A DNA stretch of 49,115 nucleotides. Source: an uncultured Bermanella sp. Lineage in GTDB: Bacteria > Pseudomonadota > Gammaproteobacteria > Pseudomonadales > Oceanobacteraceae. The notes under the pieces are model-generated. The model was not told the DNA's origin. It did not search any database and saw only the letters and a list, made by a program, of their open reading frames with translations. The translations under genes were made by a program, and so were the position numbers. Of the stretch, positions 1 to 49,115 are shown piece after piece. Where the stretch lies: NCBI GenBank assembly GCA_913058575.1, contig CAJXRF010000045.1, forward strand, positions 1 to 49,115, written 5' to 3'. Position 1 is the first letter of the stretch. Each line of letters begins with the position of its first letter.

Positions 1-221
1 ATATAAAACTAGCCCCTTGTTACTATGAATGTCAATACAGCACTACAGTGCAAATTAGCTTGACAGATCAGTGACACCCTCACTGAAAAAGTGTTCGCAA
101 CAGCCAAAACACTTCTGCAAAGGGAATTGAGTTGACGGATTAATACCCATTACGGATTTCCACCTATAAAGATACTGAGCATAAGCCAGTACAAATAATA
201 AAAAAAACAGAGGGCAAGCAT
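1..221. other. upstream region of the DUF1302 gene
   Basis: AT-rich leader of the first gene. The only clear signal is a purine-rich ribosome-binding stretch (AGAGGG) several bases before the ATG at 222. A minus-strand reading frame at 55-285 crosses into the DUF1302 gene and looks like chance. No convincing promoter could be fixed. Confidence 0.4.
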
Positions 222-2093
222 ATGAAAAAAAATACACCCCATACGGCAATAGGTCGTAAGAAAATTTTAGCAGCGGCCATTCCATTAATCATGGCAGCCC
301 AAGCACAAAGTTTTGAATTTTACACAAGCGGCATCGAAGGCAGCTTCGATTCTGAAATTTCCATGGGCTCGAGCTGGCGAGTGGAAAAGCAAGACGATAG
401 CTTATTAACCCCAGGAAACTTTGAAGACGGTAACGCTAACTTTTCAGAAGGAGATGCGTTTTCACAGGTGTTTAAAGGCAGCCATGATTTACAAATGTCT
501 TATCAAAACTTTGGCGGCTTTGTACGGGGAAAATACTGGTACGACACCGCGTTAAACGACAATAATGTAGATTATGGTCATACCCCAACGGCCACCATTG
601 GCTCAGGCCCCACTGACCCGTTAAGTGTAAATCAAGCGGGAGAAAGCCGTTTAGATGATTCTGAATTTAACGAGTTATCTAAATTCTCTGGTGCTGAAAT
701 TCTCGATGCTTATGTTTATGGCGAATTCAATCTGCTAGGCATGCCATTAGACGTGCGCTTGGGTAAACAGGTAATCAGTTGGGGTGAAAGCACCTTTATC
801 ATGGGTGGCATCAATGCCATTAACCCCGTAGATGTTAACGGCTTCACTCGCCCAGGAGCACAAATAAAAGAAGTATTATTACCCGTTAACATGGTCTACT
901 CCAATATAGGGCTAAGCGAAGACCTAAGCTTTGAAGCTTTCTACCAGCTTGAATACCAAGAGTCGGTATTACCCGGTTGCGGTACTTATTTCTCACCCAA
1001 CGATTACGTTTCTGATGGCTGTAACTTGCTGGATTTATCAGCGCAAAATGCAAGCTTACAACGCAGTGAAAGTGCCAAGCCCGATTCTGATGGACAATTT
1101 GGTGTGTCTTTTCGTTATGTGTCTGAAGCTTTGAATGATACCGAGTTTGGATTGTATTTCATGAATATCCATAGCCGCACACCCACAGGTAATGGCATTA
1201 AAAGCTCTTTAACTTTTGAGCAACAAGTGGCTATTGGTGAGGCTGCTGGTACTGATTACATCATTAACAATGCAGCCAACCCATTTAGCCCAACCGCACA
1301 AGAATTGGCTACGGCCCAAGTGGTTGGACAACAAACGGCAGCGGGTGCGGTGGTCAATACCTCAAGTTATTTTGTGGCTTACCCTGAAGACATTCAAATT
1401 GCAGGGTTAAGCTTTGCCACGAACATTGGCAGCGTGGCCTTCTCTGGTGAAGTGAGTTACCAGCAGGATTTTCCTATTCAAGTGAACGCCACCCAATTAA
1501 TAGTCGGCACGTTGGAAGGCAACACCAGCAGTCTTGCTGCGTTAGGTATGTCTTCGTCCATCATTGATGCTGAATTAAATTCGGTAGAGGCAGGTGGAGT
1601 TGTGCAGGGTCATCGTGAGTTTGATGTTTATCAAGCGCAATTCACCGCCATTCAATTCATTGACCGAATATTAGGAGCTGACCGCTTTACCTTAATTGCT
1701 GAAGCAGGCTACACCTATATTGATGGTTTTAAAGAAGGCAATGATGAAATTAAATTTGGGCGCTCTGGTATTTTTGATATTCCAGGTGACGACGGAGGCT
1801 TTATCACCCAGAGTGCTTGGGGGTATCGCACTCTTATAGAAGGGGAATATTCTGATGTATTTTCTGGTGTTAATTTAAAACCCAGCATCGCTTGGAATCA
1901 CGATGTAGAGGGCTACTCCCCTCAAAACGGCAGTGGTTTTGGAGAAGGCGAGCAATCGGTAGATATCTCTTTAGATGCTGATTACTTATCTACTTATAAG
2001 GCCAGTATTTCATACACTCAATTTATGAGTGGTGATTACAACGAAATAAGTGACCGCGATTTTGCCTCCATTAGCGTTGGCATGCAGTTCTAA
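222..2093 (+). CDS. DUF1302 family outer-membrane protein
   Basis: A 623-residue exported protein. The N-terminus has a basic stretch (GRKK) and a hydrophobic core ending in AQAQS, a signal peptide of about 30 residues. The mature part is rich in alternating polar and aromatic residues and ends in a phenylalanine (SVGMQF), as expected of an outer-membrane beta-barrel. Length and composition fit DUF1302, whose members sit next to DUF1329 genes, exactly as here (gene at 2197, same strand, about 100 bases away). The family is associated with uptake or export of hydrophobic compounds in Pseudomonas and marine hydrocarbon degraders, but its biochemical role is not settled. The pair probably forms an operon ended by the terminator at 3577. 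Confidence 0.85.
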   Translation: MKKNTPHTAIGRKKILAAAIPLIMAAQAQSFEFYTSGIEGSFDSEISMGSSWRVEKQDDSLLTPGNFEDGNANFSEGDAFSQVFKGSHDLQMSYQNFGGFVRGKYWYDTALNDNNVDYGHTPTATIGSGPTDPLSVNQAGESRLDDSEFNELSKFSGAEILDAYVYGEFNLLGMPLDVRLGKQVISWGESTFIMGGINAINPVDVNGFTRPGAQIKEVLLPVNMVYSNIGLSEDLSFEAFYQLEYQESVLPGCGTYFSPNDYVSDGCNLLDLSAQNASLQRSESAKPDSDGQFGVSFRYVSEALNDTEFGLYFMNIHSRTPTGNGIKSSLTFEQQVAIGEAAGTDYIINNAANPFSPTAQELATAQVVGQQTAAGAVVNTSSYFVAYPEDIQIAGLSFATNIGSVAFSGEVSYQQDFPIQVNATQLIVGTLEGNTSSLAALGMSSSIIDAELNSVEAGGVVQGHREFDVYQAQFTAIQFIDRILGADRFTLIAEAGYTYIDGFKEGNDEIKFGRSGIFDIPGDDGGFITQSAWGYRTLIEGEYSDVFSGVNLKPSIAWNHDVEGYSPQNGSGFGEGEQSVDISLDADYLSTYKASISYTQFMSGDYNEISDRDFASISVGMQF

Positions 2094-2196
2094 AACCTTC
2101 AGGGATTTAACTCCTACGCTTTATTATTTTTAATAAAAGCGTGGGGCACTTATTAAAACAGAGCAGCATTGCTGGTCTGGAAAAAATGGTAACATC

Positions 2197-3543
2197 ATGA
2201 ATATAAAAACCTTTACCACATCCGCCTTACTAATAATAATGAGCGGCACTCTACATGCAAAAGTTACAGACCATGTGGCCAATAAATTAGGTGACGAGCT
2301 TACCTTAATTGGCGCACAGTCGTCTGCTAATACAGACGGCAGTATTCCAGCTTATGCAGGGGGATTAACAGCCAATCCAAACATTGATCCGTTAAAAAAC
2401 ATTTATGCCCATGAAAAGCCTTTATTTACTATTACCGCTGACAATGTCGAGCAGTATAAAAATAATTTAAGCGATGGGCAGCTGGCACTTTTCAAGAAGT
2501 TTCCTGACACTTATAAAATGCCCATTTATCAAACCCACCGAACCGCCTCGCACCCAAAATCGGTTTACGAGAAGGCTAGAAAAAATGCCACTCAATCTGA
2601 ATTAGTGGATGGCGGAAATGGTTTAAGCAACTTTGATGAAACCATTCCTTTTGCTATTCCACAAAATGGCCTTGAAGTGATTTGGAATCATGTGAGTCGT
2701 TTTCGCGGGCCCTCACTTGAAAAAAATGGTGCACAGGTAGCGGTGCAAAGAAACGGTGACTTTTTGCCCATTAAAACCCGTGGTTTACTATCGGCCCCGC
2801 ATTATTTATCAGAAGGATATGATGCTCAAAAAGACGACAATATTTTGTTTTATTATATTCAAACGGTAAAAGCCCCAGCCCGTTATACAGGCAATGTTTT
2901 TCTAGTGCATGAAACCATTGACCAAGTAAACCAACCGCGTATGGCTTGGACTTACAACGCTGGCCAACGCCGAGTACGTCGCGCCCCACAAGTGGCTTAT
3001 GACGCACCAGGGCAAGCTGCCGAAGGTTTACGGACCTCTGATCAACTTGATATGTTTAACGGTGCACCTGACCGCTATGACTGGAAACTAATGGGTAAAC
3101 AGGAAGTTTATATTCCTTATAACTCTTATAAGTTAGCAGACCAAAACGTTAAATATAAAGACATTGTAGGCTCCGGCCACATTGACCAAGATTACACCCG
3201 TTATGAGTTGCATCGCGTTTGGAAAGTGGAAGCCACATTAAAAGAGGGTACTCGCCACATTTATAAAAAGCGTACCTATTACATAGATGAAGATAGCTGG
3301 CAGATTGCCCTGGCTGATCATTATGATAACCGTGATGAATTATGGCGTGTATCTGAAGGACATTCTTTACAGTTTACTAATGTGAATACACCATTTTATA
3401 TTTCAACCACCAATTACGATTTATTATCAGGGCGTTATATTATTGAATTAGGCAATGAAGAAAGAGAGCCATTTAAATTCAGCACTGACATGAGCCGAAA
3501 AAAATTTACAACGTCCTCAATTCGCCGCCAAGGTAAACGTTAA
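2197..3543 (+). CDS. DUF1329 family periplasmic/outer-envelope protein
   Basis: A 448-residue protein with a signal peptide (hydrophobic core ALLIIMSGTLHA, cleavage near residue 22). The sequence just after it (KLGDELTLIGAQ, then GSIPAYAGGL) is the typical start of DUF1329, a LolB/LolA-like fold family of outer-membrane lipoprotein-sorting relatives. WKVEATLKEG and the YDNRDELWRV segment also fit. Length is usual for the family (about 440-460). It follows the DUF1302 gene on the same strand and should work with it, perhaps carrying hydrophobic substrates across the envelope; this is inference from the conserved pairing. A perfect-stem terminator lies just after the stop. Confidence 0.87.
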   Translation: MNIKTFTTSALLIIMSGTLHAKVTDHVANKLGDELTLIGAQSSANTDGSIPAYAGGLTANPNIDPLKNIYAHEKPLFTITADNVEQYKNNLSDGQLALFKKFPDTYKMPIYQTHRTASHPKSVYEKARKNATQSELVDGGNGLSNFDETIPFAIPQNGLEVIWNHVSRFRGPSLEKNGAQVAVQRNGDFLPIKTRGLLSAPHYLSEGYDAQKDDNILFYYIQTVKAPARYTGNVFLVHETIDQVNQPRMAWTYNAGQRRVRRAPQVAYDAPGQAAEGLRTSDQLDMFNGAPDRYDWKLMGKQEVYIPYNSYKLADQNVKYKDIVGSGHIDQDYTRYELHRVWKVEATLKEGTRHIYKKRTYYIDEDSWQIALADHYDNRDELWRVSEGHSLQFTNVNTPFYISTTNYDLLSGRYIIELGNEEREPFKFSTDMSRKKFTTSSIRRQGKR

Positions 3544-3576
3544 GATTAGCGACATTAGTATCAAGCAAGACCCTTT

Positions 3577-3612
3577 ACCCATTAGGCAGCCCGCCTAATG
3601 GGTATTTTTTTG
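3577..3612 (+). terminator. rho-independent terminator of the DUF1302-DUF1329 unit
   Basis: Perfect 11-bp stem (ACCCATTAGGC at 3577-3587 with GCCTAATGGGT at 3593-3603), 5-base loop, followed by a run of T at 3605-3611. It sits 34 bases after the DUF1329 stop. Confidence 0.92.
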
Positions 3613-3676
3613 TAATACAGTTTTATAAAATTGAAATATATAAACATGTAAAAATAAGATTATCTGTAGAACTTTG

Positions 3677-4981
3677 TTACATAGGTTGCACATAGCCTGA
3701 TTCAGAAAACACTGGCCATAGATGCTTGATTTCATCACCCTCAAGTAAGGCAATATCTCCAAATTGTAAAAATACAAATTCACTTTGGGTGGGGCGCATA
3801 AATATCCAGTCGTCCTGTTTAAGTGATATGGATTTAGAGCCGTTATACATCTCCTGATTCGTAGAGCGACCGAACAAAGGGTTAACACTGATGCCCTTTG
3901 GCGATTCCGGTTCTGCTTTCCAGTAACCACCGTAAGTAAAAAATGTTTGTGCGCGATTAGGATCCCACATGGCCATGGCATCTCCTAAACCGTCTACGCC
4001 TGGAATATCGGTATGGTCAATGGATTTAATCACCGGGGTGGCGATATAAGAAGCCGGTACGTGGTCACTTAAGGTGTCTAAATCATAATGGGTTGGTTTA
4101 ACTAAACATGTGCCAGCAGCAAGCTCGTTATGAGGAAAATCACCGCTGTCATAAGCTTGATAGGTAGGGCTTCCTGCACTATTTAGACATAAATGTTGAA
4201 TGCTGCGCCCGAGAGTTCTTTCAGTTAGTGCAACATAGTGCTGATACACAGCCATTACTTTATCGCGATTACTGAGTAAACCACCGGGTACCGAACCAAT
4301 GTGCGGCTCATAACCCATGAAACCAGAAAACGTTAGCCGCTCTGACTGCTCTATGAGGTGTAGCATATCTAACAAATCTGAATCTGAGTTCACGCCACCA
4401 CGATGAAGGCCCACATCTAATTCAATATTGATATTCATGTTTTTCTGTAAGGTATTGGCCAGTTCAAGGTATTGCTTTAAACGTTGTGGGCTATCTATGA
4501 GCCACTGTAAGTCTTTTTCAGAATTAAACGACGTAGGAGAGTGTTTTTCATTTTCATAAAACGTTTGCGCCGCTGTCACTGGCATGGGTTTTCCCATCAA
4601 CACATCGGACTGAGGAATTTCCTGAGCAATTAAACTTAAAAACGGCTGATGAAATACCATCAGTTTATTAGAGGCACTTTCCTGCATAACAAGCTTCACC
4701 AGCTCAATGGAAGGCAATGACTTCACCACAATGCGATAAGCAAAACGATTATCAATATGTTTTTTTAATACATTGATATTTTGTAGCAGTTTTTGCTTAT
4801 CAACCACCAAGGTAGGTTTGGCTATTTTTTTATTATCTAACGCTTGGCTCAAGGCCACAAAATAGGGGCTATGATTTTCACCAATATCAGTGGGTTTAAT
4901 GCCCCACGTGGCAGCGGTTGCACCTACGGCCAAACTGCCGATTAAAATCTTACGACGCCCTGGGCTAAACTGTTTGGCCAT
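3677..4981 (-). CDS. Tat-exported DSD1/D-threonine aldolase-like PLP enzyme
   Basis: A 434-residue protein of the fold-type III PLP family (alanine racemase N-terminal domain, D-threonine aldolase/D-serine dehydratase group). The N-terminus has a twin-arginine signal (PGRRKILIG plus a hydrophobic segment), so it is probably exported folded with its cofactor. PTLVVDKQKLLQNI opens the barrel; the PLP-lysine candidate is K87 in RIVVKSLPS. GLHRGG and MGYEPHIG segments follow, and NSAGSPT is a phosphate-binding-type segment. The usual His/Cys or His/Asp metal pair near the C-terminus is not obvious; the end has EIKHLWPVF. It lies 79 bases downstream of the FAD oxidase gene on the same strand, so the two are probably co-transcribed. 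Substrate unknown. Confidence 0.8.
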   Translation of the reverse strand: MAKQFSPGRRKILIGSLAVGATAATWGIKPTDIGENHSPYFVALSQALDNKKIAKPTLVVDKQKLLQNINVLKKHIDNRFAYRIVVKSLPSIELVKLVMQESASNKLMVFHQPFLSLIAQEIPQSDVLMGKPMPVTAAQTFYENEKHSPTSFNSEKDLQWLIDSPQRLKQYLELANTLQKNMNINIELDVGLHRGGVNSDSDLLDMLHLIEQSERLTFSGFMGYEPHIGSVPGGLLSNRDKVMAVYQHYVALTERTLGRSIQHLCLNSAGSPTYQAYDSGDFPHNELAAGTCLVKPTHYDLDTLSDHVPASYIATPVIKSIDHTDIPGVDGLGDAMAMWDPNRAQTFFTYGGYWKAEPESPKGISVNPLFGRSTNQEMYNGSKSISLKQDDWIFMRPTQSEFVFLQFGDIALLEGDEIKHLWPVFSESGYVQPM

Positions 4982-5060
4982 AATGGTGTTATCCGTTTTA
5001 TTATATTTATCTTTTGGTAACTTTAATTAGTGGTTACAAAAATAGTAAGTCATTCAATTT

Positions 5061-6446
5061 TTATACTGCGAAAATACTCTTCAAATATGGGTTTAAAAAT
5101 TTTCCCTGAGGATCGAGCGTTTGACGAACCTCTTTAAAGTCATCCCAATGTTTATAATGACCGGCTAATTCTTGGCCTGTCATGGTATTAATTTTCCCCC
5201 AGTGTGGGCGTCCACCATGTTTTTTAAATATTTTCTCAACGGCTTTAAACATAGGTTTATAGTCTTCATCAAAGTATCTATGAACGGCAATGGACATGGT
5301 CTCACGTTCAAAGAAAGGGCTTAACCAAATATCATCGCTTTTCACAAATCGCACTTCAAATGGAAAGAACACTTCAGGGAAGTCTCGTTCAACCACTTCA
5401 CGTACTTCTCTGAAAGCCTGCAAACCATTTTCTCTGGGTAAATGATATTCCATTTCATTAAAACGCACGTTTCGCTCGGTGGCATAATTCTGCCAAGAGT
5501 TGGCAATGGTGACTTCGTCTTCAATGGTTTTCATATAGGTACCAATAGACAGTTCTCTAATGGTGGAAGACCAGCTTAAGGCATTGCGTAATGTTTTAAG
5601 GGTTTCCACCCCATCGTTTTGATCTGTTTTATCAGTGGAGGATTCCGCTTCGGTGGTGATATTTTGGGTATCTTGAAAACCCATTCCTGAAAAAGGAATA
5701 TAATAAAACTCAAAATTGCGATTTTCATTAGCCAATGTATCGGCATTTTCTAAAATTTCTTCTATGGGTTTACAACTCAGTTGACGCTTCAAACGATAGC
5801 TAGGCTGGTTTTGCATACGCACTTGGGTGATCACACCCAGTGCGCCCAGGTTTACACGGGCAGCATTAAATATTTCTGGGTTATGGTTTCGATCACACTC
5901 GATCACTTCGCCATTGGCTGTCACTAATTGCAAACCTTCAACAAAACTAGGTAAACAACCAATGCCTGCTCCTGTTCCGTGTGTCGCTGTGCCCAATGCA
6001 CCTGCTAAAGTTTGCTCGTCTATATCGGGCATATTAATAAGGGCCTGACCAGCTTGAGCTAATGGCCCACCGATATCACCTAAACGAGTGCCCGCTTGAA
6101 TTAATGATGTGTGGTTAACTGAATCGTGAGACACCATACCGCTTAATCGGCTAATGGAAACAATGGTGTCGTCGGTGGGGACTAACGCGGTAAATGAATG
6201 CCCTGACCCAACTGGGCGAATATGGCCCGGCGCTGAAACTATAAGCTCTCTTAGCTCGTCAATATTAGCAGGGGCCTTACGGGCATCTGGATAACAAATT
6301 TGTGAGCCTGACCAATTTTTCCAAGGTATTTTTTTTTGTGTACTTGCCTGTCCTGCCTGTAAAGCGGCGAGTGTCATAGAGGGGGCAAAAGCAGTGGCCC
6401 CGGCGGTGGCGATTAAACTGCTGAGCAAATTGCGTCGTGTTATCAT
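5061..6446 (-). CDS. Tat-exported FAD-linked oxidase, D-arabinono-1,4-lactone oxidase type
   Basis: A 461-residue VAO/PCMH-family flavoprotein. It starts with a Tat signal (MITRRNLLSSLIATAGATAFA). The FAD-binding domain shows IRPVGSGHSFT at about residues 75-85, where the His of the GSGHS motif is the usual covalent-flavin site, and later GTATHGTG. The C-terminal ALO-type domain ends with RPHWGKINTM and DPQGKFLNPYL, a hallmark of aldonolactone/alditol oxidases. It would oxidise a sugar lactone or related polyol in the periplasm. The next gene on the strand is a Tat-exported PLP enzyme, so a two-step periplasmic pathway is possible. Substrate cannot be told from sequence. Confidence 0.85.
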   Translation of the reverse strand: MITRRNLLSSLIATAGATAFAPSMTLAALQAGQASTQKKIPWKNWSGSQICYPDARKAPANIDELRELIVSAPGHIRPVGSGHSFTALVPTDDTIVSISRLSGMVSHDSVNHTSLIQAGTRLGDIGGPLAQAGQALINMPDIDEQTLAGALGTATHGTGAGIGCLPSFVEGLQLVTANGEVIECDRNHNPEIFNAARVNLGALGVITQVRMQNQPSYRLKRQLSCKPIEEILENADTLANENRNFEFYYIPFSGMGFQDTQNITTEAESSTDKTDQNDGVETLKTLRNALSWSSTIRELSIGTYMKTIEDEVTIANSWQNYATERNVRFNEMEYHLPRENGLQAFREVREVVERDFPEVFFPFEVRFVKSDDIWLSPFFERETMSIAVHRYFDEDYKPMFKAVEKIFKKHGGRPHWGKINTMTGQELAGHYKHWDDFKEVRQTLDPQGKFLNPYLKSIFAV

Positions 6447-6589
6447 AATATTGATTTTGGCTCGAATTTTTATACAAAAGATATGATGATAAATTTACGG
6501 ATTTTACCTAATGCCACAATGCTCTATTTGGCCAACTAAGACGTGCGCCTAGTAATAATTTAATAAATGCAATGAAACTAACAAAGAGA

Positions 6590-6622
6590 TAGGGCCTGAA
6601 TAATATGAATACTCAGCCCCTA
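6590..6622 (-). terminator. possible terminator of the cytochrome c gene
   Basis: Inverted repeat TAGGGCCTGA / TCAGCCCCTA, ten base pairs with one mismatch and a 13-base loop, about 60 bases past the cytochrome c stop on the minus strand. It has only a short T-rich tail, so the call is weak. Confidence 0.4.
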
Positions 6623-6683
6623 TAAAACAGGTAGGTGTTTTAAAATTAGAAATGATGACAGTATTGTGACGATTTTACGCCGC

Positions 6684-7076
6684 TTAACTATTTTCCCCAG
6701 CCATAAATTGAATAAGCGCTTCAAACTCTTGAGCACTGCAATCCATGCACATGCCAAATGGCGGCATACCTGCATAACCATTAATGACACTGTCTAGCAG
6801 TTTATCCATGCCCTTTTCCACTCTGGGTTGCCAGGCTTTTTTATCCCCAACCAAAGGGGCGGTACTTTCATCTACCGCATGACATGCTTGGCAGCTGCGC
6901 TGATAAATACTGGCTATGTGTGCATCTTGAGGCATGGCACTTTTTGCATTGGCCAACAGACTTTGCTGGTTAGGCCCGTCATCACAGCCAACGATGAAAA
7001 AAGACAGAACCGCCAAAAGACTTATTTTAAATAATTGCGAAACATTTGAAGGGATTGTTGCAGACATTTTAGCCAT
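6684..7076 (-). CDS. lipoprotein cytochrome c5-family protein
   Basis: A 130-residue monohaem cytochrome. The signal peptide ends in a lipobox-like FFIVGC with Cys31 as the likely lipid-modified residue followed by DD, suggesting inner-membrane retention. The haem site is CQACH at 62-66. The distal part GMPPFGMCMDCS supplies the axial methionine and the extra CxxC typical of cytochrome c5. It probably passes electrons in the periplasm. The upstream FAD oxidase gene would be a logical electron donor partner, but the two are separated by about 240 bases with a possible terminator, so this link is only suggestive. Confidence 0.85.
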   Translation of the reverse strand: MAKMSATIPSNVSQLFKISLLAVLSFFIVGCDDGPNQQSLLANAKSAMPQDAHIASIYQRSCQACHAVDESTAPLVGDKKAWQPRVEKGMDKLLDSVINGYAGMPPFGMCMDCSAQEFEALIQFMAGENS

Positions 7077-7195
7077 CCTCGAAGTGGGAGAGGTATAAAT
7101 AATAGGCTAATCATAAATGAGCTGAAATGTGGGCACCATGTCAAATCTGGCAGGTGCCACCGTACTAAAAAAATGAAACTATCTGTAATAACAGT

Positions 7196-7588
7196 TTAAT
7201 TGGCCGCCATTTCAATGGGCTTTTCGTTGCGATCTAAAATAACGTAACGCCCTAAATCTTGCCCATCGGCTAGATCGTTGCTCATTTTATTTAAATAAGG
7301 CTCTGCATCTTCGGTAGTGGGCGCATTACCATTTTGGCCACTTAACCCGGCAATGAGCATAAATTCCCAGTCTTTCGTGATGCTGTCGGCTTCTGACACC
7401 AACGCATTAAATGAGGTTAATTCTTCGGGCAACTTATCCACACACATCACAGCTTCAATATGGCCTTTCATGTTCTTCTTACTTTTCTGCTTGCCTTTGA
7501 CTTCAGGCTGAGCAAATAAAAATAATAAACGCTGGGGCTGATCTTGTTCTTGGGTCATCTCCAATAGATCTTTAAACATGGATTTCAT
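7196..7588 (-). CDS. small conserved protein (often misnamed ribonucleotide reductase subunit alpha)
   Basis: A 130-residue soluble protein with no signal peptide. The segment QPQRLLFLFAQPE, then VMCVDKLPEELTSF, WEFMLIAGLSGQNG and a closing DLGRYVILDRNEKPIE match a widespread proteobacterial family of about 130 residues that databases label ribonucleotide reductase subunit alpha, although it is far too short to be one. The start is firm: an AGGAGG ribosome-binding site stands 5 bases before the ATG at 7588. It lies downstream of the bufferin/sigma operon on the same strand, separated by a 130-base gap with an inverted repeat. Function unknown. Confidence 0.75.
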   Translation of the reverse strand: MKSMFKDLLEMTQEQDQPQRLLFLFAQPEVKGKQKSKKNMKGHIEAVMCVDKLPEELTSFNALVSEADSITKDWEFMLIAGLSGQNGNAPTTEDAEPYLNKMSNDLADGQDLGRYVILDRNEKPIEMAAN

Positions 7589-7656
7589 GAAACCTCCTAT
7601 ACGGGGACTAATCTAAGTTGGGTATATTTTAAGAGGGTGAGAATATTTAGAAACTA

Positions 7657-7705
7657 GGCTGTGTAGGTACTCACCTGTAGGTATAAGAGTATTAATTACA
7701 CAGCC
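7657..7705 (-). terminator. inverted repeat closing the bufferin-sigma operon
   Basis: Nine-bp perfect stem (GGCTGTGTA at 7657-7665 with TACACAGCC at 7697-7705) around a 31-base loop that can itself fold. It begins about 14 bases after the anti-sigma stop (7719) on the minus strand. The T tract is poor, so it may be a weak terminator or a processing hairpin. Confidence 0.45.
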
Positions 7706-7718
7706 CAATGCCGCCCAA

Positions 7719-8381
7719 CTAGCCAGATATAGGGCTCACTAAAGCCATTACTAGGCCTTTTTCCACCCATAGCTTTACTTGCTGTCCATCCACATGCACG
7801 CTAACAGGCGCTTGTTGTGCTTCTAACTTGGGTAAAAAACCAAAGTCTTCGGCATTGAAGCGGCTTTCAAATAACGTTGAAATGGCGCCCTTGTCATCCT
7901 GCATTCTAAGTTGTGCCGCGATATTGCCCTGTATCGAGCAATAGCGCCCACCAATAAGGGCACTTGATAACCCTAATACTTGAGAGCTTCCCAAAGGGTT
8001 AAAGTCTAACTTTTTAAAGTACTGAGTGACGTTACTTAATTGAGTATTGGCCACTTCTAAAGGCTTGAGTTTTAAGTGATTGTAAGAGACTTCGGCTGCA
8101 ATGGCGTAAATTAATTCTTGCTGAGTCTTCCCTTTAGTCCCACCATAATTAGACAAGGGCAGTAGAGTCGCCATTAACACACCCGCCAGCAATACACTGG
8201 CCAGCAAAGGCCAAGCAAACCCTTTATAAGATTTTGATTGATTAGTCCCAGCATCAGGAGAGAGCGTTTCGACATTTTGTAATACACGATTTTCAAGATC
8301 ATCAAAGTCTGATAATTGCTTTGCTGACAACTCGAAAGCATCAAGATGTTGGTGAATATTTTCTTTAACGGTTTTATTCAT
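7719..8381 (-). CDS. putative membrane anti-sigma factor of the bufferin operon
   Basis: A 220-residue protein with an acidic, helical cytoplasmic part (residues 1-54), one membrane segment (about 55-76, FAWPLLASVLLAGVLMATLLP) and a periplasmic domain of about 140 residues. This layout and its position directly after an ECF sigma gene (8-base overlap of start and stop) indicate an anti-sigma factor. It is not the multi-pass DUF1109/NrsF type known for Caulobacter SigF. The periplasmic part has one Cys (RYCSIQG) and could sense metal or precursor peptide, which is inference. I did not recognise a named family for the C-terminal domain. Confidence 0.7.
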   Translation of the reverse strand: MNKTVKENIHQHLDAFELSAKQLSDFDDLENRVLQNVETLSPDAGTNQSKSYKGFAWPLLASVLLAGVLMATLLPLSNYGGTKGKTQQELIYAIAAEVSYNHLKLKPLEVANTQLSNVTQYFKKLDFNPLGSSQVLGLSSALIGGRYCSIQGNIAAQLRMQDDKGAISTLFESRFNAEDFGFLPKLEAQQAPVSVHVDGQQVKLWVEKGLVMALVSPISG

Positions 8382-8871
8382 GACTAAGCCCCAATAAATG
8401 CGAGGATGAAAGCTGTTTCAATTGTTTCTTTAACCTGTGAATACGCGAAAGTATGGTACCTCGGGCACAGTTAAATTCATCGGCAATTTCTTGAGCGCTG
8501 TATTCCAGTACACAATGCATATATAACAATTCACGCTGCGGTGCTTGCAAAGCCTGCCAATGCTTTTGAAAATCGTGCTGGTCTATGACAATATCTTCCA
8601 AGCGATCTTTATCGATATCAGTATGACTTTGTTCTACCTGTAAGGACTCCACATGAGCTTGGTGATTTTTTTGTTTACGAATTTCGTCGTACCAATAATT
8701 ACGCATAATGGTGCGAATAAAAGCACTTTTTTCCGTAACATCTTTTGGTCTTTTCACTAAAAACCTTTCGATGGCGGTATGCAATACATCCTCAGCATCT
8801 TGAGGGCTGCCCGTTAAAGCAATACCAAAGCGATACAGTTGATTCAAGGTGTGTTTATCTAAAAACTTCAT
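8374..8871 (-). CDS. ECF RNA polymerase sigma factor
   Basis: A 165-residue sigma-70 family protein with only regions 2 and 4. Region 2 spans about residues 9-68 (FGIALTGSPQDAEDVLHTA, then FIRTIMRNYWYDEIRK, the promoter-melting part). Region 4 spans about 102-152 with a helix-turn-helix YSAQEIADEFNCARGTILSR. Its ATG overlaps the bufC stop by 4 bases (ATGA) and its own stop overlaps the anti-sigma start, so it is translated from the bufferin transcript. It would drive the operon itself in a positive loop, released by the anti-sigma when a signal arrives. It should be compared with the SigF-type sigma factor that controls bufferin genes in Caulobacter. Confidence 0.9.
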   Translation of the reverse strand: MKFLDKHTLNQLYRFGIALTGSPQDAEDVLHTAIERFLVKRPKDVTEKSAFIRTIMRNYWYDEIRKQKNHQAHVESLQVEQSHTDIDKDRLEDIVIDQHDFQKHWQALQAPQRELLYMHCVLEYSAQEIADEFNCARGTILSRIHRLKKQLKQLSSSHLLGLSHE

Positions 8872-9674
8872 ACCACGGCACCGGCCATTTTCAACCAGCC
8901 TTCTCTTAACAAAATAGGCAGTATCTCAAGCTGAGTTTCGTTTAATCCATTCATATTGCTAGGCTGTTCAAAAACCAATAATAAATCGTATAGCGCTTTA
9001 TCTATTGCTTTAACCTGTACTTTGCCTTCATTTCTAAAAAAGAGGCTATAAATAATGCTTTCTTGAAAAGGTATATTTTCGATGTTTTCAATGGATGAAA
9101 TATTAGTTAAATCTATTGAACTGGCCATTAAAAACAGGCTGGATTGGCGAACAAAGTCAGTATTCATTTGCACATCAAGGGGCATATTAATAAACCTATT
9201 GATGGCAAACGCTTGATTATTAGCAGCATAATAACAACACTGTTTTACATAATCAGATTGAGCGATATGAAATAAAACCAATGACCCTTTAGCCTCACCA
9301 TTACCAGAGTCGCTGCTTTTACTTGAAATAAAATTAGCAAAAAATTCACCATAATGGTTTAAGTCTTCCGATTGAGAAGGATAGGCCTCTATATATTCAT
9401 CGGCCCATTGCTTAAAGGTACGTTCACCCAATAATCGTTTGGTGTGTATAAAAGTCGTTTTTAAGCAGTTCAGTAATGCCAACTGATAGTTGTTTTGATA
9501 AATGGATATGCGCACGGCTGGGCTGTGAATGTCATGACTCAGCAACGATGACAACTGGAGTGCTTTTTCCACGCTGCCCTTGCGTAATGGCCCTGTGGCA
9601 GAAACGGTATGTGAATCCATTACCGATTGTAAAAAGAGCTGCTGGCATTGTCTAAGCGAATATTGGCTTTTCAC
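8868..9674 (-). CDS. bufC: bufC/hvfC-like DUF2063 partner protein
   Basis: A 268-residue protein whose first half fits DUF2063 (HvfC/BufC): SIYQNNYQLALLNCLKTTF, then LLGERTFKQWADEYI and DLNHYGEFFANFI. In characterised bufferin and HvfA systems this protein partners the DUF692 enzyme and helps present the precursor peptide for modification. The start overlaps the end of bufB by 23 bases and the stop overlaps the sigma-factor ATG by 4, so translation is coupled on both sides. The C-terminal half is less conserved to my eye. Assignment rests on the motif order plus the invariant gene neighbourhood. Confidence 0.88.
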   Translation of the reverse strand: MKSQYSLRQCQQLFLQSVMDSHTVSATGPLRKGSVEKALQLSSLLSHDIHSPAVRISIYQNNYQLALLNCLKTTFIHTKRLLGERTFKQWADEYIEAYPSQSEDLNHYGEFFANFISSKSSDSGNGEAKGSLVLFHIAQSDYVKQCCYYAANNQAFAINRFINMPLDVQMNTDFVRQSSLFLMASSIDLTNISSIENIENIPFQESIIYSLFFRNEGKVQVKAIDKALYDLLLVFEQPSNMNGLNETQLEILPILLREGWLKMAGAVV

Positions 9675-10488
9675 TGGTCTTACTCATAATGGCCATGGCT
9701 TTTTGTTGCTCTTGAAGTAGCACATTAAAATCTGGAAGGTCATTGTCCCACTCAATTAGCGTGGGAATACCTTTAAATTTCTGTATGGCCAATTCGTATA
9801 AGGACCAAACGGGCTCACTGACTGGATTATTGTGCGCGTCTAAAAAGTAATCTCCCTTGTCAGTATAACCCCCTAAGTGAATCTCCTTTACCACTGAGTG
9901 ATTAAGGGCATTTAAAAACTCCACTGCATTTTGATCCAAGTTTTTTTGATTAACGTACAGGTTATTCACATCCAGTAATATTTCGCATTGCGTTTCATGA
10001 GCCAGAGCATTTAAAAAGTCGGCTTCATTTATGGTGGTATGCTCATAAGCCAAATAGGCTGAAATATTTTCAACCACAAGGGCTTGCCCTAAAACATCTT
10101 GAGCTTGTTGAATGCGCACGACCATGTGTTGCAGCGATTCTTCAGTGTAGGGTAAGGGGGCTAAATCATGCAGTTGATTACCTTGTACTGCACTAAAGGA
10201 AAGGTGATCGGAGAGCCAATTGGCTTCACAGCGAACCGCTAAGGCCTTAACTTTTGATAGGTAATCTAAATTAAGAGGGTCAAGCCCTCCAAGGTTCATG
10301 CCTACACCATGCAGGGTGACTGGATATTGTTCGGTAATTTTATCCAATAAAAAACCATCAATGCCTGAAGCATCCAGCCAATTATCGGTGAGCAGCTCAA
10401 ACCAAGGGACATTGGGTTCAGTGGCCAATATGGTTTCTATGTGAGGGCTGCGCAAGCCCAGCCCCACGTTTTGAATGCTCGATATCAT
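9652..10488 (-). CDS. bufB: MNIO (DUF692) enzyme BufB, multinuclear iron RiPP-modifying oxidase
   Basis: A 278-residue TIM-barrel protein of the DUF692/MNIO family. It opens with VGLGLRSPHIETIL. Candidate iron ligands are visible in order: H60 (TLHGVGMNLGG), D94/H95 (WLSDHLSFS), E140 (VVENIS), D173 (LLDVNNLYVN), H204 (EIHLGGY), D217 and H219 (LDAHNN) and E246 (LIEWDND). MNIOs oxidise cysteines of a precursor into thiooxazole or oxazolone/thioamide groups. The ATG overlaps the bufA stop (TAATG), so enzyme and precursor are translationally coupled. The substrate should be the protein encoded immediately upstream. Confidence 0.93.
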   Translation of the reverse strand: MISSIQNVGLGLRSPHIETILATEPNVPWFELLTDNWLDASGIDGFLLDKITEQYPVTLHGVGMNLGGLDPLNLDYLSKVKALAVRCEANWLSDHLSFSAVQGNQLHDLAPLPYTEESLQHMVVRIQQAQDVLGQALVVENISAYLAYEHTTINEADFLNALAHETQCEILLDVNNLYVNQKNLDQNAVEFLNALNHSVVKEIHLGGYTDKGDYFLDAHNNPVSEPVWSLYELAIQKFKGIPTLIEWDNDLPDFNVLLQEQQKAMAIMSKTSEKPIFA

Positions 10489-10772
10489 TACGCTTTAGCT
10501 GGCTTCACTTTTTTCACCACACCACCCACAATTTTTTCACAGCTGCCTTCATGCACGTATACCCATTCGTTGTCTGAGTTATCTATTTTTGCTTGACCCG
10601 CGCAACCATGAGATCCATCTAAGGCACCGCAGTCGTTTTTACCGGCTTTAGCAATTCCTGCACACTTTTCCCAATTTTTAGGCTGATCAGGTACCGCATT
10701 GGCACCATTGGCCATCATCATGCCTAGCGTACTCATAGCTGCCACAGCAGCGATTTTCTGGGTGTTATTCAT
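10488..10772 (-). CDS. bufA: bufferin-type metallophore precursor BufA (DUF2282-like)
   Basis: A 94-residue precursor. Residues 1-26 form a signal peptide (GMMMANGANA, cleavage before VPD). The mature 68 residues have four cysteines, C37, C48, C57 and C78, in the settings EKCAGIAKAGKNDCG, SHGCAGQ and HEGSCEK, the signature of BufA/DUF2282 bufferins. In studied systems two central cysteines become heterocycles that bind copper and the outer pair forms a disulfide; applying this here is inference. The C-terminus is lysine-rich (KKVKPAKA). First gene of the five-gene unit; promoter candidates lie at 10820-10857. Confidence 0.9.
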   Translation of the reverse strand: MNNTQKIAAVAAMSTLGMMMANGANAVPDQPKNWEKCAGIAKAGKNDCGALDGSHGCAGQAKIDNSDNEWVYVHEGSCEKIVGGVVKKVKPAKA

Positions 10773-10819
10773 GGCTTATTCCTAATTGAACGATTAATAC
10801 CAGTGCAGTATTTGCCTGA

Positions 10820-10857
10820 TCTATAGTAAAGACGTATGAACATCTCAATTGATTGCA
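10820..10857 (-). promoter_or_regulatory. overlapping sigma-70 and ECF promoter candidates of the bufferin operon
   Basis: Reading the minus strand, TTGAGA (10843-10848) and TATAGA (10820-10825) are 17 bases apart, a fair sigma-70 promoter. Overlapping it, TGCAATC (10851-10857) stands 16 bases before CGTCT (10830-10834), resembling an ECF promoter of the GTAAC-N16-CGTC kind. Both face bufA. The overlap would suit an operon with basal and induced transcription, but neither has been tested. Confidence 0.45.
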
Positions 10858-10875
10858 TCGTGCGTTAATAAAAAC

Positions 10876-10908
10876 CAAAAAAAAGCGGTATCAGCCAAGC
10901 TGTACCGC
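10876..10908 (-). terminator. rho-independent terminator of the FMN reductase-b561 operon
   Basis: On the minus strand a GCGGTACAG stem pairs with CTG-A-TACCGC (one bulged A) and is followed by eight T (10877-10884). It is about 35 bases past the b561 stop and insulates this operon from bufA. Confidence 0.85.
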
Positions 10909-10943
10909 AAAGGGGACTTTATAGTGAAGCTTAAAATTCGCTA

Positions 10944-11504
10944 TTACGCCATTCTGGGCAGTACATCCTTATCCTTGCCATCAAACATCCTGTGTTTAAC
11001 CACCCCTGCAATATGAGCGGTTAGCAAAACAATGAAAGACCAAGCAAAGAAGCTGTGAACATTATGAGCAATGCCATTCCAATACTCACTTTTAGGGGTA
11101 ATATCAGGAATGCTAAACAACCCAAACATATCCACACCCTCCACATAAGCATAGGTTGAATTCATAAAGTACCCAGAAAAAGTCATTCCGATCATGGATA
11201 CATACAAAAGGATATGCACTAAGTGAGACAAGTGATGTTCCCACTGTTGCAAACCGGCGGCTGGCGCAGGGACAGGGCCCTTGGCCCGAGCTGGCAGCCG
11301 TAATACCACTAAAAATAAAGCAATCATGCCAAACGCTTTGTGCAATGGATAAAGGTCGTACTTTTCAGGGGCTTTAGGGTCGATGTCGGCCATATAAAAG
11401 CCCACAGCCAAAAGAGTCATAATGATCAGTGCTGTTGACCAATGCAGTACTCTTAAGGTGAGAGAATATTTATCCACAGGTGACTGAGTTAGGGTATTCA
11501 TCAT
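10944..11504 (-). CDS. cytochrome b561
   Basis: A 186-residue, four-helix membrane haem protein. Haem-ligand histidines appear in LRVLHWSTALIIM (helix 1), YPLHKAFGMIALF (helix 2), HLSHLVHILLYVS (helix 3) and NVHSFFAWSFIVLLTAHIAG (helix 4), the cytochrome b561 pattern. Such proteins move electrons from quinol to periplasmic acceptors or oxygen. An AGGAGG site precedes two consecutive ATGs at 11504 and 11501; the second has the better spacing. It follows the FMN reductase by 13 bases, so the two form an operon. Nearness to the bufferin operon is noteworthy but a terminator separates them. Confidence 0.92.
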   Translation of the reverse strand: MMNTLTQSPVDKYSLTLRVLHWSTALIIMTLLAVGFYMADIDPKAPEKYDLYPLHKAFGMIALFLVVLRLPARAKGPVPAPAAGLQQWEHHLSHLVHILLYVSMIGMTFSGYFMNSTYAYVEGVDMFGLFSIPDITPKSEYWNGIAHNVHSFFAWSFIVLLTAHIAGVVKHRMFDGKDKDVLPRMA

Positions 11505-11517
11505 TTCCTCCTAATGC

Positions 11518-12087
11518 TTAAACGTGAGCGTGGCTTAGTACTTGGTTTACCAAGGCATCTACTCGGTCACTTAAGGCGGCATTCACAATTTGACCATTCT
11601 CATCAAACGCTTCATAGGATGCTGGAACCGCCACCTGAGCTGGCACCACTAAACTGCCCACATTGGTTAATACATCGCGTAAATGGCTTAAGCCTCGAAT
11701 TCCCCCTAAACCACCAGGAGACGCCGCCATAATGCCCACTGAAAATTGCCCGTAAGCTGGTTGGTAACTTTCATCTTTGGCCGAGCGAGACAACCAATCT
11801 AGGGTATTTTTCAACACAGGCGCAATAGAACCATTGTATTCTGGGCTGGCAATCAGCAGACCATTGGCACTGCTAAAAAGGGCTCGTAAATCATTTAGCG
11901 CGGCACTGGGGGCTTGATCTTCCAAGGTTTCATCAAACATAGGTAGCGGGTAGTCGGCTAGGTCTAAAACCGTTACCCGTGCACCAGCACTTTCGGCGCT
12001 ACGTGCAGCAGCGTTCACAAGCTGTTTGTTCCAAGAGTCGCTACGCAGGCTTCCGGCAAAGGCAATAATATGGGCTGGCTGAGTCAT
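11518..12087 (-). CDS. NAD(P)H-dependent FMN reductase
   Basis: A 189-residue flavodoxin-fold reductase. [18 protein letters not shown] (near the N-terminus) is the FMN phosphate-binding loop, [22 protein letters not shown] the classical PEYNGS motif, and [11 protein letters not shown] a further flavin contact, as in ChrR, ArsH-like and azoreductase relatives. An open frame extends 50 codons upstream, but ATG at 12087 gives the normal family start and leaves room for a divergent promoter. Lies upstream of cytochrome b561 in one operon; the divergent LysR gene at 12258 probably regulates it. Likely reduces quinones, flavins or similar acceptors. Confidence 0.9.
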
Positions 12088-12257
12088 GTGATGCTCCTTA
12101 ATTTGGGTGTTATTTAATGTAGGAGCATTTTGACCTCTATTTATTTGAACAAAAACAGAATTAATGCAAAGCTTCTGTGCATACATGCACACAGCAAATA
12201 CATAGTGGGCACACGTAAAAAAAGCACCACCCATCAATAAGCCCAGATAGGTACCCC

Positions 12258-13154
12258 ATGGACAAACCCAATAGCTGGCACGACATACACATTGCCTATC
12301 AAGTGGCTAAATTAGGCACCTTGTCGGCGGCGGCGGCTCACTTAAATGTGCACCATTCAACTGTTCTTCGGCACATAGATGCCCTTGAGCAAAGTTTGAA
12401 CTGCAAGCTTTTTCATCGTCACGCCCGAGGCTATACCGCCACCGAGCAAGGAAAGCTATTGTTTCAAGAGGCTCAACAAACCCAAGAGCGCTTTGATCGC
12501 ATGCTGGGTAAGTTGGCAGGCAAAGACACGGACTTATCAGGCACGTTGGTGATTACCACCGTTAATACTATGTCGCCTTTACTGATGCCCATCATTGGAC
12601 GCTTTCAGCAAGAACACCCTAATATTCAGGTGGAGCTGGCCGGAGATGCGAGGATTTTCAAATTGGAATATGGAGAAGCGCACGTCAGCATTCGCCCAGG
12701 TGCTCAGCCTAAAGACCCCGATTATGTCGTGCAGCCATTGTGCGAAATGCAAGTTAGCTTGTATGCCAGCCAGGCTTATTTAAGCAAATACGGCCCTCTT
12801 CAAAATTTACAGGAGTTACAAGGGCATAAGTTTTTGAGCACCATTAGCCCTTTAAATAACATTGCCTCACAACGCTGGATGAATGAAACATTAGATAAAT
12901 CACAAGTGGTTTTTCGTGGCTCAGATTTTAACTTATTACAAGATGCCATTGAAAACGGCCTGGGCGTCGCGCCACTTAACTGCCAAATTGCCAGTAACAA
13001 CCCAAAATTACTGCAACTCATTCCAGCACCACCAGAGTGGACTTACAAATTATGGCTGGTGACCCATAGGGATATTCACCACAGCCCTAAAGTTCAAGCC
13101 TTTACGAAAACTTTAAAAGAAATGGTGAAGGAACATTGGCATAAACCGAGTTAA
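12258..13154 (+). CDS. LysR-family transcriptional regulator
   Basis: A 298-residue regulator. The winged helix-turn-helix is at the N-terminus ([32 protein letters not shown]), followed by a LysR substrate-binding domain with [20 protein letters not shown] at the start of the effector domain. It is divergent from the FMN reductase-b561 operon with about 170 bases between, the usual arrangement for a LysR regulator that controls its neighbour. [15 protein letters not shown] in the effector domain is common to the group related to quinone-responsive regulators, though the inducer is unknown. Confidence 0.92.
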
Positions 13155-13163
13155 TTTAAAATG

Positions 13164-13991
13164 CTAATGAGATTTCATAAATTCAATTAGTGCATCGCGC
13201 ACAGAAGGAAACTGAAACGTTTGAATATGAGCACCCGCTAAATCTAACCACTGCTTGGGCTCTTGGGCTAACTGATAAACCGCTTTACCTTGCTCATAAG
13301 GAATCACGTCATCGTCTGGGCTGTGCATCATGAATAACGGAATGGGGCTAATGTGGGCAATATGGTTTTGAGGGTCTTGATCACTGGGTAAAAGATAGGT
13401 CGGTAGCTGCAAGACCCACGTCAGCCAACTGCGAGACATGACATCGCTGGCTATTTCTTGATATCCCAATAAACAAGCATCTAATATGACGCCATTAATT
13501 TTATCTTTATGTGGGCTTTGAGGCACATAGGCAGCGGTGAGTGCCGCACCAATACTTTGCCCCAATAAAAATACCGGTTTACCCCCGTCATGATCCAGCA
13601 GCCAGCTTAAAGCTGAATCAATATCCCCTAGTATTTCAGGTAGCACTGCTGTGCCTTGCGACTGGCCATATTCCCGATAATCTAATAAAAATACATTGTA
13701 GCCTGCCTTAGGCAACCACTTCACACTGCTTATATGGGTGCTAATATTTTGCGCATTGCCATGCATAAATAAAACATTGCCTAAAGCTTCCCCTTGAGCA
13801 GGCAAATACCAACTAACCAGCTCGGTACCATCTTCAGCTTGATGATGTATGGTTTGCCACTGTAAACCAAAAAAGTCGGGGGTGTAGTGATAACTTTGCT
13901 GGGGATAAAAAAACAGTGAAGTGAGGCTTTCACAGCCCGTTAAGCCCACTACAGCCAAAAGTAACAACAACCTAGTAATCTTCATTAACAA
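13164..13991 (-). CDS. alpha/beta-hydrolase lipoprotein
   Basis: A 275-residue protein with a lipobox (VVGLTGC, Cys20), so it is anchored in the cell envelope. The fold shows LFMHGNAQNIS (oxyanion loop), VFLLDYREYGQS, the nucleophile elbow LLGQSIGAA, an acid in MHSPDDDVIP and a His in LAGAHIQTF: a complete serine-hydrolase triad. It resembles the BEM46/YfhR-type group. Convergent with the LysR gene, 9 bases apart. Natural substrate unknown. The first ATG and a second two codons later are both possible starts. Confidence 0.88.
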   Translation of the reverse strand: MLMKITRLLLLLAVVGLTGCESLTSLFFYPQQSYHYTPDFFGLQWQTIHHQAEDGTELVSWYLPAQGEALGNVLFMHGNAQNISTHISSVKWLPKAGYNVFLLDYREYGQSQGTAVLPEILGDIDSALSWLLDHDGGKPVFLLGQSIGAALTAAYVPQSPHKDKINGVILDACLLGYQEIASDVMSRSWLTWVLQLPTYLLPSDQDPQNHIAHISPIPLFMMHSPDDDVIPYEQGKAVYQLAQEPKQWLDLAGAHIQTFQFPSVRDALIEFMKSH

Positions 13992-14425
13992 AATATTCCA
14001 AATTTCTTCTTCATTTTAGTCATGTTACCCAATCGCTTTTATTAATAGTGGTACGAGTATTTGATTAGTGAATCCTACTTTAATATCCACACGTTTTATA
14101 AATAAAAATTCAAAGCGAAAAGTATTTATTAAAATAGGTATTAACACCTATTTTTTGTTTTAATTCGCTCCAATAACTAAATTAATACTTTAGAATTAGA
14201 CTAAATAAGCAACTCTATATCATTAAATTTAAAATTCATTTTTAATTTTAATCTATGAGCAAAAAAATTAAGAAACTAAATAATCATTGAAAAGGTTTAG
14301 ACTGGCTCACAAATATTGGCAGTGCTGTTGCATACCCGAGGCTTGCTGCTAGTATAAGCTTTGCAGTATTTTTTAATTAAAGAAAATTTACAATTGATTC
14401 TCATAATAGGGAACGGAGAATAACT
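13992..14425. other. AT-rich intergenic region (434 bases)
   Basis: Lies between the divergent hydrolase and DUF3015 genes. Very AT-rich, with several poly-A/T stretches but no open frame that looks coding. A TTGCAT-N16-TAGTAT pair near 14330-14357 is a weak promoter candidate for DUF3015, and GGAG precedes its ATG. A short TTGATTCTCATAAT stretch recalls half a Fur box but is not convincing. Confidence 0.35.
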
Positions 14426-14899
14426 ATGAAAAAAATAATGGCTGGTGCGATTCTAATGGCTGCTGCTTCTAGCTCTTTTGCTGTAGCGCCTGGTGGTCCT
14501 GATTGTGGTTGGGGCAACATGTTATTCAAGGGCGATTCAGGTCCAGTACATTTCCTTGCCACAACTACTAACGGCACTTCAGGCAACAAAACTTTTGGTA
14601 TGACTTCTGGTACTAATGGTTGCTCTACTGACGGCGCGCTAACTTACGGCGGCAAATCTATGATTGCCTCTATTATGGACGAATTCTCTTCAGACGTGGC
14701 CATGGGTCACGGTGAAGCTCTAAATGCAGTGGCGGTATTGATGGGCGTAGCCCCTGAAGATCGTCAAACTTTTGCTGAAGTAACGCATGAAAACTTCAAC
14801 GTTCTTTTCCCAAGCGCTGACGTAACGGCAGAAGAAGTAATGGGTTCTCTTGAAAGTGTAATGAAAGCAGATGCACGCCTAGCTAAATACACCAGCTAA
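14426..14899 (+). CDS. DUF3015 family exported protein
   Basis: A 157-residue protein with a clear signal peptide (MAAASSSFA, cleavage near residue 19). The mature part starts GGPDCGWGNMLFKG, followed by TNGTSGNKTFGMTSGT and GCSTDG, the diagnostic opening of DUF3015, with two cysteines that may form a disulfide. Role unknown. The ATG has a GGAG site 10 bases before it. Downstream, across a strong terminator, is a DUF4105 gene on the same strand; the two families are often neighbours, which hints at a shared envelope function. Confidence 0.87.
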   Translation: MKKIMAGAILMAAASSSFAVAPGGPDCGWGNMLFKGDSGPVHFLATTTNGTSGNKTFGMTSGTNGCSTDGALTYGGKSMIASIMDEFSSDVAMGHGEALNAVAVLMGVAPEDRQTFAEVTHENFNVLFPSADVTAEEVMGSLESVMKADARLAKYTS

Positions 14900-14916
14900 G
14901 CGCATACCCTGATAAA

Positions 14917-14974
14917 AAATAGAAAGAGGGCCCTGTATTGAATAATGCAGGGCCCTCTTTCTATTTACGCCATA
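14917..14974 (+). terminator. very strong terminator between DUF3015 and DUF4105 genes
   Basis: A perfect 19-bp inverted repeat (14917-14935 with 14948-14966) with a 12-base loop; the right arm ends in TTTCTATTT. It lies 18 bases after the DUF3015 stop. It runs over the first codons of a longer open frame of the DUF4105 gene, which argues that that frame is not translated from its upstream end. Confidence 0.93.
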
Positions 14975-15027
14975 TGGTTTATATTACCTGTAATTTCTTG
15001 CTAAAAACCAATAACTCAGACATTCAG

Positions 15028-16941
15028 ATGCCAATTCATTCTAAGCTGTACATCTCCTGCGCTCGATATATTTTATTTCTTTTAGCCTCACTGACTTACT
15101 TTAATACCGCCCAAGCCAGTAACGATTCTTATGTAAAAGAACTTCATAGCAAGGCAGTCAATTTAAAACTATGGGAGCACCGAGAATGGATTAATCTCGT
15201 ACATTACGATAAAGATGGCAGTTCAGATGAACTGATTAGCCAGGTGGATGACGCTCGGTTTTTCAATGCTTCTGACGGTAAACACAACCCAAAAGCAGAG
15301 CTGCTTAAAACCATCGATGCCTTTTTTAAGGATTCATCAAATGACGATACTCACGCACAGTGTAAATTTGTCGCTCGCTTGGATTGGCTAAAAAACAAAC
15401 TAACCATAGATGATACCCAACTACCAAATGCCCAGTGTACACTTTATAAACAATGGAGAACCATGGTACCTGATGAGCAAGTCACATTGGTTTTTCCCGC
15501 TTACCATCTTAATAGCCCTTCCTCCATGTTTGGCCACACACTATTGCGACTAGACCCAGCTTCAAATAAAGAAAGTTCTGACTGGCTGTCGATGGCGGTT
15601 AATTTTGGAGCCAATGTTCGTGAGGGTGATAACTCATTATTTTATGCTTTCAGAGGGTTATCTGGCGGTTACCCAGGATTTTTTATTGTGGCACCTTATT
15701 TTAAGAAAATAAGAGAGTACAACCAAAAAGAAAAGCGCGACATTTGGGAGTACCCGTTAAACTTAACAGCACAAGAAACCAAGCGCATTGTCTCTCACTT
15801 GTGGGAGCTAAAAGAAATTGAGTTTGATTATTACTTCTTTGATGAAAATTGCTCATACCGATTACTGGAATTATTAGAAATAGCTCGCCCATCTATTGAG
15901 CTAACCAATGACTTCGAATTTACCGCCATTCCTGTGGATACCATTAGGTCCATTGAACGAGCGGGCCTGATTAAAGGGGCCCATTATCGTCCTTCTCAAG
16001 TCACTACTCTTGAACATCTATTAGAGGAAATCCCAAATAGCCACATAAGCTATGTTGACGCAATATCCCAAGACCCTTCATTTATTGATAATGAAAAATT
16101 TTCTTCTTTAACCGAGGAAGAAAAAGGAAAAATTATTAATGCAGCTTATAAATACCTTAGGTTTAAACAAACCGGCGCACTAAGAGATACTGCAAGTGCA
16201 AAAAATAGCCACGCATTATTAAAAGCATTGAATACATTTCCAATTCAAGAAGCGAATCACCCACCGACTCCGTTATCTCGACCTGAAAATAGCCATGATA
16301 GTCAGCGTGTTTCAATTTCAATTGGTGAAGAAGATAATCAAAAGTACAGTGAAGCTGCATTTAGATTTTCATTTCATAGTCTAGAAGACAATGAGCATGG
16401 ATTTTTACAAGGTGCACAAATTAACATGGGTAATATCATTGTTCGAGACAGTGAAGATGACAGTCCAAAATTACAACGCTTCGATGTCATTGATATTTTT
16501 TCATTATCGAATCGAACCGAGCTATTCAAACCGCTTTCATGGAAAATATACACAGGCCTTGAAAGGCAGTTCACCGATGGCCAACAACGCTTAGTGGCAC
16601 ATGTGACAGGGGGAGCTGGAGGCGCCTACAAACCGTTTGAAAATAATTTAATCTATGGGTTGCTAATTGGTCGGCTAGAAAGAAATCGAGGATTTGATGA
16701 TGACATTACCCCTGCCATAGGATTATCAACCGGCATGTTGCATCACTTTGGTAGCAGTACGGCACACATTGAAGTAAGTGGAGAAGAATTTAGCAATGAT
16801 ATTTATCGTTACCGAGCAAAATACATCCATAACTTTAACCTTGCGAAAAATCACTCAGTGAAGCTTACAGCAAGCAGAGAAAAGCACGAGCTAACCACCT
16901 TTAGTGAAGCTAAAGTATCTTATCAATATTACTTTTTCTAA
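15028..16941 (+). CDS. DUF4105 (Lnb N-terminal-like) periplasmic protein with C-terminal barrel
   Basis: About 637 residues from the ATG at 15028. That start gives a clean signal peptide (YILFLLASLTYF, then AQAS); an upstream TTG start at 14938 would run through a terminator. The DUF4105 part has H170 (SSMFGHTLLRLD) and C275 (FFDENCSYRLLELLE), an order of His before Cys that fits a permuted papain/NlpC-like thiol hydrolase. The last 180 residues look like an outer-membrane beta-barrel ending in a terminal aromatic (YQYYFF). The likely substrate is a cell-wall or lipoprotein amide bond, but no activity is established for the family. Confidence 0.82.
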   Translation: MPIHSKLYISCARYILFLLASLTYFNTAQASNDSYVKELHSKAVNLKLWEHREWINLVHYDKDGSSDELISQVDDARFFNASDGKHNPKAELLKTIDAFFKDSSNDDTHAQCKFVARLDWLKNKLTIDDTQLPNAQCTLYKQWRTMVPDEQVTLVFPAYHLNSPSSMFGHTLLRLDPASNKESSDWLSMAVNFGANVREGDNSLFYAFRGLSGGYPGFFIVAPYFKKIREYNQKEKRDIWEYPLNLTAQETKRIVSHLWELKEIEFDYYFFDENCSYRLLELLEIARPSIELTNDFEFTAIPVDTIRSIERAGLIKGAHYRPSQVTTLEHLLEEIPNSHISYVDAISQDPSFIDNEKFSSLTEEEKGKIINAAYKYLRFKQTGALRDTASAKNSHALLKALNTFPIQEANHPPTPLSRPENSHDSQRVSISIGEEDNQKYSEAAFRFSFHSLEDNEHGFLQGAQINMGNIIVRDSEDDSPKLQRFDVIDIFSLSNRTELFKPLSWKIYTGLERQFTDGQQRLVAHVTGGAGGAYKPFENNLIYGLLIGRLERNRGFDDDITPAIGLSTGMLHHFGSSTAHIEVSGEEFSNDIYRYRAKYIHNFNLAKNHSVKLTASREKHELTTFSEAKVSYQYYFF

Positions 16942-16953
16942 GCTCGTTAACTG

Positions 16954-17000
16954 AAACTCATGAGAAACCTTACCAATAAATAAACGTTTCTCATGAGTTT
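16954..17000. terminator. inverted repeat between convergent DUF4105 and apt genes
   Basis: Perfect 15-bp stem (AAACTCATGAGAAAC at 16954-16968, its complement at 16986-17000) with a 17-base loop, placed between two converging genes. T runs on either side are weak, so it is a bidirectional terminator by position rather than by tail. Confidence 0.6.
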
Positions 17001-17030
17001 ATAAAGAGTTTAATCTTGGTGCTCTAGATG

Positions 17031-17573
17031 CTACTTCCCTTCAAACTCACAAATAGCGTACACATCAAACCCCGCCTTTTTTAATTTATTGCCGCCATCT
17101 AACTCAGGCAAATCTATTATGGCCGCCACTTCAACCACCTGTGCTTTTAACTTTGTAACCAACTGACAAGCCGCTAACATAGTGCCGCCTGTGGCGATTA
17201 GATCGTCCATGATAATCACTCTATCATTGGGTTTAAAAGCATCGGTATGCAGTTCAATTTCAGCTTGACCATACTCAAGTTCATAGCTTTCGCAAATCGT
17301 ATCAAAAGGTAATTTACCCTTTTTACGAATGCGTACTAGGGATAACCCTAATTCATAGGCTAACGGGGCCCCTAATATAAAACCCCGAGCATCCACCGCT
17401 GCGATGGCATCTACATTCATTCCTTGATAGCGATGCACAAAACTGTCGATGATTTTTCGAAATATTTGTGGGTCTTGCAATAACGGCATGATGTCACGAA
17501 ACATAATACCCGGCTGAGGCCAGTCTTTTACGGTGCGTACCGCGGCTTTAATTTCGTCTGTATAGGAAGACAT
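17031..17573 (-). CDS. apt: adenine phosphoribosyltransferase
   Basis: About 180 residues from the ATG at 17573 (an earlier TTG at 17597 is less likely). It converts adenine and PRPP to AMP. Visible motifs are the N-terminal DWPQPGIMFRDIMPLL, AVDARGFILGAPLA, RKKGKLP and the PRPP-binding loop VIIMDDLIATGGTM. Length matches the enzyme. It is divergent from a purine permease gene (17828), a sensible pair for adenine uptake and salvage. Confidence 0.96.
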   Translation of the reverse strand: MSSYTDEIKAAVRTVKDWPQPGIMFRDIMPLLQDPQIFRKIIDSFVHRYQGMNVDAIAAVDARGFILGAPLAYELGLSLVRIRKKGKLPFDTICESYELEYGQAEIELHTDAFKPNDRVIIMDDLIATGGTMLAACQLVTKLKAQVVEVAAIIDLPELDGGNKLKKAGFDVYAICEFEGK

Positions 17574-17827
17574 AGTTCTTACTCGTAAATGGGGCAATGG
17601 GCATTATTGTAATATAAATTACATCACACATTAGAATAGCACTCAGCATTTAGTCGTAATCAGCCTAAGTTATTAACACAAACCTGACGATTTGGTTGAA
17701 ACCCGCCAACAAGCCTAGTAATTTCAAAATACATGATGACATTCCCTAGATTGAACGGTTAGTTTTCGCCTGTTAGGTTTAAAGAAGCTATATTTAACTA
17801 AATACCTTCACTGTGAGTATAAGAACT

Positions 17828-19120
17828 ATGTTAGAGAAATTGTTTAAGCTCGAGCAACATGGCAGTAATGCCAAAACTGAAGTGATGGCAGGTGTCACCA
17901 CCTTTCTCACCATGGCTTACATAATATTTGTTAACCCTGCCATGCTTGCAGATGCCGGTATGGATAAAGGTGCTGTCTTCATGGCCACTTGCCTTGCCGC
18001 CGCAGCCGGTTGTTTCATCATGGGGTTCTGGGCCAACTTACCCATTGCCTTAGCCCCTGGCATGGGCCTTAACGCATTTTTCACTTATGGCGTAGTGCTT
18101 GGCATGGGACACACTTGGCAAACAGCGCTGGGGGCGGTATTTTTAAGCGGTATCATCTTTGCACTTTTAAGTGCTTTTAAATTAAGAGAGATGATTATTA
18201 ATGCGATCCCGGGCACATTGAAAAAAGCCATTGCGGCAGGTATTGGGGCATTTCTTGCCCTAATTGCCTTAAAGAATTCGGGCATCATTGTGGATCACCC
18301 TGCAACTCTAGTAGGCCTTGGAGATCTCACAAGTTTTAGCCCTGCCATGGCATTGGTTAGCTTTTTCTTAGTGCTGGCGTTAGTGCAACGCAATATTCCA
18401 GGGTCTGTGATGATTGCCGTTTTATTGGTCACGATCGTCGGGTTAGTCGTAGGGGATGTCACCTATGCAGGTATCATTTCGGCACCACCTTCCATCATGC
18501 CGACCTTCCTACAATTAGATATTGCAGCTGCCTTTAATATAGGCATGCTCAGCGTTATTTTTGCTTTCTTATTTGTGGATCTATTTGATACCAGCGGTAC
18601 TTTAATAGCGGTAACCGAAAGAGCAGGTTTAACCGATAAAGAAGGTAAAGTACCCCGCTTAGGCCCTGCCCTAATGTCTGATAGTGGCGCGACTATGGTA
18701 GGTGCCGCTTTAGGTACGTCTTCAACCACCAGTTATATTGAGAGTGCAGCCGGTGTGGCTGCTGGTGGGCGCACTGGTTTAACAGCTGTCACTGTGGGCA
18801 TTTTATTTTTATTAAGTATGTTCTTCTCTCCCTTAGCAGGCATGATTCCCGTGTATGCCACAGCCGGCGCCATTCTTTATGTGTCGGTGTTGATGATGCA
18901 TACCCTTAAAGATGTGGATTGGGAAGACTTAACCGAAGCAGCTCCTGTGGTAGTGGTGTTGTTACTCACTCCTCTTACATTCTCGATCGCCCACGGTATT
19001 ACATTAGGTTTTATCACTTATGCTGTGGCAAAAGTATTGAGTGGCCGCGCTAATGAGTTATCAATAAGTGTCTGGGTATTATCAGCCCTGTTACTACTTA
19101 AGATAATATTTGTAGGCTAA
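17828..19120 (+). CDS. NCS2 adenine/guanine permease, AzgA/PbuG type
   Basis: A purine:proton symporter of about 430 residues. The start (MLEKLFKLEQHGSNAKTEVMAG) is typical of the AzgA branch; a GTG five codons earlier (17813) is also possible. Key segments: YIIFVNPAMLADAGM, ANLPIALAPGMGLNAFF (substrate-site helix) and LFVDLFDTSGTLIAV, then LGTSSTTSYIESAAGV, all characteristic of the family, with 12-14 membrane helices. Divergent from apt, so imported adenine can be converted directly to AMP. No purine riboswitch pattern is visible upstream. Confidence 0.92.
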   Translation: MLEKLFKLEQHGSNAKTEVMAGVTTFLTMAYIIFVNPAMLADAGMDKGAVFMATCLAAAAGCFIMGFWANLPIALAPGMGLNAFFTYGVVLGMGHTWQTALGAVFLSGIIFALLSAFKLREMIINAIPGTLKKAIAAGIGAFLALIALKNSGIIVDHPATLVGLGDLTSFSPAMALVSFFLVLALVQRNIPGSVMIAVLLVTIVGLVVGDVTYAGIISAPPSIMPTFLQLDIAAAFNIGMLSVIFAFLFVDLFDTSGTLIAVTERAGLTDKEGKVPRLGPALMSDSGATMVGAALGTSSTTSYIESAAGVAAGGRTGLTAVTVGILFLLSMFFSPLAGMIPVYATAGAILYVSVLMMHTLKDVDWEDLTEAAPVVVVLLLTPLTFSIAHGITLGFITYAVAKVLSGRANELSISVWVLSALLLLKIIFVG

Positions 19121-19141
19121 GACTAAGACGTTATTTTGTAG

Positions 19142-19186
19142 AATACGGAGCCATTTACTATTTGTATCTTGCCCCGTATTTTTTTT
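19142..19186 (+). terminator. terminator of the purine permease gene
   Basis: AATACGGAGC (19142-19151) pairs with GCCCCGTATT (19171-19180) with one mismatch and is followed by TTTTTT. It overlaps the last codons of the solute-binding protein gene on the other strand. Confidence 0.7.
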
Positions 19187-19988
19187 GTAATTTTTTAAAC
19201 CCTTGAGTTGTCTTAAATTTAATTAACGCTTGAGAAAATTCACCGGCTAAAGCTTCGAGTTTTAATTTTTTAGAAAACCCAATAAAGTTTCCTGTGCCAA
19301 TTAAGTTATCTAAAACAGCCAACCGCGCTTGAACGTCATCTTGGTTATATCGTTTATTTTCATATTCTTCTTTATTAAAAATAGCAATATCAATTCGCTT
19401 GGTTCTTAGCATGCCTATGAGTTGATCATTATTGTTGTAGAACGACCTATTCAATGTACTTTGATCAAATTCCTCTCCATATGAGTATCCCAGTAACTGA
19501 CCTATTTTATAGCCTTTTAATGAAGTGAAGTGACCATTTGGAAAGTGAATGTCTTTCTTGCGCCTATCCAGTACCACTAAAGCAAAAACTGCCCAGGACA
19601 ATTCATTGCCCGGGGTAAATATAATGTAGCGCTCTCTACGAGTATTTTTCCCCACATAGGTAATAGCATCTGCTAGACCCTTTTCCACCATGGCCAGGGC
19701 GCGCTTCCAAGGCAGGCTTTCAAATATCAACTCAATATTTAATTGCTTGGCTATAATTTGAATTAATTCAATATGAAAGCCCGTTAACTGGTTATTTATG
19801 ACCATTTCATAAGGGCTGTAATCTCCATCTCCCCTCACGATATGCATTTCTCTGCCGTTCACTTCTTGAGAGCTAGAAAACGAGCTCCACAGCAAGCACA
19901 ACAGGCAAACCCATTTATTAATGCAAGAACGTTGAAAAGCGCTAGGAGAAGGCATTTTGAAAGTATAGTTAAGCTTATTAAAAGCCAT
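19158..19988 (-). CDS. orphan periplasmic solute-binding protein (family 3)
   Basis: About 276 residues from the ATG at 19988 (GTG 20015 and ATG 19955 are alternatives). After a signal peptide (VCLLCLLWSSFSSS) comes GDGDYSPYEMVINNQLTGFHIEL, LPWKRALAMVEKGLADAITYV, then RTKRIDIAIFN, the amino-acid-type substrate-binding fold. There is no permease or ATPase gene beside it, so it may serve a signalling or stand-alone role rather than an ABC transporter. A related protein with the same PWKRA motif is at 30868. Ligand unknown. Confidence 0.82.
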   Translation of the reverse strand: MAFNKLNYTFKMPSPSAFQRSCINKWVCLLCLLWSSFSSSQEVNGREMHIVRGDGDYSPYEMVINNQLTGFHIELIQIIAKQLNIELIFESLPWKRALAMVEKGLADAITYVGKNTRRERYIIFTPGNELSWAVFALVVLDRRKKDIHFPNGHFTSLKGYKIGQLLGYSYGEEFDQSTLNRSFYNNNDQLIGMLRTKRIDIAIFNKEEYENKRYNQDDVQARLAVLDNLIGTGNFIGFSKKLKLEALAGEFSQALIKFKTTQGFKKLQKKYGARYK

Positions 19989-20055
19989 AACCTGTAATTC
20001 ACTTTTAACCAACACCGCTATAGCAAACAGGAATAACCTATATCTGATAATAAAA

Positions 20056-20077
20056 AAAGGCTATATAAATAGCCTTT
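20056..20077 (-). terminator. terminator of the small lipoprotein gene
   Basis: Nine-bp perfect stem AAAGGCTAT/ATAGCCTTT with a 4-base loop; on the minus strand it runs into seven T. It is about 45 bases after the stop of the gene at 20123. Confidence 0.88.
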
Positions 20078-20122
20078 CAGTACTTGTTTAAATGAAGAGT
20101 AATTAAACTAAAAAGGAGAGCC

Positions 20123-20488
20123 CTAAGCCTTATTAACACAGTGGCAGCCTTCTTTTAGGAAACATATTTTCTTTTTACCCCGAGGACAAGATGCTCCACT
20201 GTATTCATTGTCTTCATACTGAGGATCTGAATTTGAATCTGAAGTGTGAGTAGAATTTGAACTGCCCTGCGTTAAGCTTTTGAATACAGAATAATCAATG
20301 ATCGCCCCCAGAGAAGTAAAAATAAACTGGCATTCATCTTCATCGCTGCCTGCTTCATTGTGAGAGAAACGACTGTTATTGTCTTTGTCGTGATCGCCAC
20401 ACAACCGGCTATCCAAACTAAGGCCAATTAAGGTGCACCCAGATAACTGAACAGCCAATATCAGCACCAAGCATGTTTTCCATAACAT
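20123..20488 (-). CDS. small lipoprotein with EF-hand-like loop
   Basis: A 121-residue protein of unknown family. It has a lipobox (VQLSGC, Cys18). Residues near 34-45 (DKDNNSRFSHNE) fit the 12-residue EF-hand calcium loop: acidic or Asn at positions 1, 3 and 5, a hydrophobic residue at 8 and Glu at 12. A Ser/Thr/Asp-rich linker (about residues 75-95) follows, and the end is Cys-rich (SCPRGKKKICFLKEGCHC). It is transcribed alone with its own terminator. A calcium-binding surface lipoprotein is a fair description; function unknown. Confidence 0.7.
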   Translation of the reverse strand: MLWKTCLVLILAVQLSGCTLIGLSLDSRLCGDHDKDNNSRFSHNEAGSDEDECQFIFTSLGAIIDYSVFKSLTQGSSNSTHTSDSNSDPQYEDNEYSGASCPRGKKKICFLKEGCHCVNKA

Positions 20489-20577
20489 AAATTTAATTCC
20501 CTAGTCACTCAAAAATATAGCAAAAAATTTCGCGCATATTAACGCAACACACAGGGCTATTCAAATGAGTTATCACG

Positions 20578-20611
20578 ATTTAAGCACCTAGATGAATCTA
20601 GGCACTTAAAT
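20578..20611 (-). terminator. hairpin terminator after cusA
   Basis: Fifteen-position inverted repeat with a TGAA loop 11 bases past the cusA stop. Two positions mismatch as DNA, but in minus-strand RNA both become G-U wobble pairs, so the stem forms fully in the right transcript. The following U tract is short. Confidence 0.65.
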
Positions 20612-20621
20612 TCAATAGGAC

Positions 20622-23600
20622 TTAATTGGCTGGGCTGGCTTTCATTGCAGTCATGTTTTTATATACAAAAAATACCACAGGTAAAACCAGTAAAGTTAAT
20701 ACAAGGGTCGACAACATGCCACCTACCATGGGAGCTGCAATACGCTGCATCACTTGCGAACCTGTTCCTTCTGTATACATGATGGGTAGCAAACCCACCA
20801 TAGTTGAAATGGCCGTCATCAGTATAGGGCGAAGCCTTTGGGAGGCTCCATAAATAATGGCTTCACGTAAACAGGCTGTGCGCCCTTCTAATTTGGATAG
20901 CTCTTGCTCTCTTTGCCAAGATTGATTCAAATATAAAAGCATTAATACACCAATTTCAACCGACACACCGGCTAACGCTATGAATCCGACGCCTACTGCC
21001 ACAGAGAATTGAAAACCTAAATAGTGAATAAGATATACCCCTCCCAATAGTGAAAAAGGCATGGTCATTAAAATCATCACTACTTCAGGAATACGTCTAA
21101 AGCTTAAATATAAAAGAAAAGCAATGATGGCCAGCGTGAGTGGCATGACCATGTTAAATCTCTGCTGGGCACGAATCATATATTCATATTGACCCGACCA
21201 CTGCAATGAATAGCCTGCCGGTAATTCTAATTGTTCTTTTACAATTTGTTGCGCCGCTTGCACATAACCGGCTAAATCTTCTACATCAATATCCACATAG
21301 GTCCAGCCATTTAAGCGAGCATTTTCACTTTTAATCACTGCCGCACCTTCATCTACATACACACGCGCCACATCGGCAAGCGTAATGTATTGCTGACTAT
21401 TAGTAAGAATAGGCAGTAGCTTTAATTGTGAAATATTGTCTCGATACTTTTGCAAATAACGAACATTAACCGGGTAGCGCTCTAACCCTTCAATACTTTG
21501 CGTGACATCCACACCACCAATAGCGGTTTGCACTGTGGTCTGTAAGTCTTGAATATTTAAGCCATAACGTGCAGCTTTTATTCGATTAATATCAACTTTT
21601 ATATAGCGCCCGCCCACGACACGTTCACTGTATACTGAGCGCGTTCCCATCACTGGCGTGAGTATTTCTTCTAGTTGTTTTCCAATTTTTTCAATTTCCT
21701 TTAGATTTGGGCCTGCCACTTTTATGCCCACTGGAGTTTTAATGCCTGTCGCTAACATATCTATACGAGTTTTAATGGGCATAACAAACGCATTAGTTAA
21801 ACCTGGAAACTGAATCAGGTCATTTAATTCCTTTTGAATATCTTCACTGGTAATGCCTTCGCGCCACTGGCTTTTATCTTTAAATTGAATCACGGTTTCA
21901 ATCATGGTTAAAGGCGCAGGATCGGTGGCGGTTTCAGCGCGGCCTATTTTACCAAAGACTGTTTTCACCTCGGGAATGGTTTTAATTATTTTGTCAGTTT
22001 GCTGTAAAATTTGCCGAGCCTTGCCAACCGACACACCTGCATAGGTGGTGGGCATATACATCACATCCCCTTCATCTAAAGGTGGCATAAATTCACTGCC
22101 GGTTTTTTGAATGGGGTAAATAGCACTGAATGCCAGTAATACACTGGCCAGCAATACCAGTTTAGGGTATTTCAATACACGGGAAATTACTGGCATATAC
22201 AGGGAAATAAACAGCCGATTAATTGGATTATGCTTTTCATCCACTATTTTTCCACGAATAAAATACCCCATTAATACAGGTACTAAAGTAATGGCTAATC
22301 CGGCTGCCATGGCCATAGCATAGGTTTTGGTTAAGGCTAATGGTGTAAATAATTTTCCTTCTTGTGCTTGTAACGTAAAAACAGGTAAAAAGCTCAAAGT
22401 AATAATAAGCAAAGAGAAAAATAACGCAGGCCCTACTTCACTGGCTGCTTTTATAACGATGGGCCAGCGGTCATTCTCATTTATTTTTTTAAGGGCAAGA
22501 TGTTTATGCATATTTTCTATCATAACAATTGCGCCATCCACCATGGCACCAATAGCAATGGCAATACCGCCAAGAGACATAATGTTGGCATTTACACCTT
22601 GCAAGTACATTACAATAAAAGCCCCCAAAATAGCCACAGGCAAACTAAACAACACCACCAGAGACGAGCGAAAATGAAACAAGAAAAGCATGCAAATAAA
22701 AGCCACCACTAAAAATTCTTCTGCTAATTTTTCCATCAGATTATCAATGGCACTTTGAATCAATTTAGAGCGATCGTAAGTCACTACGATCTCGACACCT
22801 GCTGGCAGGCTGGGTTTTAACGATTCGATTTTTTCTTTTACTCTGTCTATGGTAGCTTGTGCATTTTCACCAAAACGCATAACGACAATGCCACCCACCA
22901 CCTCACCTTGACCGTTTAATTCAGCAATGCCACGGCGCATTTTTGGGCCCAATTGTATTTGAGCAATTTCACCTAATAAAAGTGGCGAGCCTTTTTTACT
23001 AACCCCCAGTGGAATGTTTTTGATGTCATCAATATTTTGAATGTAGCCATTAATACGCACCATGTATTCCGCTTCAGCCAGCTCCAAAACCGATGCACCG
23101 CTTTCTTGATTGGCCATTTTAATGGCTGTGTGAACATGATTTAACGGAATGCCATAAGCACGCAATTTCAAAGGGTCTATTTGCACCTGATATTGACGCA
23201 CCATGCCGCCCACCGTGGCCACTTCAGAGACCCCTGCTACGGTTTGCAACTCATACTTTAAAAACCAATCTTGCAGGCTGCGCAATTCACTTAAATCATG
23301 GCGTCCTGTTTTATCAACGAGGGCATAATTAAATATCCAACCAACACCCGTGGCATCGGGCCCTAATTCAGGTTTAGCGGAACTGGGCAACTTACTTGAT
23401 ACTTGCGATAAGTATTCAAGTACTCGAGACCTTGCCCAATACATGTCGGTGCCATCTTCAAATATCACATAAACGTAACTGTCACCGAAAAAACTGAAAC
23501 CTCGCACAGTTGTCGCCTTAGGAACACTTAGCATGGCGGTGGTGAGCGGATAGGTCACTTGATCTTGCACCACTTGTGGGGCTTGACCTGGAAAAGATGT

Positions 23601-23750
23601 TTTAACAATCACTTGTACGTCGGACAAATCGGGAATGGCATCAACGGGCGTATTTTTAATGCTGTATAAGCCGGCCATGACAAAAATTATCGTTAACAAA
23701 ATCACCCATACGCGATTTTGTACCGATAAACGAATGATATTTTTAATCAT
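20622..23750 (-). CDS. cusA: heavy-metal RND efflux pump CusA/CzcA
   Basis: A 1042-residue inner-membrane pump with the duplicated RND plan of 12 helices and two large periplasmic loops. HME-type features include DVQVIVKTSFPGQAPQ near the start, IAIGAMVDGAIVMIENMHKH in the fourth helix with the acidic proton-relay residue, KTRIDMLATGIKTPVGIKV and YINR-like porter segments. The methionines in the RIDML region favour Cu(I)/Ag(I). It overlaps cusB by 8 bases. No outer-membrane cusC gene is in the window, so it must borrow one encoded elsewhere. Confidence 0.94.
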   Translation of the reverse strand: MIKNIIRLSVQNRVWVILLTIIFVMAGLYSIKNTPVDAIPDLSDVQVIVKTSFPGQAPQVVQDQVTYPLTTAMLSVPKATTVRGFSFFGDSYVYVIFEDGTDMYWARSRVLEYLSQVSSKLPSSAKPELGPDATGVGWIFNYALVDKTGRHDLSELRSLQDWFLKYELQTVAGVSEVATVGGMVRQYQVQIDPLKLRAYGIPLNHVHTAIKMANQESGASVLELAEAEYMVRINGYIQNIDDIKNIPLGVSKKGSPLLLGEIAQIQLGPKMRRGIAELNGQGEVVGGIVVMRFGENAQATIDRVKEKIESLKPSLPAGVEIVVTYDRSKLIQSAIDNLMEKLAEEFLVVAFICMLFLFHFRSSLVVLFSLPVAILGAFIVMYLQGVNANIMSLGGIAIAIGAMVDGAIVMIENMHKHLALKKINENDRWPIVIKAASEVGPALFFSLLIITLSFLPVFTLQAQEGKLFTPLALTKTYAMAMAAGLAITLVPVLMGYFIRGKIVDEKHNPINRLFISLYMPVISRVLKYPKLVLLASVLLAFSAIYPIQKTGSEFMPPLDEGDVMYMPTTYAGVSVGKARQILQQTDKIIKTIPEVKTVFGKIGRAETATDPAPLTMIETVIQFKDKSQWREGITSEDIQKELNDLIQFPGLTNAFVMPIKTRIDMLATGIKTPVGIKVAGPNLKEIEKIGKQLEEILTPVMGTRSVYSERVVGGRYIKVDINRIKAARYGLNIQDLQTTVQTAIGGVDVTQSIEGLERYPVNVRYLQKYRDNISQLKLLPILTNSQQYITLADVARVYVDEGAAVIKSENARLNGWTYVDIDVEDLAGYVQAAQQIVKEQLELPAGYSLQWSGQYEYMIRAQQRFNMVMPLTLAIIAFLLYLSFRRIPEVVMILMTMPFSLLGGVYLIHYLGFQFSVAVGVGFIALAGVSVEIGVLMLLYLNQSWQREQELSKLEGRTACLREAIIYGASQRLRPILMTAISTMVGLLPIMYTEGTGSQVMQRIAAPMVGGMLSTLVLTLLVLPVVFFVYKNMTAMKASPAN

Positions 23751-25275
23751 GACTCATCTCCATGATCATCTCATCGTTTTCCATTTCATGATTAGACATA
23801 GAAGCCTCAGAGTTACTTGAGTCTTTATCTTGTTTTTCAATATGAGTCACTAGATATTGCCCATCAGGCAATTTGTCTAAACAGAAGCCAATGTTATCTC
23901 CTTGTTGAAGATCCTTAATGGATACATCCTGCTGCACCTTTAAGCTCATCTTCATAGCTGGCCATTGCCACTCTTTTATAGGTTCATGCTGAATTTCTAA
24001 ACTATGACCTTTCTGTAAATTTGTGACACTTCCCAATACCCATACGCGCTGACTATCTGACACATCACTATTATCTTGCTCTTCGCTTTGCATTCGAGAT
24101 AGGTCAGCATGAATGCTGGACTCGCTGTCGATTAAAAACTGTGCCGACCTCACCACATGCTGACCGTCTTTTAAACCCGTAAGAATTTGTGTAAAGCCCA
24201 TACTTTCCACACCAGCAATCACTCTAGTAGAGCGAAACTGCCCGTCACCCAATGCCAGTACCACTCGTTGCATATCACTGCTGTAGATAACCGATTCACT
24301 GGGTACAACAACGGCATCTTTTAAAGAGCTGGCTTGAATATTAAGCTCGGCGAACATATTAGGCTTGAGTAACAAATCAGCATTATTAAAAACAATACGC
24401 GCCTGAACTGTGCGATTTTCGTTATTTAATGTGGGGAAAATATAATCGATTTTACCTAGCCATTTTTTTTCAGGAAAAGCCGCTAACGTCATTTCAACAG
24501 GGGAGTGCACTTCCAGCCAGCTAGCTTGGCGCTCAAATACTTCTGCAGTCACCCAAATAGACGATAAATCACCGGTGGCCATGATTTCCAATTGAGGTTG
24601 AATATACATGCCTTGGCGAACGCTTAGTTTAGAAACGTAACCGGATCGAGCCGCGTAAAAGCTTAAAGTTTGACGGACTTTTTTATGCTTTTCCAACAAC
24701 TGAATTTGCTTGCCACTCACGCCTAAGGCTTTTAACTTTAATAAAGCAGATTGGATAAGGTGTTTATTTTTTGTATTAATAGCCGCAAGATATTCTTCTT
24801 GAGCATAAACCAATTCTGGACTGTATAAATCAAAGAGCTTTTGCCCTTTTTTAACTTTGTCTCCCACACTGTCTACATATAGCTTTTCTAACCAACCATT
24901 TACCCTCACATGATAATGCTGAATGCTTGATTCGTCGTATTGCAAAAAACCAGCGCTTTGAATGTTACGATGCATATCTTTTTTGTGAACGCTGGCAATT
25001 TTCACCCCTAAGCTGTTTTCGATATTGGGTGAAATACTCACCGTGCCGGGCTTGGCGTTATTATTTTCTTTATACACAGGCACTAAATCCATTCCCATAG
25101 GTGACAAGCCAGGCTCATCACGACGGTAATTGGCATCCATGGGCGCCACCCAATATAAGGGCTTATCTTCACTGGGTGGGACACTAGAATCTTGTGGTTT
25201 CGAAATAAGGGCAAAAGTCACCACTATTCCTAAAGCAAATGCCATTAAAGGCACAGCAATTTTGTTGATGCTCAT
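23743..25275 (-). CDS. cusB: CusB-type periplasmic adaptor with fused CusF copper-chaperone domain
   Basis: A 510-residue membrane-fusion protein. It has an N-terminal anchor (about 8-25), a heavy-metal-binding domain at about 40-67 (YWVAPMDANYRR, then GLSPMGMDLVPVY), the adaptor barrel and lipoyl parts (GYVSKLSVRQGMY), and a CusF-like OB domain at about 410-480. That domain keeps the copper ligands: H430 in EIQHEPI, W438 and M441/M443 in WPAMKM. A Met/His-rich tail (SNHEMENDEM, then MEMSHD) ends the protein. This is a three-part copper-handling chain in one polypeptide that hands metal to CusA, with which it overlaps. Confidence 0.94.
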   Translation of the reverse strand: MSINKIAVPLMAFALGIVVTFALISKPQDSSVPPSEDKPLYWVAPMDANYRRDEPGLSPMGMDLVPVYKENNNAKPGTVSISPNIENSLGVKIASVHKKDMHRNIQSAGFLQYDESSIQHYHVRVNGWLEKLYVDSVGDKVKKGQKLFDLYSPELVYAQEEYLAAINTKNKHLIQSALLKLKALGVSGKQIQLLEKHKKVRQTLSFYAARSGYVSKLSVRQGMYIQPQLEIMATGDLSSIWVTAEVFERQASWLEVHSPVEMTLAAFPEKKWLGKIDYIFPTLNNENRTVQARIVFNNADLLLKPNMFAELNIQASSLKDAVVVPSESVIYSSDMQRVVLALGDGQFRSTRVIAGVESMGFTQILTGLKDGQHVVRSAQFLIDSESSIHADLSRMQSEEQDNSDVSDSQRVWVLGSVTNLQKGHSLEIQHEPIKEWQWPAMKMSLKVQQDVSIKDLQQGDNIGFCLDKLPDGQYLVTHIEKQDKDSSNSEASMSNHEMENDEMIMEMSHD

Positions 25276-25368
25276 TTTAAGTACTCAATACAAATGATAA
25301 GGCGATAAATAGAAACACGTTTAAAAATAGGCAACGCTTCTAATTACTGTAGACGAAACTTGGGTGTA

Positions 25369-25719
25369 TTAAGCAAAAATGGGAGGGCGATAAAGACTAG
25401 CTGGGATGCCGCTGAGGGCATGACGTGTGGATTCAATCATTAAAGAGTTTGCACAGTAGCGAGTACTGCCTAGGCTAAAAACCGTGCTTAGTAAGCCCGT
25501 GCATCCCCAGCAGCAACTGCAATCTTGCTCGGCACAACAATCTACTACCTCGAGACTTTCATCATCAGAGTGACATGGCATGACGGCATCAGCACCTTGG
25601 GTTTCCATGACCATAACAACGCTATTACTCGGAGATACAGGGGCAGCATGAGACAGTCCTAAACTCTGGACTGTTAGCATAACCATTAATATCAATATCC
25701 AAGTGGACTTCACGAGCAA
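25369..25719 (-). CDS. small Cys-rich exported protein of the copper locus
   Basis: A 116-residue protein. The first 25 residues are a signal peptide (ILILMVMLTVQSLGLSHA). The middle has MPCHSDDE and a dense cluster CCAEQDCSCCWGC, and the end is SLYRPPIFA, reminiscent of small CopL/DUF2946-type proteins found beside copper resistance operons. It is about 90 bases upstream of cusB on the same strand and probably the first gene of the unit. Periplasmic metal binding or sensing is likely from composition, but I cannot name the family with certainty. Confidence 0.65.
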   Translation of the reverse strand: MLVKSTWILILMVMLTVQSLGLSHAAPVSPSNSVVMVMETQGADAVMPCHSDDESLEVVDCCAEQDCSCCWGCTGLLSTVFSLGSTRYCANSLMIESTRHALSGIPASLYRPPIFA

Positions 25720-25803
25720 TACCTGTGTTGTAGGCCTTAAGTGTAACGGAATATCTTGTTGTTATTCAATGACTACAATTAGGCGAGATAGTTCTGCCTA
25801 TCA

Positions 25804-26697
25804 TTAAAGTTTTAAAGACTCTATTTGAGCCTTAATAGTGCCTAGATCAATAGCTTGATAATCAATAAACTCAAGACGCGAAGGCTCATCGGATGACGCC
25901 ACTTGCTTGAAAGTCACCTCCCTTGACGCTGCATTTATTAATAACGCCCCTTGCTGATTATGGATCAAGCCCTTTACCCGCAAGATATCGAGTGATTGTA
26001 AGTATATTTCCAAGGCCTGTTCATTCCAAACATCACCTTTATTTAACATAAGCGTTTGTGTGAAAAAGGGCTGATTTAAAGATGCCTTTTTCATAATACG
26101 AAACTGGGTTTCTCTCTCTTTATCTATCTTTAGGCAAGATAATGGCAAGTGGCCATTTTCAACAATGTAACCACTGCGCTTATGCTCTACTAACAAGTCA
26201 GAAAAAGCTTGTTTGTCCTCGTCGCCGGCTAAATCCATTTTATTGGCAACAAAAACATCCGCCACTGCCAACTGTCTTGTGTATATGTCATGACTTCGAT
26301 GGCGCGGATTATTTAAGTGCCGTGGATCTATTAGAGTGATGACGGGCTGCACATCCAATACTTTTTGATATTGACCTTGTTTCAACAGCGTCACAATTTC
26401 ATCGGGATGCCCCAAACCACTGGGTTCGATAAAAATTCTATCTGGTCGATCAAAACGAATTAACTGATTAAGCATGATTTGAAAAGGCATTTGTGTCACA
26501 CAACACAAACACCCCCCTGGCACCTGTTTAATGACCACTTCGCTAGCCAACAGTAATAAAGCGTCTAAACCGGTTTTACCAAACTCATTAAGCAGCACTG
26601 CCCATTTTTCGTCTTTAGGCTTTTGGCTGATGAGGTATTCAAGGGTAGTGGTTTTTCCTACGCCTAAAAAGCCAGTGATTACATGGGTCAAGATCAT
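25804..26697 (-). CDS. CobW/COG0523-family metallochaperone GTPase
   Basis: A G3E GTPase of about 297 residues. Walker A is GFLGVGKT near the N-terminus. The metal-binding GCLCC is at about 62-66, IEPSGLGHPDEI is the switch region and NKMDLAGDEDK the guanine-specificity motif. A CobW C-terminal domain follows (LNKGDVWNEQALE, then DILRVKGLI). ATG at 26697 has better ribosome-binding spacing (CAGGG) than the ATG at 26703. Family members deliver zinc, cobalt or nickel to target enzymes; metal here unknown. Position upstream of the copper genes suggests a metal-stress role. Confidence 0.9.
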   Translation of the reverse strand: MILTHVITGFLGVGKTTTLEYLISQKPKDEKWAVLLNEFGKTGLDALLLLASEVVIKQVPGGCLCCVTQMPFQIMLNQLIRFDRPDRIFIEPSGLGHPDEIVTLLKQGQYQKVLDVQPVITLIDPRHLNNPRHRSHDIYTRQLAVADVFVANKMDLAGDEDKQAFSDLLVEHKRSGYIVENGHLPLSCLKIDKERETQFRIMKKASLNQPFFTQTLMLNKGDVWNEQALEIYLQSLDILRVKGLIHNQQGALLINAASREVTFKQVASSDEPSRLEFIDYQAIDLGTIKAQIESLKL

Positions 26698-27154
26698 GTA
26701 CATACCCTGAATGATCGAACATTACTAAAAAAATCAAGCTTAAAACTGCGGCTCTTGTCACATCACTATTAAGCTCCTCATTCTGTGCACAATTGCTAAG
26801 GGCTGTTAAGAAAAGCAAAGTAATATCAAAGCCCTAACCCTGCCATAAATGAATCGATAAGCTCAGTTAAGAGGCTTTAAAAAGGCCATTAAAAGCGGTC
26901 AGATCAGCATAAGCGGTATAAAAAACACGATACACGGTTAATTGAAAAGTTACGAATAAAAAGGCTAAAAAAGTTTAACTTTCGTGTAGACCAAAAAGCC
27001 ACTGGGACGTTTTAAATAGATACCGGATAAATGCTTAGTTTTACACCAAGTTAGAAATATCACCGAGATTGAACAACATTGAAATATGCAAGGAGCAGAC
27101 TTTTAAAAGGATTATTTTAATTTCAATTTAGATCACACAAGGAAATTAAAAATA
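26698..27154. other. intergenic region upstream of the PilY1 unit (about 450 bases)
   Basis: Divergent regulatory space between the CobW GTPase and the small exported protein. It has no coding frame I trust. An AAGGA site precedes the ATG at 27155 by about 10 bases. A TAGATCACACAAGG stretch at 27128-27141 contains half of a CRP-type site (TCACA) but the other half is missing. Confidence 0.35.
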
Positions 27155-27466
27155 ATGAAATACCTAACAGTACTAGTTTGCTTACTCTTTTTTAAAAACT
27201 GCTATGCAGTGAAAACACTCGATATTGCATTAGAAGCCACCAGCATAAAAGTAGAGTACATCGCCTCCAGTAATCGTGGACTCATCTATCCAAAGAACTG
27301 CGAGCAATGCAGTCAAGCTTATTATGAGTTTTCACAAACGCCTATCATTATTAAGGCCGGCAAAGAAATTTCATTCGCCAGTTTTTTGAAAGATTATTGG
27401 AATGCAAAGTTCCCCACTTTATTGGTGGACAAAAAAAATAACACTATTCTTAAAGTCGTTTATTAA
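27155..27466 (+). CDS. small exported protein upstream of PilY1
   Basis: A 103-residue protein of unknown family. It starts with a signal peptide (YLTVLVCLLFFKNCYA). The mature part has a CxxC pair (KNCEQCSQAYYEF) and closes with TLLVDKKNNTILKVVY, resembling a short all-beta domain. It lies 12 bases before the PilY1 start on the same strand, so the two are co-transcribed, and the CxxC could form a structural disulfide or assist PilY1 folding. No close family is recognised. Confidence 0.72.
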   Translation: MKYLTVLVCLLFFKNCYAVKTLDIALEATSIKVEYIASSNRGLIYPKNCEQCSQAYYEFSQTPIIIKAGKEISFASFLKDYWNAKFPTLLVDKKNNTILKVVY

Positions 27467-27478
27467 AGAGTACCTTTC

Positions 27479-30400
27479 ATGAAGAAATTGACCTTACTGT
27501 TAGCCTGCTTTTTTTGCGGTGCCTATACCTTTGCAGACGACACTGAAATATATGGCGCCAGTGCCATTGATGAAGAAAATACCGTTAATGCCAACGTATT
27601 ATTTATTATGGATACCTCCGGCAGCATGTCAGGTGACGTGGATATTACTCTGATTCCCTATGATGAAAACACCACTTATTCGGGAAGCTATATTACTACC
27701 GACATTTACAATGATAGCGATGACAACTCTAACGATGGACACAATGCCACCGCATTGCAAAGCTCCGATTCAAGCGGCTGTGCTGATACCATAAGTACTT
27801 TGGCATCGGTGGGAAAAATTCTTGGTAACTACCAGCAACAACGAGGCAGAAGTTGGCGCAGTAGCCTTGTGGATGGCAGCGACTCCAACATTCGCTGTGA
27901 TCAAGGAGGCAATGGCACCTGGCTTTATTCGGGTAATTACATGAATTGGTATCATGACAGCTCGAACAATACCACCAGCACTCGTATGGAAGTGGTGGTG
28001 GACGTGGTAACCGAACTTACCGAATCCCTTAGCAATATTAATTTAGGATTAATGCGCTTTGACCAAAACTCTGATGGCGGCATGATTGACATTCCTATTA
28101 GCGATATTACGACCTCAGGCGCTCAAATTCGTACAGCACTCGATAGTTATTATCCTCAAGGTGGCACTCCCTTAGAAGAGACCATGTATGAAGCTGCACG
28201 TTATTATCGTGGTGAAAGTTGGGTCTTTGGCGATAACGCCCAACCGAATGCCAGTGTCAGTGATTCACGAGTGGGCGGCGGTAGCACCTATAAAAGTCCC
28301 ATAGAAGCAGATTGCCAAAAACATCACATTATTTTACTCACCGATGGCGAACCGACTAATGACTCTTCCGCTAACGATTATATTCACGATTTAATTAGCG
28401 GGCTAACACTGGACCCTGATTTAGATTTAGAGTCTGACTGCTCAGGAAATGGTGACTGTTTAGACGAGCTAGCTTACTGGATGAAAAACACAGACCACTC
28501 AGAAAGCTTTAGCGACGATCAAGAAATTACCACTTACACCATTGGTGGCTTTGACCTAGCAGACGGTGTTGAACTTTTAAAACGGACGGCCAATGGCGGT
28601 GGCGGCAGCTATTATGAAGCCAATGACACCACGGGATTAACCGACGCACTGGATGCTATCTTTTTAGATATATTAGCCACCGACTCCACCTTCACCGCAC
28701 CGGCCGTTTCGGTTAACGCCTTTAACGCGTCAGAGCACAGCGATGAATTATTTTACGCACTCTTCAGCCCTGCCGATAATGTGAAATGGGAAGGCAATTT
28801 AAAGAAGTACACCCTCAATTCTGATGGCACAATTGTCGGGGCTAACACCAGCACATCGGCCATTGACGAAAGCACCGGCTTTTTTTCCGATGACACATAC
28901 GATTTATGGAATGATACTGGCTACCCTGGTGGTATTGCAGATGGTAAAGATGTAGAACTGGGCGGCATGGTGAAATTACTTGAGCCAGCTAACCGAAATA
29001 TTTTCACTGAAAACTCCAGCAACACCCTACTATCTTTTTCCTCATCCACAGCCACATCTCGAATTACTTTTGATATGGAAAGTTATACTGAAGATGAATA
29101 TATCAGTGTACGAGATTGGGCTATTGGCTACGATGTAGACGATTTAGACGGTGATTCCAGCACCACAGATAGCCGTTACTCCATGGGAGATCCATTACAC
29201 AGCGAACCCACTATTATTACCTATGGCGGCACAGATGATGAAACCGATGCTACGGTTTTCTTTGGTACTAATGAAGGCTTTATTCATGCAATAGATACCG
29301 ACACAGGGGAAGAAGAGTTTGCTTTTATTCCCCAAGCTTTGCATTCCAATTTAAACACCTATTATGAAAATACTTCTGCGGCTGCCGATAAGCCTTATGG
29401 TATGGACGGGTTGATCAGCACATGGATTTACGATGTAAATAGTAATAATGTGATTCTAGATTCATCAGGAAGCCTAGAGAGCAGTGAACATGCCTATTTA
29501 TATTCAGGTATGCGCCGTGGTGGTAATAATTACTACGCATTAGATGTCACAAATCGCACAAGCCCTAGTATGTTATTTAAAATTGAGGGTGGGGTTACCA
29601 CTGGCTTTGATAAACTTGGCCAAACCTGGTCACGTATGACCATTGCCAAAGTTAAGTTTCCTAATGGCAATAGTGACGGCAGTCGCTTCGTCTTATTCTT
29701 TACAGGGGGTTATGACACCAATCAAGATAGTAATTCTACTAACGAGGCCGACTCGGTCGGCAACGCCATTTACATGGTGGATGCTAGCAGCGGCGAGTTA
29801 CTATGGAGCGCTAGTAATTCAAATGCCAACTTAAATATTTCTACCATGGTTAATAGTATACCCGCTAGCTTGTCTGTTATAGATATCACCGGAGACGGCT
29901 TAGTAGACTATTTATTTGCCGCCGATACCGGTGGTCGAGTATTTCGTATAGATTTAAACCCTAACCCAACTGGAGCCAGTGATTTTGCAGCTGGCGGTGA
30001 AGTTGCATCACTGGCGGGAAGTGATGCTGATAACAACCGTCGCTTTTACAATAAGCCCAATGTATCCCTAGTTAAGGATCAGCAATACGGCGACTATCTA
30101 ACTATTTCTATCGGTTCAGGCTATCGTGCTCATCCCATTCAAACCACCAATGTTGAAAACCGTTTTTACATGATTAAGGATTTTTATCCTTATAGCGCGC
30201 CAATAAGCTATATATCTAAAAGTGAAGCGGCCACCACAAAAACCACTTTAGGGGATGATGAAAGTGCTGACTCCACATTACTGTACAACGCCACTTCGCT
30301 CATGACAGGTGGAACCGACGCCCTCACCAGTGATTTACAAACCATCATGGCCAATGGTGGTGGCTGGTACATCACATTTGATACAGAAGGTGAAAAAGTA

Positions 30401-30814
30401 TTAGCAGAATCCACAACATTTTCTGGAGCCATTATTTTTACCACATTTGCGCCAAGTGGCAGCACAGTGAGCACCTGTGGGGCTGATACTGGTATATCCA
30501 AAATTTATGCATTGAGTCAAAAGTGGGCCATGGCTAGTATTGATTTAGATGGCGACGGTGATACAGATGAAGACGATGCTTCAGTCACCCTGACACACTC
30601 TGGCATTGCCCCTAAACCTGTGGTTATTTATCGCCCTGATGGCGGAAAAACCATTGCCATTGGTACTGAAACTATTGACGATAATCGATTTGAGGAAGAA
30701 GAATCATCAGATGACTGCGAGGCAGAAGGAACCTGTGCAGAGGAAGTTTCGCAGTGCGAAACATCAAACTGTTATGTCATACCAGTATACTGGCGACAAA
30801 ATCAAAACGAGTAG
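27479..30814 (+). CDS. pilY1: PilY1/PilC-like type IV pilus tip adhesin
   Basis: An 1111-residue exported protein. The signal peptide ends near TFAD (residues 1-20). A von Willebrand A domain follows with MIDAS DTSGS at 45-49 and LTDGEPTND later. The C-terminal PilY1 propeller has the conserved GDPLHSEP (about 570-577), FFGTNEGFIHAIDTDTGEE, a calcium loop DITGDGLVDYLFAAD at about 802 and a second Asp-rich loop DLDGDGDTDEDD at about 1022. PilY1 controls pilus extension, adhesion and surface sensing in Pseudomonas. Unusually, the minor pilin genes that normally flank it are absent here. Confidence 0.92.
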   Translation: MKKLTLLLACFFCGAYTFADDTEIYGASAIDEENTVNANVLFIMDTSGSMSGDVDITLIPYDENTTYSGSYITTDIYNDSDDNSNDGHNATALQSSDSSGCADTISTLASVGKILGNYQQQRGRSWRSSLVDGSDSNIRCDQGGNGTWLYSGNYMNWYHDSSNNTTSTRMEVVVDVVTELTESLSNINLGLMRFDQNSDGGMIDIPISDITTSGAQIRTALDSYYPQGGTPLEETMYEAARYYRGESWVFGDNAQPNASVSDSRVGGGSTYKSPIEADCQKHHIILLTDGEPTNDSSANDYIHDLISGLTLDPDLDLESDCSGNGDCLDELAYWMKNTDHSESFSDDQEITTYTIGGFDLADGVELLKRTANGGGGSYYEANDTTGLTDALDAIFLDILATDSTFTAPAVSVNAFNASEHSDELFYALFSPADNVKWEGNLKKYTLNSDGTIVGANTSTSAIDESTGFFSDDTYDLWNDTGYPGGIADGKDVELGGMVKLLEPANRNIFTENSSNTLLSFSSSTATSRITFDMESYTEDEYISVRDWAIGYDVDDLDGDSSTTDSRYSMGDPLHSEPTIITYGGTDDETDATVFFGTNEGFIHAIDTDTGEEEFAFIPQALHSNLNTYYENTSAAADKPYGMDGLISTWIYDVNSNNVILDSSGSLESSEHAYLYSGMRRGGNNYYALDVTNRTSPSMLFKIEGGVTTGFDKLGQTWSRMTIAKVKFPNGNSDGSRFVLFFTGGYDTNQDSNSTNEADSVGNAIYMVDASSGELLWSASNSNANLNISTMVNSIPASLSVIDITGDGLVDYLFAADTGGRVFRIDLNPNPTGASDFAAGGEVASLAGSDADNNRRFYNKPNVSLVKDQQYGDYLTISIGSGYRAHPIQTTNVENRFYMIKDFYPYSAPISYISKSEAATTKTTLGDDESADSTLLYNATSLMTGGTDALTSDLQTIMANGGGWYITFDTEGEKVLAESTTFSGAIIFTTFAPSGSTVSTCGADTGISKIYALSQKWAMASIDLDGDGDTDEDDASVTLTHSGIAPKPVVIYRPDGGKTIAIGTETIDDNRFEEEESSDDCEAEGTCAEEVSQCETSNCYVIPVYWRQNQNE

Positions 30815-30845
30815 TTAGTGCCGATACTTTCTTAATTAGTAATGC

Positions 30846-30871
30846 GTGACATGTAATCTTTTACATGTCAC
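30846..30871. terminator. hairpin between convergent pilY1 and solute-binding protein genes
   Basis: Perfect 11-bp stem GTGACATGTAA / TTACATGTCAC with a 4-base loop. It lies about 30 bases past the pilY1 stop and overlaps the end of the converging gene. There is no T run, so it may be a bidirectional terminator or protect the transcript ends. Confidence 0.5.
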
Positions 30872-31632
30872 CAAGGGCTCAACCCATAAGGGTGTAGTAT
30901 TTTTTTCAATTTCCCACTTTTGCGAATCTCGGGCATCGCTTTATCAATCAGTTCAATATATTTTGGGCTGTTAATATTGTTAGGGCTGCAACCGATATAC
31001 AATAATGACCGCTCTCCAACAGATCCTGCAAATGCAATTTTGTCAGATAAGTTTAGTCGTTTTAATTGCGCATCCATTACAGGAATCGTTTCGATAATAC
31101 CGTTAAGTCGCCCTGATAAAAGTTTTCGAATATTTTGCTTTAGGGGCTGATCAGCAGAGACAAATTCAAAAGCGTCTCCTGAGTGTATTTTAAAATATTG
31201 ATCCAAAACGTCTCCATAAAAATACCCCAATATTACGCCTGTTTTACGAGAAATTAACGACGATAGCTGTCCATCATAGCGCCATTGCTCTTTTGCAAAA
31301 ACATAAATAGCTGCTTGATCAACACCCCAATGGTGTTCTGGGTATAAAAAATCAGGGGCTTCATTTTTTATGGCCCCCACCACGCAATCACTATTGCCGG
31401 CTCGAGTTTCTGCAACCGCCCGCTTCCAAGGCATAATTTGGTAATGTATTTGGTGGCCATGGGGCTTGAATATGTCTTTGGCTAAATCAATCATATAGCC
31501 GGGTGTTTCAGATAATGGATCTCCGTTCATGGGAAACCATTCATCAGCACGAATACGAATGGTATCGGCTTGAATACTAGTACTTATAATTATTAACAAG
31601 AAAAACCGCAGTAACATGAATCTGAATCGCAT
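30868..31632 (-). CDS. orphan periplasmic solute-binding protein (family 3)
   Basis: A 254-residue exported protein of the amino-acid-type binding fold. After the signal peptide (LLRFFLLIIISTSIQA) come RADEWFPMNGDPLSETPGYMIDLA, MPWKRAVAETRAGNSDCVVGA and the closing YIELIDKAMPEIRKSG. It is a paralogue of the protein at 19158: both have the PWKRA motif. No permease or ATPase partner is adjacent. It may be a lone receptor or function with a distant transporter. Ligand unknown. Confidence 0.82.
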   Translation of the reverse strand: MRFRFMLLRFFLLIIISTSIQADTIRIRADEWFPMNGDPLSETPGYMIDLAKDIFKPHGHQIHYQIMPWKRAVAETRAGNSDCVVGAIKNEAPDFLYPEHHWGVDQAAIYVFAKEQWRYDGQLSSLISRKTGVILGYFYGDVLDQYFKIHSGDAFEFVSADQPLKQNIRKLLSGRLNGIIETIPVMDAQLKRLNLSDKIAFAGSVGERSLLYIGCSPNNINSPKYIELIDKAMPEIRKSGKLKKILHPYGLSPW

Positions 31633-31713
31633 TTTTTATATTTATCAATTATTTTATATAAACATATAAATTCCATTAGCCTCAATAGAAGTCTAAAAAA
31701 TTGGTAATAATAT

Positions 31714-32175
31714 TTAAATCATCCCCTCATCTAAAGCAACAGCCATCCCTTGCGCAAGATCCTGGCAGTCTTGCAAAAATTCATCCTGCCACGGTCCTTT
31801 GCATAACAATATTTCCTGCACCCATCGCCAACGCAAGCCAGTTAAAATAGTCTTTAATGCACGACAGGTACCTGTACCATCGTGACCCGCTCGAACAATT
31901 GCTGCCACTGGTAATCCCTGTTTAACTTCAAGACACGGATAATAAATACGGTCAAAAAAATCTTTTAACGCACCACTCATATACGCTAGATTTTCCGTGG
32001 TTCCTAGAATAATCGCGTCACAATTAAGCACATCTTCATAGGTAGCCTCTAATGGGGCTTTAACCACGCACTGCACACTCTGTAGGTTTTCCTTCTCTAT
32101 AGCTTCAACCATGACATTGAGCATTTTTTGAGTATTTTCCGAGGGAGCATGAAAAACCAATAATAAACGCTTCAC
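31714..32175 (-). CDS. flavodoxin-like NAD(P)H-dependent oxidoreductase
   Basis: A 153-residue flavodoxin-fold protein. LLLVFHAPSENTQKML is the FMN-phosphate loop (APSENT in place of the usual SxTGNT), followed by AIILGTTENLAYMSGALKDFFDR, matching the flavodoxin/NADPH-dependent FMN reductase group. Short for a full reductase, so it may be an electron carrier. It is transcribed alone on the minus strand. Confidence 0.8.
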   Translation of the reverse strand: MKRLLLVFHAPSENTQKMLNVMVEAIEKENLQSVQCVVKAPLEATYEDVLNCDAIILGTTENLAYMSGALKDFFDRIYYPCLEVKQGLPVAAIVRAGHDGTGTCRALKTILTGLRWRWVQEILLCKGPWQDEFLQDCQDLAQGMAVALDEGMI

Positions 32176-32296
32176 ATTAATACCCTATGGTGGTTAAACA
32201 TTATCATCGTGACTGGCGTAATCATTAATGCCTTTTGTTTGTTTAAGGTTACAATGACTTACTCAATTTAGCGAAAACTTTAAAGAGTCCCACCTC

Positions 32297-32548
32297 ATGA
32301 GTGACGTAATACACCTTAATGAAGAACAGCGCTTTATCGTTGAGTTAAGTGGCGACCCAGCCGTTTTAGAATATAAAATGCTTAGCCACAACCACATTGA
32401 TTTCACCCACACTTTTGTCCCATTTCGGGCCAGAGGCAAAGGATACGCAGAAGCATTAGTTGAGGCAGGGTTTAGCTGGGCCAAACAGCAGGGCTATGAT
32501 ATTCAAGCCAGCTGTTGGTATGTGGATAAGTTTTTAAAAGATGCTTAA
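32297..32548 (+). CDS. GNAT-fold acetyltransferase-like protein, YjdJ type
   Basis: An 83-residue single-domain protein. VLEYKMLSHNHIDFTHTFVP leads into the acetyl-CoA loop RARGKGYAEALVEAG (the R/Q-x-x-G-x-G/A motif), and AKQQGYDIQASCWYVDKFL closes it. This is the small GCN5-related YjdJ/COG2388 type. It overlaps the next gene by 8 bases, so the two are co-translated. Substrate unknown. Confidence 0.87.
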   Translation: MSDVIHLNEEQRFIVELSGDPAVLEYKMLSHNHIDFTHTFVPFRARGKGYAEALVEAGFSWAKQQGYDIQASCWYVDKFLKDA

Positions 32549-32825
32549 AAAAAGTGAAGAACTGCTAGGGCCTTGGTTTGTATACATGGTGCAATGCCAA
32601 GACAATAGCCTATATACAGGGGTTTGTGTCGACACAGAAAGGCGTGTGCAAGAGCATAATTTCAGTGCCAAAAAAGCCGCTCGATACACCCGAGCTAGAC
32701 GGCCCGTTATATTGCGCTATCAAGAAAATTGCAAGAATCGCAGTGAAGCCTGTAAACGCGAAGCGGCCATTAAAAAACTCAGCCGCCAGCAAAAACTTGC
32801 CTTATTTACCTCAACACCAAGATAA
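32541..32825 (+). CDS. GIY-YIG nuclease-fold protein, YhbQ type
   Basis: A 94-residue protein with a single GIY-YIG domain: WFVYMVQCQDNSLYTGVCVD carries the VYM...YTG pair, RRVQEHN has the conserved Arg, and the catalytic-type Glu lies near SEACKREAAIKK. Length matches YhbQ. It overlaps the GNAT gene upstream by 8 bases and its 3' end overlaps the converging YgjP gene by 15 bases. Role in DNA repair is suspected for the family but not settled. Confidence 0.9.
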   Translation: MLKKSEELLGPWFVYMVQCQDNSLYTGVCVDTERRVQEHNFSAKKAARYTRARRPVILRYQENCKNRSEACKREAAIKKLSRQQKLALFTSTPR

Positions 32826-33533
32826 TTCACTGGCATGATCATTTAGCCATTGTTGGTGCTCTTTATAATTGGGGCACAAACCAGCCACTAAACTCCAGAA
32901 GGCACGGCTATGGTTGGCCTGAATTAAATGGCTTACCTCATGAGAAATAAGGTAATCAATCACAGTTATAGGTGCCCCCATAATAAGCCAATTGTATTGA
33001 ATTCGGCCCCTTGAAGTACAGTGGCCCCATTTGCTTTTTGTGCGGCGAAACACCACCTCATGTAAGCGCTCTATCACTTTTAGCTGTCGGGCTTTTTCAC
33101 TGGTTTGGGTCACCATAAACTGCTTGGCTTGATGCTTAAAAAATTTTTGTAGAAGAAGGGTTAATTCACTTTTGGCAGGGGAAACAGGGCCGTTGTAAAT
33201 AATGACGCCTTTTTCTAAATGCATTGAAACGCGCTTTACATACTTAAACTCAAGTAAGTGCCATTCACCTAAAAACAACACTTTCTCACCAATTTCAATG
33301 TTAGGCACTCGACTTTGACGACCCTGCTGTTGCAGAAGCTTTTGTTCTATCCAAAGCTGTTTGGCCACAACAAATTCTTCCACCCAACCATCACTCACCC
33401 CATTAGGAATGCGTACTTGCACCCCCTGACTGCCCACATGAATCGCCGCGCTTTTACGTTGGCTACGAACAATGGTGTAATCAAATGATAGGCTTTGTAA
33501 ATTTAATACATTAGCCTGTATAAATTGCGACAT
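32811..33533 (-). CDS. YgjP-type zinc metallopeptidase (DUF45/WLM)
   Basis: A 240-residue protein. The zinc site is HEVSH at 198-202 with a third ligand His208 in ANHSRAFW, the signature of the YgjP family (SprT/M48-like fold). KSKWGHCTSRGRIQYNWLIM before it is also diagnostic. The start overlaps the DUF3820 stop by one base, so the two are translationally coupled. A protein-processing role is probable; substrate unknown. Confidence 0.9.
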   Translation of the reverse strand: MSQFIQANVLNLQSLSFDYTIVRSQRKSAAIHVGSQGVQVRIPNGVSDGWVEEFVVAKQLWIEQKLLQQQGRQSRVPNIEIGEKVLFLGEWHLLEFKYVKRVSMHLEKGVIIYNGPVSPAKSELTLLLQKFFKHQAKQFMVTQTSEKARQLKVIERLHEVVFRRTKSKWGHCTSRGRIQYNWLIMGAPITVIDYLISHEVSHLIQANHSRAFWSLVAGLCPNYKEHQQWLNDHASELSWC

Positions 33534-33760
33534 TACGCCCTGACGCTCTTATTGCGCATGGGTTCTAGTACCCCTTCTAGGCCGTTTATTTTTATTTCTA
33601 GACATAACCCTAATAACATTCCTAAACGCCCTTCAGGTAGGCCTTTACCTTGAAACCACAATAAATAATCTTCAGGCAAATCCATTAAGACTTTCCCCTG
33701 ATATTTTCCAAAGGGCATGGCCATGTTGGCAAGCGCTAACAAGTCGTCCTGATTGAACAT
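33533..33760 (-). CDS. DUF3820 family small protein
   Basis: A 75-residue protein whose core MPFGKYQGKVLMDLPEDYLLWF, then KGLPEGRLGML, matches DUF3820, also seen next to exonuclease-like domains. Function unknown. It precedes YgjP with a one-base overlap. Confidence 0.87.
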   Translation of the reverse strand: MFNQDDLLALANMAMPFGKYQGKVLMDLPEDYLLWFQGKGLPEGRLGMLLGLCLEIKINGLEGVLEPMRNKSVRA

Positions 33761-33850
33761 GATCGATACTCTAAAAATATTTTGCCAAGAAGTTTATCAC
33801 AGCCATAAAAGGAATTAAGTCGTAAACAGTTGCCAGAATACGTTTCCCAA

Positions 33851-33876
33851 CCTAATATTAGGTAAAACTAATATTA
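33851..33876 (+). promoter_or_regulatory. tandem palindromes at the rhodanese gene start
   Basis: CCTAATATTAGG (33851-33862) is a perfect 12-bp palindrome and a second TAATATTA palindrome (33869-33876) follows at a 16-bp pitch, overlapping the first start codon. Such a doublet could bind a small dimeric repressor of the ArsR kind, often partnered with rhodanese genes. Inference only. Confidence 0.45.
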
Positions 33877-34253
33877 TGGGTATTTACATGGCCATTTGCA
33901 AAGATGAACTATTGGCACACGCCAAGCGTCAACTCACCATTATTGATGCAAACCAAACAAAAGACTTATTTGAGCAAGGAGCGATCTTATTAGATGTGAG
34001 AGAAGCAACTGAATTTAGCCAAGGGCATCTGCCTCATGCCAAGCATGTCTCCAGAGGACTACTGGAGTTTATGGTGGGTAATCACCCAGCCCTAAAAAAT
34101 AACGACGCGAGTTTAGTGGTTTATTGTAAAAATGGTGGACGTTCCGCCCTAGCAGCTGAACTATTGCAACGTATGGGGTTTACCAGCATATACATGCTTG
34201 AAGGGGGCTTTGATGGCTGGTGTGACAAGGGCCACGAAACACAGCAGCCTTAG
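33876..34253 (+). CDS. rhodanese-like sulfurtransferase
   Basis: A 125-residue single-domain rhodanese. LLDVREATEFSQGHLPHAKHV is the domain start and VVYCKNGGRS gives the catalytic cysteine C84 with its active loop; MLEGGFDGW closes it. It transfers sulfur to an acceptor such as cyanide or a thiol protein in vivo. ATG at 33876 overlaps a palindrome and has poor ribosome-binding spacing, so ATG 33888 is an alternative start. Confidence 0.9.
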   Translation: MGIYMAICKDELLAHAKRQLTIIDANQTKDLFEQGAILLDVREATEFSQGHLPHAKHVSRGLLEFMVGNHPALKNNDASLVVYCKNGGRSALAAELLQRMGFTSIYMLEGGFDGWCDKGHETQQP

Positions 34254-34349
34254 GTCGGGTATGCCAGTAGCTCTGAAATAAGAATCTATGACCTTAAATA
34301 ACATTAATAGACATTTATTTTATAATTCAGCCAACTTACAATTCGTAAA

Positions 34350-35180
34350 ATGAAAATACCCACAGCTTCGTTTACCCAAATGTTTGGACTCATGGGCGTC
34401 CATGCCAGTGAAAATCGTCAAGCCCGATTAGCTGGACGCCTGCTAGATGGCCCCATGCTGCTGTTGGCAGGCTGGATTATAATCGATTGGTACTTACAAA
34501 ATATTAACCAGCAATTTGGCCACTCCCTAATTAGTGACTGGATCGTATGGATATTTTTTGCAATTGAAACCCTGACGCTTCTTTACCTAGTGGATGACAA
34601 AAAGCGTTATCTAAGCAGCAATTGGGTAAACCTTATCATTGTGATTTTCTCTTTCCCTGTTATTTGGCAAGTGTTCCCACATGCAGCAGGCCTTAGAGTT
34701 TTACGCCTAGTGGTATTGGTTAGCCTGTTTATTCACGCTTCTCGCACACTTCGCCATGTGTTAGCCCGTAATAACTTGGGGCGAACCTTGATCGCAAGCC
34801 TCGTGATTATCGTCATCTCAGGCACGATTATTTCCCTTATTGACCCCAACGTAAAAAATACCAGTGATGGCATTTGGTGGGCTTGGGTAACGGTCACTAC
34901 AGTGGGTTATGGCGATATCGTACCCACCAGTAATGCAGGCCGAGTATTTGGGGCATTTCTCATCCTCATGGGGCTGGCGCTCATCACCATGCTCACCGCC
35001 AGCTTTGCAGCGTTCTTTATGGCGGAAGATGAAAAGCTGATTCGCAGTGAAGAAAATCTCAATACTAAAAAGTTAGCGCTCATTGAACAGCGTCTACAGA
35101 GGTTAGAAGAGAAGTTAGATGTACTGATAAATAAAGAACAGGCTCCTCCAGAAGCCCCTGATCAAACACACAAACCCTAA
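34350..35180 (+). CDS. voltage-gated-type potassium channel
   Basis: A 276-residue membrane protein with about six helices. The selectivity filter TVGYGD is at 184-189. An S4-like arginine-repeat helix is at about 115-146 (LRVLRLVVLV, SRTLRHVLAR), so the plan is that of a Kv channel. The C-terminus is a coiled coil (about 235-264) that probably tetramerises the channel, then a Pro-rich tail. It would set membrane potential or potassium balance. No cytoplasmic RCK domain. Confidence 0.92.
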   Translation: MKIPTASFTQMFGLMGVHASENRQARLAGRLLDGPMLLLAGWIIIDWYLQNINQQFGHSLISDWIVWIFFAIETLTLLYLVDDKKRYLSSNWVNLIIVIFSFPVIWQVFPHAAGLRVLRLVVLVSLFIHASRTLRHVLARNNLGRTLIASLVIIVISGTIISLIDPNVKNTSDGIWWAWVTVTTVGYGDIVPTSNAGRVFGAFLILMGLALITMLTASFAAFFMAEDEKLIRSEENLNTKKLALIEQRLQRLEEKLDVLINKEQAPPEAPDQTHKP

Positions 35181-35189
35181 GTAGCCCGG

Positions 35190-35477
35190 TTACGACTCAC
35201 TAGCACAGGCACAGCACAGAGCAGTATAAGGCAATGCTAACAACCGCGTGGCTTCAATAGCGCCATGGCAAAGCTCACAGTCACTGTAAGCTCCTTGCTT
35301 AATCCTAAGTATTGCATGCTTCACCTGCTGTAGTTCTTGCTGAGAATAAGCTTCTTTTTCCGCGGTACCTGAGTCCACATGATTTTCCTTTAAGCTCTCG
35401 CTGAGCTTTTCAGCCAACGCCTCTAAATGATGCTGTTTATTTCTCAGCTTTAATTCAATTTCGCCCACACTCAGCAT
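35190..35477 (-). CDS. TraR/DksA-family zinc-finger protein
   Basis: A 95-residue protein. A coiled N-terminal part (KLRNKQHHLEALAEKL) is followed by a four-cysteine zinc finger CELCHGAIEATRLLALPYTALCCAC. Short members bind the RNA polymerase secondary channel or act as stress modulators. The start is clear with AGGGGA before the ATG. Convergent with the potassium channel, 9 bases apart. Confidence 0.9.
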   Translation of the reverse strand: MLSVGEIELKLRNKQHHLEALAEKLSESLKENHVDSGTAEKEAYSQQELQQVKHAILRIKQGAYSDCELCHGAIEATRLLALPYTALCCACASES

Positions 35478-35634
35478 ATTTGTCCCCTTTTAATGAGACA
35501 CCGTACCCCTTAGGGCTATTGATAGTTTTGATGTGCATCATGCTGGCTCTTATTAAACTAAAAGCAGCCGTCAGAATGCCACTAACGCCCCTACGCTCTT
35601 GGTCTATACTGATCAATAACAACGGGGAATTGAC

Positions 35635-35904
35635 ATGTTCATAAGCGATCAAATTCAAAATTATTACGAAAATAAGGTTATTCAAGCCATCAATGAAATT
35701 GCTCGGCCCAAGGGCTACACCGAAGAGCAAATGGTAGATTTGGCTTGCCTTGCACTAAACAACTTACCAACCCGTTACTTTCGCCACGAAGTAGACCTAG
35801 CCTTTTATATGTCGGCTATTGAGCATCAAGAAATAGATAATAAAGTGCGAGTGGCTGTCACTGATGCCATAGCGTTTATCGAAAGCCATAAAGCCAATAG
35901 CTAG
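35635..35904 (+). CDS. ComFB-family late competence protein
   Basis: An 89-residue protein whose IARPKGYTEEQMVDLACLALNNLPTRY pattern is the core of the ComFB family (late competence development), short helical proteins linked to c-di-GMP or competence in other bacteria. It stands alone on the plus strand. Confidence 0.82.
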   Translation: MFISDQIQNYYENKVIQAINEIARPKGYTEEQMVDLACLALNNLPTRYFRHEVDLAFYMSAIEHQEIDNKVRVAVTDAIAFIESHKANS

Positions 35905-35963
35905 CTTGCTCATCTAACATGGGGGTATTAACTTCAGACAGGGATAAGGTGAAGCACTTAAAT

Positions 35964-35983
35964 CCCTGCAAAGGAATGCAGGG
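35964..35983 (-). terminator. weak terminator of the pagL-like gene
   Basis: Stem CCCTGCA/TGCAGGG with a 6-base loop, about 10 bases past the stop at 35992 on the minus strand, followed by a short ATTT. Weak. Confidence 0.5.
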
Positions 35984-35991
35984 AGAAAAGA

Positions 35992-36681
35992 TTAATAGCG
36001 ATGCGCCACTACAAAATTATAAAAATTAATACCGTTGTTGGGTAATTTAATACTGTTATTTGAGTAATGCTGCAGCTGTAATGTCCAACTGGTGTCTTCT
36101 GAGAAATACCCACCCACAGCTAAAGAATTCGCAAACTGAAAGTTAGTACTGAATTGACGACCGCCCAATTCGGTACGGGAAAATACCGACACTCCAACAG
36201 ACGTTTCTGCAAAACTTAACCAATCAGGCTCTCCCCAGTTAAATCGAAACACAGGGCTAAACTCCAAGACATTGTTAACACCTTCTTGGCCATCAACATT
36301 CAAATCTTGCCAGTAATTATAAGCAAATTGGTAATAGTGGGTTAATCGCATACCTGCCACATCACCCAGTGAATCATCAGCAAACCAACGAAAACCAGTT
36401 TTAATACCCGCAACATCGGAATTGCTCATAGTCGTAACACTGAATTCATCAGCACCCAATGGATTAGTGGCAAGTGTGAGCATCAAACTGGTGATCATGG
36501 CAGTACGCCAGCCCCAAGTTTCTCCAGGGTCGCTATCAAGGGTATCACCTTCAGCTGCCCATAAAGAGCCATTGAGACCAAGCAAGGCCAGTAAGATAAT
36601 AATTCGTGGCATTAAGTTTATCCGTGTCCGTTTAGATATGAAGCTAGCAAGGCGATATACGCATGAATTAATGGGCATCAA
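35992..36681 (-). CDS. PagL-like acyloxyacyl hydrolase (lipid A 3-O-deacylase)
   Basis: A 229-residue outer-membrane protein. It starts with a long basic N-terminus and a signal (IIILLALLGLNGSLWAA). The C-terminal part QHYSNNSIKLPNNGINFY is the PagL hallmark, where the His-Ser pair of HYSN belongs to the catalytic triad and the Asn-Gly follows. PagL removes the 3-O-linked fatty acid of lipid A and softens immune recognition. Length fits with 8 strands. Confidence 0.88.
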   Translation of the reverse strand: MMPINSCVYRLASFISKRTRINLMPRIIILLALLGLNGSLWAAEGDTLDSDPGETWGWRTAMITSLMLTLATNPLGADEFSVTTMSNSDVAGIKTGFRWFADDSLGDVAGMRLTHYYQFAYNYWQDLNVDGQEGVNNVLEFSPVFRFNWGEPDWLSFAETSVGVSVFSRTELGGRQFSTNFQFANSLAVGGYFSEDTSWTLQLQHYSNNSIKLPNNGINFYNFVVAHRY

Positions 36682-36807
36682 AAAGATGAATTACAGTTAG
36701 CTAGTTCACAGAATGTGCGACATTGTACGCAATTTAATTATTGTGACTAGCTGCACATTTTGCAACAAAGTATTTCTTATGAAGGGATAAAGCGAAAAGA
36801 AGCAGAA

Positions 36808-36850
36808 AACCCCTGTCTTTTGCCATTCATTTTGGCAAAAGACAGGGGTT
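36808..36850 (-). terminator. rho-independent terminator of mqo
   Basis: An 18-bp perfect stem (36808-36825 with 36833-36850), 7-base loop, followed on the minus strand by TTTTC. It begins 5 bases after the mqo stop. Confidence 0.93.
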
Positions 36851-36854
36851 CAGA

Positions 36855-38351
36855 TTAAGAAATATTAAGGTTTAGAGTTTCAAGCGTATCACTGCGCACA
36901 TCATTCAATAGCGTTTTATTTTCGATCAATGATTCACCATATGATGGAATCATGGTTTTTAACTTCTCTTTCCAATCCGCGTTTTCTAAACGATCACTAA
37001 AGCATTTTTCAATCACGTCTAGCATGGCCTGAACTGCAGTGGAGGCACCAGGAGACGCGCCTAATAAAGAAGCAATAGAACCATCTTGTGAGGCAACGAT
37101 TTCGGTGCCAAATTCTAATGTTCCTTTACCTGATTCATCTTTCTTAATGATCTGTACACGCTGACCAGCATCTTCCATTCTCCAGTTTTCATCTTTGGCT
37201 TCAGGGAAGTAATCACGCAGTGAATTCATACGGGAGCGGTCTGACTGGAACACTTCACTAATAAGATAGCGAGTTAAATCCATGTTGTTCATGCCCACCG
37301 ACATCATTGGCTTTAAGTTATTTCCCTTAATAGAAGAAGGTAAATCCATTTTAGAGCCTTGCTTCAAAAACTTAGTGGTGAATCCAGCAAACGGGCCAAA
37401 TAATAGCGCTTTTTTGCCATTAATCACTCGGGTATCCAAATGAGGCACTGACATAGGCGGGGCGCCAATGGCTGCTTTGCCATATACTTTTGCGTGATGT
37501 TGATCCGCAATTTCACTGTCTTCACATACCAACCATTGGCCACTAACCGGGAAACCACCATAGCCTTCGCTTTCTGGAATTTCTGATTTTTGCAATAACG
37601 GCAGTGCACCGCCGCCAGCCCCTAAAAATACAAAGCCCGCACGAATTCGACTGGTGACTTTTGTTTCTCTGTCTTCCAATAATACTGACCAACCACCGGT
37701 GCTGCTGCGTTTTAGATCTTCTACATTCTGATTGAGCAATAACTCAAAGTTATCTTGTGTTTCTAGGTGGTCCATCATATATCGCGCTAGGGATCCAAAA
37801 TCCACATCGGCACCGCGAGACATGTTGGTGGCCGCTACAGGCTGTTTTTTATTACGCCCCTGCATCACCAATGGCATCCACTGAGTCAGTACATCGAAAT
37901 CTTCGCTGTATTCCATGCCTTCAAATAAGTGATGGTTACTCATCAACTCGAAGCGTTTACGTAAAAAGGCGACATTTTTTTCACCCCACACAAAACTACG
38001 ATGCGGTGTACGATTAATAAATTCAGATGGGGTAGGTAAAATTTTGTTTTTCACCAGATGGCTCCAGAACTGTAATGAAAGTTCAAAGGAGGCATTGATA
38101 GATAACGCTTTGGAGATATCCACATCTCCTTGCTCATTTTCTGGGGTGTAATTTAATTCACAATAAGCAGCATGACCGGTACCGGCATTGTTCCAACCAT
38201 CTGTGCTTTCTTTAGCAACGCTTTTTAGGCGTTCGACCACACAGATTTTAAGGGTAGGATCCAATTGCTTAAGGATCATGGCTAAAGTGCTACTCATTGC
38301 ACCTGCGCCTACCAATAAAACATCTACAGTTTTTACAGTCATGGTTTTCAC
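36855..38351 (-). CDS. mqo: malate:quinone oxidoreductase
   Basis: A 498-residue membrane-associated FAD enzyme that oxidises malate to oxaloacetate and passes electrons to quinone in the citric acid cycle. The FAD-binding start is VLLVGAGAMSSTLAMIL. NNAGTGHAAYCELNYTP, then PHRSFVWG, and the late TEIVASQDGSIASLLGASPGAS are diagnostic for Mqo. Length is usual. A structured 5' leader precedes the gene (38352-38500) and a strong terminator follows it, so it is a single-gene unit. Confidence 0.96.
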   Translation of the reverse strand: MKTMTVKTVDVLLVGAGAMSSTLAMILKQLDPTLKICVVERLKSVAKESTDGWNNAGTGHAAYCELNYTPENEQGDVDISKALSINASFELSLQFWSHLVKNKILPTPSEFINRTPHRSFVWGEKNVAFLRKRFELMSNHHLFEGMEYSEDFDVLTQWMPLVMQGRNKKQPVAATNMSRGADVDFGSLARYMMDHLETQDNFELLLNQNVEDLKRSSTGGWSVLLEDRETKVTSRIRAGFVFLGAGGGALPLLQKSEIPESEGYGGFPVSGQWLVCEDSEIADQHHAKVYGKAAIGAPPMSVPHLDTRVINGKKALLFGPFAGFTTKFLKQGSKMDLPSSIKGNNLKPMMSVGMNNMDLTRYLISEVFQSDRSRMNSLRDYFPEAKDENWRMEDAGQRVQIIKKDESGKGTLEFGTEIVASQDGSIASLLGASPGASTAVQAMLDVIEKCFSDRLENADWKEKLKTMIPSYGESLIENKTLLNDVRSDTLETLNLNIS

Positions 38352-38645
38352 GCTCTTCGAATTAAATGAAAACAGGCCCGCTACCCGTAAACCTGTTAAT
38401 TAGGCTCACTCATGGCTTTTTGTAAAAACCGTTTGGTAGGGCTCTCGACTGGCGTTTCATGACGCCAAGCCAGAAATCTGGGGCGCAGATTATACCTAAT
38501 TCCCTCATAAGAGGGACTTATTGTCAGTATTTGTCAGGGATATTGGGCTATTAAATTAGAGCTTACTCACTAACTTTTTGAGAGATGCTCTTTATTATAG
38601 CGCTTAAAATACAGGGGCATAAATTTGGTGCAAAATGATATTACT
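38352..38645. other. mqo leader region
   Basis: About 290 bases between alr and mqo on the minus strand. It has two hairpins that compete, CTGGC/GCCAG and TGGCGT/ACGCCA, at 38449-38473, and a further one (AATCTG/CAGATT) near 38476-38490. No known riboswitch class fits. May be a mqo regulatory leader. Confidence 0.4.
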
Positions 38646-39716
38646 CTAACGCCCTAAGTACTGAAATTTAACTCGGCTGGTTAACCGACAAAAGAGCTCA
38701 TATGAAAGTGTATTGCAGTGAGTGGCTACTTCGTCAGCACTTAAACCTGTGCCCCATAGAGTCACCGTATCACCCAGCTGAACATTTGCTTCAGTGACAT
38801 CCACCGTTAACATGTCCATGGAAACTCGGCCCACAAGCGGGCATTTTTTGCCTTTAATGAGAACCGGTGTACCCGCTTTCGCCGATCTTGGGTAACCGTC
38901 GCCATAGCCAATGGCCACCACCGCTATTTGAGTATCTCTACTGGCTGTAAAAGATCGACCATAACCGACACTTTCACCCGCTTTTAAAGAATTCATGGCG
39001 ATCACTTCACTTTGCAATGTCATTACCGCCTGAAGGTCAAAATCCTGCCCCGTACTTCCTACAATTGGGCTTGCGCCATATAGCATAATGCCAGGGCGCA
39101 CTGATTCTCCGTGACTACTTGGCAGAGTTAATAAAGCGGCACTGTTGCTCATGCTCCAAGGAAGTTTCATGGGAGACAGTGTGTGCATTTGATCAAGTTG
39201 CACCTGATTAAAAGGGTGCCCTATTTCATCAGCACAAGAAAAGTGGCTCATTAGGTGTATTTGCGAAACATTGCTTTGAAGGCGTAAATCGCTCACCACA
39301 GCAGGCACATCTTGCACGGCAAAACCCAAGCGATGCATGCCTGTGTCTACTTTAATCCAGACCTTAATTGACCCCTTAGCCAGTGTGATCCAGTGAAGTT
39401 GCTGCTGTTGATGCACCGCTAGCTCTAAATCTAAATCAAAAGCTACTTGGCACTCGTTGCTATCCATAGCGCCTTCCAGAACCAAGATAGGCAACAAAAT
39501 ACCCGCCTCACGCAAGGCCACCGCTTCATCCAGACAAGCCACAGCAAAGCCATCTGCATCCATGCTCAGTGCGTTAGCAATGGTTAACATGCCATGACCG
39601 TATGCATTGGCTTTAATCACAGCATACGCCCTGCTGTTAGATGCGCGCTGTTTTGCCAATCGATAGTTTTCACGTAGGGCGTGTAAATCTATTATTGCTT
39701 GAGTTGCCCTTGCCAT
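38646..39716 (-). CDS. alr: alanine racemase
   Basis: A 356-residue PLP enzyme from the ATG at 39716 (an upstream frame adds 18 residues, but this start has a GGCAGG site and the normal MARATQAIIDLHAL opening). The PLP lysine is in AVIKANAYGHG, and the second-base tyrosine of alanine racemases corresponds to the SVGYGRSF region. GRVSMDMLTVDVT supplies the dimer-partner residues. It supplies D-alanine for peptidoglycan. Confidence 0.95.
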   Translation of the reverse strand: MARATQAIIDLHALRENYRLAKQRASNSRAYAVIKANAYGHGMLTIANALSMDADGFAVACLDEAVALREAGILLPILVLEGAMDSNECQVAFDLDLELAVHQQQQLHWITLAKGSIKVWIKVDTGMHRLGFAVQDVPAVVSDLRLQSNVSQIHLMSHFSCADEIGHPFNQVQLDQMHTLSPMKLPWSMSNSAALLTLPSSHGESVRPGIMLYGASPIVGSTGQDFDLQAVMTLQSEVIAMNSLKAGESVGYGRSFTASRDTQIAVVAIGYGDGYPRSAKAGTPVLIKGKKCPLVGRVSMDMLTVDVTEANVQLGDTVTLWGTGLSADEVATHCNTLSYELFCRLTSRVKFQYLGR

Positions 39717-40067
39717 ACTGCCTGCCAAATATGATGATATGTAGAGATGCTTAAAGGGCCGCAAGGCCACTTAACCAATATAATAATGGACCTAAATCAG
39801 TCGTTGTTACATAAGCATTACTGCTGCTGGTGTAAATATGCTTTATACTGGCAGCGGATTTTGCACATGTTTAAAAGATAGGCTTAACGCCCGACAGACG
39901 CCATTCTGTTGCTAAAAGTATTGTCTTACTAGACCAGCCCTAAAAGAGTGTTTACCCTCCTTTAGTATCGAGCTTACAAAATTAGCCTAAAGAAAAGCTT
40001 TAAGGCTACGTAAACCCTGCTCTTTGCAGACATCATTGTACTATTTTTTAGTTGAATACATACCATT
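39717..40067. other. intergenic region between alr and the DnaT-like gene
   Basis: About 350 bases shared by two divergent genes. A hairpin (TAGCCT-AAAG with CTTT-A-AGGCTA, 39983-40008) lies in the leader of the DnaT-like gene, and another (ATAAGCAT region, about 39810-39845) is near alr. No coding frame and no obvious operator. Confidence 0.35.
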
Positions 40068-41168
40068 ATGGGTCACAGTTTAATTCCAGAGCGCATGTTG
40101 GTGATCTCACCAAATTTGGCGGCAACCATAGGGCTCGAAGACGCCATTATGCTGCAAGCCTTAAATGATGGTGGCCAACCACAGGATGTTGATTGGTTAG
40201 CCATCAATAAAGTGGCCCTACGTAAATGGCTGCCCTTTTGGGACGATAATGAAATTAAACGTATTTTAAAAAGTTTAGCCGACAAAGGCATTGTCCACTT
40301 TAATAGCCCCCCCTTTGGCCAAAGCGAGCAATTATTTTTCAGCTTTGAGGCTAAAGCGCCTGCTAGTGCTCGCCAGAGCAAGACGCAGCAAGCTTACAAA
40401 GAGAGCCAACAACAGCATAAAAGCCCCATTCCTGCTAATTGGCAGCCTGACCATGAAACCCTGCGCTATATAGATGAAACTCTAGGTATTCCCAAACGTT
40501 ATGCCAAGATGCAAATGCAGGATTTTATTTTCCATTACCAAAGCCAAGGTACTTTAGCCGCCAGCTGGTCAACCATGTTTATTCGTTGGGTAAATAAGCG
40601 CAATAAAGACGACCAAAATAATCCAGTTGTCTTTCAGGGAGATTCGTCTCGCAAGCAAAATATGGATCAAACCTGGCAACCTGAAACGGTCACTTTAGAA
40701 ATTTTAGTGAAAGCTGGGGTAGACCAGAACTTTATTCAAGACTGCGTTAGCGAATTTATATTGTTTTGGATGGAAAAAGGCGTGGCACACAACACTTGGA
40801 ATACTAAATTTGTGGCTTGGGTGCGCAGACAATGGGCTCGATTTAGTTCAAGTTTGGCTCACCCTACTGATCCAACCCCCATGCAAGAAGGTTGGCAGCC
40901 TGCAGAAGATGTTTATGATATCTTGCACATGGCCAATATTGATAAGACTTTTGCGCAAAGTCTTGTGCAAGAGTTTGTATTATACTGGCGAGACAGCCGC
41001 CAGCTGCACACATCTTGGAATAGCAAATTTTTACAACACACCAAGCACCTTTGGAGTAAACGTTTAAGTGGACAAAGTACAGGCTCAGCAACTTCTCAAC
41101 GAGATTACGCAGCAAATACCAGTATCGAAGAGCGTGTCAAAGACCTCAGCTGGGCAGATGGCCTCTAA
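40068..41168 (+). CDS. protein with three DnaT-type ssDNA-binding domains
   Basis: A 366-residue protein. Residues 1-95 look like a winged-helix domain (LEDAIMLQAL, WDDNEIKRILKSLADKGIV). Then come three related repeats of about 52 residues, at 125-176, 203-252 and 276-329, each opening with WQP and closing with the W-(S/N)-x-x-F pattern (SWSTMFIRWV, TWNTKFVAWV, SWNSKFLQH). This is the DnaT C-terminal domain, present once in E. coli DnaT. It should bind single-stranded DNA in primosome assembly. The next gene overlaps it and looks like a helicase-loader. Confidence 0.82.
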   Translation: MGHSLIPERMLVISPNLAATIGLEDAIMLQALNDGGQPQDVDWLAINKVALRKWLPFWDDNEIKRILKSLADKGIVHFNSPPFGQSEQLFFSFEAKAPASARQSKTQQAYKESQQQHKSPIPANWQPDHETLRYIDETLGIPKRYAKMQMQDFIFHYQSQGTLAASWSTMFIRWVNKRNKDDQNNPVVFQGDSSRKQNMDQTWQPETVTLEILVKAGVDQNFIQDCVSEFILFWMEKGVAHNTWNTKFVAWVRRQWARFSSSLAHPTDPTPMQEGWQPAEDVYDILHMANIDKTFAQSLVQEFVLYWRDSRQLHTSWNSKFLQHTKHLWSKRLSGQSTGSATSQRDYAANTSIEERVKDLSWADGL

Positions 41169-41727
41169 CGAACAGAAAGAAGCTTTAGCAGCTACCTTTG
41201 AGTTGTTTAGAATAAGCTACGGTAATCAATTCAATGCGGCATACCCTGATTTAGAACGATCAATGGCTGCCATGAGATTATGGCTCAAACACTTACAAGA
41301 TTATCCTGCTTCCTTAATTCAAGCTGCCGCGGAACGGGTTGTTAAGCACGAAAACTATCTCCCTACAGTCGCAAAATTTCGAGAGCACTGTGATCATGCC
41401 TTTGAGTTATTCGGTCTACCGGATGCTCACAGCGCCTACATGGAAGCATGCCGCGCCCCCCAACCTAAAAAATCCTATCACTGGAGTCATCCTGCGGTTT
41501 ATTACGCGGGCTTGGCCACAGATTGGTTTTTCATGGCGAACACTGTAGAAAACAAAGTGTTTCCCGTGTTTAAACATAATTACGAATTATTGTGTGAAAG
41601 AGTTATTAAAGGGGAAGAGCTTACGGTTCCGGTATTAAAAGCACTGCCTAAAGAGGTGGGGATTACCATGAGTGTAAAAGATAATAAGAAAATGCTTAAA
41701 ACATTGCGGAAAAAATTAGATCTTTAA
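41068..41727 (+). CDS. lambda-P-like replication protein (putative helicase loader)
   Basis: Up to 219 residues. GTG at 41068 has a GGAG site 11 bases before it and gives a short polar N-terminal tail, which replication-P relatives have. ATG at 41158 has no ribosome-binding site and would overlap the upstream gene by 11 bases, against about 100 bases for the GTG. The core AATFELFRISYGNQFNAAYP, then AERVVKHENYLPTVAKFREHC, fits the replication-protein-P family, a phage-type DnaB loader. No ATPase motif is seen. Position after a DnaT-like gene supports a primosome role. Start uncertain. Confidence 0.68.
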   Translation: MDKVQAQQLLNEITQQIPVSKSVSKTSAGQMASNEQKEALAATFELFRISYGNQFNAAYPDLERSMAAMRLWLKHLQDYPASLIQAAAERVVKHENYLPTVAKFREHCDHAFELFGLPDAHSAYMEACRAPQPKKSYHWSHPAVYYAGLATDWFFMANTVENKVFPVFKHNYELLCERVIKGEELTVPVLKALPKEVGITMSVKDNKKMLKTLRKKLDL

Positions 41728-43178
41728 TTTTTTAAATTAGGAAGCCTCAATAACACCTGCGTGCCTTGAGGCGATAAATTTTTGAAATAAATCTCACCAT
41801 CCCATTTTTTACAAATTCTTCCTACAATGGCCAACCCTAAGCCCACTCCTTCTTTTGCTCTGTTTAAGCCACTATCAGCTTGAACAAAGGACTCACTTAA
41901 ACGGGCAACTTTACCAAGGTCAATTCCAATACCTGTATCTTCTACCGATATAACAATGATATCACTGCTCAGCTGCTCACATTTAATAACCACTCCACCT
42001 TGCTCTGTAAATTTAATGGCATTATCAATTAAATGACGCAGTGCAATACCTAAACGCTTCGGATCACCATGCATGATGAGCTTGTTGTCAACTTTCATAT
42101 CCATTACTAAATTTTTATGTAAGGCAGTAGCTTTGTACAGATGTGTAGTCGCACTAATCACATCATATAGAGAAAATAACTGAACATTAAGCTTGCCATC
42201 ATCCAAGTCAACAAAGTCAATTATATCGCTGATTATTGTGAGTAGCTGCGTACCTGACTCATGAATATTATCCACCATCTTTTGCCATTTCTCCGGTAAC
42301 TCTTGGGATTTTAAAATATTAGAAAAACCCATAATGCTATTTAATGGTGTGCGTAATTCGTGAGTCATACTATTTAAAAAATCTGTCTTACTACGACTGC
42401 CTACTTCCGCTTTTTCTTTTGCAATATTCAATTGCTGAGTACGGATTTTTACTCTTGCTTCAAGATCTTCATTAAATTGTTGCAATAAAACCATGGTATT
42501 TTTTTTGTCAGCCAAATTCTGTGCAAGCTGAACAAGAATGGCCTGAATGGATAATTTCAGTGTCTGAATTTCAGCCTTAAACTGTATTTCATCGAGTGAA
42601 GCCACATCCTTTGCAGCCAGTTCTTTGGTATTAATGTTTTTAACAATATTAGCCAATTGAATAATAGGCCTAGCCACTTGCCTTTGAACGACCCAATACA
42701 AAAGTAATAAAGTTACTACTCCCATAAGACTGGAGAACCCAACATTAGATAGAATATTTTCTCTGGCTTGCTTAATCATATGTTGATCGCTCAGAGCAAT
42801 TCGAACAAAACCAATATCTTTCTTTTGATAATTTAAAAGCCACTGCCGGGTCATCCAAGGTATTTGCTCGGCACTGTTATTTCTATTCCACTGATTAACC
42901 AGTTCTTCATCTTCGTCTAGCAACCACACCCCCAAAACGGAGGGGTATGATTCAAAGGTTTTTAACACTTCAGCTGAAACACTTTCATTATATTGAAACA
43001 AAGCTTCAGATAATGCTGGGCGTAAGCTGCCCACCACCTTTTCAATTTCTTGTAATCCAGCTTGCTTAGCTTGTGGAATATCGGTGGAGAAACGATAAAT
43101 GGCATGACCAAACTGCGCCAATACCGTTACCAACACCATCCATAACGCCAGCCGCATAGAAAGATGCTGCGTTATCAT
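41724..43178 (-). CDS. orphan membrane sensor histidine kinase
   Basis: About 484 residues from the ATG at 43178; an upstream frame extends into rlmB and is not needed. Two membrane helices (about 8-25 and 150-167) flank a periplasmic sensor domain of about 120 residues. A HAMP-like linker and coiled coil (about 225-262) follow, then HisKA with the phosphorylated H273 (MTHELRTPLN), N box N386 (HLIDNAIKF), DTGIG at 414-418 and GVGLGLA at 444-450. No response regulator is adjacent. It follows rlmB on the same strand. Confidence 0.9.
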   Translation of the reverse strand: MITQHLSMRLALWMVLVTVLAQFGHAIYRFSTDIPQAKQAGLQEIEKVVGSLRPALSEALFQYNESVSAEVLKTFESYPSVLGVWLLDEDEELVNQWNRNNSAEQIPWMTRQWLLNYQKKDIGFVRIALSDQHMIKQARENILSNVGFSSLMGVVTLLLLYWVVQRQVARPIIQLANIVKNINTKELAAKDVASLDEIQFKAEIQTLKLSIQAILVQLAQNLADKKNTMVLLQQFNEDLEARVKIRTQQLNIAKEKAEVGSRSKTDFLNSMTHELRTPLNSIMGFSNILKSQELPEKWQKMVDNIHESGTQLLTIISDIIDFVDLDDGKLNVQLFSLYDVISATTHLYKATALHKNLVMDMKVDNKLIMHGDPKRLGIALRHLIDNAIKFTEQGGVVIKCEQLSSDIIVISVEDTGIGIDLGKVARLSESFVQADSGLNRAKEGVGLGLAIVGRICKKWDGEIYFKNLSPQGTQVLLRLPNLKN

Positions 43179-43272
43179 AAAGAGGCTCTTTCGTAGGTAG
43201 TATTTAAAGCCTAGCAGATAGTCAATATTGCAGAGAAAAGAAAGGCCAGAGAAGATACCTGGCCCTATAGAT

Positions 43273-44013
43273 TTAAGCGCTGCGCTGACGCACCGCTTCA
43301 AACAAACATATACCACCGGCTACCGACACATTCAGTGAACTCACATCACCTGCCATGGGAATGTTAATTAAATGATCACATGATTCGCGAGTTAAACGGC
43401 GTAATCCTTTGCCTTCTGCCCCCATGACGATGCCAATTGGACCCCGTAAATCGGTTGCAAACACCGAATCACTGGCCTCGCCAGCTGTTCCATATAACCA
43501 AATACCACGCCCTTGAAGCTCTTTCATGGTTCGCGCTAAGTTTGTCACCTGGTAATAAGGGACTGTTTCTGCCGCACCACAGGCTACTTTACTAACAGTA
43601 GAAGTTAGACCGACAGCATTGTCTTTAGGGGCTATTACCGCATGCACGCCCGCAGCATCAGCGCTTCGCAAACATGCGCCCAAGTTATGTGGGTCGGTAA
43701 TGGAATCGAGAATTAATAAAAATGCATTTTCGGTTAATCCATCAAGTTGCTTAAACAGTTCATTTTCTGTTTTTGGCTTAGGTTGCTTAGATTTAACCGC
43801 GACCCCTTGATGATTACCGCCTTCACTTAGGCTATCCAAAAAAGTCTTTTTGGCTTCCTGAATATTCAGACCATTACTGCTGGCCAATTGAAAAAGCGCC
43901 CTAAAGCGCTCATCATCTCGACCTTTTTGTACATACATTTCGCTCACGCGCTCAGGGGCGCGTTTAAGCAAATTATTTACGGCGTGAATGCCAAAAACGA
44001 TTTCATCACTCAT
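43273..44013 (-). CDS. rlmB: 23S rRNA (guanosine-2'-O)-methyltransferase RlmB
   Basis: A 246-residue SpoU/TrmH-family enzyme that methylates G2251 of 23S rRNA in the peptidyl-transferase centre. FGIHAVNNLL opens it; the knot motifs LLILDSITDPHNLGACLRSA, GIVMGAEGKGLRRL and IPMAGDVSSLNVSVAGG are complete. It follows rnr by 30 bases on the minus strand, the conserved arrangement in gammaproteobacteria. Confidence 0.96.
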   Translation of the reverse strand: MSDEIVFGIHAVNNLLKRAPERVSEMYVQKGRDDERFRALFQLASSNGLNIQEAKKTFLDSLSEGGNHQGVAVKSKQPKPKTENELFKQLDGLTENAFLLILDSITDPHNLGACLRSADAAGVHAVIAPKDNAVGLTSTVSKVACGAAETVPYYQVTNLARTMKELQGRGIWLYGTAGEASDSVFATDLRGPIGIVMGAEGKGLRRLTRESCDHLINIPMAGDVSSLNVSVAGGICLFEAVRQRSA

Positions 44014-44043
44014 TTACTAACTCTTTAAACCTTTAACAGACGA

Positions 44044-46596
44044 TTACTTCTTTTTTTTCTTGGCTGGTTTTTTCTTTATTTTCTTAGCCGCTTTTTTTAA
44101 ACCATCCATTAATTGCTGTTTGGCTTTTTTAGCCGCCGCAAAAGGCTCTTTAATGCTTTTAGGCGTTTCAACCGTATCCACCTTGCGTTTACGAACCTTT
44201 TTCTCAGGCTTGCCTGGCAATTCGGGCTTTCTTGAACGAGAAGGCTTTCGAGAATTATCTTTCGCTGGACCCGCTGATTTCTTAGCTTTTCGATGGCTAC
44301 TGCCAATATTGTTACCGGCTAATTCAAAATCAATTTTTCTATCGTCCATATCAACACGACTAACAATAATCGTTAATTCGTCACCCATACCAAACGACTT
44401 CCCTGACCTTTCGCCATTTAATCGTAAGCGAATTGGATCAAACTGATAAAAATCATTATTCAAGTTGGTAACGTGAATCAAACCTTCAATGTATAGGTCT
44501 TTAAGCTGCACAAACAAACCAAAGTTTGTCACGGCACTGACGACCCCTGTAAATTCATCCCCAACGTGAGCACGCATATACTCACACTTTAGAAAATCCA
44601 TCACATCTCGTGTGGCATCGTCTGCTCGGCGCTCAGTTAAAGAGGTTTGCTCACCAAACTGCAAAAGCGCATTCATATCGTATGGATATATTTTATCTTT
44701 TGGTATTAAGCTAGCACCTTCTACACGACGAATAGTTTTTAATAATGCTTCGTCTTGGCGATCACCACGAATCAAAGAGCGAATCGCTCGGTGCACCATT
44801 AAGTCAGCGTAACGACGAATAGGAGAGGTAAAATGGGTATAAGCTGAATAGGCCAAACCAAAGTGGCCTTCATTTTCAGGCTGATACATAGCTTGGCTCA
44901 TGGAGCGTAATAACATTATTTGTATAAGCGCAGCATCTGGCCTGTCGGCTATTTGCTTCATGACATGCAAGTAATCTTTAGGAGTCGGTTCTGTTCCGCC
45001 TCCTAGAATAAAGCCTTGTTCATTCAAGAACTTACGCAAATTCTCTAATTTCTGTTCACTTGGCCCTTGGTGCACTCGAAACAGTGCAGGCACTTTGTGT
45101 TCTTGTAAGAAGCGCGCAGTGGCCACGTTGGCACACAACATACATTCTTCAATTAACTTGTGAGCATCGTTGCGCTCAACCGGAATTATGTCTTGAATTT
45201 TTCGTTCACTGTTAAACACAATTCGTGTTTCAGTGGTTTCAAAATCAATGGCACCGCGCTGCGTACGTGAGACCTTTAAGGCTTTATACAACGCATATAA
45301 ATCATCTAAATGAGGAGCAACTGAGCTATGTTCTTGACGTAATTGACGAGCTTCATCTTCATCATTCTTTTCTAATATTTTACCTACAAGGTTATAGGTT
45401 AAGCGAGCATGACTGTGCATGACTCCTTCAAAGAATTTGTAAGATGTTAGTTTCCCCTCCGCGCTGATCATCATTTCGCAAACCATGCATAAACGATCAA
45501 CTTTAGGCTTTAGAGAACACAAACCGTTACTGAGCTTTTCAGGCAACATGGGCACAACGTGTTCGGGGAAATACACACTGTTGCCGCGATTTTGTGCTTC
45601 TACATCCAGCGGACTGTTAACCTGAACATAATGACTGACATCGGCAATGGCCACATACAGTTTCCAGCCACCACTTGGCTTATCGAATTCACAATATACG
45701 GCGTCATCGAAATCTTTGGCATCTTCACCGTCAATAGTCACAAAAGGTAAGTCTCTAAGATCAATACGTTTGACCTTATCCTGCTCACTTACTTCGCTTT
45801 CAATCGCTTGAGCCTGCTGTTCGACTTCTTCCCCGAAAATAAACGGAATGTCATGACTGCGCAGAGCAATGTCAATCTCCATACCAGGCGCCAAATGATC
45901 CCCTAGTACTTCAATAATTTTACCTTCGGGTAATTTACGGGTTTCCGGCTGACCTGTGATATCGACGACTACAAATTGACCATGCTGTGCATTGGCCATA
46001 TCTTGGTGATGAATAAGAATTTCATGGGGAATTCTGCGGCTATCGGGAACCACATAAGCGCTGTCTCCTTGGGTGTAGAATCGCCCCACTAATTGTTGAG
46101 TATTGCGCTGCAACACCTCAACAATCACCGCTTCTTGTTTGCCACGATTATCCACACCTGCTAGTCGTACAGCTACTTTATCGCCATCGAAGACCTTACG
46201 CATCTGCTTAGCGCTAATATGAAGGTCGCTTTCATGATCTTCCCTTACTAGGAAGCCATAACCATCTTTGTGTCCTTGAATACGGCCACGAATTAGCTCA
46301 ATTCGACTTAAGGGAATAAAGGCATTACGACGGTTTTCAATTAATTGGCCATCACGGCACATGGCAATTAAGCGGCGACGTACGGCTTCAATTTGATCTT
46401 CGTCACTTAAATTAAAGATATCCACCAATTGCATATGGGTGGCGGGTTCATCGCAGTTTTCTAGATATTCAAGAATTAACTCACGGCTCGGAACCGGGTT
46501 TTCATATTTATCCGCTTCACGAGCGGCGTGGGGATCTGACCAGTTAGTATTACCGGTGCTTTTACTGTGTTTTTTGTTTTTACTCATGTCAGCCAT
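44044..46596 (-). CDS. rnr: ribonuclease R
   Basis: An 850-residue 3'-5' exoribonuclease. It has an N-terminal helix-turn-helix/cold-shock part (LIAMCRDGQLIENRRNAFIP), a cold-shock GHKDGYGFLV, the RNB domain with the catalytic GEDAKDFDDAV, a C-terminal S1 domain (FTGVVSAVTNFGLFVQL) and a very basic Lys-rich tail (about 780-850) that ends in a poly-Lys stretch. Degrades structured RNA and helps rRNA quality control. Follows the PilZ gene and is coupled to rlmB. Confidence 0.97.
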   Translation of the reverse strand: MADMSKNKKHSKSTGNTNWSDPHAAREADKYENPVPSRELILEYLENCDEPATHMQLVDIFNLSDEDQIEAVRRRLIAMCRDGQLIENRRNAFIPLSRIELIRGRIQGHKDGYGFLVREDHESDLHISAKQMRKVFDGDKVAVRLAGVDNRGKQEAVIVEVLQRNTQQLVGRFYTQGDSAYVVPDSRRIPHEILIHHQDMANAQHGQFVVVDITGQPETRKLPEGKIIEVLGDHLAPGMEIDIALRSHDIPFIFGEEVEQQAQAIESEVSEQDKVKRIDLRDLPFVTIDGEDAKDFDDAVYCEFDKPSGGWKLYVAIADVSHYVQVNSPLDVEAQNRGNSVYFPEHVVPMLPEKLSNGLCSLKPKVDRLCMVCEMMISAEGKLTSYKFFEGVMHSHARLTYNLVGKILEKNDEDEARQLRQEHSSVAPHLDDLYALYKALKVSRTQRGAIDFETTETRIVFNSERKIQDIIPVERNDAHKLIEECMLCANVATARFLQEHKVPALFRVHQGPSEQKLENLRKFLNEQGFILGGGTEPTPKDYLHVMKQIADRPDAALIQIMLLRSMSQAMYQPENEGHFGLAYSAYTHFTSPIRRYADLMVHRAIRSLIRGDRQDEALLKTIRRVEGASLIPKDKIYPYDMNALLQFGEQTSLTERRADDATRDVMDFLKCEYMRAHVGDEFTGVVSAVTNFGLFVQLKDLYIEGLIHVTNLNNDFYQFDPIRLRLNGERSGKSFGMGDELTIIVSRVDMDDRKIDFELAGNNIGSSHRKAKKSAGPAKDNSRKPSRSRKPELPGKPEKKVRKRKVDTVETPKSIKEPFAAAKKAKQQLMDGLKKAAKKIKKKPAKKKKK

Positions 46597-46647
46597 TATA
46601 CACAGTAAAGTGTAGTGATTGTGTGAAACATAAACTAAATCAAGGCT

Positions 46648-47217
46648 CTATTGGTCATTATTTAATTTCTTACGCAACTGATAGCCTTGGCGCTGTACAA
46701 CATGCTGAATTAATAACTCTTGGTAGGCATTATGGAGATTATGAAAGTCAAAGTGAATAACATAGGGCTCAGCATCTTTTGTAGCTTGATCTAAATTTTC
46801 ATTCACAGCCGCCACATGGGCTTCTGTTCGAATAAGTTCGTGCCTAGGTTGTAAATACATGCTCATATTAACCAACTGGCTAATATTCAATTTTTCATGC
46901 CAGCAAAAAGAAATACCACAGGCACTAATATTAGCCGCTTTTAGCATGGGCTCCGAGCTTCCCATCTGCTCATTAGAGCGTAGTAGATTCATCTTTTGAT
47001 TTAATAAATCTAAAACATGGGCCACTTTAGGACTTTGCCCCCTCACCTCAGACATGGCTTGGCGAATTTGCATTTCAAGGCTTACATGAAACTCTTGATT
47101 TAAGCCTTCCGTGCCCTCAAGGTTATTTTCACCCCCATACTCTTCATTGATCAGACTAAATGACATGGCCACTTCATCATTTATTCGAAAATAACGCCGG
47201 CGCTCTTCATCTGTCAT
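46648..47217 (-). CDS. PilZ-domain c-di-GMP receptor next to the stator genes
   Basis: A 189-residue protein. The first c-di-GMP motif RxxxR is at R7-R11 (RRYFR) and the second, (D/N)xSxxG, is NISACG at about 105-110 in a beta-strand setting (SFCWHEKLNI). Both motifs needed for binding are intact. It follows pomB by 55 bases. Its place between pomAB and rnr suggests a c-di-GMP brake on motility, as with YcgR or FlgZ, though those families have a different N-terminal domain. Function inferred. Confidence 0.85.
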   Translation of the reverse strand: MTDEERRRYFRINDEVAMSFSLINEEYGGENNLEGTEGLNQEFHVSLEMQIRQAMSEVRGQSPKVAHVLDLLNQKMNLLRSNEQMGSSEPMLKAANISACGISFCWHEKLNISQLVNMSMYLQPRHELIRTEAHVAAVNENLDQATKDAEPYVIHFDFHNLHNAYQELLIQHVVQRQGYQLRKKLNNDQ

Positions 47218-47272
47218 TGAACGCTCCTTTTATGTATTCCTTTAAAAATGTCATAGCCAAATTACCTAGTGG

Positions 47273-48256
47273 TTAAAATACTTCATCAGGATCGAGCTCA
47301 AAGTCTTCTGGACGCGCATTAAGCTGATCTTCAAAACCGGAACCATCTCCTTCAATTTCAGGCACATCGTCGTCATCATTATCTTCACTTTTAATAATAA
47401 TAATCTCCACACGGCGGTTTTTAGCTCTATTTTCTGAGGTTTTATTATCAATTAATGGCCTAACCGAACCATGGCCCACCACCATAAACCGGCTTTCATT
47501 CATTTCAGGAGCTATGAATAATTGCTCGGCCACCGCCGCCGCTCTTGCTGCACTTAAATTCCAGTTTGATTTAAACTGCCCAAACGATCCCAACGGGGTG
47601 TTATCGGTGTGCCCTTCCACACTAATACGCCCAGGTATATCCACTAATACCTCGCGAATGGTATCCAGCACAGGTAAGAAATCATCTTGTACGTATGCAC
47701 TGCCCGCTTTAAATGAGCCGCTTGCATCTATGCGAATAATTATTTTACTGCCTTGGGTTTCGAGCTCTACCTGGCCTTTACTGATTTCTTGCTCTAATTC
47801 ACTGGCCATCTCTAAAGCTTTCTCTTCTGCTTGCTCGGGTGTCACCACATCTTTTGGAATAACTATCTCACGAGTCTGTTTACCCGAATCCCCTTGCGCC
47901 TCTGTTTGAGCCGTCACTTCATCCTGACATAAGACCTCTAAACTACTTTTCGTAACATCAGATGTTTTTTGGCGTATCTCGTTAATAGGGGTTGGCTCTG
48001 GAATAGAGGGGCTAAAATGCTTCGCGATAACACTGGTTCCCTTAGGAGGGTCATCGGCATTTATGGCTGTTTGCACACCAAAGGCCATTCTCAATTCGCC
48101 CGCTAAACGTTTAAATTTAAGGGCATCCATTTCTGCAAAAGACAATAACAACACAAAGAAGCACATCAATAGTGACATTAAGTCACCAAAGGTAGCTAAC
48201 CAAGCAGGTAATCCAGCGGGGCATTCGGGACACTCTTGTTCTTCTTCGTCAGACAT
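47273..48256 (-). CDS. pomB: PomB-type sodium-driven flagellar stator protein
   Basis: A 327-residue MotB/PomB protein. The single membrane helix has WLATFGDLMSLLMCFFVLLL with the ion-binding Asp25, which matches Vibrio PomB closely (CPECPAGLP lead and DLMSLLMCFF). A long linker leads to the OmpA-like peptidoglycan-binding domain (ISVEGHTDNTPLG, then SAARAAAVAEQ, about 200-290). It anchors the stator to the cell wall. It follows pomA by 34 bases. The tail is acidic. Confidence 0.94.
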   Translation of the reverse strand: MSDEEEQECPECPAGLPAWLATFGDLMSLLMCFFVLLLSFAEMDALKFKRLAGELRMAFGVQTAINADDPPKGTSVIAKHFSPSIPEPTPINEIRQKTSDVTKSSLEVLCQDEVTAQTEAQGDSGKQTREIVIPKDVVTPEQAEEKALEMASELEQEISKGQVELETQGSKIIIRIDASGSFKAGSAYVQDDFLPVLDTIREVLVDIPGRISVEGHTDNTPLGSFGQFKSNWNLSAARAAAVAEQLFIAPEMNESRFMVVGHGSVRPLIDNKTSENRAKNRRVEIIIIKSEDNDDDDVPEIEGDGSGFEDQLNARPEDFELDPDEVF

Positions 48257-48290
48257 ACAGTCTCCCTACTGTGACACCTTCCATTTTTTA

Positions 48291-49049
48291 TTATTCACCT
48301 TCGTCTCCACGTTTGGATTCAGGCAAATAGGTGCGCAGTATGGATTCAATTACTCGAGGATTTTGGCCAGCCTGAATGGCCAACAAGGCATCCAGTACCA
48401 TAGATTGTAATCGGCTTTCTTCATCCGCTCTTAAACCTACTTTATCGCCAATAGGAATGGCCAGCATGTTTGCCACCATGGCCCCGTAAAGCGTCGTAAG
48501 TAAAGCCACCGCCATGGCTGGGCCAATAGATTTAGGATCATCCATGTTGGCCAACATGGCGACTAAACCAATTAGGGTACCTATCATCCCCATAGCAGGG
48601 GCCACATCACCCAGTTGCAGAAATACCGACTTACCAATGCCATGCCGATCAGCGGCAAGGCGCATATCCTTGCCTAACATGCTTTTCACAACGTCTGGAT
48701 CGTGGCCATCTACTAATAATTGAATGCCTTTGGCTAAAAAATCATAACTGACTTCTTTACCTTCTAATGCCAACAGGCCATTTTTTCTCGCTTCCCCTGC
48801 TAGCTCTACAATTTCGTCGATCATGGCGTCTGGCTTAGGCAATTTAAAACTAAAGGCTTTAGCCGCTACTTTGCCTGCACCTAAGAATTGACCCAATTCA
48901 AACTTCATTAACACGGCGAAAATAGCGCCACCCACTACGATTAGCATAGAAGGGATGTTCACAAACATGGCAGGGTCACCACCGAGCACCATGGCAAATA
49001 TTATGATAGCCCAGCAACCAATAAGACCTACAAGTGTCGCTAAATCCAC
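48291..49049 (-). CDS. pomA: PomA-type flagellar stator protein
   Basis: A 252-residue four-helix membrane protein, the ion-channel partner of PomB. MDLATLVGLIGCWAIIIFAMVLGG and SMLIVVGGAIFAVLMKFELGQFLGA follow PomA closely. Cytoplasmic charged residues that contact the rotor lie between helices 2 and 3. First gene of the pomA-pomB-PilZ unit on the minus strand. Sodium preference is inferred from similarity to PomA/PomB. Confidence 0.94.
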   Translation of the reverse strand: MDLATLVGLIGCWAIIIFAMVLGGDPAMFVNIPSMLIVVGGAIFAVLMKFELGQFLGAGKVAAKAFSFKLPKPDAMIDEIVELAGEARKNGLLALEGKEVSYDFLAKGIQLLVDGHDPDVVKSMLGKDMRLAADRHGIGKSVFLQLGDVAPAMGMIGTLIGLVAMLANMDDPKSIGPAMAVALLTTLYGAMVANMLAIPIGDKVGLRADEESRLQSMVLDALLAIQAGQNPRVIESILRTYLPESKRGDEGE

Positions 49050-49115
49050 AGTAACATCCTAATTTCCCTATTATCTGGGTGCCCTTATGTTTTTAGTCTA
49101 GACATTGTATTTAGG
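49050..49115. other. region upstream of pomA
   Basis: About 65 bases with no coding frame. The stop of the window prevents locating the pomA promoter. Confidence 0.3.

Follow-up and report, generated by a model that had tools for sequence, protein, structure and literature searches.

An ECF sigma factor and a one-pass anti-sigma factor as a putative self-amplifying switch controlling a Buf1 bufferin operon in an uncultured Bermanella

In this work, we focused on a five-gene locus of an uncultured Bermanella sp., lying in a window of 49,115 nucleotides (the whole stretch of DNA analysed), and we consider it fairly probable that this locus controls a Buf1 bufferin operon through a switch that amplifies itself. 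Bufferins, peptides that buffer copper, are widespread and, to our knowledge, the control of their production is understood in few cases. Control of bufferins by a sigma/anti-sigma pair is not new in principle, Neisseria and Caulobacter providing precedents; on sequence comparison, the novelty would lie in the switch itself, i.e. a sigma factor outside the NrsF group, a one-pass anti-sigma factor and an outer domain unlike the sensors described for bufferin operons. A broader reading is put forward tentatively, with somewhat less than even confidence: an ECF bufferin switch recruited separately from SigF/NrsF and distinct from MseR by its anti-sigma factor, in which a widespread outer domain gained one Cys and one His and would thereby be a direct periplasmic Cu(I)/thiol sensor, with a private TGCAATCAA promoter and two unrelated outputs, either bufferins or an exported Cys/His protein acting as a second periplasmic metal buffer.

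The bufA, bufB, bufC, ECF sigma and anti-sigma genes form a gapless overlapping run on the minus strand, from 7719 to 10772 (Table 1), and the overlaps stated by an earlier sequence-only reading were confirmed, i.e. TAATG for bufA/bufB (one shared base), 23 bases for bufB/bufC, 4 for bufC/sigma and 8 for sigma/anti-sigma. BufA has four cysteines (C37, C48, C57 and C78 in an alignment of 6 sequences), BufB scored 322.2 bits against NF050167 (cut-off 310) and 9.6e-95 against PF05114, and BufC scored 62.3 against PF09836 (cut-off 27.2), so that by predicted gene content, with a four-Cys DUF2282 precursor, BufB and BufC, the locus is a Buf1 copper-bufferin cluster. The sigma factor (165 aa) is composed of regions 2 and 4 only (Sigma70_r2, Sigma70_r4_2, TIGR02937), as is characteristic of the ECF class.

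Table 1. Positions in the window of the genes, protein segments, residues and putative promoter of the locus
Feature	Position	Strand	Basis or remark
bufA, DUF2282 bufferin precursor	10488..10772	-	PF10048 1.5e-22
bufB, MNIO (DUF692) maturase	9652..10488	-	MNIO_BufB NF050167, PF05114
bufC, DUF2063 partner protein, GTG start	8868..9674	-	PF09836 5.4e-17
ECF sigma factor	8374..8871	-	PF04542, PF08281, TIGR02937 above cut-off
One-pass anti-sigma factor	7719..8381	-	profile A4, one membrane segment
Anti-sigma residues 1-56, short cytoplasmic domain of two helices, presumed to bind sigma	8214..8381	-	predicted model
Anti-sigma residues 57-77, membrane helix	8151..8213	-	
Anti-sigma residues 84-220, periplasmic sensor domain	7722..8132	-	model pLDDT 95.8, pTM 0.90
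Cys148 codon (GGRYCSI), sole cysteine of the protein, in the periplasmic domain	7938..7940	-	
His102 codon (NHxKLKP)	8076..8078	-	conserved in family
Putative promoter TGCAATCA-N15-CGT	10832..10857	-	~60 bases upstream of bufA

Searching with the anti-sigma profile yielded 80 loci (some of them recurring across searches, i.e. L012 = L019, L013 = L020, L014 = L026 and L018 = L088, or duplicated by protein, i.e. L124 = L028 and L127 = L024). A sigma gene was present in 78 of the 80 and all five genes in 53, the strict order being kept in 51 of these 53 complete operons; in the other two (L066 and L073), one of the genes shows up as two partial ORFs. The five-gene arrangement is therefore not due to chance, and the claim that a bufferin operon is tied to its own ECF pair is borne out by these loci together with the family matches. 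Terminator predictions in the region were at chance level (3 vs 3.1 expected), hence no terminator is claimed for the operon, and sigma-70 promoter predictions amounted to 3 vs 10.0 expected.

The anti-sigma family was described with profile A4, built from 72 sequences, 71 of which have one membrane segment; lysines and arginines number 239 before this segment vs 75 after it, which places the N-terminus inside. The Bermanella protein itself had no match in Pfam and one chance-level match (0.051) in NCBIfam. Its cytoplasmic part is modelled with helices at residues 5-14 and 20-37, and we presume that residues 1-56 bind the sigma factor. When solved structural homologues were sought by sequence, the best candidates (E 0.96 and 0.065) were unrelated molecules and were rejected.

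Two residues of the outer domain stand out by their conservation. Cys148 is present in 80/80 aligned proteins and His102 in 78/80 (70/72 in the A4 set), an invariance partly due to selection since loci were searched with GGRYCSI-like and NHxK-like patterns. A profile search using no Cys/His pattern, yet with a profile derived from the same proteins, still found Cys148 in 16 of the 17 strong matches, Bermanella included. The sole loss, in G282, concerns an apparently decayed copy also devoid of the N-terminal domain and of a sigma gene (9 kb examined). As a copper site, one Cys and one His form a thin basis, and this counts against copper sensing.

Comparison of profiles revealed that the outer domain is homologous to that of other membrane anti-sigma factors (the A7 set, which we take to be COG5662), with an hhalign E-value of 2.1e-11 and a probability of 97.3 over 122 columns. 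These proteins likewise adjoin an ECF gene, but at the Cys148 position they carry L, I or, in one of them, D (GGRLLP-like). The two A7 members scanned against Pfam and NCBIfam also showed sub-threshold N-terminal zf-HC2 and PRK13920 matches, whereas the Bermanella anti-sigma factor has neither; Pfam gave no match for a zf-HC2/ASD-like N-terminal domain, and the model has two inner helices only. DUF3379 (PF11859) was matched by 15/72 family members (best 2.6e-7) but not by the Bermanella protein, and no mention of this domain was found in the literature searched.

A quite unlikely alternative keeps the same circuit but has the outer domain sense a bufferin precursor or peptide, by RseB-like ligand binding, instead of metal or thiol stress. 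RseB, a periplasmic stress sensor, indeed tops the Foldseek matches of the domain, the five best having non-significant E-values of 0.02-0.07, and the RseB C-domain profile gave E 5e-4 (probability 30%) against the A7 relatives; directly compared with the Bermanella anti-sigma family, it gave nothing (E 0.18). As neither Foldseek nor the direct profile comparison was significant, RseB was set aside as a certain relative. Genome content further argues against precursor sensing. It also tells against the favoured switch, since only 6 of the 17 genomes of the class sample with a strong anti-sigma match have a DUF2282 gene (97/369 overall) and the pair therefore does not serve bufferins exclusively in every genome; the buf genes adjoin it in 5 of the 6. 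The TGCAATCAA promoter also occurs upstream of an undescribed small exported Cys/His protein, including in genomes where DUF2282 was not detected, which makes the bufferin precursor an improbable signal. In G111 and G247 (bufA not detected), there is an exact site before sigma and another before the small exported protein. The survey of this protein and its promoter gave 7/12 as a raw count with no shuffle control, L261 and L262 having been found through the motif itself and L081 and L089 being near-copies. From these sequence data, the sigma family appears to drive the small exported protein instead of bufferins in other genomes, and there the sensor domain retains both Cys and His. The earlier interpretation, that the pair could couple unmodified precursor to induction, is not supported by this observation; its operon with an ECF pair and its one-pass anti-sigma factor stand, and it had missed the Neisseria precedent.

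Neisseria operon NMB2140-NMB2145 carries DoxX and MNIO genes besides rpoE and mseR; its middle genes presumably include DUF692 and DUF2282, and NGO1945 is a DUF2063 protein. According to PMC2893595 and PMC3240639, this sigma-E operon is co-transcribed and self-activating with a small regulon, sigma and anti-sigma coming last as in Bermanella. MseR is an HxxxCxxC zinc-motif protein thought to be cytoplasmic, whereas the Bermanella anti-sigma factor has its single Cys in the periplasm; the Neisseria -35 element, GTMAGBWTT, differs from TGCAATCAA, and the Neisseria regulon additionally includes msrAB. In Caulobacter, PMC3511200 describes an ECF pair, SigF/NrsF, controlling two DUF2282-DUF692-DUF2063 bufferin operons. 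There, sigF-nrsF is a separate unit without strong self-regulation of sigF under metal stress, whereas the Bermanella pair sits within the buf operon; the Caulobacter promoter, GTAACC-N16-CGAA, has another -35 than that of Bermanella, and NrsF has six predicted membrane segments instead of one.

The locus might instead be an ordinary addition to the SigF/NrsF or MseR systems with an unremarkable sensor, as it shares their general logic and, like Neisseria (PMC2893595), has the pair at the end of the operon, but we regard this as very improbable. NrsF (DUF1109, PF06532) matched neither the anti-sigma factor nor anything else in the Bermanella genome, which together with the single segment rules out NrsF identity and upholds the contrast drawn beforehand between a one-pass protein with a periplasmic domain and multi-pass NrsF. 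ZAS anti-sigma factors (MseR, HrsE) were likewise ruled out, HxxxCxxC being absent and the only Cys lying at 148, and the -35 element resembles neither GTAACC nor GTMAGBWTT. The sigma factor falls outside the NrsF-linked ones in a tree of 50 of the 52 collected sigma factors (two excluded as too long, the Neisseria one absent), in which NrsF partners were those found beside 15/30 NrsF loci using a profile of the Bermanella sigma family; one of them, L161, is distant from the others and may not be a true NrsF partner.

Other copper-responsive ECF systems differ as well. Acinetobacter SigAb-AabA-AabB (PMC12153292) is a copper-induced pair with a short membrane anti-sigma factor, but AabA has 107 aa and a separate periplasmic partner, and DUF692 or MNIO is absent from the text of that paper. 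CorE sigma factors (PMC10141476) also respond to copper, but through their own C-terminal extension and with no anti-sigma factor. Among the matches listed for bufferin, DUF2282, DUF692, DUF2063 and ECF literature, there was no account of the one-pass family, and in the portion available of the bufferin landscape paper (PMC12452194) NrsF is the only anti-sigma factor named.

The family promoter consensus is aTGCAATCAAa-N8-t.attCGTcttag, with TGCAATCAA-N14-CGT (CGTC) as its core. Allowing spacers of 12-19 and one mismatch, the motif was found upstream of bufA in 57/58 cases, compared with a mean of 1.3 for single-base shuffles; the sole miss is L026, where the site lies farther upstream (same genome, L214). 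Genome-wide exact matches by themselves prove little: the Bermanella genome has 3, and the reversed pattern gives 3 as well; two exact sites have the spacing seen before bufA, one being the bufA promoter itself and the other lying inside a coding ORF. Seven relatives have 19 vs 3 reversed; of the 19, 6 precede bufA or sigma, whereas the remaining 13 fall at other places, for the most part within ORFs. More telling figures came from 47 DUF2282 loci (17 from relatives and 30 of the class-sample matches; two rows were left out, one for having no bufA ORF): bufA bears the motif in 8/10 cases in anti-sigma genomes vs 1/35 evaluable in genomes without a strong anti-sigma match, those with only a weak match being counted as without, and that single site has one mismatch. 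Half of the eight sites (those in G003, G012, G018 and G039) are independent of motif discovery, and the two bufA genes lacking it are the second copy in G050, and G250. The literature matches for TGCAATCAA concern, by title, Borrelia, Vibrio and streptococci.

Separate transcription of the sigma gene, which the sequence-only reading had placed in one transcript with the operon, was sought in silico. No promoter of the TGCAATCAA type was found upstream of sigma in 50/53 complete operons, the remaining 3 having weak, one-mismatch sites. In G003 and G039, where the sigma/anti-sigma pair and bufABC are on separate contigs, the exact motif precedes both units. Less favourably for the switch, of the 18 loci where the sigma/anti-sigma pair has no buf genes close by, 5 have an exact site before sigma and 2 a site with one mismatch. 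The motif, common to bufA and, in split genomes, to sigma, points in silico to a self-regulated ECF factor.

The nature of the signal invites a further alternative, which we hold to be somewhat unlikely: an oxidant or general envelope-stress switch triggered by oxidation of Cys148 or by its engagement in a mixed disulphide, with bufferin among several stress outputs and copper acting only indirectly. It would account for a lone conserved periplasmic Cys, and it has parallels in the comparable Haemophilus RpoE2, which responds to HOCl and H2O2 and has a DoxX operon under its control as well (PMC7907618), and in the conserved NrsF cysteines C131 and C181, which matter for sigma-F control (PMC3511200). 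But His102 is nearly as conserved as Cys148, and oxidation alone does not require a His; moreover, among the neighbours listed, many of whose labels (DoxX-like, msrA-like) were assigned by eye, no msr gene was seen save an msrA-like ORF ~2.5 kb off in L183. Expression of the comparable Neisseria sigma is unchanged by oxidants (PMC2893595), which counts against the self-amplifying switch favoured here.

For this switch, we infer copper or thiol stress as the inducing signal. Family logic and topology suggest that, at rest, the anti-sigma factor, anchored by one helix, would hold sigma via its short cytoplasmic domain. Periplasmic stress, of which a surplus of copper or damage to thiols is the likeliest form, may be read by the outer domain via Cys148 and His102, whereupon sigma would be released. 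Judging from promoter and gene order in silico, free sigma would read TGCAATCAA-N14-CGTC upstream of bufA, giving what is probably one long RNA that encodes bufferin and the enzymes maturing it and that adds to the supply of both sigma and anti-sigma; rising anti-sigma and metal-mopping bufferin would then shut the loop off.

The locus offers a compact and testable circuit, with one promoter and one candidate pair of sensor residues, and natural controls in the split-gene genomes and in one apparently decayed anti-sigma copy without the cysteine. It draws attention to an exported Cys/His protein, so far undescribed, that would be a second output, and it suggests that evolution has placed the same peptide under different ECF switches.

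The operon described in the sequence-only reading was recovered in full on the minus strand as bufA-bufB-bufC-sigma-anti-sigma, with overlaps of 1, 23, 4 and 8 bases. BufA is a four-cysteine precursor of family DUF2282, BufB scored above the NCBIfam bufferin maturase cut-off, BufC belongs to DUF2063 and the sigma gene passed the ECF cut-offs; the anti-sigma matched no Pfam family and gave a chance-level match only in NCBIfam. Genes for a cytochrome b561-type protein and an NADPH-dependent FMN reductase lie upstream of bufA, the sigma promoter standing in between, and a small c-type cytochrome is encoded downstream, past a 130 aa ORF without family. Two further MNIO operons of this genome have precursors of other types, i.e. 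a cysteine-rich 198 aa precursor in L001 (C24) and an EGKCG-repeat precursor, with a DoxX-like gene (by eye), in L002 (C15). No sigma gene was recognised within the short stretches examined around them, and the exact search of the genome placed no sigma-promoter match at either.

The anti-sigma was found in eight of 55 near genomes (own genome counted). In six of these, bufABC adjoins sigma and anti-sigma, with bufC assigned by place at L017 and a DoxX-like gene in between at L018; the pair stands alone at L012 and L015. A scan of named genomes returned 113 relatives, and the following counts rest on 80 loci among the matches listed, from Bermanella, Shewanella, Microbulbifer, Algicola, numerous uncultured Gammaproteobacteria and a small number whose titles name other classes. 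Sigma accompanies anti-sigma in 78 of the 80, all five genes are present in 53, and 18 have the pair without buf genes within the flank available. Members linked to buf genes typically form one compact operon (median gaps of -1, -10, -7 and -4 bases in complete operons), and at L058 and L083 bufB and bufC are fused into one frame (515 and 585 aa) in operons otherwise complete. At four loci (L086, L087, L090 and L093), the pair directly follows a gene for a DoxX-like protein of about 300 aa, compared with Pfam at L086 only, and no bufABC lies in the flank. At L184, two tandem bufA genes stand with bufB, bufC, a gene judged DoxX-like by eye, sigma and an anti-sigma. This anti-sigma has diverged strongly but retains a cysteine close to the position of Cys148, and the exact promoter motif was not found at the locus.

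The bufA upstream consensus, aTGCAATCAAa-N8-t.attCGTcttag, occurred in 57 of 58 upstream stretches, against a mean of 1.3 after shuffling, and 5' of sigma the 53 complete operons had only three weak matches, each with one mismatch. An exact search of the own genome gave three places, as did the reversed control: the operon site, a site of the same spacing within a coding ORF and a site of spacing 16 overlapping coding ORFs. Because the latter two fall in or over coding ORFs, the operon looks to be the sole plausible target among exact matches, a search that degenerate sites would escape. Seven relatives had 19 exact sites against three for the reversed control, six of the 19 preceding bufA or sigma. 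In G003 and G039, where the pair and bufABC lie on separate contigs, each contig has the motif. It was present at 8/10 bufA genes from anti-sigma genomes (four of the eight outside the motif-discovery set) versus 1/35 evaluable bufA genes from genomes without a strong anti-sigma match, the single case with a mismatch. These counts, which are independent of gene adjacency, are the strongest sequence evidence that this sigma would drive bufA.

In a tree of 50 ECF sequences, all 26 sampled sigmas paired with this anti-sigma share one branch (support 100/97), which also includes two sigmas adjoining diverged anti-sigmas (L143, L144). The 13 sigmas linked to NrsF, the six-pass (DUF1109) anti-sigma of Caulobacter type, fall elsewhere, 12 of them grouped with 100/100. 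The promoter likewise differs from those given in the available text for Caulobacter (GTAACC-N16-CGAA; PMC3511200) and Neisseria (GTMAGBWTT / CGTCTAAH; PMC2893595). The simplest reading is that one peptide system acquired more than one kind of ECF switch, by the tree with respect to the NrsF-linked sigmas and putatively also with respect to the Neisseria sigma. At L183, a same-branch sigma and an anti-sigma with a different outer domain face a cytochrome P460 gene, with the motif on both strands in between.

As the sequence-only reading proposed, the anti-sigma is single-pass: 71 of 72 members have one membrane segment, and K/R residues number 239 before and 75 after it, which therefore places the N-terminus inside. 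Modelled alone, the outer domain reached a pLDDT of 95.8 and a pTM of 0.90, and it aligns with that of eight other membrane anti-sigmas (122 columns, E 2.1e-11). RseB came on top of a fold search without significance, and profile support for this likeness is indirect only. Unlike the eight relatives, the window family has a histidine at 102 and, within GGRYCSI, Cys148, a position occupied in the relatives by L or I and in a single one by D (GGRLLP-like). Cys148, the sole cysteine of the window protein, is retained in 16 of the 17 strong hits (own one included) among 369 genomes of the class. The exception, in G282 (L185), is probably a decayed copy, since its N-terminal domain is missing too and no sigma gene was found within the 9 kb examined.

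DUF2282 is present in six of these 17 genomes (97/369 overall), and in five of the six buf genes adjoin the pair. Five of the remaining 11 have an MNIO gene, with no motif match 5' of it within the flank examined; the precursor is of EGKCG type in G111, G247 and G344. G111 and G247 each have two exact promoter sites, one 230-345 bases 5' of sigma and the other, on another contig, 5' of a gene whose product is small, exported and marked by FVSCADF or YVSCADF. G344 has one 5' of sigma and one within an unrelated gene, and G249 has none. The small protein gene lies immediately 5' of sigma at ten distinct loci (those tabulated except L261 and L262), and the promoter was found in 7 of 12 distinct loci, one motif having a mismatch and two loci having been found via the motif itself. 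The protein (about 135 aa, ...KKGDFYVSCADF..., C-terminus near KRKYHLE) has C88, H75, H120 and H130 invariant in nine sequences. It has no significant relative in Pfam or PDB and is undescribed. The pair thus seems to serve two outputs, bufferins and this Cys/His protein.

Locations of the promoter, of small exported protein loci and of neighbouring or variant arrangements (paired handles denote one locus)
Feature	Location	Strand	Description
Promoter	window 10857-10832	minus	motif upstream of bufA
Cytochrome b561-type and FMN reductase genes	window 10944-12237	minus	upstream of bufA
Small c-type cytochrome gene	window 6684-7076	minus	downstream of operon
Fused bufB-bufC	L058 639-3603; L083 3327-6636		one frame
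Pair facing cytochrome P460 gene	L183 6130-7919		different outer domain
Tandem bufA operon	L184 3154-7555		diverged anti-sigma
Anti-sigma relative of G282	L185 1513-2031		without Cys148
Small exported protein loci	L081, L089, L097, L098, L131/L186, L134/L190, L135/L187, L136/L188, L137, L140, L261, L262		adjoining the pair or under its promoter

ECF-linked operons of this general type are already known, and the window operon is a variant of them, given the following precedents: Neisseria NMB2140-NMB2145, for which co-transcription and self-activation were shown and in which MseR comes last (PMC2893595, PMC3240639); two Caulobacter bufferin operons under SigF, where NrsF cysteines matter (PMC3511200); a Haemophilus DoxX operon governed by RpoE2/HrsE (PMC7907618); and Buf1 clusters reported with sigma and NrsF genes in an MNIO survey (PMC12452194). 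The accessible literature yielded no experiment on the one-pass family. In silico, gene order, promoter, its sharing across split regulons, topology, outer-domain homology and residue conservation support the circuit. The suggestion that unmodified precursor is sensed is disfavoured: since Cys and His of the sensor are retained with either output, a common input, e.g. copper or thiol stress, appears more likely. The inner domain of the anti-sigma would bind sigma until stress, with copper or thiol as the putative signal, releases it; the operon would then be transcribed as one RNA, and bufferin together with anti-sigma may shut the circuit off.
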